Positions 1-64,000 of a stretch of DNA of 64,000 nucleotides are shown here, in pieces (positions within the stretch are counted from its first letter, which is position 1; each line of letters opens with the position of its first letter). The notes below the pieces were generated by a model. It was given only the letters and a program-made list of their open reading frames with translations. It was not told the DNA's origin and ran no database searches. A program made the translations under genes and the position numbers. This DNA is from Mogibacterium sp. (GTDB lineage Bacteria > Bacillota > Clostridia > Peptostreptococcales > Anaerovoracaceae), in contig JAFWGQ010000058.1 of assembly GCA_017512365.1 (NCBI GenBank), positions 1-64,000 on the forward strand, written 5' to 3'.

Positions 1-183
1 ACGACAGACGTAACAGGTGATCTTCACCTTCCTGAAGGCACAGAGATGTGCATGCCTGGAGACAACGTAGTGATGGAGATCGAGCTGATCACACCTATCG
101 CTATCGAGGAAGGACTGAGATTCGCTATCAGAGAAGGCGGAAGGACAGTCGGATCCGGCGTTGTTACAGAGATCATCGAGTAA
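1..183 (+). CDS. tuf: Elongation factor Tu, C-terminal 60 residues (5' end outside window)
   Basis: The reading frame is open from base 1 to TAA at 181-183. It encodes the end of EF-Tu domain III, recognisable by the MPGDNV segment, the ELITPIA stretch and the terminal [14 protein letters not shown]-Tu is the GTPase that delivers aminoacyl-tRNA to the ribosome. In most Bacillota tuf directly precedes rpsJ; here about 10 kb of other genes lie between them. A hairpin terminator follows 30 bases downstream. Confidence 0.97.
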
Positions 184-212
184 TTTAGTCCGAATAAATA
201 CGGCAATATTGT

Positions 213-244
213 GGGCACCGCACGGCGCGGTGCCCCTTTATATT
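213..244 (+). terminator. Rho-independent terminator after tuf
   Basis: A perfect 9-bp stem (GGGCACCGC at 213-221 with GCGGTGCCC at 227-235, loop ACGGC) is followed by a short T-rich tail (CTTTATATT). It would end the str operon transcript. Confidence 0.85.
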
Positions 245-438
245 GTGATTGCCGGCGCTGTGCGGAAACCCTGTGATCTTTTTTACCGGCAAAAAATAAC
301 GTTAAAAAGACCACAACTCTTTACAATTACTGCCTTACACGTTAAAATCTTAATGTATGTTTATGTTATGCGGTGAGTGTGTGCGCATAGCGGCATGAAA
401 CCGTTGACATAATATTGGGAAGTTAAAGGAGGAGAACA

Positions 439-3400
439 ATGAAGAAAGGAAAAAGGCTGCTGGTCGTACTGCTGGCGACACTGACCATGGTGATCGGCGC
501 GGTCAGCATGTCGTATGCGTCTGAGTCCCATTATTGGGCGATTGGTTCTGGAGGCGGCGATGAATCAATAGAATTTAGATGTAACAAGTGGACAGATGAT
601 GATGGTACTGCAAGCGCCACTATTGCATTGGAATCAGCTTTAAGTAGCGGTTCTGTAAAATATGACGGTAGTGGACATGGTCTGGCGACCACTCCGGTTA
701 CGATTACGGATGCTCGGCATGTAGGCGATAACAGCATCTATTTTGATGTTGAGACCATTAATTATACTGGAACAGTGTATCCGAATACGGATGAAGAGTT
801 TGAATATAATAGTGGAAAGAAACCTACTAAAGTGGGTAATTATGAAGCTCATATCACGGTTTACTATGATAATGGCTCCAGTAGGCAATCAACAGAGCTG
901 AAAAAGGCGTTCAGTATCGTACAAAAAGAGGTTACTCTTACCTGGGAAGGACCTTTTGCTTTCACATATGATGGTGATGAGCATGCCCCTGAAGCTACTA
1001 GTGAAGATTTCGTCTATGGCGATGAGGTTTATGTCGATGTAACCGGTAAAACAGATTCAAATGCAAAAACACGTGAACCAAAATACACAGCAACTGCAAG
1101 CCTGGCTGGGGATGATGCATATAATTATGTGTTTGCTGAAGGAGTAGAAATAGAACATGACTTCTGGATCGACCAGAAAGGCGTGACCGTCAGCGGTATC
1201 ACTGCAGAGGGCAAGACATATGACGGAACCTCTGACGCAACGCTGAAATATGAAGGTCTTGCTCAAATCGAGGGCATCGTTTCTGGAGAGCAGGTGTTCG
1301 TAAATTCTGCTACAGGATATTTCTACGATGGAAGCGATGGACCGAAAGAGGAAACTGAAGTAAAGGATGCCGGTAACGGGATCAGGATCAAACTTGAGGC
1401 TGATACGTATGATAGTGAGACTGATCACAAAGTTACGGAGCCTGGAACTGTAACTCTCGGCGGCAATGATAAAGAAAATTATTATGTAAAGAAAGTACAG
1501 ACTAATCTGAAGGGCAATATCGCACCTCTTCCTGCCCAGATAGTATGGGAATCTGATGATGAAGATGTTGCAGAGAACCCTGATCACGCGCTGATATACA
1601 ACGGAAAGTATCAGGCGCCTACTGCTAAGGTGGACAATCTTATCGGATCTGACGGGCTTTTAGATATCACGGTAAAAGTAAACGGTGCAAAGATACCTGC
1701 CGGCAGGGAATATGGAGCGAAGGCTGTAAAAATTAACGGCAGCAGCAACTATACTTTGCAGGGTGCAGATAATCTCGAGACTGAATTCAGTATCTATCCA
1801 AGAAAGGTTGCACTTACATGGATAGGCGACAAAGTGGATGTAGAGGATAACAAGGTTTATTCGGACGGTCTCATCTATAACGGAAAAGAACAGGCACCGA
1901 CTATAGATATCCAGAAGGCCACAGAAACATCTAGTGATGGTCTTATTGATGGCGATGACCTAGACCTCACGATAGAGGGGGCGAAGGTGGATTCCAATGC
2001 CAAAGCCAAAGTAGCTTATTACCCGGCAAAAGCGACATTTACCAATCCGAACTACACGCTTGATGATCCTCTGAAAAAGAGAGTCAACAAGACTGAAACA
2101 GAATTCAAGATCTATCAGAAATCCGTAGAATCGGTCAGCTGGACGGACACCCATAAAGGGGAAACCAGTCCAATGGCCTCCGATGGCGTGGTGTTCACAT
2201 ATGACGGAAAGTTCCACTACATGGAAGCACATCCGAAATCGTCCGCGATCGTACCTGGTGATGAACCGGTTACAATAACTGTTGTGCATCAGGATGTGAA
2301 ACCTGGACAGGAAGAGCCTGTGTTTGTGGACAATAACAGGTGGATCGATGCCAATGTAAAATCAGAAACTTCAAAGTATGTTGCACATGCAGAATCTCTG
2401 AGCGATCTGAACTATACATTCTCAGAGGATGCCCGTTATCCGGATACAGTCGATGTTAAAGATATGGACTGCAAGTTTAATATCGATCAGCTCGAAGCTG
2501 ACTTCAGCTGGGACAAGACCAAGTTCACATATGATGGTCAGCATCAGCAGCCTAAGGGTACAATAACAAATCTTCAGGATAACGAGGAAACAGGTAAAAC
2601 TGATGAGTGTGAAGTAGAAAAGTATTGGTATCGCATAACATCAGACGGTGCGCTTGGGGACCTTGTGGAAATGACTATCGATGCAGGCACATACAGAGTC
2701 TATCCGGTAGTCTTAAGTGACACTAACTACAGACCGAAATTCTCACTTGACCCGTTATTCTGGGATCATGAGGATTATAGGATCTTCGCTCGTCCGGTCG
2801 AACTCAAATGGACTCCGAGTGCAAGAGAGTTCACCTATGATGCAAACAAGCATGAGTATTCGGCAGAGGTCACAAATGTCGTCAAGGAGAGAGAGGATAC
2901 CAAAGAAGCGGATGTAGTTGAAACGGTACTTGGCGGAATCTATGCAGAAGCCAATGCAGGCAGCTATACCGCGAAAGTGGCAGAACTGGTAGGGTCTGAC
3001 GGCGTAACACCGGCTGAAAACTACACTCTGCTTGCAAAAGAGATCGATGGCGACGAGACTACAAAGGTCAAGGATGCAAGCATCAACTGGAAGATCAACA
3101 AGAAGGATCTGACTGTCACGGTATATGACAAGACCGGATACTACGGCGATGACCCAGCGACATACGTGCATGGTGTCAAGTACACAGGACTTGTAAACGG
3201 CGACGCCAACAAGGATGACAACAATGGTGTTCCGGGCACATATGATGCCAACCAGTTCAAGGATCCGGAAAAACCTAATGTCAAGGCTGTTGTGGAAGGC
3301 GCTCTGGCGTACAGCTGCAAATATAAGCAGTACGGCAAGCCTGGCAAGTATGCTGTCAGCGCAAGCGGTCTGACATCAGACAACTACAACATCAAGTTTG

Positions 3401-4005
3401 TTGATGGTACGCTGACGATCAAGGACAGGAACCTGGCGGGCGATCTGGTTGCAAAGGCAAAGGCCGGCAACAAGAAGGCTACGATCTCCTGGAAGAAAGT
3501 GAAAGGCGCAGCTAAGTATCAGATCTACTTCTCGCCATGCAACAAGGGCAACAAGAAGTACACACCTAAGCTGTACAAGACTGTAAGCTCCAGCAAGAAG
3601 TCGTACACGATCAAGAAGCTCAAGAAGAACACATACTATAAGTTCTATGTAGTTGCTCTTGACAGCTCCGGAAAGAGGCTCGCAAAGACAGAGGAAAATC
3701 ACTTCTGCACGAACAATGTAAGCGAGGTCTACACTAACCCGAAGAGCGTCACGGCTTCGAAGACAAAAGTCACTGTCAAGAAGGGCGGCACATACAAGGT
3801 GAAGACTACTGTTACCAAGGTAAGGTCAGACAAGAGACTGACCAACGGAACACACACCAAGAAGGTAAGATACAGAAGCGCTGCTAAGACGGTCGCGACT
3901 GTAAGCAAGAACGGTACCATCAAGGGTGTTGAAACCGGATGGTGCAGAGTGTACACCATGGGAGCCAACGGAATCTGGCAGGTGATCGAAGTAACCGTTA
4001 AGTAG
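439..4005 (+). CDS. Large secreted MBG/YDG-repeat protein with C-terminal Fn3 and Ig-like domains
   Basis: The protein has 1188 aa. An N-terminal signal peptide (KKGKR, hydrophobic core, likely cleavage after A27) shows export. The body repeats an MBG-like module, marked by F-x-YDG or IYNG-x-Q-AP motifs near residues 175, 386, 479, 587, 697 and 799. There is also a YDG-type unit near 258 and an MBG_2-like unit near 890-990. A fibronectin type III domain spans about 1000-1092 (ATISWKKV, GAAKYQIY, YYKFYVVA). A Big-type Ig domain ends the chain. No LPxTG-like signal or membrane anchor is visible, so it is probably released or loosely wall-bound. AAAGGAGGAG precedes the ATG by a few bases. The gene is monocistronic, with a terminator on each side. 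Function unknown; an adhesion or matrix role is inferred from architecture. Confidence 0.85.
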   Translation: MKKGKRLLVVLLATLTMVIGAVSMSYASESHYWAIGSGGGDESIEFRCNKWTDDDGTASATIALESALSSGSVKYDGSGHGLATTPVTITDARHVGDNSIYFDVETINYTGTVYPNTDEEFEYNSGKKPTKVGNYEAHITVYYDNGSSRQSTELKKAFSIVQKEVTLTWEGPFAFTYDGDEHAPEATSEDFVYGDEVYVDVTGKTDSNAKTREPKYTATASLAGDDAYNYVFAEGVEIEHDFWIDQKGVTVSGITAEGKTYDGTSDATLKYEGLAQIEGIVSGEQVFVNSATGYFYDGSDGPKEETEVKDAGNGIRIKLEADTYDSETDHKVTEPGTVTLGGNDKENYYVKKVQTNLKGNIAPLPAQIVWESDDEDVAENPDHALIYNGKYQAPTAKVDNLIGSDGLLDITVKVNGAKIPAGREYGAKAVKINGSSNYTLQGADNLETEFSIYPRKVALTWIGDKVDVEDNKVYSDGLIYNGKEQAPTIDIQKATETSSDGLIDGDDLDLTIEGAKVDSNAKAKVAYYPAKATFTNPNYTLDDPLKKRVNKTETEFKIYQKSVESVSWTDTHKGETSPMASDGVVFTYDGKFHYMEAHPKSSAIVPGDEPVTITVVHQDVKPGQEEPVFVDNNRWIDANVKSETSKYVAHAESLSDLNYTFSEDARYPDTVDVKDMDCKFNIDQLEADFSWDKTKFTYDGQHQQPKGTITNLQDNEETGKTDECEVEKYWYRITSDGALGDLVEMTIDAGTYRVYPVVLSDTNYRPKFSLDPLFWDHEDYRIFARPVELKWTPSAREFTYDANKHEYSAEVTNVVKEREDTKEADVVETVLGGIYAEANAGSYTAKVAELVGSDGVTPAENYTLLAKEIDGDETTKVKDASINWKINKKDLTVTVYDKTGYYGDDPATYVHGVKYTGLVNGDANKDDNNGVPGTYDANQFKDPEKPNVKAVVEGALAYSCKYKQYGKPGKYAVSASGLTSDNYNIKFVDGTLTIKDRNLAGDLVAKAKAGNKKATISWKKVKGAAKYQIYFSPCNKGNKKYTPKLYKTVSSSKKSYTIKKLKKNTYYKFYVVALDSSGKRLAKTEENHFCTNNVSEVYTNPKSVTASKTKVTVKKGGTYKVKTTVTKVRSDKRLTNGTHTKKVRYRSAAKTVATVSKNGTIKGVETGWCRVYTMGANGIWQVIEVTVK

Positions 4006-4058
4006 TTTGCTTCGGACTGACAACAGGGGCTGAAACGGCCCCCGAAAGACCAAAACAG

Positions 4059-4093
4059 ACAGGAAGGCGAAAATTTTCGTCTTCCTGTTTTCT
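4059..4093 (+). terminator. Rho-independent terminator of the MBG-repeat gene
   Basis: ACAGGAAG (4059-4066) pairs with CTTCCTGT (4081-4088). An inner CGAAAA/TTTTCG helix extends the stem and TTTCTTG follows. Confidence 0.85.
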
Positions 4094-4311
4094 TGCCCGA
4101 AAACAGCGATCCGTTTGACGGATAAATTCTTATTTTACGAAAAATCGAGGGGCGTTCCCCCGTTTTCGGGGAAATCCCAAAAAGAGGGATTTCAATGTCG
4201 GATTAAGTGCTTTTTTTGTTCGACAGTTTTTCGCGGACAATGTAGCATCGTGTCACAACGGAGCTGCAGCCGGAAATGATGCAGTCAACTGCAGCAGAAA
4301 GGAGCACTGAA
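4094..4311. other. Non-coding spacer with two further hairpins
   Basis: No ORF is credible here. Two compact hairpins are visible: CCCCG-TTTT-CGGGG at 4157-4171 and AAATCCC/GGGATTT at 4172-4192, followed by a T-run near 4210. These could be a second terminator or the leader of the downstream PC4-adhesin pair. No convincing -35/-10 pair was found. Confidence 0.5.
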
Positions 4312-4734
4312 ATGGCTAACGTTAATACACGACAGAGACGTGATGAAAAAGTCACGTTTGACCTGATGGAGAACCTGCTGGTGTTCGGACAGAGAAAGGA
4401 CTCTGGCTGGACGAAGGAGGCCAACATAGTCTGCTGGAACGGCGGCTCTCCCAAGCTGGATATCAGGGAGTGGGACCCGGATCACGAGAGAATGTCCAAG
4501 GGCGTCACGCTTTACGAGGCCGAGGCCGAGAGGCTCGCAAAAGTACTTTGCAAAAGATACGGCATCACCGCGGGCAGCCGCAAAGGAAAGGGGAGCGGCT
4601 ATGAGAGCTTTACAGATGAGGAAGAGCTCTTTGAAGACGAAAACTTCGCCTCCCCGGAAAGCATTCCGGAGGAGGATGCTGCTGCCGGGGAAGACGCAGT
4701 GACCGGAGAGGCGGAGGAAGGAGGCACGTCATGA
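4312..4734 (+). CDS. PC4/YdbC-family ssDNA-binding protein with acidic tail
   Basis: The protein has 140 aa. Residues 1-85 match the bacterial PC4-like YdbC family: KVTFDLMENLLVFG, then SGWTKEANIVCWNGG, then KLDIREWDPDHERMSKGVTL. The family forms dimers that bind single-stranded DNA and resembles the eukaryotic transcription coactivator PC4. The C-terminal third is highly acidic (EEELFEDENF, EEDAAAGEDA), unlike the short family norm. The start at 4312 is chosen because GAAAGGAG lies just upstream; an in-frame ATG at 4276 has no RBS. The stop overlaps the ATG of the VaFE adhesin by 4 bases (ATGA), so the two genes are probably translationally coupled. Confidence 0.8.
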   Translation: MANVNTRQRRDEKVTFDLMENLLVFGQRKDSGWTKEANIVCWNGGSPKLDIREWDPDHERMSKGVTLYEAEAERLAKVLCKRYGITAGSRKGKGSGYESFTDEEELFEDENFASPESIPEEDAAAGEDAVTGEAEEGGTS

Positions 4735-7484
4735 TCTCCGTAAGCAGACATGCCGGCCGCCGGATGGCAGTGCTGATCCTGATGCTTGCGCTGGCCCTTT
4801 CCCTTACAACATCCCCTGCTCATGCGGCAGCGGGGACTGTGACCCTCAAGTACGGAGGAGTCACCAGTTACGGAGGAGCGGGATACACCTATCTGAAATG
4901 GGTAACTCATATAGACGGAGAAGCGGTGGATCTGGATGAAGTGGCGGGCGTGAGCAGGTCTTACGCGTACTGCGTGCAGCCGACTGCGGATCCCCCGCCG
5001 GAGGGCACGCACAAAGTCACGATCGTCGATGATGACGACACGGGCAGGATATCCAAAATGAGGAAGTTCATCTACTACCTGCCGGGTTCATACGGATACG
5101 CCAAAGTGACGAAGAAAAAGTGGTTTTCGGGCTGCTCCGTAAACGAAGCGTATTCACTGGGCCATCTGGGCCTGTCCTGGATATATGACAAATACTCTGA
5201 TGATGTCAAAGTATGGGGAGGAGCTTCCGACTCCGTCGTCAAGAAGGTAAAAGGCCTTGTGGATGACCTGAAAAATCTCCCGGATCCTCCGGAGGAATAC
5301 GAGATATTCTGGGTGAAGGTCTCGGGCAAGCAGGATGTTTTCGGAGCTTTCTACAGTACGGAATACGGCAAGGCCAAGGTAAAGAAGACCTCTGCCATGC
5401 CGCATATCACAGACGGCAATGTCAATTACAGCATCGAGGGAGCGCAGTACACCCTGTACGAGGATGCCGAATGCAAGACGCTGGCAAAGACGTCGTCCGG
5501 AGGCAAAGCGGTGATCACCGTAAAAGCCGACGGGGACTCGGATCCGATCGAAGTGGAGACCGGACAGTACTACATGAAGGAGACAAAGGCTCCTAAAGGA
5601 TATGCGCTGGATACAGACGTGCATTCGATAGAAGTACATAAGGACAAGACCACTACCTACTCGGCGACAGACGTGCCGAAAAGCAGCTGCGTCGAGCTGC
5701 TCCTGCAGAAGGCGGACAGGGAGACCGGGCAGCCGAGGCCGCAGGGCGGCGCGAGCCTGGCGGGAGCCGAATACACGGTCAGTTACTACGACGCCGCGGT
5801 CCCTGCCGGACAGACCGGGGACGCGCTCGCGCCGTATGTAACAGGCAGAGCGCCCGCAAAGATCGAAGGAAGGGATGCCGTATGGGTGTTCAGGACCGAC
5901 GAGGAAGGCCGCGTAAAGATGAACGATCCCGACGGGTATCTCGTGCAGGAAAAGAGCGCGCCTCTCTACAGGGACTCTTCGGGCAGGCCGGTGCTGCCTT
6001 TCGGGATCATCTCGGTAAAGGAAACGGCCGAGCCGAAAGGCTATGAACTGGACAGCAGGACATACTACGCGGCCATAACAGACAGCGGACAGACCGAAAC
6101 GATCGCCGCCCTGGCGGAACTGACCGGAACATCGTCCCTGAAGGAACAGGTCATCAGAGGAGACCTGAAGTTCATCAAAGCAGCGGAAGGACGCAAAAGG
6201 ATGGGAGGCGTGCTGTTCCGGCTGACCTCTCTCACTACAGGCGAGAGCCATGTGCTGGTGACGGACAGGAACGGGGTCGCGTCCACAGCGTCCGGATGGA
6301 ACCTCCACAGCAAAAATACCAACGAGGGCAGGACCGCTGAGGACGGCGTATGGTTCAACGGCTACGGCAATGAAGCCGGGGGCGCCGGAACGGACGACTC
6401 GAAGGGAGCTCTTCCGTACGATACGTACAAGCTGGAGGAACTCAGGTGCGAAGCCAACGAGGGCTATGAGCTGTTCAGCGACGAGGTCACCATCGAAAGG
6501 CCGCTCGTGACCGTGGACCTCGGTACCTATGACAACGAGAAGACTCCGGTCCCCGTGATCGAGACCAGGGCAAGGGACGACGAAAGCGGAGAAAATAAAG
6601 CCGTCGCCGACAGCAAAGTGGTCATCGTGGATGAGATAAGCTATTCGGGGGTCGCAGCCGGAAAGACGTATACCATGGAAGGCAGGCTGATGGACAGGGA
6701 AAGCGGCGAACCGCTGAAGGATGAAGGGGGCAATGAAGTAAAGGGCAGTACCGAATTCTACGCGGAATCGAAAGAGGGAAGCATAGAGGTCAGGTTCGAG
6801 ATGGACGCCTCTTCTCTCGGAGGAAAGGAAGCGGTGGTGTTCGAGTATCTCAAACAGGACGGAGAACTGGTAGCGGCTCACGCCGACATCAACAACAAAA
6901 AGCAGACGGTAAAACTCGAGGAGCCGCCGAAGCCGGAGATCCACACTGACGCCCGCGACGGGGAAAGCGGCACGGGCAAGGCGGAGGCGGACAAGGATGT
7001 GTGGATCATCGACACGGTCGAATACAAAAACCTCACGCCGGGAGTGAACTACCTGCTGTGCGGGCTGCTCATGGACAAGGAGACGGGGCAGAAGCTGCTC
7101 GACGACTCAGGCGGAGAGATACGCGCCTCGTCGGAGTTCACCGCGCAGACGGAGAGCGGCTCGCATGAGATCAGCTTCCGCTTCAGCGGGGAGAAGCTCG
7201 CGGGAAAGGATGCAGTAGTGTTCGAATATCTCTACCTGAAGGAGACGCAGGAGATGGTCGCGAGCCACGAGGACATCAACAGCAGGAAGCAGACTGTCAG
7301 GCTGACCGAGGTGAAGGAGCCGCCACCGCCTGAGAAGGAAAAGCCGAAGAAGAAGAAAAGCAGTCCGGATACCGGAGACTCAGCTGAACAGGCGCTGTAC
7401 TGCCTGGCAGCCATGGCGGCAGCACTGGAGATGGCCTTGTTGACCCTCAGACGAAGGAATGATAGACTCAAGCGGGGCGAGTAG
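4731..7484 (+). CDS. Wall-anchored VaFE-repeat surface adhesin with thioester-like domain
   Basis: The protein has 917 aa. It has a signal peptide (residues 1-32, ending AHA) and a thioester-domain-like head with YCVQP (Cys81). Prealbumin/SpaA-like Cna-B domains follow at roughly 205-310 and 320-600. Two VaFE repeats lie at about 606-720 and 735-845, each with the T-x-A-x-D-x-x-SG opening and VVFEYL...DIN close. The C-terminus has a Lys-rich stretch, the sorting signal SPDTGD (about 877), a hydrophobic segment and a basic tail. SPxTG signals are used by class B-like sortases of Clostridia. In the second thioester motif the usual Gln appears to be His (LGHLGLSW), so a covalent thioester is uncertain. 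No sortase gene lies in this window. The start codon overlaps the stop of the PC4-like gene. Confidence 0.85.
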   Translation: MISVSRHAGRRMAVLILMLALALSLTTSPAHAAAGTVTLKYGGVTSYGGAGYTYLKWVTHIDGEAVDLDEVAGVSRSYAYCVQPTADPPPEGTHKVTIVDDDDTGRISKMRKFIYYLPGSYGYAKVTKKKWFSGCSVNEAYSLGHLGLSWIYDKYSDDVKVWGGASDSVVKKVKGLVDDLKNLPDPPEEYEIFWVKVSGKQDVFGAFYSTEYGKAKVKKTSAMPHITDGNVNYSIEGAQYTLYEDAECKTLAKTSSGGKAVITVKADGDSDPIEVETGQYYMKETKAPKGYALDTDVHSIEVHKDKTTTYSATDVPKSSCVELLLQKADRETGQPRPQGGASLAGAEYTVSYYDAAVPAGQTGDALAPYVTGRAPAKIEGRDAVWVFRTDEEGRVKMNDPDGYLVQEKSAPLYRDSSGRPVLPFGIISVKETAEPKGYELDSRTYYAAITDSGQTETIAALAELTGTSSLKEQVIRGDLKFIKAAEGRKRMGGVLFRLTSLTTGESHVLVTDRNGVASTASGWNLHSKNTNEGRTAEDGVWFNGYGNEAGGAGTDDSKGALPYDTYKLEELRCEANEGYELFSDEVTIERPLVTVDLGTYDNEKTPVPVIETRARDDESGENKAVADSKVVIVDEISYSGVAAGKTYTMEGRLMDRESGEPLKDEGGNEVKGSTEFYAESKEGSIEVRFEMDASSLGGKEAVVFEYLKQDGELVAAHADINNKKQTVKLEEPPKPEIHTDARDGESGTGKAEADKDVWIIDTVEYKNLTPGVNYLLCGLLMDKETGQKLLDDSGGEIRASSEFTAQTESGSHEISFRFSGEKLAGKDAVVFEYLYLKETQEMVASHEDINSRKQTVRLTEVKEPPPPEKEKPKKKKSSPDTGDSAEQALYCLAAMAAALEMALLTLRRRNDRLKRGE

Positions 7485-7507
7485 AAGGACCCCGGACAGG
7501 AGCACAC

Positions 7508-8854
7508 ATGAAAGTCGCATTCCACACTCTGGGCTGCAAGGTGAATCAATACGAGACGGAGGCCATGAAAGAGGCCTTCGTTTCCCGTGGAGCCGAGATC
7601 GTTTCCGAGGATGAGGCTGCGGACGTATACATCGTGAACACCTGCACCGTGACGAACATCGCCGACAGGAAGTCGCGGCAGTTCATCAGGAGGATGAGCT
7701 CGCAGAATCCCGGCGCTCTCATGGTAGTGACGGGCTGCTATGCCCAGGTGGCGGAAGACTCTCTGGCAAAGATGCCCGAAGTGGACATGATCGTGGGCAA
7801 CAGCCTCAAGTCGGGGATAGCGGACGCGGTATATGAAGCTGTCGGAAGGAAGGACGGACTCCCGCTGAGGAAGGTGCTCCCGTATGACGAGCTCACAGGC
7901 TACGATGACATGGGCATAGTATCCGCCGAGGAGTCTTCGAAGTGCAGGGCGTATATAAAGATAGAGGAAGGCTGCGACAGGTTCTGCGCGTACTGCCTCA
8001 TACCCTTTGCGAGAGGCAGGGTCAGGAGCAGGGTTCCCGAGGAGATCGTGGCCGAAGCGAAGGGCCTGATCGGAAGGGGCTGCAGGGAGATCGTCCTGAC
8101 AGGCATCAACACGGCTCTGTACGGCACTGAGGCAGGCTTTGACTTCAGGCGCATGGACGATGAGGCCGGGCTTTCGGGCCTCGAGACCGTTATAAAGAGG
8201 CTCGACGCTCTGGAGGGGGACTTCAGGATACGCCTGAGCTCTCTGGAGCCGACTGTCGTCGATGTGAACGACGTAAGGAAGCTGCTCGGATACGGAAAGC
8301 TCTGCCATCACCTGCACCTTTCCATACAGAGCGGCAGCGACCATGTGCTGGGCCTCATGAACCGCCGCTACAGCGCAGCGGACTACCTTGAAATAGTAAG
8401 GGCGCTCAAGGACTTCGATCCGGACTACGGGATCACGACTGACATAATAGCCGGCTTTCCGGGGGAGACGGAGGAGGATCACCGCGAGACCCTCGCCCTC
8501 ATAGAAAGAGCGGGCTTCGGCAGGGTGCACGTCTTCAGGTACTCCCCGAGAGCGGGAACGGCGGCTGCAAAGATGAGCGGCCAGACGGACGGCGGCACAA
8601 AAGCGCGCAGAGGCGCTGAGCTCCAGAAGGCCGCTGACAGGGCGTTCGAAGCATTCGCGGAGCAGAACAGGGGACGCACGCACAGCTTCCTCGCCGAGGA
8701 GCGCGCAGACGGATACGTCTCGGGATATACGGACAACTACATACGCGCATACGTAAAGGATGAGGATGAAGAGATAAGAACAGGCGAATTCTGCGATGTG
8801 AGGATCACGGGCATGGCGCGCGACGGCGTGCTTGCCGTAAAAGCACAGGACTGA
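7508..8854 (+). CDS. mtaB: tRNA t6A37 methylthiotransferase MtaB
   Basis: The protein has 448 aa. It is a radical-SAM methylthiotransferase that converts t6A37 of ANN-decoding tRNAs to ms2t6A. The N-terminal MTTase domain carries its three cluster Cys (C10 in HTLGCKVNQ, C46 in VNTCTVTN, C77 in VTGCYAQ). The radical-SAM CxxxCxxC is C156/C160/C163 in EEGCDRFCAYC. A TRAM domain closes the chain. The motif HTLGCKVN separates MtaB from MiaB and RimO. CAGGAG lies upstream of the ATG, 23 bases after the adhesin stop. Confidence 0.95.
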   Translation: MKVAFHTLGCKVNQYETEAMKEAFVSRGAEIVSEDEAADVYIVNTCTVTNIADRKSRQFIRRMSSQNPGALMVVTGCYAQVAEDSLAKMPEVDMIVGNSLKSGIADAVYEAVGRKDGLPLRKVLPYDELTGYDDMGIVSAEESSKCRAYIKIEEGCDRFCAYCLIPFARGRVRSRVPEEIVAEAKGLIGRGCREIVLTGINTALYGTEAGFDFRRMDDEAGLSGLETVIKRLDALEGDFRIRLSSLEPTVVDVNDVRKLLGYGKLCHHLHLSIQSGSDHVLGLMNRRYSAADYLEIVRALKDFDPDYGITTDIIAGFPGETEEDHRETLALIERAGFGRVHVFRYSPRAGTAAAKMSGQTDGGTKARRGAELQKAADRAFEAFAEQNRGRTHSFLAEERADGYVSGYTDNYIRAYVKDEDEEIRTGEFCDVRITGMARDGVLAVKAQD

Positions 8855-8960
8855 AAGCGGGCAAAGAAGCATGGAATATGATAGAATATATAAACCGAGA
8901 GGCAAAATAAATGCCCTCCTTCAGAGGGTGATCGTAAAAATCGCAAGGAGGATAAGATCT

Positions 8961-9302
8961 ATGGACGACTGCATTTTCTGCAAACTCGCGAACGGCGAGA
9001 TCCCAACGGACATGGTCTACGAGGATGAGCTGATCGCAGTGTTCCGCGACGCGTCGCCTCAGGCTCCGGTCCACATGCTGATGGTACCGAAGGTCCATGT
9101 TGCATCGCTCGATGACCTGACCGATGAGCACGCGGACCTCATGGGACACATGATGCTCAAGATCAGAGAGGTGGCGGCAAAGGAAGGCCTAGAGAAAGGC
9201 TACCGCTGCGTGATCAATACAGGCGAGGACGGACAGCAGACCGTGATGCATCTGCACATCCACATCCTCGGCAAGCGCGCCATGCAGTGGCCGCCGGGCT
9301 AA
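8961..9302 (+). CDS. HIT-family nucleotide hydrolase/transferase
   Basis: The protein has 113 aa. It shows CIFCKLANGEIP at the N-terminus and the histidine triad H97-L-H99-I-H101 near the C-terminus, as in Hint-type purine nucleoside phosphoramidases. AAGGAGGA (8945-8952) selects the ATG at 8961; an in-frame ATG 30 codons upstream lacks an RBS. The last bases overlap the stop of the convergent pseudogene. Confidence 0.93.
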   Translation: MDDCIFCKLANGEIPTDMVYEDELIAVFRDASPQAPVHMLMVPKVHVASLDDLTDEHADLMGHMMLKIREVAAKEGLEKGYRCVINTGEDGQQTVMHLHIHILGKRAMQWPPG

Positions 9303-10035
9303 TCCCTCGGTCCGTTATATGTCACGCAGAGCATCGTCAGATCGTCGAACTGTTCTGCATCTTTCACAAAGCCGGCAACGGCTTTTTTCATTCCTTCAAG
9401 TATCTCCTCATCAGAAGCATCGCGCAGCCTGTTGAGCTCGATCAGAGTGCGGTCCATGCCGAACATCTTCAGGTCCGCGTCGGTCGCCTCAGGCAGTCCG
9501 TCCGTGTACAGGAAGAGCCTCGCTGATCTTTACTGCGTAATCGTCGAGCTCTCTGGACAGTATGGTGATGTCCTCTGATATGATGCCTATCTCGTTCGAG
9601 GAGTGTATCGCCGACAGGCTCTTTTCAACAGCCGCGCTGTCCTTGGTGCCTGTGTATTCTCTGATCGTCTTCTGTATGGTGCGCAGCGGCCGGACTATCG
9701 AGTAATAGACAAGCCGCAGACAAAGCACCGCCATGGCAGCTATGAAAGCCATGGACAGGAAGGACAGCCTTAAGGCGCGCTTCATTACCTGGGCATTGTA
9801 CTTGGCCAGCGAGCGTGTGATCCCCAGCACATAGTCGTGACCGTCTATCCGGGCGACCGGATAGTAGTAATCGATGTAGTCATAATTGCTGTTGCGCACG
9901 AGCTGAGGCTCGCATTCCATCGCGAGGGTAACGCCTTCCTTCTGACCGCCGCCCGCGGTAAGTATCGTCCCTATCGGGAAGAACCTCTCCGCAATGCCGG
10001 TGTTGACATCTTCCGCGGCGCCTGTTTTTCTTCAC
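9299..10035 (-). pseudogene. Decayed SpoIIE/PP2C-type sensor phosphatase with internal deletions
   Basis: Three pieces of one protein remain in different frames. At the start, GTG at 10035 gives a K-K-N-R-R-R beginning. The frame then jumps to an extracytoplasmic sensor piece (EDVNTGIAERFFPIGT onward), a membrane helix (LSFLSMAFIAAMAVLCL) and a HAMP-like linker (VRPLRTIQKTI). Near 9525 the reading changes again, directly into the end of a PP2C/SpoIIE catalytic domain: LFLYTDGLPEATDADL at about 9520-9473, then FDDLTMLCVTYNG. Most of the catalytic core and most of the N-terminal sensor are absent, so the protein cannot be functional. Intact relatives dephosphorylate anti-sigma-antagonists or similar targets. 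The stop overlaps the HIT gene. Confidence 0.85.
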
Positions 10036-10325
10036 TTTACCTGAAGTCTCCGCTTATCGTGATCATTGCAACATGTTTACAATATGATTGTAACCTTTAT
10101 ATATGACATCCTCAAGAAGAACGTAGGGAGAACGTGGGGAAACCGGGGCGCATGTTCGCTGCAGACCTATATATTGGGGTATCCGGTCGGAGGGAGGCAC
10201 AAATTATGGTACTCTGGTAAACGCGGATGTCCGTGTTGGGGATGAGCGATCGGAAAGCCCGAAAATTCAAGGCTTTCAGCTCTTTTGGACCTCCAAAAAT
10301 ACGCAAAAAACATTTCAAAAATCCC
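10036..10325. other. Non-coding region with an operator-like palindrome
   Basis: No supported gene. A perfect 7-bp inverted repeat TTACAAT-ATG-ATTGTAA (10077-10093) sits about 40 bases upstream of the old GTG start of the minus-strand pseudogene, where an operator would be expected. The rest (10100-10325) shows no feature I recognise. Confidence 0.45.
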
Positions 10326-10354
10326 TTGCATTCCGGAGGCGGTATGTATATAAT
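10326..10354 (+). promoter_or_regulatory. Sigma-A promoter of the S10 operon
   Basis: TTGCAT (10326-10331), a 17-base spacer and a consensus TATAAT (10349-10354) lie about 250 bases upstream of rpsJ. No better promoter lies between here and rpsJ. Confidence 0.8.
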
Positions 10355-10606
10355 TCAAAGGCTTGTTAAACGCGAAGAAGCAGGAAGTTACCGTGCTAGC
10401 GGATAATTTCTGCCGAGAAGTCCTCACTCGATGGGGGCGAAGGGTTTCGCTGTTTTCTTGTGCGCACGACCATAGGAAACGCGCATACAAGTGTAAGAGG
10501 CTCGGAGGCGCGGGCCCAAGAGCCGCAAAGCTTGCAAATACAAGGCAGCGAGGTCCTGTACAAGCATAGCGACAATTAGTACAAATCTATTTAACAGGAG
10601 GAAGCA
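10355..10606 (+). promoter_or_regulatory. Long 5' leader of the S10 operon
   Basis: About 245 transcribed bases precede rpsJ without a credible ORF. A small GCGAA/TTCGC hairpin at 10437-10450 is followed by TGTTTTCTTG, an attenuator-like arrangement. Downstream, TGTGCGC/GCGCATA can pair. Autoregulatory leaders (for example L4-responsive ones) are common at this position in bacteria, but I cannot match this one to a known class. Confidence 0.5.
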
Positions 10607-10918
10607 ATGAGCGAATTACAGAAAATCAGGATCAGAATGAAGGCTTATGACCACGCTCTTCTCGACAAGTACGCTGCGAAGATCGTAGACACAGTCAAGA
10701 AGACAGGCGCTGATGTGAGCGGACCTATCCCTCTGCCGACAGAGAAGGAAGTCGTCACGATCATCAGAGCGGTCCACAAGTATAAGGACAGCAGAGAGCA
10801 GTTCGAGCAGAGAACACACAAGAGACTCATCGACGTCACGAACGCGACCAACAAGACGGTCGAGGCTCTTCAGAAGCTCGACGCCCCTGCAGGCGTAGAC
10901 ATCTACGTAAAACTCTAA
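10607..10918 (+). CDS. rpsJ: 30S ribosomal protein S10
   Basis: 103 aa with the family signature [13 protein letters not shown] and the end [12 protein letters not shown]. First gene of the S10 operon, preceded by AGGAGG. S10 is in the head of the 30S subunit and is also NusE of antitermination complexes. An unusual 228-base gap separates it from rplC. Confidence 0.98.
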
Positions 10919-10951
10919 TCGTCAATAACTCTAATCCGGAGTTGTTAGTAA

Positions 10952-11119
10952 GATCGAATGAGAGGGAGACTTGTCCTGCCGACCGGCAAGCCGAAGGAGC
11001 AGACGGAGGCATGGAAAGTCCTCTGCGAGAGTTGCCCATGAGAGCGAGCGAAGCGAAGCACGAATGGCTGCAACTCACCGCTGGCGGAGACAGGGCAGGT
11101 ACTCCAAACCAGATCGATC
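10952..11119 (+). ncRNA. Structured intergenic element A (rpsJ-rplC gap)
   Basis: Almost the whole gap can fold. Basal helices pair GATCGA (10952-10957) with TCGATC (11114-11119), GGAG with CTCC, and CCTGCC (10975-10980) with GGCAGG. Inside, GAGTTGC pairs with GCAACTC and CCAT with ATGG around a purine-rich GAGCGAAGCGAAG tract. Positions 10981-11008 match 24 of 28 bases of element B (17670-17697), with a compensatory C-G versus U-A change. No ORF is present. It is either a cis-acting RNA or a processing site within the operon mRNA; I do not recognise a named family. Confidence 0.6.
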
Positions 11120-11146
11120 CGCTGTAAGAACAGGAGGAAAACACAT

Positions 11147-11782
11147 ATGAAAACATTGCTGGGAAAGAAGATCGGAATGACACAGATCTTCGCAGAAGAC
11201 GGAACAGTCATCCCGGTCACTGTCGTAGAGGCAGGCCCGGAGACCGTCGTACAGATCAAGACGGTCGAGACAGACGGCTATGACGCGGTCCAGGTCGGAT
11301 ATGAAGACCAGAAGCCGCACAGAGTCAACAAGCCGGCCACAGGCCACTTCGCCAAGGCAGGCGTTGACACGAAGAAGCACCTCGCCGAGTTCAGGCCGGG
11401 CGAGGGAGAAGCTTACGAAGTCGGCCAGGTCATCACAGTGGCGGACTTCGAAGAAGGCATGAAGCTGGATGTTACCGGAACTTCCAAAGGTAAGGGAACA
11501 CAGGGCAACATCAAGAGACACGGCCACCGCAGAGGACCTATGACTCACGGTTCGAAGCACAAGAGACTCGCCGGCGCTCTGGCAGCGGGTACATACCCAT
11601 CCAGAGTCTTCAAGGGCAACCACGCTCCGGGAAGAATGGGCAGAGACACAGTGACCGTACAGAACGTAGTACTCGTCAAGAAGCTCGACGACCGCAACAT
11701 CATGATGATCAAAGGAGCCATCCCTGGCAAGAAGGGCGGCCTCGTAAAGATCAGACCGGCGGTCAAGGGTCAGGATAAATAA
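11147..11782 (+). CDS. rplC: 50S ribosomal protein L3
   Basis: 211 aa, normal bacterial length. It begins KTLLGKKIGMTQIF and contains the PTC-proximal HGSKHKRLAG and PGRMG segments. RBS AGGAGG lies before the ATG. It follows structured element A, so its translation or mRNA stability may be set separately from rpsJ. Confidence 0.98.
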   Translation: MKTLLGKKIGMTQIFAEDGTVIPVTVVEAGPETVVQIKTVETDGYDAVQVGYEDQKPHRVNKPATGHFAKAGVDTKKHLAEFRPGEGEAYEVGQVITVADFEEGMKLDVTGTSKGKGTQGNIKRHGHRRGPMTHGSKHKRLAGALAAGTYPSRVFKGNHAPGRMGRDTVTVQNVVLVKKLDDRNIMMIKGAIPGKKGGLVKIRPAVKGQDK

Positions 11783-11802
11783 GCAGAAAGGAGGAACTGA
11801 AA

Positions 11803-12426
11803 ATGGCAAAGTTAAACGTAGTAGACGTTAACGGCAAGAAGGTCGGCGACATCACGCTTTCGGACGATATCTTCGGGATCGAGCCAAACGAATTCGCTGT
11901 TCAGGCCGTAGTCAAGAATTATCTTGCGAACCAGAGACAGGGAACCCAGTCTGCAAAGACAAGAGCAGAGGTCAGAGGAGGCGGACGCAAGCCTTTCAGA
12001 CAGAAGGGAACAGGCCGTCACAGACAGGGAAGCTCGACAGACCCTACACAGGTCGGCGGCGGAGTGGTATTCGCACCGAAGCCAAGGGATTACAGATATT
12101 CCCTCAACAAGAAGCTCAAGAGGCTCGCTCTGAAGTCGGCGCTCTCCGCAAAGGTGGCCGACAAGGAACTGATCGTCGTGGACGAATTCAAATTCGAGGA
12201 GCCTAAGACGAAGGAAATGGTCAAGGTCCTTGAGAACATCAAGGCAGACAAGAAGGCGCTGATCGTCATGGACGAGAAGGATGACAACGTAGTCAGATCC
12301 GCTCACAACATCCCTGGCGTCAGGACAGCACTGGTAAGCACCATGAACGTATACGAGATCGTAAACCACTACACACTCGTGCTCACCAAGGCAGCAGCCA
12401 AGAAGATCGAGGAGGTGTACGCATAA
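11803..12426 (+). CDS. rplD: 50S ribosomal protein L4
   Basis: 207 aa. The extended tunnel loop is recognisable by [20 protein letters not shown], followed by the [12 protein letters not shown] segment. L4 lines the exit tunnel and in some bacteria represses the S10 operon through the leader. The stop overlaps the rplW start by one base (TAATG). Confidence 0.98.
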
Positions 12427-12716
12427 TGAAGACCGGATACGATGTCATACTCAGGCCTATAATCACTGAGAACAGCATGGACATGGCGGCGGCCAAGAAG
12501 TACGCGTTCAAGGTAGCCCTTGACGCCAACAAGACAGAGGTCCGCAAGGCCGTAGAAGAGATCTTCGGCGTAGACGTAGCCAAGGTCAATATCATGAACG
12601 TAAGCGGAAAGAGGAAGAGACTGGGAAGAACCTTCGGAACGACTTCTTCATATAAGAAGGCCATCGTTACCCTCACTCCTGACAGCAAGGAGATCGAGCT
12701 CTTCCAGGATATGTAA
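12426..12716 (+). CDS. rplW: 50S ribosomal protein L23
   Basis: 96 aa with the typical opening [12 protein letters not shown] and the [12 protein letters not shown] loop. L23 surrounds the tunnel exit and docks SRP and trigger factor. Translation is coupled to rplD through a one-base overlap. Confidence 0.97.
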
Positions 12717-12734
12717 TTAAGGAGGCAGTAGGAA

Positions 12735-13568
12735 ATGGGAATCAGAAAATACAAACCAACGACTCCGGGTCTCAGAGGAATGACAGTCTCCACATTCGAG
12801 GAGATCACCACTGACAAGCCGGAAAAGTCTCTTACCGTCACACTTAAGAAGCATTCGGGAAGAAACGTAAGAGGCAAGATCACCGTCAGACACAGAGGCG
12901 GCGGTTACAGACCGAAGTACAGGATCATCGACTTCAAGAGAGACAAGGACGATATCCCTGCAACGGTAAAGACGATCGAGTACGATCCTAACAGAACGGC
13001 GAACATCGCGCTCGTCGTATACGCGGACGGAGAGAAGAGATACATCATCGCTCCTAACACGCTCAAAGTCGGAGACGTCGTTGAATCGGGTCCGAACGCG
13101 GACATCAAGCCGGGCAACGCTCTTCCGATCGCGAATATTCCTCTCGGTACTATCATCCATAATATCGAGCTCAAGCCGGGCAAGGGCGGACAGCTGGTAA
13201 GAGCAGCCGGAAACGGAGCTCAGCTGATGGCCAAGGAAGGAGAATACGCTCAGGTAAGACTCCCTTCCGGCGAAGTGAGAATGGTAAGGATGGAGTGCAG
13301 AGCCACAGTAGGCGAAGTCGGCAATATCGATCACGGCAACATCCACATCGGTAAAGCGGGCCGCAAGAGACACATGGGCTGGAGACCTACCGTAAGAGGT
13401 TCCGTCATGAACCCTAACGATCACCCGCACGGCGGTGGTGAAGGAAGAGCTCCTATCGGACGCAAGGGTCCGGTCACCCCATGGGGCAAGCCGACACTCG
13501 GTTACAAGACGCGTAAGAAGAACAAAGAATCCAACAAGTACATTGTCAGAAGACGTAATGGCAAATAG
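12735..13568 (+). CDS. rplB: 50S ribosomal protein L2
   Basis: 277 aa. It contains [19 protein letters not shown] near the N-terminus and the PTC-stabilising [19 protein letters not shown] near the C-terminus, including the conserved His. L2 is required for subunit association. RBS AAGGAGG. Confidence 0.98.
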
Positions 13569-13582
13569 AGAGGAGCAATTCA

Positions 13583-13852
13583 ATGGGAAGATCGCTTAAG
13601 AAAGGCCCGTTCGTCGATAAGAAGCTTCTGAAGAAGATCGAAGAGATGAACGCAGCCAACGAAAAACAAGTTATCAAGACATGGTCCAGACCATCGACAA
13701 TATTCCCTCAGATGATTGGCCACACGATCGCTGTCCACGACGGACGCAAGCATGTGCCTGTATACATCACAGAGGACATGGTAGGACACAAGCTCGGTGA
13801 GTTTGCTCCGACCAGAACATTCAGAGGTCACTCCGGTGACAGGAAGCTCTAA
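13583..13852 (+). CDS. rpsS: 30S ribosomal protein S19
   Basis: 89 aa, opening [17 protein letters not shown] and ending [15 protein letters not shown]. It binds in the 30S head with S13. It lies 14 bases after rplB with its own AGAGGAG. Confidence 0.98.
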
Positions 13853-13884
13853 GCAGAAAGGTAACAGAAAGGAGAATATATACT

Positions 13885-14292
13885 ATGGAAGCTAAAGCAG
13901 TAGCCAGGTATGTAAGAATGTCTTCAAGCAAGCTCAAGCCTGTTACCGATCTGGTAAGGGGCAAGGACCTTGCAGAAGCACTCACTATCCTCAAGTTCAC
14001 GCCGGGCAAGGGCAGCGAGCTTGTGGAAAAGGTAGTACAGTCCGCAGCGGCAAACGCCGAGAACAATCACGAGATGGATCCTGACAGGCTGTATGTCGCA
14101 GAGATCAGCGCGAATCAGGGACCTACGATGAAGCGCTGGAGACCGGGCGCACAGGGAAGAGCGGGAATGATCCTCAAGAGAACGAGCCATATCTACGTTA
14201 CTCTGAAGGAAAAGGACGTCCCTGTAAAAGCGGCGCCTAAGGCCAAGGAAGAGCCTGAGGAAGAAAAATCTGAGAAGGAGGAGGTTCGTTAA
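13885..14292 (+). CDS. rplV: 50S ribosomal protein L22 with charged C-terminal tail
   Basis: 135 aa; the core to about residue 112 is standard ([38 protein letters not shown]). A roughly 20-residue Lys/Glu-rich tail follows, beyond the usual length of about 110. L22 lines the exit tunnel. The stop overlaps the rpsC start by one base. Confidence 0.97.
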
Positions 14293-15185
14293 TGGGTCAG
14301 AAAGTTAATCCACATGGAATGAGAGTCGGCGTCAATAAGGACTGGAGCTCGAAGTGGTATGCCGACAAGAGCAATTTTGCGGATCTCCTGGTAGAAGACA
14401 ACCAGATCAGAACATTCGTAAAGAAGAAACTGTATAACGCAGGCGTTTCCAACGTCGTGATCGAGAGAAAGGGCGCTGACGAGGTCAAGGTAATCGTCAT
14501 GTGCGCAAGGCCTGGTATGGTCATCGGAAGATCGGGCGAGGGAATCGACGAATTCAAGAAGGCGCTCGTCAAGATGACAGGCAAGAAGGTCGACGTAAGC
14601 ATCGAGGAAGTCAGAAGAGCTGAACTCGACGCGCAGCTGACAGCTGAGAGCGTGGCACAGTCCCTGGAGAGAAGAACTTCCTTCAGAAGAGCCATGAAGC
14701 AGCCTATCGGCAGGACCATGAAGGCCGGCGCCAAGGGCATCAAGATCGTCTGCTCCGGCAGACTGGGCGGTGCCGAGATCGCAAGATCCGAAAAGTACAG
14801 CGAAGGAAACGTGCCTCTGCACACACTCAGGGCAGACATCGACTACGGATTCGCTGAGGCTGACACGACCTACGGCAAGATCGGCGTAAAGGTCTGGATC
14901 AACCACGGTGAGATTCTCGATAAGGGCCTCAAGGAAGCCGTTCCTAAGTCGGATGACAGAAGAGACAGGAAGGGCAGACGCAATGACCGCAAGGACAGAA
15001 GGTCTGACAGAAGATCCGACAGAAGAGACGGAAGAAGATTTGACGGCCGCGAGGCAAAGCCAGAAGTAAAGCCGGCGACTACAAGAGTCCGCAAGGCACC
15101 GAAGGCAGCGCCTGCTCCTGCTCCGGCAGAAGAGCCTCAGGTAGAAGCACCTGCAGAGACGAATGCAGCGGAGACAGAAGCATAG
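14292..15185 (+). CDS. rpsC: 30S ribosomal protein S3 with long disordered C-terminal extension
   Basis: 297 aa against a usual 210-235. The KH domain ([17 protein letters not shown]) and the C-terminal core ([28 protein letters not shown]) are normal. After about residue 218 the chain becomes Arg/Asp-rich ([15 protein letters not shown]) and then Ala/Pro/Glu-rich. Such low-complexity tails occur in some Clostridia and Actinobacteria; their role here is unknown. S3 forms the mRNA entry site with S4 and S5. Confidence 0.97.
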
Positions 15186-15209
15186 TATTAAGGAAAGGAG
15201 AAACTCGCC

Positions 15210-15635
15210 ATGTTAATGCCAAAACGCGTTAAGCGCAGAAAACAGCACCGTGGCAGAATGAAGGGCATCGCCACAAAGGGCAATGCCGTGGCATACGGTT
15301 CATACGGACTTGCCGCTGACGGACGCGGCTGGATCGATTCCAATCAGATCGAGGCTGCCCGTGTAGCAATGACAAGATCCATCAAAAGAGGCGGTAAGGT
15401 ATACATCAAGATCTTCCCGCACAAGCCGGTAAGCAAGAAGCCTATCGGAGTACGTATGGGTTCCGGTAAGGGCGCACCTGAATACTGGGTAGCAGTAGTC
15501 AAGCCGGGCAGAGTTATGTTCGAGATCGACGGAGTAACTGAGGAGCAGGCAAGAGAGGCCATGAGACTGGCTGCTCACAAGCTCCCTATCAAGTGCAAGT
15601 TCGTCGTCAAAGGTCAGGAAGGAGGAGAGCAGTAA
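15210..15635 (+). CDS. rplP: 50S ribosomal protein L16
   Basis: 141 aa, normal length, opening [19 protein letters not shown] and containing [17 protein letters not shown]. It organises the A-site finger and tRNA elbow contacts. The stop overlaps the rpmC start by one base (TAATG). Confidence 0.98.
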
Positions 15636-15837
15636 TGGATCTGAACAAAATCAGAAAGATGACAGATCAGGAAAGGACTGCTGAACTCGAAAGAATGAAG
15701 CAGGAGCTCTTCAACCTGAGATTCCAGCACGTTACAGGACAGCTGGAGAATCCTGTAAGGATGAGAGAAGTAAGAAGAGATATCGCCAGAGTAAAGACCA
15801 TCATGAGAGAGGTCGAGCAGGGCAGGAACGCGTAGAA
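15635..15837 (+). CDS. rpmC: 50S ribosomal protein L29
   Basis: 66 aa, two-helix protein with [17 protein letters not shown]. The ATG at 15635 is chosen because GGAAGGAGGAG lies upstream and the reading starts [12 protein letters not shown] as in relatives. It sits at the tunnel exit next to L23. The stop codon is TAG at 15833-15835 in this frame; the annotated end may be two bases generous. Confidence 0.95.
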
Positions 15838-15854
15838 AGGAGGAGTGCTGACAA

Positions 15855-16109
15855 ATGGATAGAAACGCAAGAAAGACCAGGATCGGTATCGTTACAAGCG
15901 ATAAGATGGACAAGACCATCGTGGTCGCAACAGAAGACATCGTCAGACACCCTCTGTACGGCAAGGGCGTCAAGAGAACTGTAAAGTTCAAGGCTCACGA
16001 CGAGAACAACGAGTGTGGCATCGGCGATAAGGTCATGATCATGGAAACAAGGCCTCTGTCAAAGGACAAGAGATGGAGACTTGTGAAGATCGTTGAGAAA
16101 GCTAAGTAA
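15855..16109 (+). CDS. rpsQ: 30S ribosomal protein S17
   Basis: 84 aa OB-fold protein with [17 protein letters not shown] and the closing [22 protein letters not shown] primary 16S rRNA binder. AAAGGAGGAG precedes it. Confidence 0.98.
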
Positions 16110-16123
16110 GGAGGCAACGCAGA

Positions 16124-16498
16124 ATGATTCAGACAGAAAGCAGATTAAGAGTTGCCGACAATTCCGGAGCTAAGGAGCTGCTCTGCATCAGAGTTCTCGG
16201 AGGCACAGGCCGCAAGTATGCGAACATCGGCGACATCATCGTATGCACCGTTAAGGACGCTACTCCGGGCGGAGCCGTCAAGAAGGGCGATGTAGTCAAG
16301 GCAGTTGTTGTAAGGACCAGGCGCGGCACAAGAAGAACTGACGGTTCGTACGTCAAGTTCGATCAGAACGCAGCAGTCATCATCAAGGACAAGAACGACA
16401 AGACACCGGTAGGTACGCGTATCTTCGGACCTGTCGCAAGAGAGCTGAGAGACTGCGGCTTCATGAAGATCGTGTCACTGGCACCGGAAGTACTGTAG
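16124..16498 (+). CDS. rplN: 50S ribosomal protein L14
   Basis: 124 aa, opening [20 protein letters not shown] and ending [14 protein letters not shown]14 lies at the subunit interface and is the docking site of RsfS. AAGGAGG RBS. Confidence 0.98.
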
Positions 16499-16510
16499 GA
16501 GGTGCGAGTG

Positions 16511-16816
16511 ATGCAGATCAAAAAAGACGATATGGTAGTAGTGATCGCAGGCAAGGACAAGGGCAAGACAGGCACTGTCCTCAGGACGATCCCTAAGAAG
16601 AACAAGGTAGTTGTAGAAGGCGTGAACATGCAGACAAAGCACGCCAGGGCAACAAGGACATCCGCTTCCGAGATCAAGCACATGGAAGGCCCTATCGACG
16701 CATCCAACGTCATGATCTATGACAAGGACGCAAAGGCCGCCACGAGGATCGGCCACGAAGTCAGAGACGGCAAGAAGGTCAGGATCTCGAAGAAGAGCGG
16801 TAATGCAATCGACTAG
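16511..16816 (+). CDS. rplX: 50S ribosomal protein L24
   Basis: 101 aa, KOW motif [19 protein letters not shown], then [14 protein letters not shown]. The ATG at 16511 is chosen over the in-frame GTG at 16502 because AGGAGG (16498-16503) sits 7-8 bases upstream of the ATG and overlaps the GTG. It is an initiator of 50S assembly. Confidence 0.96.
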
Positions 16817-16832
16817 GAAAGGAGGAGCAGAC

Positions 16833-17384
16833 GTGGAAATCAGACTTAAAGACAAGTATAAAAGCGAAGTTTTCAAGGCCATGCAGGACAAGTTCGGCTA
16901 CTCCAACCCTATGGAGGTTCCTAAGCTGACAAAGATCACCATCAACATGGGTCTTTCCGAGGCAAAGGACAACGCAAAGGTGCTCGAGAGCGCAGTCAAG
17001 GAGATCGCTCTCATCGCGGGTCAGAGACCTGTAGTAACCAAGGCGAGAAAGTCCATCGCCAACTTCAAGGTCAGAGAAGGAATGCCGGTCGGAGCAAAGG
17101 TCACGCTCAGAGGCGACAGAATGTACACTTTCGCCGACAAGCTGTTCAATGTGTCTCTCCCGAGAGTAAGGGACTTCAAGGGTCTCAGCAGAAACTCGTT
17201 TGACGGCAGAGGCAATTACTCCATGGGTCTCAAGGAGCAGCTGATCTTCCCTGAGATCGTGTATGATGACGTTGATACTATCAAGGGCATGAACATCGTT
17301 TTCACAACGACTGCGAAGACGGACGAGGAAGCTCTGGCGCTGCTCGAGCTCATGGGAATGCCGTTTGAGAAGAGCGTTAACTAG
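16833..17384 (+). CDS. rplE: 50S ribosomal protein L5
   Basis: 183 aa from a GTG start at 16833, selected by AAAGGAGGAG just upstream. Family motifs are [18 protein letters not shown] and the region ending [16 protein letters not shown]5 is in the central protuberance and carries 5S rRNA with L18. Confidence 0.97.
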
Positions 17385-17398
17385 CATAGGAGGACAAG

Positions 17399-17584
17399 AT
17401 GGCAAAAACTTCACAGAAAGTTAAGCAGACAAGAAAGCCTAAATATTCGACGAGGGCTTATACAAGGTGCAAGGTTTGCGGAAGACCTCACTCCGTCCTC
17501 AAGAAATATGGCATTTGCCGTATCTGCTTCAGGGAGCTTGCTTACAAGGGCGAGATCCCTGGTGTCAAGAAGGCAAGCTGGTAA
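17399..17584 (+). CDS. rpsN: 30S ribosomal protein S14, zinc type
   Basis: 61 aa. The zinc ligands are C24-x2-C27 and C40-x2-C43 in CKVCGRPHS and [10 protein letters not shown], which defines the short zinc-containing (type Z) S14. Last gene before the 234-base gap that contains structured element B. Confidence 0.98.
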
Positions 17585-17599
17585 GATAATTTTCGCAGG

Positions 17600-17788
17600 C
17601 CCTCAGGAAGTCCTTAGAGAAGACTTTAAAATGCATGAGTGAGGGGCTTTGCGGCAGCCGGCACTTAGCGACTGGCAAGCCGGAGGCGCAGACAGAGCTT
17701 AGTACCGCTGCGTTAAGCCGCAACGAGGCGAGAGCCGTACCCGAAAGAATGTATTTTAAAGGATTCCATAAAGAGGTCTTCAGAAGGG
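17600..17788 (+). ncRNA. Structured intergenic element B (rpsN-rpsH gap)
   Basis: A long imperfect helix closes the element. CCCT and GGAAG at its 5' edge pair with CTTC and AGGG at 17780-17788, and CTTTAAAATGCAT pairs with ATGTATTTTAAAG. Inside, TTGCGGC (17649-17655) pairs with GCCGCAA (17717-17723), GCAG-CGG pairs with CCGCTGC, and a GGC-GAGA-GCC tetraloop hairpin follows (17727-17736). Bases 17647-17671 are identical over 25 nt to element C (21651-21675). Bases 17693-17713 and 17716-17730 are also identical to it. Conserved loops on divergent but still pairing stems argue for a structured RNA. No known family recognised. Confidence 0.7.
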
Positions 17789-17818
17789 AACCGCGTTAAG
17801 AAAGGAGAACAAACTGTT

Positions 17819-18217
17819 ATGTCAATGACAGACCCAATCGCAGATATGCTGACAAGGATCAGAAACGCGAACACCGCAGGTCATGCTTCCGTGGATATCC
17901 CGGCTTCGAAGATGAAGAAGTCGATCGCGGAGATCCTCCTCAAGGAGGGATTCATCAGCGGATATGAAGTAGTTTCTGACAATGCTCAGGGTACTATCAA
18001 GATCGATCTGAAGTACGGTCCTAACCGTGAGAAGACGATCATCGGAATCAAGAAGATATCAAAGCCGGGACTCAGAGTCTACGCTAAAGCAGACAGAGTG
18101 CCTAAGGTCCTCGGAGGACTCGGCATCGCCATTCTGTCCACTTCCAACGGTGTCATCACCGACAAGGAAGCGCGCAAACTCGGAGTAGGCGGCGAAGTTA
18201 TTTGTTACGTCTGGTAG
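17819..18217 (+). CDS. rpsH: 30S ribosomal protein S8
   Basis: 132 aa, [16 protein letters not shown] opening and the [13 protein letters not shown] signature near the end. Primary binder of the 16S central domain and, in some bacteria, repressor of the spc operon. It follows element B, so S8 or a neighbouring protein is one conceivable ligand of that element (inference). Confidence 0.98.
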
Positions 18218-18236
18218 AGAACAGGAGGAAGACAAA

Positions 18237-18785
18237 ATGTCAAGAATTGGTGTTAGACCGATAACCATCCCTGCCGGCGTGGAAGTAACGGTAGCAGATG
18301 GCAACGTCGTAAAGGTCAAGGGACCTAAGGGAGAGCTCTGCTCAAAGATCGGACCTGCGATGAAGGTAAAGATCGAGGACGGAACTCTCACAGTCGAGAG
18401 ACCTGATGACGGCAGAGAGAACAGATCGCAGCACGGTCTGGCAAGAACTCTCATCGACAACATGGTAACGGGAGTTACACAGGGTTATGAAAAGAAGCTC
18501 GTGATCGTAGGCGTCGGATACTCCGCCGCAAAGCAGGGCAAGAAGCTTGTCCTCAAGCTCGGATATTCCCACCCGATCGAGCTCGAAGATCCTGAAGGTA
18601 TCACTACAGAGACTCCGGATGCAAACACTATCCTTGTCAAGGGGATCGACAAGGCGCTGGTAGGCAACTACACAGCGGACATCAGAGCATGGAGACCGCC
18701 TGAACCATACAAGGGCAAGGGCGTCCTCTACGATGGCGAAGTCGTCCACAAGAAGGAAGGCAAGAGCGGAGTAGCAGCAGGCTAG
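18237..18785 (+). CDS. rplF: 50S ribosomal protein L6
   Basis: 182 aa with opening [16 protein letters not shown] and the C-terminal [14 protein letters not shown] signature. Located near the sarcin-ricin loop. AGGAGG upstream. Confidence 0.98.
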
Positions 18786-18801
18786 GAAAGGAGGAAAGAA
18801 A

Positions 18802-19167
18802 ATGGCAGAGAAAAGCAGAAATGACAGAAGACTCAAGAGACATGCAAGAGTACGCAAGAACGTTTTCGGAACTCCTGAGAAGCCAAGAATGTGCGTGTTC
18901 AGATCGAACGCAAACATCTCGGTACAGATCATCGATGATGTGAACGGAAAGACTCTTTGCAGCGCTTCGTCGCTCGACAAGGATCTCAAGAAGGGCATCA
19001 AGTACGGCGGCAACAAGGAAGCTGCTGCGGCGGTCGGAAAGGCTATCGGAGAAAAAGCTGTTAAGGCTGGCATCAAGGAAGTATGCTTCGACAGAGGCGG
19101 ATACCTCTTCCACGGCAGAGTCAAGGAACTCGCAGATGCAGCGCGCGAAGCCGGATTGGAATTCTAA
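18802..19167 (+). CDS. rplR: 50S ribosomal protein L18
   Basis: 121 aa, [20 protein letters not shown] then [18 protein letters not shown]. Binds 5S rRNA with L5. AAAGGAGG RBS, 16 bases after rplF. Confidence 0.98.
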
Positions 19168-19181
19168 GGGAGGATACGTAA

Positions 19182-19685
19182 ATGCAGAGTAAAGTAGACG
19201 CATCCAAGCTCGAACTTACAGAAGAGATCGTAGATATCAGACGTGTTGCCAAGACAGTAAAGGGCGGACGCAACATGAGATTCTCCGTCACGGTAGTTGT
19301 CGGAGACGGCGAGGGCCACGTAGGAATGGGCCTCGGCAAGGCTATCGAGATCCCTGAAGCTGTAAGAAAAGCTACAGAAGATGCCAAGAAGAAATTGATA
19401 TACGTGCCTACAGTGGGAACGACAGTTCCTCACGAGACAGTAGGCGAGTTCGGAGCGGGCAAGGTCCTCATCATGCCTTCGGCAAAGGGTACAGGCGTTA
19501 TCGCGGGTTCATCCGTACGTACAGTGCTCGAGGCTGCGGGAATCAAGGACGTAAGAGCCAAATCGCTCGGAACGAGCAACACCGGCAACATGGCCAGAGC
19601 GACTATGGAGGGCCTCAAGAACCTGACGACCGTCGAGGAAGTCGCGAAGCGCCGTGGAAAGACACCGGAAGAGATCATCGGATAG
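19182..19685 (+). CDS. rpsE: 30S ribosomal protein S5
   Basis: 167 aa with double-stranded-RNA-binding-like N-terminal [20 protein letters not shown] and C-terminal [16 protein letters not shown]. Contributes to decoding fidelity and mRNA entry. Confidence 0.98.
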
Positions 19686-19697
19686 GAGGCAAGGGAA

Positions 19698-19877
19698 ATG
19701 GCAAAACTGAGAATCACATTAGTCAAGAGCCCTATCGCTTGTCAGCCTAAGCAGAAGAAGACCGTCGAGGCTCTGGGACTCAGAAAGCTCCACCACTCGG
19801 TAGAGCTCGAGGACTCCCCTGCAACAAGAGGAGCCATCAACAAGGTTTCGCATCTGCTGAAAGTAGAAGAGCTGTAA
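19698..19877 (+). CDS. rpmD: 50S ribosomal protein L30
   Basis: 59 aa: begins [20 protein letters not shown], contains [15 protein letters not shown] and ends SHLLKVEEL. The length is typical. GATAGGAGG precedes the ATG; it sits between rpsE and rplO as in the standard spc order. Confidence 0.97.
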
Positions 19878-19891
19878 GGAGGGCAAAGGCC

Positions 19892-20332
19892 ATGAGAATT
19901 CATGAACTGAAAAAGCCTGAGGGCTCCACAAAGGCGCCTAAGAGAGTAGGCCGCGGCCAGGGTACCGGTCAGGGAACGACTGCCGGCAGAGGCATGAACG
20001 GTCAGAACTCCAGAAGCGGCGGCGGAGTAAGACTCGGCTTCGAGGGTGGCCAGATGCCACTCTACAGAAGACTCCCTAAGAGAGGCTTCACAAACAAGTG
20101 GGCAAAGGAATTTGCCGAAGTAAACGTCAAGGATCTCAACAGATTCGAGGACGGTGCAGTAGTTGACCTGAACGCTCTGCTCGAGAAGGGCCTTATCGGA
20201 AAGGCTCTCGACGGAGTAAAGATCCTCGGCAACGGCGAGCTCGAAAAGAAGCTCACTGTCAAGGCTGAGAAGTTCAGCAAGAGCGCTGTCGAAAAGATTG
20301 AAAAGGCAGGCGGAAAGGCAGAGGTCATCTGA
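19892..20332 (+). CDS. rplO: 50S ribosomal protein L15
   Basis: 146 aa, Gly/Arg-rich N-terminal tail ([20 protein letters not shown]) and [18 protein letters not shown]. Stop and secY start overlap by one base (TGATG), so SecY synthesis is coupled. Confidence 0.98.
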
Positions 20333-21612
20333 TGGAATTTCTTAAGACATTCTCTAAAGCATGGAAAATACCGGAGATCAGACAAAAGATCATCTTTACA
20401 CTTCTGATGCTGCTGGTATTCAGGATCGGCTCCAATATCCCGGTCCCGGGTATCGATAGAGAGTATCTTGCTCAGATGTTTTCGGGAGACACGGGACTGC
20501 TCGACCTGTTCGATCTGTTCTCCGGCGGCGCGTTCAGTAACTTCACGATATTCGCGCTTTCGATCACGCCGTACATCACGGCGTCGATCATCGTCCAGCT
20601 GCTGACCATCGCGTTCCCGTATTTCGAGAAGCTCGCTCACGAGGGAGCTGAGGGACGCAAGAAGATGGCGACGATCACAAGGTACATGACCGTAGTGCTC
20701 GCCGTCATCCAGGCCATCGGTCTGACCGTAGGTCTGTTCAGAAGGGCGATCATAGACTCGAGTCCGTTCAATACGATCACGATCATCGTCGTACTGACCG
20801 CCGGCACATCCTTCCTGATGTGGCTCGGCGAGCAGATCAACGAATACGGGATCGGAAACGGTATCTCGCTGATAATCTTCGGCGGTATCGTGGCGAGACT
20901 CCCGTCCGCGATCAGAGGCGTAGCGGCGCAGGTCAGAGACGGAGCCGTATCGATGGTAGCGGTCATCGTGCTGGCCATCGCAGCCGTGCTGGTCACGATG
21001 GTGATCATAGAGATGCAGCAGGGCGTCAGAAAGATCCCTGTCCAGTACGCGAAGCGCGTAGTGGGACGCAAGATGTACGGAGGCCAGTCGACTCACATTC
21101 CTATGAAGGTGAACCAGGCAGGCGTTATCCCTATCATCTTCTCGATCTCGCTGCTGCAGTTCCCGCTGACGATCACATACTTCTTCCCGAATTCGTCATT
21201 CACGGATTTTGTGAGCAAGTATCTGTCGCCTTCCGGTAATCCGGGAGTGTGGATCTATGCGGGACTGAACATCGTACTTACAATGTTCTTCACGTATTTC
21301 TACACTGCCATCATGTTCAACCCGGCGGACGTCGCCGACAACATGAGACAGAACGGCGGATTCATCCCGGGCATCAGACCGGGAGCGGCGACCGTGGAAT
21401 ACCTGTCCAGGATAATGAGCAGGCTCTGCTTCGCAGGCGGACTCTTCCTGGCTGCAGTAGCCACGCTCCCTACCATCGTAAGCGTGTTCACACCGTTCAA
21501 CTTCGCGTTCGGCGGTACCTCACTGCTGATCATGGTGGGCGTCGCGCTCGATATCGTACAGCAGCTTGAGAATCAGATGCTGATGAGGAACTATCAGGGC
21601 TTCCTGAAATAA
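20332..21612 (+). CDS. secY: Protein translocase subunit SecY
   Basis: 426 aa, ten membrane segments. The family motifs IPVPGID and GGAFSNFTIFALSITPYITASIIVQL are seen as FRIGSNIPVPGI and the following plug region, and the last cytosolic loop has GIRPG. SecY forms the protein-conducting channel with SecE and SecG. Last gene before element C. Confidence 0.98.
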   Translation: MEFLKTFSKAWKIPEIRQKIIFTLLMLLVFRIGSNIPVPGIDREYLAQMFSGDTGLLDLFDLFSGGAFSNFTIFALSITPYITASIIVQLLTIAFPYFEKLAHEGAEGRKKMATITRYMTVVLAVIQAIGLTVGLFRRAIIDSSPFNTITIIVVLTAGTSFLMWLGEQINEYGIGNGISLIIFGGIVARLPSAIRGVAAQVRDGAVSMVAVIVLAIAAVLVTMVIIEMQQGVRKIPVQYAKRVVGRKMYGGQSTHIPMKVNQAGVIPIIFSISLLQFPLTITYFFPNSSFTDFVSKYLSPSGNPGVWIYAGLNIVLTMFFTYFYTAIMFNPADVADNMRQNGGFIPGIRPGAATVEYLSRIMSRLCFAGGLFLAAVATLPTIVSVFTPFNFAFGGTSLLIMVGVALDIVQQLENQMLMRNYQGFLK

Positions 21613-21624
21613 AGTCACAGGAGA

Positions 21625-21770
21625 GGCGATTGCGTTGAAGCGCGCAGGGACTTTGCGGCAGCCGGCACTTAGCGATTGACGAGTCGAAAGACGAAGTCAG
21701 AGCTTAGTACCGCTGCGTATAGCCGCAACGAGGCGCGAGCCGTGCCCTGCAAGCTATAACGCCAAGCGCC
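21625..21770 (+). ncRNA. Structured intergenic element C (secY-adk gap)
   Basis: Basal helices pair GGCG (21625-21628) with CGCC (21767-21770), GCGTT (21632-21636) with AACGC (21758-21762), and GCAGGG (21644-21649) with CCCTGC (21745-21750), separated by small internal loops. The core repeats element B: TTGCGGC with GCCGCAA, then an inner TTGAC/GTCAG stem enclosing GTC-GAAA-GAC, and a GGC-GCGA-GCC hairpin. Stems differ from B in sequence but keep pairing, while loop segments are identical. This is the second full copy of the element in one operon. Confidence 0.7.
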
Positions 21771-21786
21771 CTGGAAGGAGGACAAA

Positions 21787-22431
21787 GTGAGAGCGGTATT
21801 GCTAGGACCTCCGGGTGCGGGCAAAGGCACCCAGGCGGTAAGACTGGTCGAGAAGTACAATGTACCGCAGATCTCGACCGGAGACATCTTCCGCAGGAAC
21901 ATCAAAGAAGGCACGGAACTCGGAAAGAAGGCTCAGGAGTACATGAACGCCGGTCAGCTCGTACCTGACGAGCTGGTGGTCGACCTGGTAAAGGACAGAC
22001 TCATGCAGGACGACTGCAAAAACGGTTATCTGCTCGACGGGTTCCCGAGGACCATCTATCAGGCTGAACAGCTTGACAGATTCCTCTCAGGACAGGGCCA
22101 GAAGCTCGACGCGGTCATCAACTTCGAGGTAGGCTACGATACGCTTATCGAGAGACTTACCGGACGCAGAGTCTGCAAGGCCTGCGGAGCGGGATTCCAC
22201 GTAAAGAACATGCCGCCTAAGGTCGACGGAGTGTGCGACAGCTGCGGCGGAGAACTCGAGCAGCGCAAGGACGATACCAGAGAGACTGCAGAGAACAGGA
22301 TCTCGGTATACGAGGAGTCGACGGCGCCGCTGATCGGCTACTACAAAGAGACGGGAGCTCTGAAGAACTTCAACGCAGAAAAGGATCCTGACGAGCTTCT
22401 GAAAGAGATCGTTGCTGAGCTGGGAGAATAA
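21787..22431 (+). CDS. adk: Adenylate kinase, zinc-binding lid type
   Basis: 214 aa from a GTG start with GAAGGAGGA upstream. The P-loop GPPGAGKGT is at residues 7-15 and the NMP-binding DGFPRT follows. The lid carries four Cys (C130, C133, C150, C153), the zinc form found in Gram-positives. Catalyses ATP + AMP to 2 ADP. Its position after secY is the standard Bacillota order, but 174 bases of element C intervene. Confidence 0.98.
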   Translation: MRAVLLGPPGAGKGTQAVRLVEKYNVPQISTGDIFRRNIKEGTELGKKAQEYMNAGQLVPDELVVDLVKDRLMQDDCKNGYLLDGFPRTIYQAEQLDRFLSGQGQKLDAVINFEVGYDTLIERLTGRRVCKACGAGFHVKNMPPKVDGVCDSCGGELEQRKDDTRETAENRISVYEESTAPLIGYYKETGALKNFNAEKDPDELLKEIVAELGE

Positions 22432-22436
22432 GCTGC

Positions 22437-23204
22437 ATGATAGTGATCAAGTCAAAACGCGAGATCGAACTTATGAGAGAGCCATGCAAGGTCACGGCGC
22501 AGCTGCTGAAGGACCTTGAGGCGTACATCGAACCCGGAAGGACGACGATGGACATCAGCGAGTTCGTCGAGAAGCGTATAGAGAGTCATGGCATGACACC
22601 GACATTCAAGGGCTACGGCGGATTCCCCGCTGCAGCCTGCGTGTCAGTCAACGAAGAAGTCATACACGGCATACCTTCGAAGGCAAGAGTACTGAAGGAA
22701 GGCGACATAGTGAGCATCGACGTGGGTGCGACCTGTAAGGGCTATAACAGCGACGCGGCGCGCACATATCCCGTCGGAGCCATAAGCGCCGAGGATCAGA
22801 AGCTCATCGATGTCACAAGGCAGAGCTTCTTCGAAGGCATCAAATACGCGATGGAAGGCTACAGGATCGGAGACATCGGGCACGCGGTGCAGCAGTATGC
22901 CGAGGGCTTCGGGATGGGAGTCATCAGAGACTACACCGGCCACGGCACGGGCACCAGGCTCCACGAAGATCCGTTCATACCTAACTACGGCAAGGCCGGA
23001 AAGGGCGCGAGGATCGAAAGAAACATGACGCTTGCGATCGAGCCGATGATAGCGCTCGGCACATACGAGGTGAGAGTGCTCGGAAACGAATGGACCGTGG
23101 TGACCATCGACGGAAAAAAGGCCGCTCATTATGAGAACACAGTCCTTGTGACTGACGGCGAACCCGAGATACTGACTCTGTTACAGGAGGAGACAAATGG
23201 CTAA
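22437..23204 (+). CDS. map: Methionine aminopeptidase type I
   Basis: 255 aa. Metal ligands are D95 and D106, H169 in YTGHGTG, E202 in AIEPM and E233 in HYENTVLV. It removes initiator Met from new proteins. The gene lacks the N-terminal SEC-C extension seen in some relatives. The 3' end overlaps infA by 8 bases. Confidence 0.98.
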
Positions 23205-23415
23205 GAACAATACAATAGAGGCAATGGGCACCGTAGTCGATGCGCAGCCGAATGCAATGTTCAAGGTAAGGCTCGACAACGACTTCGAGATACTCGCTCA
23301 TATTTCAGGCAAGATCAGAATGAACTACATCCGCATACTGCCGGGAGACAGGGTCAAGGTGGAGCTTTCACCTTACGATCTGACTCGCGGAAGGATCACA
23401 TGGAGGGAGAAATAA
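23197..23415 (+). CDS. infA: Translation initiation factor IF-1
   Basis: 72 aa S1-like OB fold, with [38 protein letters not shown] and [21 protein letters not shown]. The ATG lies inside the end of map with GGAGGAG upstream. Confidence 0.98.
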
Positions 23416-23481
23416 TGGTTCCTCCGGATCGTACACCGTTGGCGTAAGGTCGGAACCATTGATCTCCGGGGGCTTGGCCCC
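23414..23481 (+). other. Two intercistronic hairpins between infA and rpmJ
   Basis: AATGGTTCC (23414-23422, overlapping the infA stop) pairs perfectly with GGAACCATT (23452-23460). A second hairpin GGGGC-TTG-GCCCC (23469-23481) follows, then CTTCGAT rather than a T-run, so a terminator is unlikely. They may protect or punctuate the mRNA. They do not share sequence with elements A-C. Confidence 0.6.
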
Positions 23482-23516
23482 TTCGATAGAATCATGAAAG
23501 TACAGGAGGTACTGAT

Positions 23517-23630
23517 ATGAAAGTAAGGGCTTCGGTAAAACCGATGTGCGACAAGTGCAAGATCATCAAGAGACACGGACGTGTGATGGTCATTTGCGAA
23601 AACCCAAAGCACAAACAGCGTCAGGGATAA
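23517..23630 (+). CDS. rpmJ: 50S ribosomal protein L36
   Basis: 37 aa with zinc ligands C11, C14, C27 and H32 ([24 protein letters not shown]). RBS CAGGAGG upstream. The zinc-type L36 agrees with the zinc-type S14. Confidence 0.97.
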
Positions 23631-23893
23631 TCAATATCCTCAGGAAACGTTCGCATCGCACTCATGATGCGCTGCGTTTCGAAAAAAGTACAATAAAAAG
23701 CATTGCAAAAATGCTACTATTAAGCGTTCGCGCGTAACCCAAGGTTTAAGTATGCCTTGGGCGTTCGCACGCTGACAGACACTGTTGATAAGCCCTGCAG
23801 GACCGGGATTGCAGAACAAGGCTTAAAAGTACATGGAACACCCGTCTGTATCGCCCCCGGGAAGGCGACGGAAGATGGGAAAGGAGGAAAAAC
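23631..23893 (+). promoter_or_regulatory. Structured leader between rpmJ and rpsM
   Basis: 263 bases without a gene but with several stems: AACG-x2-CGCATC with GATGCG-x3-CGTT near 23645-23680; AGCAT/ATGCT near 23700-23715; CCCAAGG/CCTTGGG near 23738-23761, flanked by two GCGTTCGC copies; and AAGCC...GGCTT enclosing CTGCA/TGCAG near 23790-23824. No clear promoter pair was found. A ribosomal-protein-binding leader for the alpha operon is plausible but unproven. Confidence 0.5.
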
Positions 23894-24259
23894 ATGGCAA
23901 GAATTGCCGGAGTGGACCTGCCTAGAGACAAGAGGATCGAATACGGTCTGACATACATCTACGGTATCGGTCTCACTACATCCAGAGAGATCCTCGCAAA
24001 GGCGGGGGTGGATCCTGACATCAGAGTCAGAGATCTGACAGAAGAAGACGCCGGTAAGATCAGAAGAGTCATCGATGCTGACTACATGGTAGAGGGTGAC
24101 CTCAGAAGAGAGGTTTCTCTTAACATCAAGAGACTCATGGAGATCGGATCCTACAGAGGCATCAGACACAGAAGAGGACTCCCTGTAAGGGGTCAGAAGA
24201 CGAAGACGAACGCAAGGACCCGCAAGGGACCGAAGCGCCTCGCCGGAAAGAAGAAATAA
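23894..24259 (+). CDS. rpsM: 30S ribosomal protein S13
   Basis: 121 aa, [20 protein letters not shown] and the basic tail [17 protein letters not shown]. Contacts P-site tRNA and L5. AAAGGAGG RBS. First gene of the alpha block. Confidence 0.98.
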
Positions 24260-24278
24260 GGGGAAGGAGGTATAAGTT

Positions 24279-24674
24279 ATGGCAGCTGTTAAAAAGACAG
24301 TACGTAAGAAGAAAAGAGAACGCAAGAACGTTGAACGTGGCCAGGCTCATATCCAGTCCACCTTCAACAACACGCTGATCACACTGACCGACATGGACGG
24401 AAACGCACTCAGCTGGTCCAGCGCCGGATCGAACGGATTCAGAGGCTCCCGTAAGAGCACACCGTTCGCGGCAGCGGAAGCAGCTACAGTAGCGGCAAAG
24501 GCGGCCATGGAGCACGGTCTCAAGACTGTAGAAGTCTACGTCAAGGGACCTGGATCCGGAAGAGATTCCGCAGTCAGAGCACTTGAGACTGCAGGCCTCA
24601 AGGTAACCATGATCAAGGACATCACACCGATCCCTCACAATGGTTGCCGTCCGCCTAAGAAGAGAAGAGTCTAA
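24279..24674 (+). CDS. rpsK: 30S ribosomal protein S11
   Basis: 131 aa, ends [18 protein letters not shown], the universally conserved C-terminus; [19 protein letters not shown] near the start. Located on the 30S platform. Confidence 0.98.
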
Positions 24675-24696
24675 TCGGGAAGGAGGAGCAAGATAT

Positions 24697-25284
24697 ATGT
24701 CAAGAGACAGAGGACCTGTACTGAAGAGAGCAAGAGCTCTGGGCATCGAGCCTCAGTACCTGGGTGTAAATAAGAAATCCAAAAGACATGGCGCAGTCAG
24801 ACGCCGCAAGAAGAGCGAATACGGGATCCAGCTGACCGAGAAGCAGAAGGTAAGATTCACTTACGGACTCAGCGAGACCCAGTTCCGTAACCTGTTCGAC
24901 AAGGCATCGAAGAGAAAAGGCGGAGCCGGTGAGAACCTCCTCATCATGCTCGAAAGCAGACTCGACAATGTCGTATTCAGAATGGGATTCGCGGCAACAA
25001 GAAGAGAAGCCAGACAGCTGGTGAACCACGGTCATTTCCTTGTAAACGGCAAGAAGGCAGACATCCCTTCAATGGAGCTCAAGGCCGGTGACGTCGTATC
25101 CGTCAAGGAAAAGTCGCAGTCATCCCCTAAGTTCACAGAGCTCAGGGAAATGATCATCACTACTCCTGCCTGGATCGACCTTAATCTCGACAAGTTCGAG
25201 GGCAAGATTACCAGAACTCCTGAGAGAGAGGACGTTGACCTTCCTATCGAAGAGCACTACATCGTAGAGTTCTACTCGAGATAG
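24697..25284 (+). CDS. rpsD: 30S ribosomal protein S4
   Basis: 195 aa. The ATG at 24697 follows AAGGAGGAG. Begins SRDRGPVLKRARALGI and contains the S4 RNA-binding motif LESRLDNVVFRMGFA with ARQLVNHGHFLVNG. The N-terminus lacks the zinc-binding Cys of the other S4 class. S4 nucleates 30S assembly. Confidence 0.98.
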   Translation: MSRDRGPVLKRARALGIEPQYLGVNKKSKRHGAVRRRKKSEYGIQLTEKQKVRFTYGLSETQFRNLFDKASKRKGGAGENLLIMLESRLDNVVFRMGFAATRREARQLVNHGHFLVNGKKADIPSMELKAGDVVSVKEKSQSSPKFTELREMIITTPAWIDLNLDKFEGKITRTPEREDVDLPIEEHYIVEFYSR

Positions 25285-25350
25285 CAATCTGAGCCGGCAT
25301 GAGTCCGGCGAAGGAAAGTCGTTTCAACTGAATATAGCAGGAGGAAGAGA

Positions 25351-26298
25351 ATGATCGAAATTATTAAGCCAACAATTACCAAGGAAGTTGATGACAACGG
25401 TCGTTATGGTAAATTTGTGATCGAACCTCTTGAGAGGGGCTATGGAACAACTCTCGGAAACTGCATGAGAAGAGTGCTTCTCAGCTCTCTCCCGGGCGCG
25501 GCGATCACAAGCGTCAAGATCGACGGGATCCTTCATGAATTCTCGACGATCCCGGGCGTCAAGGAAGATGTCACAGAGATCATCCTTAACCTCAAGAGAC
25601 TCGCGGTCAAGGTAGACGGAGATGAGGACAGAAGAGCCATCATCAACGCTGTCGGACCTTGTGAAGTCACGGCAAAGGATATCCTCGTTGATGCGGATAC
25701 CGAGATCTTCAATCCGGGTCTGCACATCGCTACACTTGCCGACAACGCAACGCTGGTAATGGAGATGAACATCGCAACGGGCAAGGGCTACGTTCCTGCA
25801 GAGCAGAACAAGACGCCTGAGACTCCGATCGCGGTGATCCCTGTGGACTCCATCTTCACACCGGTCAAGAAAGTCAACTTTACGGTTGAGAACACAAGAG
25901 TAGGTCAGGTCACGGACTTTGACAGGCTCATTATCGAGATCTGGACAGATGGTTCGATCACACCTGAAGAGGGCGTATCGATCGGAGCCAAGATCATTCA
26001 GGAGCACCTTGAGCTGTTCATCGGCCTCGGTGCTGAAGTCAGCGACATGAAGTTCATGATCGAAAAGGACGAGGACCGCAAGGAAAAGGCGCTCGTCATG
26101 GCGATCGAGGAACTCGAGCTGTCCGTACGTTCATTCAACTGCCTGAAGAGAGCTTCCATCAACACTGTTGAGGAGCTGACTCAGAAGACAGAGGAAGACA
26201 TGATGAAGGTAAGGAACCTCGGCATGAAGTCGCTGGTAGAAGTTAAAAACAAACTCGCTGAGCTGGGTCTTTCCCTCAAGCCGAGCGATGAAGAGTAA
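25351..26298 (+). CDS. rpoA: RNA polymerase subunit alpha
   Basis: 315 aa. N-terminal dimerisation domain ([25 protein letters not shown]) and C-terminal domain with [21 protein letters not shown] and the closing [16 protein letters not shown]. The 66-base gap upstream holds a small GCCGG/CCGGC hairpin. AGGAGGA precedes the ATG. Confidence 0.98.
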
Positions 26299-26315
26299 TC
26301 GAAAGGAGCATATCG

Positions 26316-26657
26316 ATGAAGGGTTATAAGAAGCTGGGCAGAAATTCTGCACACAGAAAATCCATGCTGAGAAACCTCGTCACCGATCTTTTCAGAGAAG
26401 GCAGGATCACAACAACTGACATGAGAGCCAAGGAAGCCGGACGTCAGGCAGAGAAGCTCATCACTATCGCAAAGAAGGGCGACCTTCACGCGAGAAGACA
26501 GTGCCTCGAGTATCTGTTCGATGAGGATGTTGTGACAAAACTCTTCGATGAGATCGCTCCGGGCTATGAGGGCCGCAACGGCGGATACACAAGGATCCTC
26601 AAGCTCGGACCTAGACAGGGTGACAACGCTGAAGTTGTATATCTCGAGCTGGTCTAG
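26316..26657 (+). CDS. rplQ: 50S ribosomal protein L17
   Basis: 113 aa, [20 protein letters not shown] and [22 protein letters not shown]. Last gene of the cluster; a strong terminator follows within 20 bases. Confidence 0.98.
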
Positions 26658-26672
26658 TAAAAACACCAATCA

Positions 26673-26705
26673 AAAACCGCGCCGGATCAGCGGCGTGGTT
26701 TTTTG
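26673..26705 (+). terminator. Rho-independent terminator of the S10-spc-alpha cluster
   Basis: AAACCGCGCCG and CGGCGTGGTT pair around GATCAG, followed by TTTTTTG. It ends the ribosomal cluster before the ATP synthase operon. Confidence 0.93.
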
Positions 26706-26821
26706 TGCAATAAACGGGAATTGACCAATAATGAGGTCTATGAATTCGATGTGTAAAGTGATACAATCTTCGGAGTGATTTGAAAGGGCAGGCGCATCGT
26801 CTGCCAAAGGAGCCAATGCTT

Positions 26822-27724
26822 ATGACAAAACAGGAAAGGAAAAAGGCGATACTGTTCTTCACGGTGGTCGCGGCGGTCCTGATGATCGCGGCGATACTGG
26901 TCGGCAGCGTCGAAAAAAAGGAGACCATACAGGACGTCATGAGAGACGCTGTCCTGCATGACATGAACAAGGTCAGCCTTTTCGGCATAATGGACGTCAA
27001 TCCGGGGCTGATCGCGGGCATCATAGTATCGTGCATGCTCATAGTCTTCGCCCTGATCTGCCGCATCTTCGTCATACCGAAGTTCACGACCGTGCCGGGC
27101 AAGTTCCAGTCCGTTCTCGAGACGGCGGTGGGCATCTTCGACAACATGGCGAAGGGCAACTCGAAGATCAACGGCTTCCTCGGGGCGTACATATTCGCGG
27201 CCGGCGCCTACATCTTCACGGGAACTCTCTTTGAACTCTTCGGATTCCAGGTGATCACTACGGAGGGCACATCCATATCGCTTCCGGCGCCGTGCTCGGA
27301 CATCAACGGGGCGATCATGATGGGCTGCCTCTCGTATCTGGTCATAATGTCCGGAGGCATTGCGGGCAACGGCATCAGGGGGATAGGAGAGACCCTCAAG
27401 GAATACTCGCTCCCTATATCCATGAGCTTCCGACTTTTCGGAGCCCTGCTCTCGGGAGCCCTCGTGACCGAGCTCGTGTACTACTACACATCGCTCAGCT
27501 ATGTGCTGCCGGTGCTGGTGGGAGTGCTGTTCACACTGCTCCACGCACTCATACAGGCGTACGTGCTGACCATGCTTACATCCCTCTTCTACGGAAAGGT
27601 ATCGGACAACACGCCTAAGCCGGAGAAGGAAAAGAGCCCGAAGACGGCAAAGACGGCAAAGAAGCCGCCTTCAAAACCTCACAGAAAACGCACCACGGTC
27701 GTCGGAAGACACAGAGCGGCCTAG
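26822..27724 (+). CDS. atpB: F-type ATP synthase subunit a
   Basis: 300 aa, about six hydrophobic segments. The functional Arg (about R204) lies in SMSFRLFGALLSGALV, which corresponds to the family's S-x-x-x-RLFGN motif. The N-terminal part, including SVEKKETIQDVMRD, is poorly conserved, and a basic Lys/Pro-rich cytosolic tail of about 40 residues ends the chain. ATG 26822 is chosen with AAAGGAG at 26806-26812; ATG 26816 is too close. First gene of the operon; no atpI precedes it. Confidence 0.93.
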   Translation: MTKQERKKAILFFTVVAAVLMIAAILVGSVEKKETIQDVMRDAVLHDMNKVSLFGIMDVNPGLIAGIIVSCMLIVFALICRIFVIPKFTTVPGKFQSVLETAVGIFDNMAKGNSKINGFLGAYIFAAGAYIFTGTLFELFGFQVITTEGTSISLPAPCSDINGAIMMGCLSYLVIMSGGIAGNGIRGIGETLKEYSLPISMSFRLFGALLSGALVTELVYYYTSLSYVLPVLVGVLFTLLHALIQAYVLTMLTSLFYGKVSDNTPKPEKEKSPKTAKTAKKPPSKPHRKRTTVVGRHRAA

Positions 27725-27745
27725 AGACATAAATAAGTCAGAACT

Positions 27746-27767
27746 GTCATCCCGAACGAAGGATGAC
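27746..27767 (+). other. Intercistronic hairpin between atpB and atpE
   Basis: GTCATCC (27746-27752) pairs with GGATGAC (27761-27767) about 25 bases before the atpE start, with AAAGGAG between. A stem here could shield mRNA or help raise atpE output, which is needed for the many c subunits (inference). Confidence 0.6.
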
Positions 27768-27791
27768 TGAATGTAATAAAGGAGAACTGAA

Positions 27792-28211
27792 ATGCTTAAT
27801 CTCAATGTCAAGAAACTTACAAGGATCGCCATAGTGCTCGGAGCCATCATCCTCATCATGGGCACCATCGCAACCATCGGAGCTTTCGCCGACAGCAGCG
27901 TAGCAGATAACGGCGGCGCCGCTGTGACCGCTCAGGATTCAGGCGACGGATACATCGCCGAAGCCCAGGGCGACGCTGCGGACAACACCACGGGCCTCAA
28001 GGCCATCGCGGCCGGCATCGCCATCGGACTCGCGTCCTGCGGCGGCGGCATCGGCATGGGCATATCCGGAGGCAAGGCCGCCGAGGGCATATCAAGGCAG
28101 CCTGAGGCAGACGGCAAGATAAGGACGAGCTTCATGCTGGGACTTGTATTCATCGAGACGGCTATCATTTACGCCCTGCTCGTTGTAATACTGATCATAT
28201 TCGTGCTCTAG
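27792..28211 (+). CDS. atpE: F-type ATP synthase subunit c with N-terminal signal-like extension
   Basis: 139 aa, against a usual 70-90. Residues 68-139 are a normal two-helix c subunit: Gly-rich helix 1 ([16 protein letters not shown]), polar loop RQPE (102-105) and helix 2 with carboxylate E122 in FIETAIIY. Residues 1-33 form a hydrophobic segment ending AFA, like a signal peptide. Residues 34-67 are an acidic, polar linker. If cleaved after A33, or lower down, a mature c subunit results. For ion choice, E122-T123 and Y127 match Na+-type c subunits, but the helix-1 Gln of the Na+ site is Met89, so coupling ion is ambiguous. Confidence 0.93.
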
Positions 28212-28242
28212 GCGTGATCGAAAGGAAAGAAGGCATAAGCAC

Positions 28243-28737
28243 ATGACAGGTGTACCACTTAACATAGACTGGCAGCAGATACTGCTCCATCTGTTCAACT
28301 TCACCATACTCTTCGGCGCGCTGTACATCCTTCTCTACAAGCCGGTCAAGGACTTCATGACCCAGAGGGAAGAGCACTTCGCAGAAATGGAAAGCAAGGC
28401 CGGCCAGGCGCTTGCCGACGCCGAGAAAAACAAAGAAGAGTATGAGAAGAAGCTCAGCGATTTCGAAGAGAAGTCCAGAGACGACAGGAATCAGATGAGC
28501 AAAGAGGTCGAAGCCGAACGCGAGCGCAGGCTCGGCGAAGTAAAGAGCGAAGCCGAGAAGATCATCGCTGACGCCAGGACCCAGGCTGAGAGAGAAAAGA
28601 GCGAGATAATCGCGTCCGCTCAGAAAGAGATAAGCGGCATGGTCACGGAGGCGACAGAAAAGCTTGCCCTCGACCAGTCGGCTTCTGATGCATTCGATCA
28701 GTTCCTCGACGCTGCGGAGGAGGCGGATCATGAGTAA
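28243..28737 (+). CDS. atpF: F-type ATP synthase subunit b
   Basis: 164 aa: one N-terminal membrane helix (LLHLFNFTILFGALYILLY) followed by a long charged coiled coil (EKNKEEYEKKLSDFEEKSRD). It forms the peripheral stalk. The end is short and is not fused to a delta domain. The stop overlaps the start of the fused alpha gene by 8 bases. Confidence 0.96.
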   Translation: MTGVPLNIDWQQILLHLFNFTILFGALYILLYKPVKDFMTQREEHFAEMESKAGQALADAEKNKEEYEKKLSDFEEKSRDDRNQMSKEVEAERERRLGEVKSEAEKIIADARTQAEREKSEIIASAQKEISGMVTEATEKLALDQSASDAFDQFLDAAEEADHE

Positions 28738-30481
28738 GGAAGAAAAGAATCTGACCGCAAAGCTGTACTCATCCGCAAAGCCGGACAAAAAGCAGGAGGA
28801 AAGGTTCGCCGGGTTTCTTAAAAACAAATACGGACAGGATGTCGCCCTTGAATGGATCGAATCCGACGCTTTTCCGGGCGGATTCAGGATGGAAGTCGGA
28901 TCGGATATCTACGACTGGTCCGTCGGAGGAAGGTTCCGCCAGCTGAGGGAAAGCCTCGCCGAGGTGCCGACTGAGAACGGGAACATCATCCCTCTTCTCA
29001 GAGAGAAGATCGCTTCGTGGACTCCGGAGGCGCTCGCCGAGCAGGTGGGCGAAGTCAAGACCATCGGAGACGGCATCGCGACCGTGAAAGGACTGGAAAA
29101 CGCCACATACGGCGAGATCCTGCTCTTCACGGACGGAGTCAGAGGAATGGTCCAGGATATCCGCGAGGATGAGATCGGATGCATACTCTTCAACGACGAC
29201 GAGGACGTAGTGCAGGGATCCAGCGTAAAGAGGACGGGCAAGACCGCCGGCACTCCGGTCGGGGAGAACTTCCTCGGCAGAGTCGTGGATTCGCTCGGCA
29301 CCCCAATCGACGGGCTCGGCGAGATCGAGTCTTCGGGCTATCTGCCTGTAGAGACTCCGGCGCCGGCCATACTCGACAGACAGCCTGTAGACACGCCGCT
29401 CGAGACCGGCATCTTCTCTATCGACTCAATGTTCCCTATAGGAAGGGGCCAGAGAGAGCTGATCATAGGAGACCGGCAGACCGGAAAGACGGCCATAGCC
29501 GTCGACGCCATAATAAACCAGAAAGGCAAGGACTGCATATGCATCTACGTGGCGATAGGCCAGAAGACCTCGTCCGTGGTCCGCATACAGCAGACTCTCA
29601 TAAAGCACGGAGTGATGGACAACTCCATCATAGTGTCCGCTTCGGCGAGCGACTCCGCGCCGCTCCAGTACATCGCGCCTTACGCAGGATGCGCGATGGC
29701 CGAGTACTTCATGAGCAAGGGCAAAGACGTGCTGATCGTATACGACGATCTGTCAAAGCACGCTGTCGCCTACCGCGCGCTTTCCCTGCTGCTCGACAGA
29801 TCCCCGGGCCGCGAGGCTTATCCGGGCGACGTATTCTACCTGCATTCGAGACTGCTCGAAAGAGCCGCGAGAATGTCGGATGAGAAGGGCGGCGGATCGA
29901 TCACGGCCCTGCCTATAGTCGAGACACAGGCGGGCGATGTATCGGCGTACATACCTACGAATATCATATCCATCACAGACGGTCAGATATTCCTCGAGTC
30001 AGACCTCTTCTTCTCGGGACAGAGACCTGCCGTCAACGTCGGACTCTCGGTATCCCGTGTGGGAGGAGACGCTCAGACGAAGGCCATGAAGAAGGCCGCC
30101 GGCACACTCAGGATCGACCTCGCGCAGTACCGCGAGATGGAGGTCTTCATGCAGTTCGCCTCAGACCTCGACGATCAGACCAGAGCCCAGCTCGAATACG
30201 GCCAGGGCCTCATGCGCATGCTGAGGCAGCCGCAGTACAGGCCGAAGAGCCAGCACGAGCAGGTCATCACCCTCGTGATGGCGCTCGCTCATACGATGCA
30301 GGGCGTAGCTCCGGACGATGTGGATGACTTCATCGGAGAGCTGATCGGCATGTTCGAGACGGAACACAAGGACATCTGCGACCGTATCGATTCGACAGGA
30401 CAGATGGACGACGAACTCAAGCAGGAGATTATCGACATCTCGGCTAAGTTCCGCGAAAAATATAAGCCGGCGAGTAAATAG
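28730..30481 (+). CDS. atpA: ATP synthase subunit alpha with N-terminal delta-like C-terminal domain (delta-alpha fusion)
   Basis: 583 aa; ordinary alpha has about 505. Residues 83-583 are alpha: IIPLLREKIASW, VGEVKTIGDGIATVKGL, Walker A GDRQTGKT at 247-254 (near 169 in E. coli), and the DLSKHAVAYR and PGREAYPGDVFYLHSRLLERAA motifs. Residues 5-78 instead resemble the C-terminal domain of subunit delta: TAKLYSSA, ERFAGFLKNKYGQDVALE, then GGFRMEVGSDIYDWSVGGR and FRQLRESL. Compare the family pattern I-GG-V-V-x-VGD-x-V-x-D-GS-V-x-x-x-L-x-x-L-x-x-x-L. No separate atpH exists between atpF and this gene, nor elsewhere in the operon, and the delta N-terminal helical domain is absent. ATG 28730 overlaps the end of atpF. 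Confidence 0.93.
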   Translation: MSKEEKNLTAKLYSSAKPDKKQEERFAGFLKNKYGQDVALEWIESDAFPGGFRMEVGSDIYDWSVGGRFRQLRESLAEVPTENGNIIPLLREKIASWTPEALAEQVGEVKTIGDGIATVKGLENATYGEILLFTDGVRGMVQDIREDEIGCILFNDDEDVVQGSSVKRTGKTAGTPVGENFLGRVVDSLGTPIDGLGEIESSGYLPVETPAPAILDRQPVDTPLETGIFSIDSMFPIGRGQRELIIGDRQTGKTAIAVDAIINQKGKDCICIYVAIGQKTSSVVRIQQTLIKHGVMDNSIIVSASASDSAPLQYIAPYAGCAMAEYFMSKGKDVLIVYDDLSKHAVAYRALSLLLDRSPGREAYPGDVFYLHSRLLERAARMSDEKGGGSITALPIVETQAGDVSAYIPTNIISITDGQIFLESDLFFSGQRPAVNVGLSVSRVGGDAQTKAMKKAAGTLRIDLAQYREMEVFMQFASDLDDQTRAQLEYGQGLMRMLRQPQYRPKSQHEQVITLVMALAHTMQGVAPDDVDDFIGELIGMFETEHKDICDRIDSTGQMDDELKQEIIDISAKFREKYKPASK

Positions 30482-30493
30482 CATCAGATTCAA

Positions 30494-32816
<2,323 letters not shown>

Positions 32817-32817
32817 G

Positions 32818-33231
32818 ATGGATAATTACAGGCTTCAGATAATGGCAAGCGACCACATGGTGTTCGACGGCGACGCGCAGTCGGTCTCGCTCCCTACGAC
32901 GGAGGGCAGCATCGGCATACTGGCGCATCACTCGAATATCATAATGGCCGTAGTGCCGGGAGAGATCACATACAGGGCCGCGGATGGCAGGGAAGAGACC
33001 GTCATAGTTTCGGACGGCCTGCTTAAGGTCGAGAACGGCGAGGCCATGATACTCGTCGATACGGCCGAGAGACCTGACGAGATAGACGAGGCCAGAGCAC
33101 AGAGGGCGGAGGAAAGAGCCAGGGAAGAGCTCAAGAGAGCGAATACAAACAGGGATATCGCCCTCGCCAGCGCGGAGCTTTCAAGGGCGATGGCACGTAT
33201 AAAATCCTCCAAAAAGAAGCACCGCATCTGA
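32818..33231 (+). CDS. atpC: F-type ATP synthase subunit epsilon
   Basis: 137 aa. N-terminal beta-sandwich (VFDGDAQSVSLPTTEGSIGILAHH, GEITYRA) and C-terminal helical hairpin (EARAQRAEERAREELKRA) that can inhibit ATP hydrolysis. One base separates it from the atpD stop. Last gene of the operon. Confidence 0.97.
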   Translation: MDNYRLQIMASDHMVFDGDAQSVSLPTTEGSIGILAHHSNIIMAVVPGEITYRAADGREETVIVSDGLLKVENGEAMILVDTAERPDEIDEARAQRAEERAREELKRANTNRDIALASAELSRAMARIKSSKKKHRI

Positions 33232-33285
33232 GCCAAAAAGTAAGGTCCCCGTGACGCATTTATGATAGAATAGTTCCAGTAATTT

Positions 33286-33319
33286 ACGGCTTTGCTGTAA
33301 TGGTAAAGCCGTTTGTATT
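33286..33319 (+). terminator. Rho-independent terminator after the ATP synthase operon
   Basis: ACGGCTTT (33286-33293) pairs with AAAGCCGT (33305-33312) around an 11-base loop, followed by TTGTATTT. Confidence 0.85.
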
Positions 33320-33331
33320 TCGGGAGGAACC

Positions 33332-35404
33332 GTGAAGACTGTCCTGAGCATATTCAGGGATGATATAAGAGCAGTAAGCCGGCGCTTTTTTGCGCTGGCT
33401 ATTATCGTGGCGATCTCTTTCCTTCCGGCTCTTTACGCGTGGGTAAATATTTACGCCAACGGCAACCCGTATGCCAACACGGGAGGCATAAAGATCGCGG
33501 TCGCTTCCGTCGACCCGGGCATCGATCTCGGTGACGGCACCCATGTGAACATGGCGGACGAGGTCGCAGAGGATCTCAGGAAGAGCGACAAGATCGGATG
33601 GCAGTTCCCGGAAAGCGCCGAAGAGGCCATAGACGGCGTCGAGTCCGGAGAGTATTACGCCGCCGTCGTCTTCGAAAAAAACTTCACATACAACATGTAT
33701 AACTTCGAGCAGGCGCTGCTCGACCGCAAGGCGCCTATCACCTATTACGAGAACGCAAAGAAAAACGCGGTCGCATCCAAGATCACCGAGACCGCCGCGC
33801 AGAACGTGCAGGAGTCGATCAAGACGAAATATCTCGAGACGGTGTTCGGCGTCATTTTCGATGAAACCAACGACGCGGCCGACAAGATCAGAGCCGGCAG
33901 CACGGCGGACAGCGTGATCGCGCAGCTCAGGGATCTGAGGGATACGCTGAGGGCGTATGATACGGCGATCAGCGCGTTCACGGACAAGAGCGGAAGCGTG
34001 CACTCGGGGATATCGACCGCGAGGAAAAAACTGGCAAATACGCGCAAGTCGGCGAACGAATCGGCTTCGAGCGCCGGCAGCGATCTCGCAAAGGCGAGGA
34101 GCAGCCTCGTGGTGCTGCAGAAAGCTCTCGAGGAGAGAGAAAAAAAGATAGAAAAAGAGCGGAAGACGCTTGAGAATACAGTAAATAAGCTGAACGATTC
34201 CGCGCTGACGCCTGCCGAAAGAGCGGCGCTCGAAAAGCAGGCCAGGGATCAGGCCAATGTGTTGAAATCCGATATCGAGGGTCTGCTGGCATCCTTCCCT
34301 GCGGATTCCGACAGCGCCGCAGTCAAGGCGATAAGCGCGGTACTGACGAGCATGATAAGCGATCTGGACGCCATATCGGCATCCCTGTCCGATCCCGTGG
34401 TCACGTCAGCTCTTTCGGAGGAGCTGAAGAAGCTCAGCCAGGTCTCGCTTGCCGAATCGGTCGCATCTCTGATCACGACCATGGACAGGACGCTCGATCT
34501 GATGGAGCCTCTGATGAAGAGCATGTCTTCGATGCTGGGAGACATCGATCCGGTGCTCAAGAGCGCCGACGGCACTGTGAGCGATCTTGACGAGTCCCTG
34601 CTGCAGATGCAGAAGCTCTTCCGCGGGACCGCGGACAAGGTGGACGATATCATCGCGAAGGTAGAGGCTGCTTCCGGGAACGACAAGCTGGCCCTGCTCG
34701 TGAAGCTGCTCGGTGGCGATCCCGAGGAGTACGCGAAATTCTTCTCATCACTCGTGGACGTCGAAGTGGAGGAAGTGTATTCCGTCGCCTCGTACGGAGC
34801 GGCGATGGCGCCGTTCTATTCGGTGCTGGCCATCTGGGTCGGAGGGGTAATACTCGTATCCATACTCAAAACACACATAGACAGGAAGAAATACCCGGGA
34901 GTCACCGAAGCCCAGGCGTTCTTCGGGCGCTTCCTGCTCTTCTTCCTGATAGGACAGGCCCAGGCGGCGGTCATAGTGGCGGGAGACATATTCCTGCTGC
35001 ACTGCGAGCCTGTGCATCCGTGGCTGATGTGGATCGCGGCGGCTGTCTCCAGCTTTGTATTCGTGATGCTGATCTACGCGCTGACGCTGTCGTTCGGGGA
35101 CATAGGAAAAGCGATGGTGGTAGTCGTGATGGTGCTGCAGATCGCGGGCTCGAGCGGCTCCTATCCTATCGAGATACTGCCGGTCGTGTTCGGCAAGATA
35201 TATAAGTTCTTCCCGTTCCCGTACGCGATAAACGCCATGAGAGAAGGGCTGTGCGGAACGTACGGAAACGATTTTATCGGCTATCTGGCGGAGCTGCTGC
35301 TGTTTGCGGTGCTGGCTCTTGCCATCGGACTTTTCGTAAGGAAGCCGTTCATAGCGATGAACGACTTCGTGACTGAAAAGATCGAAGAAACGGAGGTGCT
35401 GTGA
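33332..35404 (+). CDS. YhgE/Pip-family membrane protein (first copy)
   Basis: 690 aa from GTG with CGGGAGGA upstream. One N-terminal membrane helix (ALAIIVAISFLPALYAWVNIYAN) leads into an outside domain with the family motif YYENAKKNAVASKITE. A long Ala/Ser/Lys-rich coiled coil (about 210-480) and five to six C-terminal membrane helices related to ABC-2 permeases follow (MAPFYSVLAIWVGG, SSGSYPIEILPVVF, FPYAINAMREGLCG). The family includes the Lactococcus phage infection protein Pip and Bacillus YhgE; members are linked to phage receptor function and type VII-like export. It ends inside TGATG with the next gene. Confidence 0.9.
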   Translation: MKTVLSIFRDDIRAVSRRFFALAIIVAISFLPALYAWVNIYANGNPYANTGGIKIAVASVDPGIDLGDGTHVNMADEVAEDLRKSDKIGWQFPESAEEAIDGVESGEYYAAVVFEKNFTYNMYNFEQALLDRKAPITYYENAKKNAVASKITETAAQNVQESIKTKYLETVFGVIFDETNDAADKIRAGSTADSVIAQLRDLRDTLRAYDTAISAFTDKSGSVHSGISTARKKLANTRKSANESASSAGSDLAKARSSLVVLQKALEEREKKIEKERKTLENTVNKLNDSALTPAERAALEKQARDQANVLKSDIEGLLASFPADSDSAAVKAISAVLTSMISDLDAISASLSDPVVTSALSEELKKLSQVSLAESVASLITTMDRTLDLMEPLMKSMSSMLGDIDPVLKSADGTVSDLDESLLQMQKLFRGTADKVDDIIAKVEAASGNDKLALLVKLLGGDPEEYAKFFSSLVDVEVEEVYSVASYGAAMAPFYSVLAIWVGGVILVSILKTHIDRKKYPGVTEAQAFFGRFLLFFLIGQAQAAVIVAGDIFLLHCEPVHPWLMWIAAAVSSFVFVMLIYALTLSFGDIGKAMVVVVMVLQIAGSSGSYPIEILPVVFGKIYKFFPFPYAINAMREGLCGTYGNDFIGYLAELLLFAVLALAIGLFVRKPFIAMNDFVTEKIEETEVL

Positions 35405-35844
35405 TGGATAAGCAGGACCGCCATTACGAAGATCTGTACAGGCGTCTCCGTGAACGCGGAGAGACGATGCACATGAACAATAAGAAGAGGATCAGGATAG
35501 GCCTGATCGTGCTTGCGCTGCTTCCGGCCATACTCATCTTCATAAGGTGGGCGACGGACAGCGACAGGGTGGTATTCCTCATCATATGGGTGCTTTGCAT
35601 GTTCGCGGCGTGCATCTATCTGATCAGCATCGAGTTCATCGATTATCAGCTACAGAAGACGCTGGAGGAGGTGACCGAAAGAGAGGCCGACATGGGAAGA
35701 CTTATCATCGGCACCGAACAGATCGGCGAGAAAATAGTCGAGAGGCACGAGCGCATCCATGAGCGCAGGCAGGAAAGACGCGGGAAAAAACAGGAGCAGG
35801 AGATACACTACTTCAGGCCTCCGGAAAGCGGGGATGAACTATGA
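35404..35844 (+). CDS. Small two-helix membrane protein between YhgE/Pip genes
   Basis: 146 aa. Two adjacent hydrophobic helices (RIGLIVLALLPAILIFI and VVFLIIWVLCMFAACIYLI) are followed by a charged, probably cytosolic coiled coil ending in an Arg/Glu-rich tail. The ATG at 35404 overlaps the upstream stop with GGAGGT before it; the stop overlaps the second YhgE start (ATGA). No family recognised. The tight coupling on both sides suggests a partner of the two large proteins. Confidence 0.75.
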   Translation: MDKQDRHYEDLYRRLRERGETMHMNNKKRIRIGLIVLALLPAILIFIRWATDSDRVVFLIIWVLCMFAACIYLISIEFIDYQLQKTLEEVTEREADMGRLIIGTEQIGEKIVERHERIHERRQERRGKKQEQEIHYFRPPESGDEL

Positions 35845-37982
35845 AGAACATCCTCAGAATAATCAGACATGATCTCAGAAAGATAAGCGGAAGCGTGGTC
35901 GCCATAATAACGATCATGGGTCTCTGCATCATCCCGTGCCTGTACGCATGGTTCAACATTTTCTCGAACTGGGCTCCGTACGAGTCCGACGCGACGGGCA
36001 GGATATCCGTCGCCATCGCAAACAGCGACGAAGGATATACCGCTGCCGGCATCACCATCAATGTGGGAGACAAGATAGTCGAGGCGCTGAAGGCGAACGA
36101 TGCAATAGGATGGCAGTTCGTCGACGGCGAAGAGACCGCAAAGGAGCGCGTGTACGCGGGCGACTGCTACGCCGCCATCGTCATTCCCGAAGACTTCAGC
36201 TGCGATGTGCTGAGCTTCGCCAGGGGCGATCTCACGAATCCGAAAATAAAGTACTACGAAAACGAAAAGAAGAACGCGATCGCTCCGAAGATCACCGGCA
36301 AGGCAAAGACGGCTCTGCAGGAGCAGGTGAACGCGACATTCGTCGAGACGCTCGCCGGCTATGTGTCCGACGCGGCGTCGGTCGCTGAGGCGGGCGGAGC
36401 GGATCCGGCGTCCATGCTCTCCGACATGTCGGAAAAGGCGAAGGAACTGAGCCGCGATGTCGACAGCTGCATCGCGCTTTCCGACTCGGCAGCCGGACTG
36501 ACCGGTTCGGCCGGATCGATGCTCGATGTCTCGGAGAATTTCATCGGCAGCACGCAGGATGTGATCTCCGCAAACGACCTTCTGCTGGCAGAGGCCGAAA
36601 AGCAGCTGAATGACACCGGCAGGACGGACACGAAGTCGCTGGAGACGGCGTCAAAGCGGATAAAAACCACTGCCGCGTCCCTGAAGACTCTCGAGACTGT
36701 CATGGAGTCGCTTGCCGCGGACAATATCGCGTTCGGCCTCTTTATCGACAACGACAGAGACAAGTGGGTCAGCAGGGTCGACGGCATGCAGAGAGACGCG
36801 AAAGAGCAGGCGGGGATCGTCAGGGCCGAGGGCTTTACGGCGCTTGCGGACAGATTCGAAGAGCTTGCCGGCACGCTCGGAGACATATCCTCGAGTCTGA
36901 GCGGACTCGACAAGAGCATGACGGAGGATGAGAGGCGGAATGCTGTAAGGTCGATCTCCGCAGACATAAAGAAGGCTGAGAAACAGACAGACGCGATAAT
37001 AGAGCAGATCAGGACGGACATAGACACAAATCTGGAGACGGCTCTCGCCAATTCAAGAAGATCGATCTCGAAGTTCAGAAAGGCCATGACCGGAGCGGGA
37101 AGGGATCTCGGTACGCTGAGCGACGCGCTGGAATCGTACGGAGGCTCGCTTGACAGCCTCAGGTCGAGCATAGACAAGACGACGGCAAGCCTGAAGTCGC
37201 TGCAGCGCGGAGCGAACACGGCTGCAGATCTTCTGTCCGACGCTTCGGGAAGCGAGCTGCTGCAGAGGCTGAACGAGCTCGCGGCGGGCGATGAGGCCGC
37301 TGTCGCCGAGTATCTGGCGAATCCGGTAAAGATGGACACAAAGGTGTTCTGGCCGATAGAGACCTACGGCTCCGTGATGGCGCCGTTCTACACCGTGCTG
37401 GCGCAGTGGGTCGGAGCGCTGCTGACGGCCGTGCTCATCAAGGTCAGGATAAAGAAGAGGCGCGATTATCCGAAACTCAGGCTCCACGAATGGTTCTTCG
37501 GGAGATACGGGCTTTACATGCTTGTAGGTCTTGCCCAGGGACTCATAGTATCGCTCGGAGACCTGCTCTATATACATATCCAGTGCACCGCGCCGCTGAG
37601 ATTCGTGCTGATCGCGTGCATCAACGGCATGGTATTCATGATGATAAACTACGCGCTCGTGTTCGCGCTTGACAATATCGGTCTCGGCGCCGGAGTCATC
37701 ATACTGGTGCTGCAGGTAGCCGGATCGGGCGGGACCTATCCGGTCGAGGTGCTGCCTCATCCGTTCCGGGTGCTCTATCCTTTCATGCCGTTCCGCTATT
37801 CGATGGATGCCATGCGCGAATGCATAGGCGGCATGTATGACGGCACGTACTGGAAATGCGCGGGAGTCCTGATGATCTTCTTCGTGTTCTCGGTGGCGTT
37901 CGGCCTCGCGTTCTACCGCCCGGCCAGAAAACTCAACGAGATGATAGCGATAAGCAAGGCAAAGAGCGAGATAATGCTGTAA
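35841..37982 (+). CDS. YhgE/Pip-family membrane protein (second copy)
   Basis: 713 aa with the same architecture as the first: an N-terminal membrane helix (VVAIITIMGLCIIPCLYAWFNI), the motif YYENEKKNAIAPKITGKAK, a long helical coiled coil (about 180-490), and C-terminal membrane helices with VMAPFYTVLAQWVGALL, SGGTYPVEVLP and FMPFRYSMDAMRECIGG. The two copies are clearly related but far from identical, so the duplication is old or heterodimerisation is selected. Four-base overlap with the upstream gene. Confidence 0.9.
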   Translation: MKNILRIIRHDLRKISGSVVAIITIMGLCIIPCLYAWFNIFSNWAPYESDATGRISVAIANSDEGYTAAGITINVGDKIVEALKANDAIGWQFVDGEETAKERVYAGDCYAAIVIPEDFSCDVLSFARGDLTNPKIKYYENEKKNAIAPKITGKAKTALQEQVNATFVETLAGYVSDAASVAEAGGADPASMLSDMSEKAKELSRDVDSCIALSDSAAGLTGSAGSMLDVSENFIGSTQDVISANDLLLAEAEKQLNDTGRTDTKSLETASKRIKTTAASLKTLETVMESLAADNIAFGLFIDNDRDKWVSRVDGMQRDAKEQAGIVRAEGFTALADRFEELAGTLGDISSSLSGLDKSMTEDERRNAVRSISADIKKAEKQTDAIIEQIRTDIDTNLETALANSRRSISKFRKAMTGAGRDLGTLSDALESYGGSLDSLRSSIDKTTASLKSLQRGANTAADLLSDASGSELLQRLNELAAGDEAAVAEYLANPVKMDTKVFWPIETYGSVMAPFYTVLAQWVGALLTAVLIKVRIKKRRDYPKLRLHEWFFGRYGLYMLVGLAQGLIVSLGDLLYIHIQCTAPLRFVLIACINGMVFMMINYALVFALDNIGLGAGVIILVLQVAGSGGTYPVEVLPHPFRVLYPFMPFRYSMDAMRECIGGMYDGTYWKCAGVLMIFFVFSVAFGLAFYRPARKLNEMIAISKAKSEIML

Positions 37983-38055
37983 TGTTCCGCGGAGGCTGTG
38001 CTCCTCCGGAAAAAAATAGTATACTATATGCAAAGGGCAAGGAGAGGAGACGAAC

Positions 38056-39426
38056 ATGGACTATGATGTGATAATAATCGGAGCCGGTCCGGGCGGCATA
38101 TACGCTGCATACGAGCTTACGAAGGAGGACCGCGGGATGAGGGTCGCGGTCTTTGAAGCCGGCAACGAGCTGCACGAAAGAAAGTGCCCGATCGACGGAG
38201 ACAGGATCAAGACCTGCATAGGCTGCGAAAGATGTTCGATAATGAGCGGATTCGGCGGCGCGGGCGCGTTCTCCGACGGCAAGTACAACATAACGAACGA
38301 CTTCGGCGGCACTCTTTACGAATACATAGGCAAGGAAGAGGCCATCCGCCTCATGGAGTACGTCGACAGCATAAACATGTCGCACGGCGGAGAGGGAACG
38401 AAGCTCTATACGACCGCGAACTCGACATTCAAGAAGATATGCCTGCAGAACAAGCTGCAGCTTCTGGATGCTTCGGTAAGGCATCTGGGCACGGACATCA
38501 ACTACGTCGTGCTCGAGAACCTTTATGACGAGCTGAAGGACAGGGTCGAATTCAGGTTCCGCACCCCGGTAAAGAGTCTCAGCCTGACAGACGGCGGATA
38601 CAGGGTCGTTACTGACGGCGGCGAGTATACCTGCAGCAAGTGCGTGATCTCGGTAGGCCGGAGCGGCAGCAAGTGGATGGAGACCGTGTGCGAAGAGCTC
38701 GGCATCGAGACGGAATCGAACCGCGTGGATATCGGCGTAAGGGTCGAACTGCCGGCGGTGCTCTTCTCGCATATCACAGACGAGCTCTACGAGAGCAAGA
38801 TCGTCTACAGGACGGAAAAGTTCGAGGACAAGGTCCGGACCTTCTGCATGAACCCGAAGGGATCCGTTGTAAACGAGAACACCAACGGGATCGTGACCGT
38901 AAACGGCCACAGCTACGAGGATCCTGAAAAGCAGACCGACATGACGAACTTCGCCCTGCTCGTGTCAAAGCACTTCTCGGTGCCTTTCAAGGACAGCAAC
39001 GGCTACGGCGAGAGCATCGCGAGACTGTCGAACATGCTCGGCGGAGGGGTCATAGTACAGAGGTTCGGCGACCTGATCAGAGGCCGCAGGACGAACTACA
39101 AGAGACTGTCGTCGAGCTTTGTCACCCCGACCCTCAAGGCGGAGCCGGGCGACCTCTCGCTCGTGCTGCCGAAACGCATACTCGACGGCATCATCGAGAT
39201 GATATACGCTCTCGACAGGATCGCTCCGGGAACGGCCAACGACGACACTCTGCTCTACGGGGTCGAGGTCAAGTTCTACAACCTTGAAGTCAAGCTGGAC
39301 GAGCACCTCGAGACGAGGCACAGGGGCCTCTACATGATAGGAGACGGCAGCGGCGTGACACACTCGCTGTCCCACGCTTCGGCGAGCGGCGTGTTTGTCG
39401 CAAGAGATATTCTGAAAGCGATGTAG
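38056..39426 (+). CDS. FAD-dependent dehydrogenase (COG2509-like)
   Basis: 456 aa. The dinucleotide motif VIIIGAGPGGIYAAYEL (4-20) is followed by a Cys cluster CPIDGDRIKTCIGCERC and the glycine-rich GFGGAGAFSDGKYN typical of this uncharacterised dehydrogenase family. The C-terminal FAD segment is LYMIGDGSGVTHSLSHASASG. Substrate unknown. AAGGAGAGG precedes the ATG. A perfect ATAGTATACTAT palindrome lies in the upstream gap (near 38017-38028). Confidence 0.88.
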   Translation: MDYDVIIIGAGPGGIYAAYELTKEDRGMRVAVFEAGNELHERKCPIDGDRIKTCIGCERCSIMSGFGGAGAFSDGKYNITNDFGGTLYEYIGKEEAIRLMEYVDSINMSHGGEGTKLYTTANSTFKKICLQNKLQLLDASVRHLGTDINYVVLENLYDELKDRVEFRFRTPVKSLSLTDGGYRVVTDGGEYTCSKCVISVGRSGSKWMETVCEELGIETESNRVDIGVRVELPAVLFSHITDELYESKIVYRTEKFEDKVRTFCMNPKGSVVNENTNGIVTVNGHSYEDPEKQTDMTNFALLVSKHFSVPFKDSNGYGESIARLSNMLGGGVIVQRFGDLIRGRRTNYKRLSSSFVTPTLKAEPGDLSLVLPKRILDGIIEMIYALDRIAPGTANDDTLLYGVEVKFYNLEVKLDEHLETRHRGLYMIGDGSGVTHSLSHASASGVFVARDILKAM

Positions 39427-39462
39427 ATATAATCGGCTGTACGCATTTACCCTTTTTTGTGG

Positions 39463-39468
39463 TACAAT
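39463..39468 (+). promoter_or_regulatory. -10 element of the SRP RNA promoter
   Basis: TACAAT at 39463-39468 is preceded by TGG, an extended -10, about 15 bases before the predicted RNA 5' end. No good -35 is seen at the right distance. Confidence 0.6.
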
Positions 39469-39482
39469 ATGAACGTTAATAT

Positions 39483-39620
39483 CGGCGGGCGACCTGCTGT
39501 GCGCGGGGGCCCTGCGCAACAGGGCTCCGTGAACCATGTCAGGACCGAGAGGTAGCAGCATTAAGCGATCTGTTCTGTGTGCCGCAGACCAGCCTCTGCG
39601 TACTGCAGATCACCCGCCGT
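39483..39620 (+). ncRNA. ffs: Signal recognition particle RNA, small bacterial type
   Basis: The conserved domain IV hairpin is GTCAGG-ACC-GAGA-GGT-AGCAGC (39538-39559), matching the universal loop with a GAGA tetraloop. The ends CGGCGGG (39483-39489) and CCCGCCG (39613-39619) pair perfectly and a TTTTATATTT tail follows. The length of about 137 nt and absence of an Alu domain make it the short 4.5S-like class. It pairs with Ffh to target membrane proteins. Its position directly upstream of dnaX is the classic Bacillota arrangement. Confidence 0.92.
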
Positions 39621-39649
39621 TTTATATTTCCCCGAACAGGAGATACCGC

Positions 39650-41299
39650 ATGCAGCGTGCACTGTACAGGGCCGAGAGGCCTGAAGTATTCGAAGACATA
39701 ATAGGCCAGAAGCACATCGTAAAGATCCTTCAGAACCAGATCAGGACGGATACGGTCAGCCAGGCTTATCTTTTTGCGGGCACGCACGGCACCGGCAAGA
39801 CCAGCACCGCGAGGATACTCGCCAAGGCGGTCAACTGCACGGGAGGTACGGATGCTCCGCCCTGCGGCAGCTGCGAGAACTGCGAAGCCATACGCGAGGG
39901 AAGGTTCGTGGACTGCATCGAGCTCGACGCGGCTTCCAACAACGGCGTCGACGATCTCAGGGCCATCATCGAGATGGTCAAGTACCCTCCGACGATCGGA
40001 AAGTACAAGGTATACATAATCGATGAGGTGCACATGCTCTCAACGGCTGCCGAGAACGCCTTCCTGAAGACTCTCGAGGAGCCGCCTGAGCACGCCATAT
40101 TCATACTGGCGACCACGGATCCTCAGAAGGTCAGGCAGACGATACGCTCGCGATGCATGCAGCTCAATTTCAAGCGGGTGACCGAGGACGAACTGATCGA
40201 GGGCATGGACAGGATATGCGCGAAGAGAGGCATATCCGCGACAAGGGACGCGCTGGCGACCATAGCTTCAAGAGCGGACGGTTCTGTAAGAGACGCGCTT
40301 TCCATACTCGAGCAGTGCATGGCGGCGGGCGACAAGGAGCTCACAAGAGCTGCAGTGCTCGAATACACGGGAGCCGCGGGAGAAGACTTCTTCCTCGCGC
40401 TGACAGGAGCGGTCATAGACCACGATGCGGGCAAGGCTCTCGTATACATAGACGAGATCGTGAAGAGGGGCAAGGACACCAGGCAGATACTCAAGGACTG
40501 GCTCAGGCACTTCAGGGATCTCATGATAGTCAAATACGTCGGAAAGGCCGAGCGCATAATCGGCGCGTCGACCGAAAACATAGACAGACTTAGAGCCCAG
40601 GCGAAGGGCGTGGATGCGGTGTTCATAGAAAAGGCCATCAGGCTCATATCCGAATACATAAATCTTGGCAGGTATTCGGAGAGGCCGAGGATACTCCTCG
40701 AGACCGCGGCGGTCAGACTGGCCGCGCCTCAGGGAAGCGCCGCGGCCGGAGCAGCCGGAACGGCCAGGGGGACAGACCCCCCGGCCGCAGCAGCAGCGGC
40801 AGAGACAAAAGCTGCGTCCAGGGGCTCTGTCACCCCGGCCGGGATGAAGGAGCCTGAAGACGACACGCCTGCGGGAGAAGTACTCGCTGACATGATAGCG
40901 TCGGCTCCGAGAGAACAGACCGGAGATCCGGACGGGATGTGGAACCTCATAGTGCGCGAGATGTCCGCATCCGACAGAAGCTTCATGAGCCTGGTCGGCA
41001 GGAATTCCGCTGCGGCGGGATACGATGAAGGAAAGCTCGCTGTGACGGTCAGTCCGGGAAAGCTGAGCTTTGCCCAGGACAAGGAGCCTGAGATACAGCG
41101 CATCGCGAGGGAACTCTTCGGTCCGGATGTGTATGTTTCCCTGCACGGCGGCGAGATCAGGAAGTCTGCCGCTCCGGAGTCGAACAGCGGCATATCCGAG
41201 GATGAAACGTCGAGGATAATAAACGAAGACATAAGCGTAAACGAAGTCATGGAGGACGTCGAGGACCTCTTCGGCATAAAGCCGGTGATGGAGAACTGA
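39650..41299 (+). CDS. dnaX: DNA polymerase III subunit gamma/tau
   Basis: 549 aa. Walker A GTHGTGKT (44-51), zinc Cys C63, C72, C75, C78, Walker B VYIIDEVHML, sensor 1 FILATTDPQ and the SRC motif IRSRCMQL. AGGAG selects the ATG at 39650, 30 bases after ffs. No slippery A-run was seen, so only one product is expected. The Ala/Pro-rich linker (residues about 365-410) is encoded by DNA that includes two GC-rich palindromic repeats also present before brnQ. The C-terminal tau region is short. Confidence 0.96.
   Translation: MQRALYRAERPEVFEDIIGQKHIVKILQNQIRTDTVSQAYLFAGTHGTGKTSTARILAKAVNCTGGTDAPPCGSCENCEAIREGRFVDCIELDAASNNGVDDLRAIIEMVKYPPTIGKYKVYIIDEVHMLSTAAENAFLKTLEEPPEHAIFILATTDPQKVRQTIRSRCMQLNFKRVTEDELIEGMDRICAKRGISATRDALATIASRADGSVRDALSILEQCMAAGDKELTRAAVLEYTGAAGEDFFLALTGAVIDHDAGKALVYIDEIVKRGKDTRQILKDWLRHFRDLMIVKYVGKAERIIGASTENIDRLRAQAKGVDAVFIEKAIRLISEYINLGRYSERPRILLETAAVRLAAPQGSAAAGAAGTARGTDPPAAAAAAETKAASRGSVTPAGMKEPEDDTPAGEVLADMIASAPREQTGDPDGMWNLIVREMSASDRSFMSLVGRNSAAAGYDEGKLAVTVSPGKLSFAQDKEPEIQRIARELFGPDVYVSLHGGEIRKSAAPESNSGISEDETSRIINEDISVNEVMEDVEDLFGIKPVMEN
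40762..40786. repeat. GC-rich palindromic repeat inside dnaX
   Basis: GGCCAGGGGG-ACAG-ACCCCCCGGCC is a near-perfect palindrome and is the reverse complement, with one or two changes, of the copy at 42336-42361. It is read in frame as part of the dnaX linker. A third, more degraded copy lies at 40818-40840. Confidence 0.8.
40818..40840. repeat. Degenerate copy of the GC-rich palindrome inside dnaX
   Basis: CCAGGGG-CTCTGT-CACCCCGGCC resembles the 42336 copy in the same orientation, with shortened G and C runs. Only 31 bases separate it from the other dnaX copy. Confidence 0.55.
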
Positions 41300-41322
41300 C
41301 GGAACAGATACAGGAGGATGAT

Positions 41323-41694
41323 ATGGGAAAAGGAATGAAAGCCGGCAAGAAGCCTAAGAACAGACAGGGCGGCGGCGGAGGCGACATGCAGAAACAGCTC
41401 AAACAGCTGCAGGCCATGCAGGCTGAGATGGAGCAGACTCAGGCCGAACTCGAGGAAAAGCAAGTGACCACGACAGCCGGCGGCGGAGCCATCGAAGTCA
41501 CGGTGAACGGAAAGAAAGAGATCACAAAGCTGACTATCGACAAGGATGTAGTCGATCCTGACGATGTCGAGATGCTTCAGGATCTTGTCATCGCTGCCGT
41601 AAACGAGGCGATGAGACAGATCGCGGAACTCGAGGAATCCGAGATGAGCAGGATCACGGGCGGCTTCGGCGGACTCGGCGGATTCGGATTCTAG
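41323..41694 (+). CDS. ybaB: YbaB/EbfC-family nucleoid-associated protein
   Basis: 123 aa. Coiled-coil core KQLKQLQAMQAEMEQTQAELEEK, then EVTVNGKKEITKLTIDKDVV and a C-terminal Gly-rich tail (GGFGGLGGFGF). It binds DNA as a dimer. The dnaX-ybaB-recR order is widely conserved. Confidence 0.95.
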   Translation: MGKGMKAGKKPKNRQGGGGGDMQKQLKQLQAMQAEMEQTQAELEEKQVTTTAGGGAIEVTVNGKKEITKLTIDKDVVDPDDVEMLQDLVIAAVNEAMRQIAELEESEMSRITGGFGGLGGFGF

Positions 41695-41697
41695 GAA

Positions 41698-42300
41698 ATG
41701 AGACAGTATCCGCGTTCTCTCAACAGACTGATAAACGAACTGGGCAAGCTGCCGGGCATCGGCGGCAAGACGGCGCAGAGACTCGCTTTTCATGTGCTGA
41801 GTCTGTCGGACCGGGAAGCGGAGGCACTGGCGTCGGCCATCATGGAGGCCAAGCAGAGCCTTCACTACTGCAGCGTGTGCGGCAATCTTACCGACAGGGA
41901 GGTCTGCGGCATATGCTCTGATGAGTCGAGAGACTCATCTGTGATCTGCGTGGTGGAGACTCCGCAGGACGTCATGGCGATGGAAAGGATACGGGAGTTC
42001 AGAGGGACATATCACGTCCTGCACGGAGCCATATCCCCGGCCGAGGGCATAGGTCCTTCGGACATCAATCTGAAGAGCCTAATCGAGAGACTGCAGAAGT
42101 CCGACGATGTGAAGGAGGTCATAATCGCGACCAACCCGAACATCGAGGGAGAGGCGACCGCGATGTATGTTGCGAGGCTGCTGAAGCCTGCCGGGATAAA
42201 GGTGACGAGGATAGCCCATGGCATTCCTGTGGGAGGCGACCTCGAATACGCGGATGAAGTGACTCTCCTCAAAGCCATGGAGGGCAGAAGAGAGTTGTAA
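41698..42300 (+). CDS. recR: Recombination protein RecR
   Basis: 200 aa. HhH motif [17 protein letters not shown], zinc finger C-x2-C...C-x2-C ([17 protein letters not shown]), Toprim core VIVVE-like [11 protein letters not shown] and [12 protein letters not shown]. Acts with RecO and RecF in gap repair. Starts 3 bases after the ybaB stop. Confidence 0.97.
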
Positions 42301-42335
42301 TATTATTGCGAAATATAGAAAAATATTGCGAAAAT

Positions 42336-42361
42336 GGCCAGGGGGGTCTGTCCCCCCGGCC
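42336..42361. repeat. GC-rich palindromic repeat upstream of brnQ
   Basis: GGCCAGGGGG and TCCCCCCGGCC flank the centre GTCTG. Two copies of TATTGCGAAA lie just upstream (42303 and 42324). Its relatives are inside dnaX 1.5 kb away. As RNA it would be a strong hairpin, but no T-run follows. Confidence 0.75.
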
Positions 42362-42403
42362 GGGAAAAGGTATTGTAAGGTATTTGGAAGGAGCAATCTC
42401 AAA

Positions 42404-43771
42404 ATGAAAAAGAGCAAACTGACGATGAAAGAGACCATCGTTGTCGCGAGCACTCTGTTCGGGATGTTCTTCGGAGCGGGCAACCTCATCTTCCCGGTCC
42501 ACCTCGGACAGATGGCCGGCAGCAATTCATGGCCTGCGATCATAGGATTCTGCGTGACAGCCGTCACCGTCCCTATCCTTGCCGTAGCGGCCATCGGAAA
42601 CACACACAGCGATGACCTGCTCAGTCTTTCGAGCAAGGTGTCGGGCTGGTACGGAGTAGTCTTCACTGCCGCGCTCTATCTCACGATCGGACCGTTCTTT
42701 GCGATCCCGAGATGCGCGAGCGTATCCTTCACGACGGGAGTCGCACCGCTGGTCGGAGAGTCGCACTTCAGACTATGGCAGCTGCTGTTCTCGTTCGTGT
42801 TCTTCGCGTTTGTGATGTACTTCTCGCTGAGGCCGGGCAAGATCACTACATGGATCGGGCGCATCATCAACCCGCTCTTCCTGGTGTTCCTTGCCATACT
42901 GGTCATCGTGGCACTGGTAAATCCGGGAGCTCCTATGTCTCAGGTAGAGCCTGTGGACGCATATAAGAGCGGTGCGTTCTTCAACGGATTCATCGAGGGT
43001 TACGGCACGATGGATGCCATCGCTGGCCTGGCGTTCGGCATCGTCATCATCAATGTCGTAAGGGACCTCGGGATCGAAAAGGACGATGATGTGGCAAAGC
43101 AGACACTCAAGGCCGGAGTCTTCACGGGACTTCTGATGGCCCTCATATATCTCCTGACGATCATCATGGGAGCGCAGTCGAGAGGCCTCTTCGAGCTTTC
43201 TGACAACGGCGGCATCGCTCTGACACAGATCTCGGGCCACTACCTCGGCGGATTCGGAAGCTTCGTGCTCGCCCTGACTATCACGTTCGCGTGCCTCAAG
43301 ACCGCGATCGGTCTTGTAACGAGCTGCTCCGAGATGTTCATCAAGCTGGTGCCGGGAAAGCTCAACTACAGAGGCTGGGCGATGGTGTTCACGCTTTTCT
43401 CGTTCGCTGTATCGAACGTCGGGCTGACTGCTATCATAACTTACGCCATCCCTGTACTGATGCTTCTCTACCCTCTCGCTACAGTGCTCATCATCATGGC
43501 GCTCTGCGAGAAGGCTTTCGGCAAGAGCAGATATGTCTACGCGTGGGTCAGCCTCGGAGCATTCATCCCTGCGGTGTTCGACTTCTTCAAGACGATGCCT
43601 GAAGGCGTACAGAACGCTCTTCATATCCCTGCCATGACAGCGCTAGGTCAGAAGATATTCCCGTTCTTCGACCTCGGACTCGGCTGGGTCGTGCCGGCTC
43701 TGATCGGACTGGTCATCGGCCTCGTGCTGACAGCGGTGAACAAAAATAAGGGAGCGGCCAAAGCTGCATAG
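42404..43771 (+). CDS. brnQ: Branched-chain amino acid:cation symporter BrnQ
   Basis: 455 aa, about 12 membrane helices. The N-terminal motif VVASTLFGMFFGAGNLIFPVHLG is diagnostic of the LIVCS family, which imports Leu, Ile and Val with Na+ or H+. ATG 42404 is chosen with GAAGGAG upstream; in-frame codons further 5' cross the palindromic repeat. A strong terminator follows. Confidence 0.95.
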   Translation: MKKSKLTMKETIVVASTLFGMFFGAGNLIFPVHLGQMAGSNSWPAIIGFCVTAVTVPILAVAAIGNTHSDDLLSLSSKVSGWYGVVFTAALYLTIGPFFAIPRCASVSFTTGVAPLVGESHFRLWQLLFSFVFFAFVMYFSLRPGKITTWIGRIINPLFLVFLAILVIVALVNPGAPMSQVEPVDAYKSGAFFNGFIEGYGTMDAIAGLAFGIVIINVVRDLGIEKDDDVAKQTLKAGVFTGLLMALIYLLTIIMGAQSRGLFELSDNGGIALTQISGHYLGGFGSFVLALTITFACLKTAIGLVTSCSEMFIKLVPGKLNYRGWAMVFTLFSFAVSNVGLTAIITYAIPVLMLLYPLATVLIIMALCEKAFGKSRYVYAWVSLGAFIPAVFDFFKTMPEGVQNALHIPAMTALGQKIFPFFDLGLGWVVPALIGLVIGLVLTAVNKNKGAAKAA

Positions 43772-43803
43772 CATGGGCCCGCTCTGCAAATAAGGACTTT
43801 CTG

Positions 43804-43852
43804 GAAAAAGGTAAATATATCGCTGCTGCAGTTCATATATTTACCTTTTTTC
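43804..43852 (+). terminator. Terminator after brnQ, possibly bidirectional
   Basis: AAAAAGGTAAATATAT and ATATATTTACCTTTTT pair over 15-16 bases around a 14-base loop. A-run and T-run on both sides would let it work in both directions. Confidence 0.9.
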
Positions 43853-43954
43853 TGTACAGGCCAGTAATGACCCGGGAATTGCTTTACGATAACAACTGGT
43901 TTGGACTTATTTTGAACGTTTTATCCTGATTAAACCGTATATGTTCAACAAAAG

Positions 43955-43990
43955 GTAAATAATATGACCATTGAGGATGAAGTATTTACC
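43955..43990. promoter_or_regulatory. Inverted GGTAAAT sites upstream of the YbaK gene
   Basis: GGTAAAT (43955-43961) and ATTTACC (about 43984-43990) form an inverted pair 40-80 bases before the ybaK start. The same GGTAAAT/ATTTACC heptamers form the brnQ terminator stem 150 bases upstream. They could be operator half-sites or decay of a duplicated hairpin. Confidence 0.4.
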
Positions 43991-44032
43991 ATTTGTCAGA
44001 AAAGTCCTTTTCAATATGTATGGAGGAGAGAG

Positions 44033-44512
44033 ATGTCTATAGAAACAGCAAGAGAGTATCTGAGAAAGGCCGGTTACGAGGACCGGATCAGGGAGTTCGA
44101 TGTTTCGAGCGCGACGGTCGAGCTGGCTGCAAAGGCGGTCGGTACTGAGCCTGCCAGGATATGCAAGACCCTGAGCTTCAAGCTGAAGGACGGCAGCGGC
44201 GTGCTCATTCAGGTCGCCGGCGACGCGCGAGTGGACAATAAAAAGTATAAGGACTACTTCGGCGAGAAGGCGAAGATGCTCTCGCCTGAGGAAGTGCCCG
44301 AGTACACCAACCACGAGATAGGCGGCGTCTGCGCGTTCGGGGTGACCAGAGAAGATGTAAGGATATACTGCGACAAGTCCATGCAGAGATTCGATACGGT
44401 CTATCCCGCGTGCGGATCAGGCAACTCCTGCGCGGAATTCACGCCGGATGAACTCTTCGAAGTATCGCGCTCGCTCGAGTGGATCGACGTTTCGAAACTC
44501 CCGGAGGAATAG
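44033..44512 (+). CDS. YbaK/EbsC-family aminoacyl-tRNA deacylase
   Basis: 159 aa. YbaK fold with ARICKTLSFKL, the catalytic-region Lys in VAGDARVDNKKYK and the closing GGVCAFGV. Family members hydrolyse mischarged Cys- or Ala-tRNA(Pro). GGAGGAG selects ATG 44033 over an in-frame ATG at 43964. Confidence 0.9.
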   Translation: MSIETAREYLRKAGYEDRIREFDVSSATVELAAKAVGTEPARICKTLSFKLKDGSGVLIQVAGDARVDNKKYKDYFGEKAKMLSPEEVPEYTNHEIGGVCAFGVTREDVRIYCDKSMQRFDTVYPACGSGNSCAEFTPDELFEVSRSLEWIDVSKLPEE

Positions 44513-44584
44513 GACCGTACAGAGAATACATACAGCAAGGCGTTCAGACAGAAATATCTGAGCGCCTGTTTATTTGCTTTCATA

Positions 44585-44658
44585 CTCGCCCCGCTGCCCG
44601 GAAACAGTGTACACCATCCCGCTCGCCCCGCTGCCCGGAAACAGTGTACACCATCCCG
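44585..44658. repeat. 37-bp tandem direct repeat, two copies
   Basis: Copies at 44585-44621 and 44622-44658 start CTCGCCCCGCTGCCCGG and each contain GTGTACAC; eight bases of a third copy follow at 44659. The second copy supplies the left half of the first inverted-repeat unit, so this looks like a local slip duplication of array material. Confidence 0.85.
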
Positions 44659-44900
44659 CTCGCCCCTGGGCCTGTACACACAATGGACCTCCGCGCCACC
44701 CCTGCGGAGCTCATTTTGCAGTATTCTGTGTACACCGCGGCTCTGTATAGGCAGGCTGTACACAGTTTTCAGAAAAAACAGTGTACGATCTTCTGCCGAT
44801 CAGCAGTACTGTACACAGAATGGAGCTGTCCACATGCATATCTCTATATCAGGCAGACAAAAATGTGTACAGGCAGAAGGATCTCTTCTGCTTTGTACAC
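44644..44900. repeat. Array of four 36-bp inverted-repeat units, class GTGTAC...GTACAC
   Basis: Units lie at 44644-44679, 44728-44763, 44781-44816 and 44865-44900. Each is 36 bp, begins GTGTAC and ends GTACAC, with different interiors. Octamer-to-octamer distance is 28 in all four. Unit starts are 84, 53 and 84 bp apart. Some interiors are also palindromic (GCAGAAG/CTTCTGC in the last). No protein-coding potential is supported. Confidence 0.85.
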
Positions 44901-45001
44901 ATATCCGGATCCGAACTGCGTCTGATATCCGTAACGAAGGCATCAACCCCGATCCTGAAAAGAAACTGCTTGCCGGTTGATCTGCTCAAAAACACCGAAC
45001 G

Positions 45002-45173
45002 GTGTAATCCGCTGGGATACAGAGCTGGTATTACACACCATAGAGCCTCCTGAAGCCTCAGGGTCAGCCGCTCCGGGAGCAAAAGGGTGTAATGCTTGAC
45101 TGGCCAGCGGCAGGATTACACCCGATCCCGGAAATGCGGTGTGATCCTCTGCGCTACAGAGCTGACATTACAC
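45002..45173. repeat. Array of three 35-bp inverted-repeat units, class GTGTAAT...ATTACAC
   Basis: Units lie at 45002-45036, 45087-45121 and 45139-45173. Each is 35 bp and begins GTGTAAT (GTGTGAT in the third) and ends ATTACAC, with heptamer starts 28 apart every time. Unit starts are 85 and 52 bp apart, and the first lies 137 bp (84 + 53) after the last unit of the other class. The shared outermost bases GTGTA/TACAC link the two classes. Confidence 0.85.
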
Positions 45174-45242
45174 CGCGCGCTCCTGTCCGCCCCCCTTGGG
45201 ATACGCGAGGAATTTTGTTTTTGCAAGAAAACAAGAAAGCTG

Positions 45243-45271
45243 TTGACGGCATGATATGTAAATGTTATTAT
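45243..45271 (+). promoter_or_regulatory. Promoter of the amino-acid ABC importer
   Basis: TTGACG (45243-45248), 17-base spacer, TATTAT (45266-45271). An inverted repeat TTGTTTT/AAAACAA (45215-45234) lies just upstream. The transcript would have a leader of about 215 bases. Confidence 0.7.
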
Positions 45272-45282
45272 TGCTTTGTCAA

Positions 45283-45304
45283 TTTAGCACTTTAACATGC
45301 TAAA
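45283..45304. promoter_or_regulatory. Operator-like inverted repeat just after the ABC importer promoter
   Basis: TTTAGCA (45283-45289) and TGCTAAA (45298-45304) are perfect inverted heptamers with 8 bases between, starting about 5 bases after the expected transcription start. A repressor site is a fair inference; an RNA hairpin is the alternative. Confidence 0.5.
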
Positions 45305-45493
45305 GCAGAGAAGCGGGAAAGCGCTATGAAAAAGGGATAAGAAGGAAAGGACAAGAAAAAGGGAAACGAAATGTATTATCAGATATTCGTACGACATTGA
45401 TGCCTGAGACCGCGGACAGCGCAGACAGCTGTCAGAAGAAGATCAAAAGAAACTAATTGCATACTCTCAGACATCAGATGAAAGGAAAAAGAA

Positions 45494-46321
45494 ATGAAGA
45501 AGAAACTTACAGTACTCATGCTCGCGTTCACTATGGTATTCACAATGCTGGCTGTAACGGCCTGCGGAGGCGGCGGACAGAGCGAAGAAAAAGCAGAAGA
45601 GACAGGCTACGGCGAAGGCTATGTATTCAAGCAGGGCTTCGACCTCGACTACAGACCATACTCGTTCGTTGACGACAACGGCGAGAACGGCGGATTCGAT
45701 GTAGAGATGGCCCAGGCCGTATGCGACTACTACGGATGGAAATATGAGGCGGTACCGTTCAACTGGGATGCAAAGGATGCCGAGCTCAACGCTGGCAGCT
45801 GCGACTGCATCTGGTCCGGATTCACCATCAACGGCAGAGAGGACGATTACCTCTGGAGCAAGCCGTACTCCGACAACACTCAGAAGATCATGGTCAAGAA
45901 GGACAGCGGCATCGCGGCTCTTGCTGATCTCGCAGGCAAGAAGGTGGGCGTACAGACAGCTACTTCAGCGTACGATCTGCTGAACGACGAGGAAGGCCAG
46001 AAGAAACTCGCGGACACATTCGCATCGCTCGAGGTCTATGACACATATACGATCGCGATAACCGACCTGAACGCCGGCGCTGTAGACGCTGTTGCGGTAG
46101 ACGCCACAAGAGCTGCAGAGGCCATGGCCAATGACGAGAATCTGGTATGCCTCGAGGAGAACCTCGGAAGCGAGCAGTACGGCATCGGATTCCGCAAGGA
46201 CGATACGGAACTCTGCGAAAAGGTGAACGCCGCGCTCGACGCTCTCGCAGCAGACGGCACAGTCGCCAAGATCGCAGCCAAGTATCCGGAGATCGAGGAA
46301 TACATCACACTCGGAAAGTAA
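45494..46321 (+). CDS. Polar amino-acid ABC transporter, substrate-binding lipoprotein
   Basis: 275 aa. Signal peptide with lipobox LAVTAC (lipidated C24) followed by a Gly/Ser linker. The binding domain shows FVDDNGENGGFDVEMAQAV and the Asp/Glu and Arg contacts typical of family 3 solute-binding proteins (DCIWSGFTINGRE, DLAGKKVGVQTATSA). The ligand class is an amino acid; exact substrate unknown. A hairpin after the gene may raise its share of the operon mRNA. Confidence 0.92.
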   Translation: MKKKLTVLMLAFTMVFTMLAVTACGGGGQSEEKAEETGYGEGYVFKQGFDLDYRPYSFVDDNGENGGFDVEMAQAVCDYYGWKYEAVPFNWDAKDAELNAGSCDCIWSGFTINGREDDYLWSKPYSDNTQKIMVKKDSGIAALADLAGKKVGVQTATSAYDLLNDEEGQKKLADTFASLEVYDTYTIAITDLNAGAVDAVAVDATRAAEAMANDENLVCLEENLGSEQYGIGFRKDDTELCEKVNAALDALAADGTVAKIAAKYPEIEEYITLGK

Positions 46322-46354
46322 AACTGTTTCAGCCATTTGAAATAACGATCGCCT

Positions 46355-46386
46355 GTAAAGCGCCTGCCTCATGGCTCGCGCTTTAC
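46355..46386 (+). other. Intercistronic hairpin after the binding-protein gene
   Basis: GTAAAGCGC (46355-46363) pairs perfectly with GCGCTTTAC (46378-46386), without a T-run. Such stems commonly protect the upstream binding-protein mRNA so that it exceeds permease and ATPase expression. Confidence 0.7.
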
Positions 46387-46422
46387 GAGCGTATTGAGAG
46401 ATCAGACATCAAAGGAGTTTAA

Positions 46423-47070
46423 ATGACCTTTTCAACAATGCTGTCCACAATGAGCGTCGGCATGCTGAGGACCTTCCTCATATTCGCGCTCACGCTCATA
46501 GGATCACTGCCGCTCGGCATGATAGTTGCGCTTTTGAAGAAGTCGCGCTTCGCTGTCGTCCGCGGCATCATCAGCGTATACATATCGATAATGCGCGGCA
46601 CGCCGCTCATGCTGCAGCTCGTGGCGTGGTACTTCGGACCTTACTTCCTCTTCGGATGGAACATCGGCAGCTGGCGGTTCCCGGCGATAATCGTGGGCTT
46701 CGTTCTGAACTACGCAGCCTATTTCGCCGAGATATACCGCGGAGGCATAGAGTCGATCCCGGTCGGCCAGTACGAGGCTGCCGAGGTGCTGGGCTACACG
46801 AAGACCCAGACGTTCATGAAGATCATACTGCCTCAGGTCATCAAGGTCATCATGCCGTCCGTAACGAACGAGGTCATAACGCTGGTCAAGGACACTTCGC
46901 TGGCGTTCACGCTGGCTTACCAGGAGGTGTTCTCTCTGGCCAAGCAGATATCGGCATCGCAGACATCATTCATGCCTTTTCTCATAGCGGGCGTATTCTA
47001 CTTCGTCGCGAATTATGCGGTCGAGATAATAATGACCCGCATCGAAGGATCCATGGATTACTACAAGTGA
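46423..47070 (+). CDS. Amino-acid ABC transporter permease (HisM family)
   Basis: 215 aa, about five membrane helices. TM-domain opening [19 protein letters not shown] and the EAA loop [21 protein letters not shown] that contacts the ATPase. [12 protein letters not shown] is the family signature. Probably homodimeric, as only one permease gene is present. Confidence 0.95.
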
Positions 47071-47083
47071 GGAGGGCAGCGCA

Positions 47084-47842
47084 ATGATACTCGAAATGAA
47101 AAACATCGAAAAAGGCTTCGGAAGCCTCGAGGTCCTCAAGGACATAAGCTTCGGAGTGGACAGCGGAGAAGTCGTGAGCATCATCGGTCCGTCAGGCTCC
47201 GGAAAGTCGACGCTCCTGAGGTGCGCGACCTTCCTCGAGACGATCGACGGAGGAGAGATAGTATACATGGGAGACAGGGCGGCGTGGACTGATGAAAACG
47301 GCAAAGCGGTCTACGCGGGGCCGCAGCAGATGAAGAAGTTCCGCAAGTACTGCGGGCTCGTCTTCCAGCAGTTCAACCTCTTTCCGCATTACAGCATACT
47401 TAAGAACATAACCGACGCACCGATACATGTGCTTGGAATGAGCAGGGAGAGCGCCGAGGAAGAGGCGATGAGCCTGCTTCGCAAGATGGGCATAGCGGAC
47501 AAGGCCTCCGCCTATCCGTACCAGCTCTCGGGCGGCCAGCAGCAGAGGGTCGCCATAGCCAGAGCGATGGCGATGAAGCCGGAGATACTCTTCTTCGATG
47601 AACCTACATCGGCCCTCGATCCGGAGCTCACGGGCGAGGTCCTGAAGGTCATACGCCAGCTGGCGGAGGAGAAGATGACCATGGTGGTAGTCACCCACGA
47701 GATGCCGTTCGCGAAGGCGGTCAGCAACCGGGTCATATTCATGGACAATGGAGTCATAGTCGAGCAGGGCGATCCGAAGTCGGTGTTCGACGACACTCAG
47801 GAGGAGAGGACAAGACAGTTCCTCCGCGTATTCGAAAGATAA
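47084..47842 (+). CDS. Amino-acid ABC transporter ATPase (GlnQ family)
   Basis: 252 aa. Walker [11 protein letters not shown]-loop [10 protein letters not shown], signature LSGGQQQR, Walker [15 protein letters not shown] and H-loop VVVTHEM. A short insertion ([18 protein letters not shown]) precedes the Q-loop, which is common in some Clostridia members. Confidence 0.96.
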
Positions 47843-47867
47843 AACGGACGGCACACAGGAGTCATAT

Positions 47868-48722
47868 ATGGATATCAACTACTGCATATTCGATCCGACG
47901 GGAAACATAACGGCTCTTGTCGAGACGGAAGTCGATGCTGCCTCCCAGCCGGCAGTCGCGGCGGAGATAATGCGCGAGCATTTCGATGTCGAGCAGGTTG
48001 GCTTTGTCAGGATGCTCGGGAAGGGCGAAGACCCGGACGGCGCGGTCGCGTGCCTCCGCATGGCCGGAGGGGAATTCTGCGGAAACGCGACCATGAGCAG
48101 CGCTGCCCTTTACGCAAAGAGGAATGAAGAGCACTTCGGGGACATCGGCTGCGCGGAGATAAGGGTCGACGGCATCAGCAAGCCGTTCAGCGTCCAGCTC
48201 AGAAGAGAGGATGCGAACTGGTGGGCGGCGGGAGTCCTCATGCCTCCCGCAAAGAGCATAGATGAGCTGAGGATGACAGCCGAGGACTATCCGGCGGCGG
48301 AGCTAGGTACACTGCCCGTTGTAAGGATGGAGGGCATCGATCACATCATGATCGAGGAAAAGTCGTTCTACTACAATCTCAAGGACAACAGATCGCTCAC
48401 CGAATCACTGATCAAAACGATATGCGGCGTGCTGGACTCCGAGTGCCTGGGCATGATGTTCCTGGCTGACGGGGGAAAGGAGCGCGAGCTGACGCCTCTT
48501 GTCTACGTGCCGGGAGCCGACACCATGTTCTGGGAGAATTCATGCGCGAGCGGCAGCGTCGCGGTGGGACAGTACCTCTCCGCAAAGACCGGAAAGGCGG
48601 TGTCCGTCGCCCTGAAGGAGCCGGGCGGAACGCTGGTCGCGGAGAGCGATCCGGAGACAGGCGGGACCTGGCTTTTCGGAGGCACAAAACTGAGGGATCA
48701 GCTCAGTCTGAAATTGACATGA
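47868..48722 (+). CDS. DapF-fold amino-acid racemase/epimerase
   Basis: 284 aa. Two catalytic Cys in the DapF pattern: C71 in AGGEFCGNATM and C226 in ENSCASGSVAV. The surrounding motifs differ from true diaminopimelate epimerase (usually MCGNGxRC and ACGTGA), and resemble the cofactor-independent racemase branch that includes staphylopine-type histidine racemases (CntK). It sits 25 bases after the amino-acid ABC ATPase, so its substrate may be the imported amino acid (inference). The end overlaps the next gene's promoter. Confidence 0.75.
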   Translation: MDINYCIFDPTGNITALVETEVDAASQPAVAAEIMREHFDVEQVGFVRMLGKGEDPDGAVACLRMAGGEFCGNATMSSAALYAKRNEEHFGDIGCAEIRVDGISKPFSVQLRREDANWWAAGVLMPPAKSIDELRMTAEDYPAAELGTLPVVRMEGIDHIMIEEKSFYYNLKDNRSLTESLIKTICGVLDSECLGMMFLADGGKERELTPLVYVPGADTMFWENSCASGSVAVGQYLSAKTGKAVSVALKEPGGTLVAESDPETGGTWLFGGTKLRDQLSLKLT

Positions 48723-48743
48723 TCCGCATATAAATGTTAGAAT
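48714..48743 (+). promoter_or_regulatory. Promoter of the acyl-CoA synthetase gene
   Basis: TTGACA (48714-48719), 18-base spacer, TAGAAT (48738-48743). The -35 lies inside the last codons of the racemase gene. Confidence 0.75.
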
Positions 48744-48746
48744 ATC

Positions 48747-48789
48747 GTGCTGGCCACCGGGGGACAAAAGGTGGCTCACGATTTTTTTT
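48747..48789 (+). terminator. Terminator-like hairpin at the transcript start
   Basis: GTG and GCCACC at 48747-48758 pair with GGTGGC and CAC at 48770-48779, followed by GATTTTTTTT. It would end read-through from the importer-racemase operon. It also lies only a few bases after the expected start of the synthetase transcript, so it could attenuate that too. Confidence 0.75.
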
Positions 48790-48825
48790 ATGAGGTAAAA
48801 TAAGAGGAGAACGCTGACACAGGAT

Positions 48826-50712
48826 ATGGAGAACTATAAGGAAATACTCGAAAAGTACGCAGCCGCCGATCTGGACAGGATGACGGATGATGAATATAAA
48901 GAACTCAAAGAAGCGGAATTCGCCGACATGAAATTCATGGCGGATTCGATCGCCGAAAGCGACGTGCCGGAGGTGATGTATCGTATAGGAAGACCGATCA
49001 CGGATCTCAAGATGATGATGGAGAGCGGAGCCGACACATACGGATGGGACAAGGTCCTCTATCACCAGATCATGCCGGGCGATGACCATTTCACAGAGTT
49101 CTCGTACGGACAGGTAAGAGATGATGTAAGGGCCCTCGGCACGGCAATGATGAAGCTCGGCCTGAAGGGCGCTCACATCGGCATCATCGGATCGAACTGC
49201 TACGAGTGGGCCGAGACATATTTCGCGGTCACGGGAGGCCTCGGTGTCGCGGTGCCTCTCGACAAGGAGCTTTCGGCAGAGGAGCTCACTAACCTCGTGA
49301 ACATGGGAGACATAAAGGCTGTCATCTGCTGCCAGGACAAGTACTACGATATATTCAGGGAGATAAAGGCGCAGAAGAACTGTCTCGATATAGTCATAGG
49401 CGTCAACAGGAAAGAGCACGAGGACCCGAAGAAGGGCCTGTACTCATGGAACCTCCTCAGAGAGGAAGGAAGGAAGCTGATCGAAGAGGGCGACAGGAGC
49501 TATCTGGATGCAAGAGTCAGGGCTTCGGACATGGCCGCCATAGTATTCACATCCGGAACGACGGGAGTCAGCAAGGGCGTCATGCTTTCGCACAGGAATC
49601 TGTGCTCGGACGTCCTGATCGCTCAGTCCTACCTTGAGGTATGCCCGAGCGACATATTCTTCAGCGTGCTTCCTATCCATCATACATACGAATGCACATG
49701 CACGATGATCGAAGGTATCTTTATGGGAGCCTCGATGGCCTTCTGCAGGGGACTCAAGTACATCACCAAGGACATGCAGATGGTCCACCCGACGTTCCTG
49801 CTCGCGGTGCCTCTGATCTACGAGAAGTTCTACAACACAATACAGAAGACTCTCAAAAAGCAGGGGCAGGACAAGCTGGTCAATACGCTCTTCGCGGCGA
49901 ACAGATATACAAGCAAGCTCGGCCTCAACATCGCCAGACCTATAGCGAAAAAGATAATGGCCCAGTTCGGCGGCAATATCGACATGTTCATCGCGGGCGG
50001 AGCGAGGGTAGACCCTAAGGTCCTCGCCTTCTTCCGCAGCATGGGCATACCGTGCCTGCAGGGCTACGGCCTGACGGAGACCTCGCCCATGGTCGCGCTG
50101 AACCCTGACCAGTGGAAGTACATGAGAAACGAGTCCGCCGGCAAGATCTTCCAGTTCACCGAATGCAAGATCGTCGACAGGGACGAGGACGGAAACGGCG
50201 AGATATGCTTCCGCGGACCTCAGGTCATGATGGGCTATTACAAGAACCCTGAAGCGACCGCAGAGTGCATGGAGGACGGCTGGTTCCACACCGGCGATGT
50301 CGGCTATGTCGATAAGGACGGATACGTATACATAACGGGCCGCCGGAAGAACGTCATCATCGCCGCGAACGGCAAGAACGTCTTCCCTGAAGAGCTCGAA
50401 GAGAAGATCGCAAGAAGTCCTTACGTTGAAGAATGCATGGTCTGGGCGGTCGAAGACAAGGACGATGATCTTGACAGAGGGATCTATGTCACGCTGAGAC
50501 CTGACATGGAGAACGTAAAGGAAACTCTGGGAGACAGGGCGAACGACGAGGGCGCCGTGAAGGCTCTCATAAGCAGCGAAGTAGACAAGCTGAACGCGCA
50601 CTGGCCTGACTGGAAGAGAGTGAAGCACATAGTCATAAAGAAGAGCGAGTTCAACAAGACGACGGGCATGAAGATCAGAAGGTTCGTCGAGGAGAACAAG
50701 CTCGCCGACTGA
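48826..50712 (+). CDS. Long-chain acyl-CoA synthetase / AMP-binding ligase
   Basis: 628 aa. The adenylation motif FTSGTTGVSKGVMLSHRN (about 242-259), YGLTETSP (about 413), GWFHTGDVGYVDKDGYVYITGR and GKNVFPEELE define the ANL superfamily; FADM-type N-terminal region VMYRIGRPITDL and hydrophobic pocket fit long fatty acids. It activates a carboxylate to acyl-AMP and acyl-CoA. Substrate inferred from family only. Confidence 0.88.
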   Translation: MENYKEILEKYAAADLDRMTDDEYKELKEAEFADMKFMADSIAESDVPEVMYRIGRPITDLKMMMESGADTYGWDKVLYHQIMPGDDHFTEFSYGQVRDDVRALGTAMMKLGLKGAHIGIIGSNCYEWAETYFAVTGGLGVAVPLDKELSAEELTNLVNMGDIKAVICCQDKYYDIFREIKAQKNCLDIVIGVNRKEHEDPKKGLYSWNLLREEGRKLIEEGDRSYLDARVRASDMAAIVFTSGTTGVSKGVMLSHRNLCSDVLIAQSYLEVCPSDIFFSVLPIHHTYECTCTMIEGIFMGASMAFCRGLKYITKDMQMVHPTFLLAVPLIYEKFYNTIQKTLKKQGQDKLVNTLFAANRYTSKLGLNIARPIAKKIMAQFGGNIDMFIAGGARVDPKVLAFFRSMGIPCLQGYGLTETSPMVALNPDQWKYMRNESAGKIFQFTECKIVDRDEDGNGEICFRGPQVMMGYYKNPEATAECMEDGWFHTGDVGYVDKDGYVYITGRRKNVIIAANGKNVFPEELEEKIARSPYVEECMVWAVEDKDDDLDRGIYVTLRPDMENVKETLGDRANDEGAVKALISSEVDKLNAHWPDWKRVKHIVIKKSEFNKTTGMKIRRFVEENKLAD

Positions 50713-50729
50713 TAAAGAAAGGCAGAACC

Positions 50730-51830
50730 ATGGCAAAAAGACCGACACTGATCCTGGATCACGAGGCGCTGAGATACAATATGCGTACTGTGGTCGCATG
50801 GTGCGGCGAAGCCGGCATAGACGTCGCGGGAGTCATCAAGGTAACGACAGGAATGGCGTCCGTGGCTCTCGACTACGAGAGCTGCGGGGCTAAATGGGTC
50901 GCTTCATCGAGGCTCGAACAGCTCGCGAGGGCAAAGGAAGCCGGCGTAAAGGTCCCTCTCCTCATGATAAGGGTTCCGATGATCTCGGAACTCGACGAGA
51001 TGGTCCGGATATGCGACTACAGCCTCGAGAGCGGACTAGACACGCTGATCTCGCTCGATCAGGCGGCAAAGAAAGCCGGCAGGACGCACAATGTCATACT
51101 GATGGCGGATCTCGGGGACCTCAGAGAGGGGCTCATCGAAAAGCCGGAGCTGGTCGAACTTGCGAAATACGTCGAAGACAAGCTGGACAGCCTGCACCTG
51201 GCGGGCATCGGTACGAATCTCGGATGCGTGGGTTCAGTGATGCCTACCGAAGAGAAGATGCTGATGCTCTCCGAATGGGCGGAGGCCGTAGAGGATGCGA
51301 TCGGAAGGCCCCTGGAGGTGGTCTCGGGCGGTGCGACATCGAGCCTGATGCCGCTCTTCGACAAGGTGATGCCTCCGAAGGTCAATATGCTGAGGATCGG
51401 AGCGATCGTATACTGCGGACCTTACGAAGACCTTCGCACCTGCTACGGCAGAAAGGAAGCCGATGAGCTCAGAGGAGACGTGTTCACGCTCGAGGCAGAG
51501 GTCGTGGAGGTCAGTACAAAGCCGACCCACCCGATCGGACAGCTCGGAGTAAACGCCTTCGGTGAAAAAGCGACATATGTCGACAGGGGCGAGCGAAAGC
51601 GTGCGATACTCGCGATAGGAAGAGCGGACTACGGAGATCTGGGAGACATGATCCCGCTGCTGGAAGGCTTGGAGATCACGATGGCCTCCGGAGACCACAC
51701 GATACTCGACATCGAAGACTGCAGGGAAGACATCAGGGTCGGAGATGTGGTAAGATTCGCACTGAAGTATTCGGCCATACTCAGGCTCACGGCAAGTGAG
51801 AATGTAACGATAGAAGAGAAGAACATATAA
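50730..51830 (+). CDS. PLP-dependent ornithine/alanine racemase-like enzyme
   Basis: 366 aa, alanine-racemase fold type III. The PLP Lys is K37 in VAGVIKVTTGM. Later motifs (GTNLGCVGSVMPTEEKM, VSGGATSSLMPL, LRIGAIVYCGPY) match the COG3457 group that contains clostridial ornithine racemase. Substrate not certain. It follows the synthetase by 17 bases and precedes greA by 15. Confidence 0.85.
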   Translation: MAKRPTLILDHEALRYNMRTVVAWCGEAGIDVAGVIKVTTGMASVALDYESCGAKWVASSRLEQLARAKEAGVKVPLLMIRVPMISELDEMVRICDYSLESGLDTLISLDQAAKKAGRTHNVILMADLGDLREGLIEKPELVELAKYVEDKLDSLHLAGIGTNLGCVGSVMPTEEKMLMLSEWAEAVEDAIGRPLEVVSGGATSSLMPLFDKVMPPKVNMLRIGAIVYCGPYEDLRTCYGRKEADELRGDVFTLEAEVVEVSTKPTHPIGQLGVNAFGEKATYVDRGERKRAILAIGRADYGDLGDMIPLLEGLEITMASGDHTILDIEDCREDIRVGDVVRFALKYSAILRLTASENVTIEEKNI

Positions 51831-51845
51831 GAAAGGGACAATGAA

Positions 51846-52325
51846 ATGGCAGCACTCAAATCCAACGAAATGACAAGAGAAGGTTATGACAACCTTAACG
51901 CGGAACTCGAACATCTTATCACCGTAGTCCGCAAGGAGAACGCAGAGAGGCTCAAGGAAGCCATCTCTCTCGGAGATATAAGCGAGAACGCTGAGTACGA
52001 CGCGGCCAAGGACGCGCAGGCAGAGACCGAAGAGAGGATCTCGAACATCGAGGAGATCCTGCGCACGGCAGTGATCGTCGAGGAGACAGATGAGAGCGAC
52101 GACTCGGTCCAGACGGGACGCACAGTCACCATCAAGGACCTAAAGACCAAGGAAGAAATGACATACAAGATCGTGGGAACCACCGAGGCTGACCCTCTGA
52201 ACGGCAAGCTCTCGAACGCCTCGCTCGTGGGCCAGCATCTGCTCGGACATCACGCAGGCGACAAGGTGGAGTTCCCTGTACCGGACGGCATCGCCAGATA
52301 TCAGGTAGTGGAGGTCAGGAGATAA
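51846..52325 (+). CDS. greA: Transcription elongation factor GreA
   Basis: 159 aa. N-terminal coiled coil with the acidic tip (SLGDISENAEYDAAKDAQAETEERI) that enters the polymerase secondary channel, and the C-terminal FKBP-like domain (GTTEADPLNGKLSNASLVGQ). One-base overlap with lysS, the common greA-lysS pairing. Confidence 0.97.
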   Translation: MAALKSNEMTREGYDNLNAELEHLITVVRKENAERLKEAISLGDISENAEYDAAKDAQAETEERISNIEEILRTAVIVEETDESDDSVQTGRTVTIKDLKTKEEMTYKIVGTTEADPLNGKLSNASLVGQHLLGHHAGDKVEFPVPDGIARYQVVEVRR

Positions 52326-54355
52326 TGGCAGAGAACAGGCTGCAGAAAAAGATCGAAGCCGAAGTCCGCGAGCTCAGCGAAAAGGAGATCGGCGAACAGA
52401 GGAAGGTAAAGAGAAGGAAACTCCAGGAGCTCAGGGAGATGGGCAGAGACCCTTATCTCGTCGAGACCTTTGATGTGACTGCGCACTCGGGCGACATCAG
52501 GGATGATTTCGTGATGATGGAGGGCCAGACGGTCAGAGTCGCGGGACGCATAATGGCATTCCGCCGCATGGGAAAGGTCGCGTTCATCGATCTGCAGGAC
52601 AAGCAGGGCCGCATACAGGTCTTCGTTGCCAGGGACAATATCGGCCAGGAGGAGTACGACGTCTTCAAGACATATGACACGGCTGACATCATCGGTGTCA
52701 CGGGAGAGGTCTTCAGGACGAAGATGGGTGAGATCAGTATCAGAGCGCACGAAGTGAAGCTGCTGTGCAAATCGCTCCAGGTACTTCCTAACAAGTGGCA
52801 CGGCCTTAAGGACACGGATCTCAGATACCGCCAGAGATATGTCGACCTCATCATGAACGAGGACGTGAGGGATACCTTCGTCAGGAGAGCGAAGATCATC
52901 AGCACGATGAGGAGAGTGCTCGAAGACGATTATGACCTGGTAGAGGTCGAGACCCCTGTGCTCGGAAACATCGCGGGCGGAGCGGCCGCAAGACCATTCA
53001 TCACGCACCACAATACACTGGATATCGACATGACGCTCCGCATCTCGCTTGAGCTCCATCTCAAGAGGCTCATAGTCGGCGGGCTCGACGGAGTTTATGA
53101 GATCGGCAAGGTCTTCAGGAACGAGGGTATGGACAGGAACCACAGCCCTGAATTCACATCGATGGAGGCATACAAGGCTTACGTCAACCTCGAGACGATG
53201 ATGGATCTTATGGAGCAGGTGACATACAAGTGCGCCATGGCTGTAAACGGCAGCCCGATCATCAGGTACGGCGACAAGGAATTCGACGTGACTCCGCCGT
53301 GGAACAAGATCGACATGACCGAGGCCGTCATCAAGGCGACGGGCATCCCGTTCGATAAGATCGACAGCGATGAAGAGGCCATCGAGGCTGCGAAGAAATA
53401 CGGAATGACATTCGAGAACGAGGCCGACTGGTCGAGAGGAAAGATCATAGCCGAGATGTTCGAGGACTACTGCGAGGACATCCCGGGCTTCCTGGACGGA
53501 CCGTGCTTCGTATGCGGACACCCGCTCGAGGTGTCGCCTCTTGCAAAGAAGGATCCAAAGGATCCGAGGATCACGAGAAGATTCGAGGCTTACATAAACG
53601 GCTGGGAGCTGTCGAACGCGTTCAGCGAGCTGAACGATCCTATCGACCAGTACGAGAGGTTCGCCGAGCAGCAGAGACAGCTCGACCTGGGAATAGACGA
53701 CGAGGCACATCCCATGGATACCGACTTCGTCAACGCTCTCGAGGTCGGAATGCCGCCGACGGGAGGCATAGGCATCGGAGTCGACAGGCTCGTCATGCTG
53801 CTGACTGACAGTGCTACCATCCGCGACGTGCAGCTCTTCCCTACAATGAAGCCGGAGCGAGCAGCAAGAGACACCGGGGTGGCTCCTGCGAGCGCAGGCA
53901 AATCCAGCGGAGCGACGGTTTCATCCGATGTACAAAATGGAGAAACCGGAGCGGAGTCGGAGAAGCCGGAAATCACGATCGACCTCTCCAAGGTGAAGAT
54001 CGAGCCGCTCTTCGAAGAGGAAGTGGATTTTGACACCTTCAGCAAGTCAGATTTCAGAGCTGTTAAGATCAAAAACTGCGAAGAAGTTCCTAAGAGCGAC
54101 AAGCTCCTGAAGTTCACTCTGAACGACGGATCCGGCGAAGACAGAGTCATCCTCAGCGGCATAAAGAAGTATTACGATCCGTCTGAACTCGTTGGAAAGA
54201 CTGCGATAGCGATCGTGAACCTTCCGCCGAGAAAGATGATGGGCGAGTACTCAAACGGCATGCTGATCAGCGCAGTCAATGAGTATGACGGAGATGAGAT
54301 GCTCAACCTCCTGCTCGTGGACGACAGGATCCCGGCAGGAGCGAAGCTGTACTAA
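52325..54355 (+). CDS. lysS: Lysyl-tRNA synthetase (class II) fused to a C-terminal tRNA-binding OB domain
   Basis: 676 aa; ordinary bacterial LysRS is about 500. Residues 1-511 are complete LysRS: anticodon-binding OB fold (VRVAGRIMAFRRMGKVAFIDL), motif 2 (VFRNEGMDRNHSPEFTS), motif 3 (GGIGIGVDRLVMLLT) and the normal end RDVQLFPTMKPE. After a Ser/Gly/Glu-rich linker (about 512-556) comes a Trbp111/MetRS-C-type domain (about 560-676): FDTFSKSDFRAVKIKNCEEV, SDKLLKFTLNDG, RVILSGIKKYY, NLPPRKMMGEYSNGM. That domain normally ends bacterial MetRS or stands alone, and binds tRNA. No frameshift separates the parts. Confidence 0.94.
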   Translation: MAENRLQKKIEAEVRELSEKEIGEQRKVKRRKLQELREMGRDPYLVETFDVTAHSGDIRDDFVMMEGQTVRVAGRIMAFRRMGKVAFIDLQDKQGRIQVFVARDNIGQEEYDVFKTYDTADIIGVTGEVFRTKMGEISIRAHEVKLLCKSLQVLPNKWHGLKDTDLRYRQRYVDLIMNEDVRDTFVRRAKIISTMRRVLEDDYDLVEVETPVLGNIAGGAAARPFITHHNTLDIDMTLRISLELHLKRLIVGGLDGVYEIGKVFRNEGMDRNHSPEFTSMEAYKAYVNLETMMDLMEQVTYKCAMAVNGSPIIRYGDKEFDVTPPWNKIDMTEAVIKATGIPFDKIDSDEEAIEAAKKYGMTFENEADWSRGKIIAEMFEDYCEDIPGFLDGPCFVCGHPLEVSPLAKKDPKDPRITRRFEAYINGWELSNAFSELNDPIDQYERFAEQQRQLDLGIDDEAHPMDTDFVNALEVGMPPTGGIGIGVDRLVMLLTDSATIRDVQLFPTMKPERAARDTGVAPASAGKSSGATVSSDVQNGETGAESEKPEITIDLSKVKIEPLFEEEVDFDTFSKSDFRAVKIKNCEEVPKSDKLLKFTLNDGSGEDRVILSGIKKYYDPSELVGKTAIAIVNLPPRKMMGEYSNGMLISAVNEYDGDEMLNLLLVDDRIPAGAKLY

Positions 54356-54374
54356 GCGAATAAGAATTATCATG

Positions 54375-54416
54375 AAGGCACGATCTGCTGTGGCTGGCAG
54401 ACCATGCCTTTTTCTT
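54375..54416 (+). terminator. Rho-independent terminator after lysS
   Basis: AAGGCA and TGCCTT close a stem whose upper part pairs TCTGC with GCAGA, followed by TTTTTCTT. Confidence 0.9.
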
Positions 54417-54510
54417 ATTTCAGCAAGAGCACATACATTTTGCGGTGATGTATGATAAAATATTTCCACAGGCCAGAGAGAAGCCAGTATAAAAAGGAAG
54501 TGAGGAAAGC

Positions 54511-54777
54511 ATGCCTGAGTTAAGCAGATTTTTCGGTATCATTGTCAAGATGATTTACAATGATAATGACAAGCATCATAAGCCGCATGTGCATGTTTAT
54601 TATGGTGAATACGAAGCGTCTGTTGGACTTGATGGGGAAGTGCTTGAAGGTAAACTGCCGATGAAGCAATACAGAATGCTATCCGGCTGGATGGCACTTC
54701 ATGAAGATGAATTATATGCGGCATGGAATAAAGCGGTCCAGAGCAAGCCTTTCGATAAGGTGGAGCCGCTGAAATAG
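54511..54777 (+). CDS. DUF4160 domain protein
   Basis: 88 aa. The family motif is HHKPHVHVYYGEYEASVGLDG after an N-terminal RFFGIIVKMIYND. A -10-like TAAAAT lies upstream near 54459. Often paired with a DUF2442 gene, as here, an association suggestive of toxin-antitoxin or mobile modules. Base composition is more AT-rich than the neighbourhood. Confidence 0.88.
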   Translation: MPELSRFFGIIVKMIYNDNDKHHKPHVHVYYGEYEASVGLDGEVLEGKLPMKQYRMLSGWMALHEDELYAAWNKAVQSKPFDKVEPLK

Positions 54778-54785
54778 GCGCGAAT

Positions 54786-55100
54786 ATGTATTACAGTAAT
54801 GGATTTGTATACGGCGGATATCCGGAAGCCCCAATAAAAATAGAATCGGTCAGGCCTCTCAGCGATATGATGATGCTTGTCAGTTTTAATAATGGTGAAA
54901 CAAGGCTTTTTGACGCATCATGTTTGGACGGTGAAGTGTTTGAACCACTTAAAGAAGAAATGGTGTTCAGGAATTGCATAATCGAACATGGTGTTCCTAC
55001 ATGGTGTGAAGGTCGTATCGACTGTGCACCTGAGTACATTTATGATCACAGCTTTGAGTACGGCTCTGATTTTCATGACAGACAATCAGCAACTGCATAG
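54786..55100 (+). CDS. DUF2442 domain protein
   Basis: 104 aa. IKIESVRPLSDMMMLVSFNNGETRLFD and the acidic middle are typical of DUF2442, with W in VPTWCEGRIDCAPEYIYDHS. It begins 9 bases after the DUF4160 stop. Molecular role unknown. Confidence 0.85.
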   Translation: MYYSNGFVYGGYPEAPIKIESVRPLSDMMMLVSFNNGETRLFDASCLDGEVFEPLKEEMVFRNCIIEHGVPTWCEGRIDCAPEYIYDHSFEYGSDFHDRQSATA

Positions 55101-55126
55101 ATTGAATTATGATCAAAAAATGATTC

Positions 55127-55165
55127 GCGCAAAAGCAATCGCAATGTTTGCGGTTGCTTTTGCGC
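55127..55165. repeat. 39-bp near-perfect palindrome
   Basis: GCGCAAAAGCAA (55127-55138) is the inverse of TTGCTTTTGCGC (55154-55165). The inner CGCAA-TGT-TTGCG extends the stem, giving 17 pairs plus one T-G and a 3-base loop. No T-run follows, so it is an unlikely terminator; a protein site or mobile-element end is possible. Confidence 0.8.
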
Positions 55166-55197
55166 ATGGAAGCAAATAGATAAAGGATGGCACATAA

Positions 55198-57246
55198 ATG
55201 GAATACTATCAGATCAAGTCAACTGAAAAAGGCTCTCAGCCGCCAAGATGGTACCGTGTACTGGTGCCATCCGGCATCACGTTTTCTCAGCTGTATGTTT
55301 TGCTCGCATTCATACACGACAAGTTGTTTGATGATCTGTCAATGTATTTCGAATATGAGACGACAGACAGGAAGATATATCTGGAGGAATTCGAGGATGG
55401 AGAACCATCTTTTGGAAACAATTTCATTGATATATATGATACCAGGGGCACATATATCGATACATTCTTCAAAGAAGGGTTCAGGATCAGTCAGTACACA
55501 GGCAGGGACTTTGATCTGACCATCGAAGTAGAAAAAGATGCGGAAGAATATCAGGAACTTAACGCCCCGAAGGTAATAAAAGTCAGCAGGATCATAGCAG
55601 ATGAAGAGGGCGGCCAGCCGGACGGAGAGACCCTGCCGGAGGAGCTGTTCGAAGTGATCCCGGACAGGGAGCGTTACTTCAGGTATGCCGGCGAGCTTGT
55701 GAATATTATGGGCAGGGAGTCTGTAATGCATATATCCGAAGATCCGGTAACGCCGGAGGAGAGCGTCTGTAAAGGAAGTCGCTCCAGAAGCATGGAGACC
55801 CTTCGTGAGGCGTTGCAGCCTCTGCACGAAGACGCGGAGCTTTGTCCTCTGCTCGAGCAGTATGAAACGTATCCGGATACAGGACAGGTACCCGACAGGC
55901 ATCTTCTGCACAGGATCGACAATCTGATGCTCCAAAAATACGGAATGACATTTGGCAGATATACACTTGCCGCTGCGATAAAAGGGCTTGATGCGGGAAG
56001 AGAGCTGTCGTCGCTGCTGGAAGAAAAGCATTCAAAGCCTGCAGTCACAACAGAAGCTTTCATCAACAGCTACAGCAAAACCGACCTGGAAATGATTGCA
56101 GACGAATACGGATTGATGCTGCCTGCAAACAAAAGCAAGAAGAATCTTGCCAAGGTCATACTACAGCAGATGTTTACAACGGAAGCCGTACTCAACAGGC
56201 TGATACAGCTTGAAGATGATGAGATGGAGCTATTCAGGCTCACTGCCGAATGCGAATTCGGAAGGGTCCCCGAGACAGATGAAGAGGAGATAACGGCAGA
56301 TGATTTGGTGAACGAACTGTTGGCGGTCCCCCTCAGGGACGACAGGCTGTTCATAACAGATATCATCCGGAATGTATATGAAGAATCAGACAAGGATGCG
56401 CTTGAAACTGAGAGGCAAAAGTCGGTATGGATGTATAAGTGCCTCGAGATCGCGCGTGATTTCTATGGAGTGATGGACTGGGATGTGCTGGGACAGCTCT
56501 TCGCCCGCAGGTTCAAAGGATTCGGTCGCGATGAGCTGACAGAAGTGTTCAGGCGCACGCCGGAGATGTATAACGATTTTGAGGAAGTCGGCGATAAACT
56601 TGTACTCAGTTATTTCATTGAAGATGATTACTACATGTTCCTTGAGGGTACGATACAGAAAGACAAGCCGTTCTATATTCCGAGCAGGCAGGAGATAGAG
56701 GAATTCTGGGATAAAGGATGTCTGCTCAGCAGCAGATCTCATCAGGCCATGTACCGCTATCTGCTGAAGACCTTCGGATGCAGCAAAAGAGAGGCTGAAC
56801 TGAAGGTGATGGAGATATACCATGCGATCAACAATCAGCTGAGACTTCAGGAAGTGATCGACATTCTGCAGGACATGGCGCCGGATGATGGGGATGACTT
56901 CGTGTTCGGATCGCAGAAAGATGCAGAGGAATTTACAAAGTGCTACACGGAGATGCATAACCACAGCCATGTCATGGGCAACAGAGGATATCCGCCGCAT
57001 GATCTCTTCAATGCAATGGGAGGAGTGCGAAGCCTGCCTGGGGACATGATTATATCCCCCAGGGGACCCGAGGCTGCGGCCATGCTGGATGGATCAAGAG
57101 AAGAACTGGCAAAGCGCGGTATAAAGATCGATGAAGAACGGATCGATTCAATGCTGGCCGGTGAAAAGCGAAAAAAGATAGGCCGGAACGATCCATGTCC
57201 ATGTGGCAGCGGCAAAAAGTATAAGAATTGCTGCGGCAAAGGTTAA
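55198..57246 (+). CDS. Plasmid pRiA4b ORF-3-like protein with C-terminal SEC-C zinc motif
   Basis: 682 aa. Residues 1-110 match the pRiA4b ORF-3-like fold (YQIKSTEKGSQPPRWYRVLVPSGITFSQL, RGTYIDTFF). A long all-helical middle region of unknown function follows, containing a SAP-like stretch (TDLEMIADEYGLMLPANKSKKNLAKVI, about 300). The C-terminus is SEC-C (IGRNDPCPCGSGKKYKNCCG), a zinc motif found in SecA and many accessory proteins. pRiA4b-like proteins are common on mobile DNA. AT-rich patch. No nuclease motif seen. Confidence 0.8.
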   Translation: MEYYQIKSTEKGSQPPRWYRVLVPSGITFSQLYVLLAFIHDKLFDDLSMYFEYETTDRKIYLEEFEDGEPSFGNNFIDIYDTRGTYIDTFFKEGFRISQYTGRDFDLTIEVEKDAEEYQELNAPKVIKVSRIIADEEGGQPDGETLPEELFEVIPDRERYFRYAGELVNIMGRESVMHISEDPVTPEESVCKGSRSRSMETLREALQPLHEDAELCPLLEQYETYPDTGQVPDRHLLHRIDNLMLQKYGMTFGRYTLAAAIKGLDAGRELSSLLEEKHSKPAVTTEAFINSYSKTDLEMIADEYGLMLPANKSKKNLAKVILQQMFTTEAVLNRLIQLEDDEMELFRLTAECEFGRVPETDEEEITADDLVNELLAVPLRDDRLFITDIIRNVYEESDKDALETERQKSVWMYKCLEIARDFYGVMDWDVLGQLFARRFKGFGRDELTEVFRRTPEMYNDFEEVGDKLVLSYFIEDDYYMFLEGTIQKDKPFYIPSRQEIEEFWDKGCLLSSRSHQAMYRYLLKTFGCSKREAELKVMEIYHAINNQLRLQEVIDILQDMAPDDGDDFVFGSQKDAEEFTKCYTEMHNHSHVMGNRGYPPHDLFNAMGGVRSLPGDMIISPRGPEAAAMLDGSREELAKRGIKIDEERIDSMLAGEKRKKIGRNDPCPCGSGKKYKNCCGKG

Positions 57247-57405
57247 AGCGTCTACCTCATTTCGCCCATTCACTACCCCGCCAGAGCCGAAGGGGATATA
57301 TTTACGACGCACCGGGAGCCATGGCAATCATAATAGGTTTTGCTTGCATCCTTTATCGGTTTTTTAGCAGCGGCAATATGTGTTAAGGCAGAGGGAGAAT
57401 AATAC

Positions 57406-57501
57406 ATGAAGAAGATCCCTAAGTTCCGTATAGAAGAGGATGTATTGCACGAACAGATCGGCGATAAACTCTTCAAAAGAGACTACACGATATACGATTG
57501 A
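57406..57501 (+). CDS. Short ORF, 31 aa, hypothetical
   Basis: Begins KKIPKFRIEEDVLHEQIGD and ends KRDYTIYD, strongly charged. GAGGGAGAA lies 5-9 bases before the ATG and the stop is 12 bases before the next gene, so it could be a real short gene or a truncated remnant. No family recognised. The 150 bases upstream (57247-57400) show no feature. Confidence 0.4.
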   Translation: MKKIPKFRIEEDVLHEQIGDKLFKRDYTIYD

Positions 57502-57513
57502 AGGGGGTGCGGG

Positions 57514-58356
57514 ATGGCGACTGATAAGCAGCAGCTGATAAGAGAGATGACGGAGATATTCCGGGAATGTGACGGCAATGTCATAGGCGGCGACACGGCG
57601 CTGGACGGATGCAGCAGCCTGATCATGTTTGAGGAGCCGGTGTTCGGCGTCAGCTCTCCCGATGACGGGATATACCGGGAATTCATGAAAAAGGAAGTGA
57701 TAGGGCCAAACTTCGTGCAGCCGGGAGAGTGGCTGCCCGGAGCAAAAAGCGTGATCTCTTTCTTCCTGCCTTTTACGGAGAGGGTGAGAAGCTCCAACAG
57801 AGGAACTCCGGAAGAAACATCTCCGGAATGGCTGCACGCGAGGATAGAGGGACAGGACTTTCTCAACGCGTATACCGAACGCCTGAAGGAATACTTCAGG
57901 AGCAGGGGCGCTGACGCGTGCGTTCCGGCAACCGACAGCAGGTTCGCGGTCAGAGCTTCTGTTCTGCCTCCGTGGAACCGGAAGGTCCTTCATATAGCGA
58001 GCAACTGGTCGGAGAGACATGCAGCGTACGCTTCGGGACTCGGCACATTCTGCCTGACGCGCGGACTGATCTCGGAAAAAGGCGTGGCCGGCAGATACGG
58101 CAGCATCATAGTGACAGAAGAGATCGGGGCGGACAAAAGGCCTTACGAGGGCGTCTATGACTACTGCATCATGTGCGGCGCATGCGTAAAAAGATGCCCG
58201 GCCGGAGCGATCTCGCTGAAACACGGCAAGAACCAGCTGAAGTGCAAGCTGTGGATGGATAAAACAAACAGGAAGTATGACCCGCGCTACGGATGCGGAA
58301 AGTGCCAGACGGGAGTGCCATGCGAAGACAGGATCCCGAGGGTGAGGTCTATGTGA
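57514..58356 (+). CDS. QueG-like (COG1600) double 4Fe-4S protein
   Basis: 280 aa. The C-terminus binds two 4Fe-4S clusters: YCIMCGACVKRCPAGA and the second group YGCGKCQTGVPC. The N-terminal domain (PGAKSVISFFLPF, RFAVRASVLPPWNRKVLHIASNWSERHAAY, GLGTFCLTRGLIS) follows the epoxyqueuosine reductase pattern but is shorter than QueG (about 380) and lacks the HEAT-like end. A redox enzyme of unknown substrate. Its 3' end overlaps the convergent GGDEF gene by 8 bases. Confidence 0.8.
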   Translation: MATDKQQLIREMTEIFRECDGNVIGGDTALDGCSSLIMFEEPVFGVSSPDDGIYREFMKKEVIGPNFVQPGEWLPGAKSVISFFLPFTERVRSSNRGTPEETSPEWLHARIEGQDFLNAYTERLKEYFRSRGADACVPATDSRFAVRASVLPPWNRKVLHIASNWSERHAAYASGLGTFCLTRGLISEKGVAGRYGSIIVTEEIGADKRPYEGVYDYCIMCGACVKRCPAGAISLKHGKNQLKCKLWMDKTNRKYDPRYGCGKCQTGVPCEDRIPRVRSM

Positions 58357-59755
58357 TCTTCCGGTCTGAGTAGTGTTTTCTCTTGTCCTCATACATGCGC
58401 TCATCCGCATCGGCCAGTGCTCTTCGCACCTCTCTGCAGTCAGAAGTGAAGCTGCAGCCTATGGCAAAGCTGAGATCGGGATAGTGTGTCTGGGCGATGC
58501 GAAGATCGCTGACCTTCTTTTCGAGTTCTTCGTTTGATACTCCTGTCAGTATCACTACGAATTCGTCGCCGCCCGCGCGGAATATCTGCTCTGTATCAAA
58601 GAGCTCCCTGAGGGCTGACGCTGCGTTGCGAAGAAGGAAATCTCCGGCTTCGTGCCCTTCCGAATCGTTGATGCGCTTGAGACCGTTCAGATCTGCGAAT
58701 ATGACGCCGGCCGGCTTCACGGCTTTTTCCGGAAGCCCGCTCAGGGCATCGACATAGTTGTTCATCTCATTGCGGTTCATGATGCCGGTCAGCATGTCTC
58801 TCGAACTGAGCTCTCTGAGCTTGTTTACCATCATGTAATTGGCTGTCTCAGAGCCCAGCACGAATGTGGTCAGCTCGAGTATCTCCTTGACCTGCGCCGA
58901 ACGGTCCTCGTCGAAGTTGACGGCCCACATGTATCCGATCTCCTCATCCGGTCCTTTGAGAGGGAAGAGCGCGATGGTCTTCACCCCGGCGTCTTTCAGC
59001 GATTCGTACCAGAGCGGATTCCTTTCTTTTACGACTTCCATGTCCCCGTCGTTTTTGGCGACCAGACAGTTGCTTCCCGCTATGGTATCCTTCCATGTAC
59101 TTGCGATAGGGTAAAAGTCTTTCCCGATATAATCATTGTCCGGTCTGAGATCCGAACCCTCGGCATAATCCTCGCCCAGGAGCTCGCAGCATTCATTCTC
59201 TTTGTCCACAAGCAGCATGCCGCAGTATTCCACATCGCACAGTTTCCGGATATCTCCGACCGTATCCTTCAGGGCGCTCCTGAAGTCCTTCGCCTCGCGG
59301 AGCCTGATGGCTGTTTCAAGTACTGCGGCTGCGATATCTCCGGATATATTGGATATCCTCTCCGAGTCTGCTTCGAAATTGATCTCCATGATATATGCAC
59401 AGTAGTGTATATTGCCGTCATCCGGTCCGAGCGGCATGAAAGTCATGTTGAACCATATGTCATATCTGTCCGGGTGCACATATGAATGAAGGCATTTTTT
59501 GTTGACCGCCGCACGAAAACAGAAATCCTCAAAATTCAGATCTCTGGTAAGGTACTCCGTGTAAAGCGAGTTCGGCACGAACTTCCTGGTCAGCATCTCG
59601 AGATCCTGCATGGGATGTTCGATGCTGTCGATATATGCTTTGTTGCCGGTAACGATGCGGACATCACCGCAGCTGCCGTCCGGCTTCTCTTCTACAGACA
59701 TGATGCAGGCCAGTGCCGCGATGCTGTCCGCTACTTTCTGAAAATCCATTTCCAC
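58349..59755 (-). CDS. Diguanylate cyclase (PAS-like, GAF, GGDEF)
   Basis: 468 aa. The GGDEF signature is intact (FRAGGDEFVVIL, residues 395-399) with the upstream VIFADLNGLKRINDSEGHEAGD metal motif, so cyclic-di-GMP synthesis is expected. The allosteric RxxD inhibition site is not present at its usual place. A GAF-like sensor (about 160-310) and an N-terminal PAS-like region precede it. No membrane helix. A TATAAT-like -10 lies just upstream on the minus strand near 59795. Confidence 0.92.
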   Translation of the reverse strand: MEMDFQKVADSIAALACIMSVEEKPDGSCGDVRIVTGNKAYIDSIEHPMQDLEMLTRKFVPNSLYTEYLTRDLNFEDFCFRAAVNKKCLHSYVHPDRYDIWFNMTFMPLGPDDGNIHYCAYIMEINFEADSERISNISGDIAAAVLETAIRLREAKDFRSALKDTVGDIRKLCDVEYCGMLLVDKENECCELLGEDYAEGSDLRPDNDYIGKDFYPIASTWKDTIAGSNCLVAKNDGDMEVVKERNPLWYESLKDAGVKTIALFPLKGPDEEIGYMWAVNFDEDRSAQVKEILELTTFVLGSETANYMMVNKLRELSSRDMLTGIMNRNEMNNYVDALSGLPEKAVKPAGVIFADLNGLKRINDSEGHEAGDFLLRNAASALRELFDTEQIFRAGGDEFVVILTGVSNEELEKKVSDLRIAQTHYPDLSFAIGCSFTSDCREVRRALADADERMYEDKRKHYSDRKIT

Positions 59756-59839
59756 TTCGATTCCCTTCCGGTTTATTATCTATTGATTTATTATAATCGA
59801 TTTGCACTCAGACGGCTATAGCGTCATCTCGGGCAGCGG

Positions 59840-59867
59840 TTGAAAAACGCTTTGAAAAAAGTATACT
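59840..59867 (+). promoter_or_regulatory. Promoter of the PAP2 phosphatase gene
   Basis: TTGAAA (59840-59845), 16-base spacer, TATACT (59862-59867), about 90 bases upstream of the chosen start. Confidence 0.65.
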
Positions 59868-59955
59868 TTACTGAAAGCGGAGCTGTTTGTCAATTCCATT
59901 GCGAACGAGGATCAGACAGGGAGAGCTCTGCGAACCGATGGGGGAGGTGAAAGGC

Positions 59956-60906
59956 TTGGATATAAAGATACTGCTGGCATGGCAGGAATTCCGGAACGGT
60001 GCCGGTTCCTGTCTTGTACCCTTCATGATGAAGATGAGCTTCATCGGCGAGATGAGCACGGTGCTGATCTTTATTGCGATCATCTACTGGTGCGTCAGCA
60101 AGGAGTACGGCAGGTACTTTCTGATGGGCTGGACCGGATGCAGAGTGGTCAACGGCCTGCTCAAGGTGACGGCCTGCGCATATCGCCCATGGATCAGAGA
60201 CGCGCGCATCATACCCCACACCGAGGCCATGGAGACCGCGACCGGGTACTCCTTCCCGAGCGGGCATTCCACGAATGCAGGTGCACTGTATGGCGGCGGG
60301 GCCATACGCAGGGAACTCCCGGGCATACTGCGCATCACGCTGGGTCTCACGGCGGTGCTCATCGCTGTCAGCCGCAACTTTCTGGGCGTCCATACGCCGC
60401 AGGATATCTGGATCGGACTGGGTGCGGGTGTGCTTGTGATGTGGCTGACGATGAAACTCCTCGCATGGCTCGAAAAACATCCTGAAAAAGACATGCTCGT
60501 GATGTTTCTCGGCATAGGATTCTCTGCTGCGGTAGCGGCATATGCCGCATGCAAGAGTTACCCTGTCGATTACGATGAGGCCGGTAATATCCTTGTGGAT
60601 GGAGCGAAGATGGCCAGAGACACATATAAAGGCGCGGGCTGGTGCATCGGTTTCATGACGGGGTGGATCCTCGAAAAGAGGTACATAGGTTTTTCGACAG
60701 ATGTCCCGGTCGTTACGAGGGCCACGAGGCTCGTTACCGGTGTCATGAGCTACTACGCGGTCAGCCTGATCTTCACAAACCTTGTGAAAGAATGGATACC
60801 CGGCCCGGGCGGCCCGCTCGCGGCATGCTTCATCCAGACGTTTTACATAACATTTGTCTTTCCGTGGCTTATCAAGCGCTGTGAAAACGCCTGTGTGCCG
60901 GCATGA
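59956..60906 (+). CDS. PAP2-superfamily membrane phosphatase
   Basis: 316 aa from a TTG start, selected by GGGGAGGTG 6 bases upstream; an in-frame ATG 6 codons earlier overlaps that RBS. All three PAP2 motifs are present: K-x6-RP (KVTACAYRPW), PSGH (SFPSGHSTNAG) and SR-x5-H-x3-D (SRNFLGVHTPQD). About eight membrane helices. It likely dephosphorylates a lipid phosphate such as undecaprenyl or phosphatidyl phosphates. Confidence 0.9.
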   Translation: MDIKILLAWQEFRNGAGSCLVPFMMKMSFIGEMSTVLIFIAIIYWCVSKEYGRYFLMGWTGCRVVNGLLKVTACAYRPWIRDARIIPHTEAMETATGYSFPSGHSTNAGALYGGGAIRRELPGILRITLGLTAVLIAVSRNFLGVHTPQDIWIGLGAGVLVMWLTMKLLAWLEKHPEKDMLVMFLGIGFSAAVAAYAACKSYPVDYDEAGNILVDGAKMARDTYKGAGWCIGFMTGWILEKRYIGFSTDVPVVTRATRLVTGVMSYYAVSLIFTNLVKEWIPGPGGPLAACFIQTFYITFVFPWLIKRCENACVPA

Positions 60907-60937
60907 TGGTCATCATTCCGCTGCATGACATGACCGG

Positions 60938-60976
60938 AAGCGTGGTCTGCTGCAAGACGCAGATCACGCTTTTCTA
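60938..60976 (+). terminator. Rho-independent terminator after the PAP2 gene
   Basis: AAGCGTG and TCTGC (60938-60950) pair with GCAGA and CACGCTT (60959-60971), followed by TTCTATT. Confidence 0.85.
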
Positions 60977-61045
60977 TTACATAAGGTGAGCAGGGGTGAA
61001 ATCTGACAGGTTTTCGGGTAAAATAGCCGTGGAGGTAACTGCAGT

Positions 61046-61474
61046 ATGTTTTCATATATCTGGCCTGTCGCACTGGTGATAACAGCCAACGTCTTTTATC
61101 AGATATGCGCTAAATCCGTCCCGCATGAGATCGATCCGTTTGCATCGATAATAGTGACCTACCTGGTCGGTGCGGCGGTAAGCACGCTGCTGTATTTTGT
61201 TCTCGGGCCGGGGGAGAGCCTTGCGAAGGAATTCGGAAAGCTGAACTGGGCGCCTTTCGTACTCGGGCTTGCTATCGTCGGACTGGAAGCGGGCTGGATC
61301 TATGCGTATAAGGCGGGATGGCAGGTCAGCACGGGATTCATCGTACAGAGCGCTTTCCTGGCGATAGTGCTCCTGTTTGTCGGATATTTCCTATACCGAG
61401 AAGCTTTGACCTGGAATAAGGTCGTCGGAATAGTGATATGTCTGATCGGTCTTGTGTTCATAAACATCAGATAG
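61046..61474 (+). CDS. EamA/DMT-type small membrane transporter, half-size
   Basis: 142 aa, four to five membrane helices, equal to one EamA repeat rather than the usual ten-helix pair. IVTYLVGAAVSTLLYFVLG and VVGIVICLIGLVFIN at the end are typical. Half-size members act as dimers. Substrate unknown. GGAGGT precedes the ATG. Confidence 0.8.
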   Translation: MFSYIWPVALVITANVFYQICAKSVPHEIDPFASIIVTYLVGAAVSTLLYFVLGPGESLAKEFGKLNWAPFVLGLAIVGLEAGWIYAYKAGWQVSTGFIVQSAFLAIVLLFVGYFLYREALTWNKVVGIVICLIGLVFINIR

Positions 61475-61507
61475 AGTGCATAATACTATGAGAGGTGTAA
61501 AAGGCTT

Positions 61508-61675
61508 ATGAGCGGCAAAGCAAAGAGAGATCTGGCGGGAGCGATACTGTTTTTTATCGCGGGAGTGGTATTCTTCTTCAGCGAAAAAGGGAGATACATG
61601 TCATATGTGTTCCTCACCCTGTCGCTGATATTCTTCGCACTGGCCAGAGGGAACAGGGATAAAGACGATTACTGA
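61508..61675 (+). CDS. Small two-helix membrane protein, 55 aa
   Basis: GAILFFIAGVVFFF and MSYVFLTLSLIFFALA form two short hydrophobic helices around the loop SEKGRY; the tail is charged (GNRDKDDY). GAGGTG lies 10 bases upstream. It is 33 bases after the EamA gene and 17 before the next one, consistent with one operon. No family recognised. Confidence 0.65.
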   Translation: MSGKAKRDLAGAILFFIAGVVFFFSEKGRYMSYVFLTLSLIFFALARGNRDKDDY

Positions 61676-61692
61676 CCGGGAGGAGCGATTCC

Positions 61693-62133
61693 ATGATCGA
61701 CGCAATAGGAAACTGGGCATTCACGATATTCGCGGGGATCTGCGGCCTTGCGGGATCCGCGGCTCTTGTCTACGGCCTTGTGCTGTTCATAAAAGAGAAC
61801 CGCCGCTGCACCTTCAGGACCACGGGCCGGGTGATACAGACCCTGTACGATTACAGCGATTCGTACGGGACCGACACGAGCGGCACGGCGATGTGCGGAC
61901 TGCGTTTGGAGGTCGAGCTCAACGGCGAGAAGCTTCAGGTCTTCAACGACCAGTACAGTTCGAGCTACTGCAGGTATCGTGAGGGAGACATCGTTCCGGT
62001 CAGGATAAACCCCGGAAACCCGAATGAATATATCGTAACTGACGGCTCGGCAAGTCCGGGGCTGTTCCTGCTGCTGCTCGGCCTGGGCATGCTCGTCGCA
62101 GCCTTCATGCTGATAAGATGGGTGTGGTTCTGA
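61693..62133 (+). CDS. DUF3592-like membrane protein
   Basis: 146 aa: N-terminal helix (FAGICGLAGSAALVYGLVLFI), an extracytoplasmic beta domain (TTGRVIQTLYDYSDS, YREGDIVPVRINPGNPNEY) and a C-terminal helix (LFLLLLGLGMLVAAFML). This layout matches DUF3592. GGGAGGAG upstream. Confidence 0.75.
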   Translation: MIDAIGNWAFTIFAGICGLAGSAALVYGLVLFIKENRRCTFRTTGRVIQTLYDYSDSYGTDTSGTAMCGLRLEVELNGEKLQVFNDQYSSSYCRYREGDIVPVRINPGNPNEYIVTDGSASPGLFLLLLGLGMLVAAFMLIRWVWF

Positions 62134-62204
62134 AAAAGATCTGATCACTTAAGCCTGATTTAAACTTCGCCTGGTATCCTGTGCATCGTAAAGGAGACGA
62201 TGTC

Positions 62205-63005
62205 ATGGGATATCAGGCTGTTTTTAAAAGATACGAACTCAAATACATGGTCACGGAAGAGCAGAAGGCGAAGATCCTGAAGGCGATGGAGCCTTACATG
62301 GAAGCCGACCGCTACGGACGCTCGACGGTCAGGAACATCTACTTCGATACCGACGACTTCATCCTGGCAAGGCACTCGATCGCCAAGCCGGACTTCAAGG
62401 AGAAGCTCCGCATAAGAAGCTATTCGAAGGCTGAGGCAGGCAGCACTGTCTTCGTCGAGCTCAAGCGCAAGTACGACCACGTTGTATACAAGAGGAGGGT
62501 CGGAGTGACGGAGAAGGAGGCCGTGGACTGGATATGCCGCGGCAGGCCCGCGACAGCGCACGGAGACCAGGTCTCCCGCGAGATCGATTACTTCCTCTCG
62601 CTCTATGACGGCATCAGGCCGGCGCTATACCTGAGCTACGACCGCGAGGCGTACAGGATGAAGGACGGCAGCGACTTCAGGGTCACCTTCGATACCGACA
62701 TACTCTGCAGGGAACACGATCTGTCGCTCGAGTCGGATCCGTACGGCACACTGATACTCGGTAACGGCATGTCGCTCATGGAACTCAAGTGCTCGGGAGG
62801 CCTGCCTTTGTGGATGACCCGCATACTGTCGAAGGAGCGCATCTACAAGACCTCGTTCTCGAAATACGGGACCGCGTACTGCAGCTTCATGGAAGAGACG
62901 CCGGCAGAGCGCGCGCATGAGATAGCGGCCGAAAGCCCGGTGTCTGCCTTCAGGGAAGCAAGGGCAGCAAGGATCCTGCCTTCCTACGGCGCGGCTTTCG
63001 TATAG
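62205..63005 (+). CDS. VTC-domain polyphosphate polymerase-like protein
   Basis: 266 aa. Tunnel-lining basic residues appear in FKRYELKYMV, TVRNIYFDTDDF, EKLRIRSY and VFVELKRKYDHVVYKRR; the Glu in LMELKCSGGLPLWM is the end-of-barrel motif. Bacterial VTC-domain proteins probably make polyphosphate from ATP or GTP. AAAGGAGA selects ATG 62205. Confidence 0.87.
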   Translation: MGYQAVFKRYELKYMVTEEQKAKILKAMEPYMEADRYGRSTVRNIYFDTDDFILARHSIAKPDFKEKLRIRSYSKAEAGSTVFVELKRKYDHVVYKRRVGVTEKEAVDWICRGRPATAHGDQVSREIDYFLSLYDGIRPALYLSYDREAYRMKDGSDFRVTFDTDILCREHDLSLESDPYGTLILGNGMSLMELKCSGGLPLWMTRILSKERIYKTSFSKYGTAYCSFMEETPAERAHEIAAESPVSAFREARAARILPSYGAAFV

Positions 63006-63116
63006 AAAAAGCAAATTATATGAAATTACATCCCCTGCGGGGGCTTGTGAGCGAAAGATACCGACCTTATACTTCAGGGTGAGAAAGATCAAAGAAGCTG
63101 CAGGGAGGTATTTTTT

Positions 63117-64000
63117 ATGCATATGGCGGACGCTTTGCTGTCACCGGCTGTTGCCACGACGATGTACGCGGCCACGGCAGCGGCAGCGGGATATTCGATA
63201 CATAAGCTGAAACAGGATGATGATCCGCAGAAGCTGCCGGTCATGGCGGTAACATCAGCTCTGGTATTCGCGGGCCAGATGATCAACTATACGATACCGG
63301 GCACGGGTTCTTCGGGACACATGTGCGGAGGCATGCTGCTCTCGGCCCTGCTCGGGCCTTATGCGGGATTCCTGTCCATGATAGTGATACTGACGATACA
63401 GTGTCTCTTCTTTGCCGACGGAGGGCTGATGGCCCTGGGGGCAAACTGCTGGAACATGGCGTTCTACGGGTGCTTCGTCGGCTACTTCCTGATCTGGAAG
63501 CCGGTAAACGCGGGCAAGTGGTTCGGAGAAGGACGCTCCGCGGAGAGGGCGCGCATAATCGCAGCATCGATACTGGGCTGCGTCCTGACGCTCCAGCTCG
63601 GAGCTTTCTCAGTGGTCCTCGAGACGAGCCTTTCGGGCATAACGGAGCTGCCGTTCGGGGCGTTCTGCGGACTGATGCAGCCGATCCATCTGGCAATCGG
63701 TCTCGTTGAAGGCCTGATCACTTCGGCCGTGCTGGTGTTCATCTACAACTCCCGTCCGGAGATGCTCCAGGGCGTTGAGTTCAGCGGTGAGCGGACGGCA
63801 AAGCGCTCTCTGAAGTCGGTGGTCGCCGTTCTCGCCATAGTGGCCGTAGCTGTAGGCGGAGGACTCAGCCTGCTGGCAAGCTCGAATCCGGACGGCCTTG
63901 AATGGGCCCTCTTCGGCAACAGCGACGGGGGATACTCCTCCAACATGGGCCTCGACGAAGAGAATTACGGAGTCAGCAGTCAGGCAGCCGAAAAGGCGGA
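63117..64000 (+). CDS. cbiM: CbiM-type cobalt/nickel ECF transporter component (3' end outside window)
   Basis: Start MHMADALLSPAV carries the metal-binding N-terminal Met-His-x-Ala motif. HMCGG and GPYAGFLSMIVILTIQCLFFADGG follow, about six membrane helices. After about residue 215 a further helix and PDGLEWALFGN mark a fused CbiN/PDGLE-like domain. AGGGAGGT precedes the ATG. The 111-base gap upstream has a CCCC-TGC-GGGG hairpin but no cobalamin or NiCo riboswitch that I can recognise. Confidence 0.93.
   Translation, partial: MHMADALLSPAVATTMYAATAAAAGYSIHKLKQDDDPQKLPVMAVTSALVFAGQMINYTIPGTGSSGHMCGGMLLSALLGPYAGFLSMIVILTIQCLFFADGGLMALGANCWNMAFYGCFVGYFLIWKPVNAGKWFGEGRSAERARIIAASILGCVLTLQLGAFSVVLETSLSGITELPFGAFCGLMQPIHLAIGLVEGLITSAVLVFIYNSRPEMLQGVEFSGERTAKRSLKSVVAVLAIVAVAVGGGLSLLASSNPDGLEWALFGNSDGGYSSNMGLDEENYGVSSQAAEKA

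What the first reader, a model, noticed from the sequence alone, without database searches (positions are those of the whole stretch)
28730..30481. ATP synthase alpha carries a delta C-terminal domain at its N-terminus; no separate delta gene
Seen: alpha begins about 78 residues late, and residues 5-78 read like the stator-binding C-terminal domain of subunit delta (GGFRMEVGSDIYDWSVGGR, FRQLRESL). No atpH lies anywhere in the operon. Known: delta's N-terminal domain normally holds the alpha N-termini while its C-terminal domain binds b; b-delta fusions exist in mycobacteria. Inference: here the N-terminal domain was lost and replaced by direct fusion, which would put three delta-like domains on each F1 instead of one. 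That would change stalk stoichiometry or leave two sites empty. I do not know of a described delta-alpha fusion of this kind.
Basis: partly seen in the sequence, partly recalled or inferred. Interest (0 to 1): 0.86.

Follow-up and report, generated by a model that had tools for sequence, protein, structure and literature searches.

The report
ATP synthase alpha with built-in delta
In this Mogibacterium-like bacterium the ATP synthase alpha subunit carries the stalk-holding half of subunit delta on its own front end, and no separate delta gene is found in the assembled genome; an engineered enzyme with the same layout grew up to three side stalks, so this natural one likely does too and would make ATP from a weaker ion gradient.

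Summary
Confirmed. ORF 28730-30481 is a complete F-type alpha preceded by the C-terminal domain (CTD) of delta: Pfam OSCP matches residues 2-76 to profile 97-172, above cut-off. The delta N-terminal domain is absent, and the only OSCP matches in the assembly are fused alphas. 18 of 20 other sampled genomes of the genus have the fusion, no separate delta over cut-off, and one alpha match each.

No conserved internal start was found, so three delta CTDs per F1 are expected.

The design is not unknown. Ueno et al. [quoted passage not shown] The window protein aligns with that chain (9JC1) over residues 15-561, linker included.

New here: a large clostridial clade (80 of 80 fetched loci fused), more than one origin of delta-CTD-alpha, full delta-alpha fusions, and a b-deltaCTD-alpha triple fusion. 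The multi-stalk state is inferred, not shown.

The parts
28716..28723 (+). Shine-Dalgarno-like GGAGGAGG of the fused gene
   Evidence: sequence; the name is recalled knowledge
28730..28957 (+). delta (OSCP) C-terminal domain, residues 1-76 of the fused alpha
   Evidence: PF00213 residues 2-76 vs profile 97-172; A3 profile hits PDB delta chains; AF2 model and fold search
28958..28984 (+). short linker between the delta CTD and the alpha N-terminal helix (about residues 77-85)
   Evidence: alignment to engineered chain 9JC1_I, 3 residues longer there; spacing YDW to alpha DG[IV] is 53 residues in 76 of 77 measured loci
28985..30481 (+). F-type ATP synthase alpha, N-terminal helix to stop, about residues 86-583
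   Evidence: TIGR00962 residues 85-578; PF02874, PF00006, PF00306
28967..28969 (+). in-frame GTG (residue 80), start-like codon at the junction; not conserved
28243..28737 (+). atpF, subunit b, overlaps the fused gene by 8 bases
   Evidence: PF00430 61.3 bits
27792..28211 (+). atpE, subunit c, with an N-terminal extension (Pfam match only from residue 72)
   Evidence: PF00137 residues 72-135
26780..27724 (+). atpB, subunit a (ORF-finder start TTG; an ATG at 26822 is also possible)
   Evidence: PF00119
30494..31393 (+). atpG, gamma
   Evidence: PF00231, 280 bits
31431..32816 (+). atpD, beta
   Evidence: PF02874, PF00006, PF22919
32818..33231 (+). atpC, epsilon
   Evidence: PF02823, PF00401

Best explanation
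This is an F-type ATP synthase in which the stator-binding C-terminal domain of delta is fused to the N-terminus of alpha and the rest of delta is missing, so each of the three alphas would hold its own stalk socket and the enzyme would likely carry more than one, up to three, b2 peripheral stalks. Shown: the fusion, the loss of the delta N-terminal domain, no other delta in the assembly, one alpha match in each of 18 fused congeners, and colinearity with the engineered delta-dN-alpha chain. Inferred: three CTDs per F1, because no way to make short alpha was found. Inferred by analogy with Ueno et al. 2025: without the delta N-terminal domain on the pseudo-threefold axis nothing limits stalks to one; each b2 brings an a subunit, ions per turn become c-ring size times number of a subunits, and ATP can be made (or a gradient held) at low ion-motive force, as an anaerobe with Rnf/Nqr-type pumping could use.
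Against: No structure, stoichiometry or H+/ATP ratio was found for any natural member. In the engineered enzyme triple-stalk particles were rare and the average was two stalks. b and a are single genes in the operon, and nothing in the sequence shows extra expression of a or b. The window itself has an in-frame GTG at residue 80. Two genomes of the genus (G082, G290) use an ordinary delta and alpha. In other families some genomes hold a fused and an ordinary-length alpha (G320, G380, G473, G494, G515, G342, G546), and three of 15 named genomes have an extra full delta, so mixing is not excluded there.
Confidence: 0.6

Rival explanations
1. Single stalk with two spare sockets: every alpha has a delta CTD, but only one b2 and one a assemble; the other two CTDs cap F1 or stay free. 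The fusion then only replaces the delta N-terminal anchor.
For: One a and one b gene; natural F-type enzymes of known structure have one stalk (recalled; the abstract of PMC6384691 in the listings says so for E. coli); engineered particles often had fewer than three stalks.
Against: In the engineered fusion all three sites bound b2 in the ordinary way (passages); the CTD is under purifying selection; the b-deltaCTD-alpha clade would put a membrane helix on every alpha.
Confidence: 0.28
2. Mixed alpha: internal initiation or cleavage gives two short alphas and one long alpha per F1, restoring one stalk.
For: In-frame GTG at 28967 in the window; a start-like codon at that position (-7) in 20 of 76 loci. 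In some other families a second, ordinary-length alpha gene exists.
Against: 29 of 76 loci have no start-like codon near the junction; four distinct loci have none from -45 to +30, and the predicted ribosome-site strengths at -7 vary from -5.0 to +0.6 kcal/mol; one alpha match in each of 18 fused congeners. Cleavage cannot be tested here.
Confidence: 0.08
3. Artefact or ordinary: a misassembly, a missed separate atpH, or a dead operon.
For: The assembly is incomplete (92.9%) and contaminated (6.94%).
Against: 259 database proteins match the N-terminal 90 residues (119 of the 120 listed bear PF00213); 80 of 80 loci from named assemblies have it; 12 of 15 such genomes have no other OSCP match at E up to 0.01; low dN/dS.
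Confidence: 0.02

Closest known systems
Engineered Bacillus PS3 FoF1 delta-dN-alpha (Ueno et al. 2025, PMC12229609; PDB 9JC1)
   Same: delta CTD without NTD fused to the alpha N-terminus, no free delta; window residues 15-561 align with chain 10-561, linker within 3 residues
   Different: Made in the laboratory; the epsilon C-terminal domain was removed there, while the window epsilon keeps it (PF00401). The natural operon also has extended a and c subunits and no measured stoichiometry
Natural delta-dN-alpha fusion of Acidaminococcus fermentans and UniProt G4Q3K6, A0A1I2C5T3 (named in the Discussion of PMC12229609)
   Same: Same architecture as described there
Mycobacterial b-delta fusion (for example PDB 7JG5 chain d; Rosetta Stone in PMC5709465, passages)
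   Same: A delta CTD covalently built into another stator subunit; the A3 profile matches 7JG5_d at 1.8e-4
   Different: There delta is joined to b, and alpha is free
b-deltaCTD-alpha triple fusion (here: L111, P0121-P0240)
   Same: delta CTD directly before alpha, NTD missing
   Different: A membrane helix and b-like stretch precede the CTD; separate alpha clade. Not seen in the listings of paper searches
N-ATPase
   Same: No delta in the operon orders quoted (PMC5709465 passages)
   Different: Gene order beta-epsilon-...-a-c-b-alpha-gamma; the window alpha scores 585 against the cut-off 750.5 of the alternate-F1F0 alpha model

Membership tests
delta/OSCP C-terminal domain | PF00213 match above gathering score over the CTD half of the profile | tested here: met
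   33.3 bits vs 22.3, profile 97-172
delta/OSCP C-terminal domain | CTD fold | tested here: met
complete delta subunit | N-terminal domain that sits on the alpha N-termini | tested here: not met
   profile positions 1-96 unmatched; b precedes directly
F-type alpha | TIGR00962 equivalog above cut-off and intact P-loop GDRQTGKT | tested here: met
   725.6 vs 484.45 bits; motif in the translation (motif meaning recalled)
delta-dN-alpha F-ATP synthase (Ueno 2025) | delta NTD absent, CTD fused to alpha N-terminus, no free delta | tested here: met
delta-dN-alpha F-ATP synthase (Ueno 2025) | colinear with the engineered chain through the linker | tested here: met
   9JC1_I 5.2e-176; A3 profile 6-107 vs chain 4-109, 1.1e-9
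delta-dN-alpha F-ATP synthase (Ueno 2025) | more than one peripheral stalk and a subunit; raised H+/ATP | not testable with these tools
   needs purified enzyme
mycobacterial b-delta | b membrane helix in the same chain as delta | tested here: not met
   b is a separate ORF 28243-28737; no hydrophobic segment at the fused N-terminus
N-ATPase | alternate-F1F0 alpha model (TIGR03324) and beta-first gene order | tested here: not met
   585.1 bits vs cut-off 750.5; order a-c-b-alpha-gamma-beta-epsilon

The most novel reading that the evidence does not exclude
Natural three-stalk F-type ATP synthases are widespread in anaerobic Clostridia and arose more than once: delta lost its axis-blocking N-terminal domain and became a built-in socket on each alpha, giving low-gear enzymes with up to three a subunits. 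The b-deltaCTD-alpha lineage goes furthest, with a stalk half welded to every alpha. F-, A- and V-type enzymes would then overlap in stalk number.
Probability: 0.5. Interest if true: 0.92.

Novelty: new member of a known kind. Interest (0 to 1): 0.72.

Why it matters
Stalk number has been treated as fixed at one for F-type enzymes. If natural multi-stalk enzymes exist, the ion/ATP ratio is set by c-ring size times the number of a subunits, which would help explain how fermenters with weak ion gradients make ATP. The question is open (Ueno et al. only predict it). This finding supplies a large clade, congeneric genomes with no other delta, and one named strain record (Anaeromassilibacillus senegalensis An867, L191; its only OSCP match is the fused one) in which it could be tested directly.

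Tried and rejected
Internal initiation as source of short alpha: looked for in 37 rows (33 distinct loci) and 76 of 80 loci (four lacked the helix motif used as anchor); not conserved.

Second alpha or hidden atpH in the genus: not found (in one search only the best four first-look candidates per genome were scored). The C35 copy is most likely a contaminant contig.

One origin for all delta-CTD-alpha fusions: holds in the first tree (35 rows, SH-aLRT 100) but fails once class-wide loci are added (AU test p 4.6e-7 on the quick tree). For the second tree I dropped 14 named rows: long branches L185, L103 and L097, the rest near copies or to save space. L200 gave no usable row.

Triple fusion in sampled genomes: one search used too strict a cut-off and shows nothing. 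One search (291 class genomes, listing capped) showed no match over the whole model. One search found 0 of 398 phylum genomes at E up to 1e-250, with G105 as positive control (E 0). It is therefore rare in these samples, though 124 database proteins (G105's own included) match its b-deltaCTD part. PF00430 is above its cut-off only in L111 (28.4 vs 28); P0192 (22.7) and P0122 (25.1) fall below. Its AF2 model is poor overall (pLDDT 61.8) and the PDB comparison reached mainly the alpha part.

Names for the second-origin lineage: only general labels, one MAG called Clostridiales. Acidaminococcus sequences could not be fetched by name.

Papers: (search listings with starts of abstracts); passages of PMC5709465 and PMC6131620; PMC12229609 outline with abstract, passages, and whole Discussion.

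Full report
What is there. At 28730 an ATG, six bases after GGAGGAGG and overlapping the last 8 bases of the b gene, opens a 583-residue protein. Pfam OSCP/delta covers residues 2-76 with profile positions 97-172 only (33.3 bits, cut-off 22.3), and the three alpha domains follow. In NCBIfam the best model is atpA, residues 85-578, so annotation that rests on it hides the delta part. The order is a-c-b-[deltaCTD-alpha]-gamma-beta-epsilon; there is no room for a delta gene.

No separate delta. PF00213 in the assembled genome rings only at this alpha and at a second fused alpha on the 5.2-kb contig C35. C35 is 99.7% identical over 3231 bases to genome G294, and 78.7% over 2495 bases to the window, so it is most likely contamination. 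Of 20 other sampled genomes of the genus, 18 have the fusion, one OSCP match over the cut-off and one alpha match each; G082 and G290 have an ordinary full delta and separate alpha, and their alphas fall elsewhere in the tree. Across the family, 220 of 296 genomes have some OSCP match at E up to 0.1, 206 over the cut-off; most listed matches are full length.

Who has it. The N-terminal 90 residues find 259 proteins (E up to 1e-3); 119 of the 120 listed bear PF00213. In named genomes 198 stretches encode relatives and the best 80 were kept: rumen and gut MAGs labelled Mogibacterium, Gallimonas, Alloclostridium, Ornithoclostridium, Avimonoglobus, Christensenellaceae and others, and the strain record Anaeromassilibacillus senegalensis An867. 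All 80 have the CTD directly before alpha in one frame, and none shows a delta between b and alpha; 79 show b upstream, while L160 is cut by the contig end. These 80 were chosen by the fused pattern, so they give no frequency. Of 15 such genomes searched whole, 12 have only the fused OSCP at E up to 0.01; three (of L167, L172, L190) also have a full delta elsewhere.

How many CTDs per F1. A mix of long and short alpha would restore one CTD. One alpha match per genome is seen in the 18 fused congeners. A start-like codon at the junction (GTG, window 28967) recurs at that position in 20 of 76 loci, but 29 of 76 have none from 20 codons before to 14 after the helix start. The spacing from the CTD motif YDW to alpha's DG[IV] is 53 residues in 76 of 77 measured loci; the odd one is the cut locus L160. 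So all three alphas are expected to carry the CTD; cleavage remains untested. In other families some genomes also hold an ordinary-length alpha, so this argument is for the genus.

What it most likely does. Ueno et al. 2025 deleted delta residues 2-104 in Bacillus PS3 FoF1 and fused the CTD to alpha. They reasoned that the delta N-terminal domain sits on the pseudo-threefold axis and limits stalks to one. [quoted passage not shown] In the Discussion they report the same architecture in Acidaminococcus fermentans and two UniProt entries and call a multi-stalk enzyme there highly likely. The window protein aligns over residues 15-561 with chain residues 10-561 of that construct, with a linker 3 residues shorter. 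By this analogy the natural enzyme likely has two or three stalks and a raised ion/ATP ratio. PF03116 (Nqr2/RnfD/RnfE) is present in 20 of 21 genus genomes, which fits a small ion gradient but proves nothing about stalks.

Evolution. On alpha sequences the window clade is one group (35 rows), beside alphas with ordinary delta. In the class sample (291 genomes, 153 with a strong alpha match, listing capped), 22 listed rows outside G000 show delta-like sequence and alpha in one open frame without a stop. I fetched 18 of these (not G344, G398, G489, G565, all of genus g115), plus G309 and the second operon of G494. The 20 stretches hold 16 delta-CTD-alpha in nine further families, 3 full delta-alpha, and 1 ordinary operon. 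With these added, all delta-CTD-alpha as one clade is rejected (49 rows, p-AU 4.6e-7). L212-L214 with L230 (support 98), and L231, sit apart from the window clade. Full delta-alpha fusions occur in G107, G143, L215, L224 and L225; L215 lies near the base of the window clade (support 91, not starred), which suggests stop-codon loss first and domain loss later (inferred). G320, G380, G473, G494, G515, G342 and G546 have both a fused and an ordinary-length alpha; only for G494 did I fetch both operons.

A stronger variant. In G105 a 745-residue chain carries a membrane helix and b-like stretch, then the delta CTD, then alpha, next to another b gene. 124 database proteins match its first 260 residues, itself included; 119 of the 120 listed are 694-789 residues long, one is a partial of 517; the few names seen include Oscillospiraceae and Ruminococcaceae MAGs. 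All 120 have a hydrophobic stretch within the first 45 residues (mean Kyte-Doolittle over 19 residues at least 1.6), which the window fusion lacks (-0.15) and the window b has (2.17). The sampled rows form one separate clade (15 of 15, support 100). If made as encoded, each alpha has its own membrane stalk half. The listings of my paper searches did not show this described (open-licence PMC papers only). The b gene beside it was seen in G105 alone.

Side features. In the window clade c has an N-terminal extension: 139 residues here, PF00137 only from residue 72; c frames are 114 residues or more from stop to stop wherever found, against 77-86 in the ordinary relatives L092-L095. Subunit a is also longer (271 or more in the uncut loci against 230-239). 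Lineages L212-L214, L220-L222, L230 and L231 lack these extensions, so they are not required by the fusion.

Verdict. The window adds a large clostridial clade with clean evidence. The multi-stalk state is the best-supported but untested mechanism.

Noticed in passing
L226:9091-11499 (+) in G546 and L227:7563-9956 (+) in G420: Whole gamma (PF00231) and beta share one open frame of about 800 codons without a stop, in delta-CTD-alpha operons; an ATG at the start of beta (MDQK) with a purine-rich stretch before it is kept in both. G420 has no other gamma match; G546 has one elsewhere. A covalent rotor-stator link would stop rotation, so internal initiation or cleavage seems needed.
   Followed up: partly
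L111:2961-5198 (-) (G105); P0121-P0240: b-deltaCTD-alpha triple fusion, about 735 residues, in G105 beside a second b gene at L111:5210-5626 (-).
   Followed up: partly
L100:7845-9953 (G144): F-ATPase operon a-c-b-alpha-gamma-beta-epsilon with no delta found between b and alpha; the genome is not among those with an OSCP match.
   Followed up: partly
L098 and L099 (G011, G095): Free short delta (160-codon frame) that matches only OSCP 88-172, between b and a separate alpha.
   Followed up: partly
window 27792-28211: Subunit c has a signal-peptide-like N-terminus and an acidic stretch before the hairpin (by eye); long c frames recur across the window clade.
   Followed up: no
window 33332-37982: Two large membrane proteins (ABC2_membrane_3, the second also DUF3533 above cut-off) flank a 147-residue protein without Pfam match, just downstream of the ATP synthase operon.
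   Followed up: no
G082, G290 (L109, L110): Two genomes of the genus carry an ordinary delta and alpha from another part of the alpha tree, as if the operon had been replaced.
   Followed up: partly
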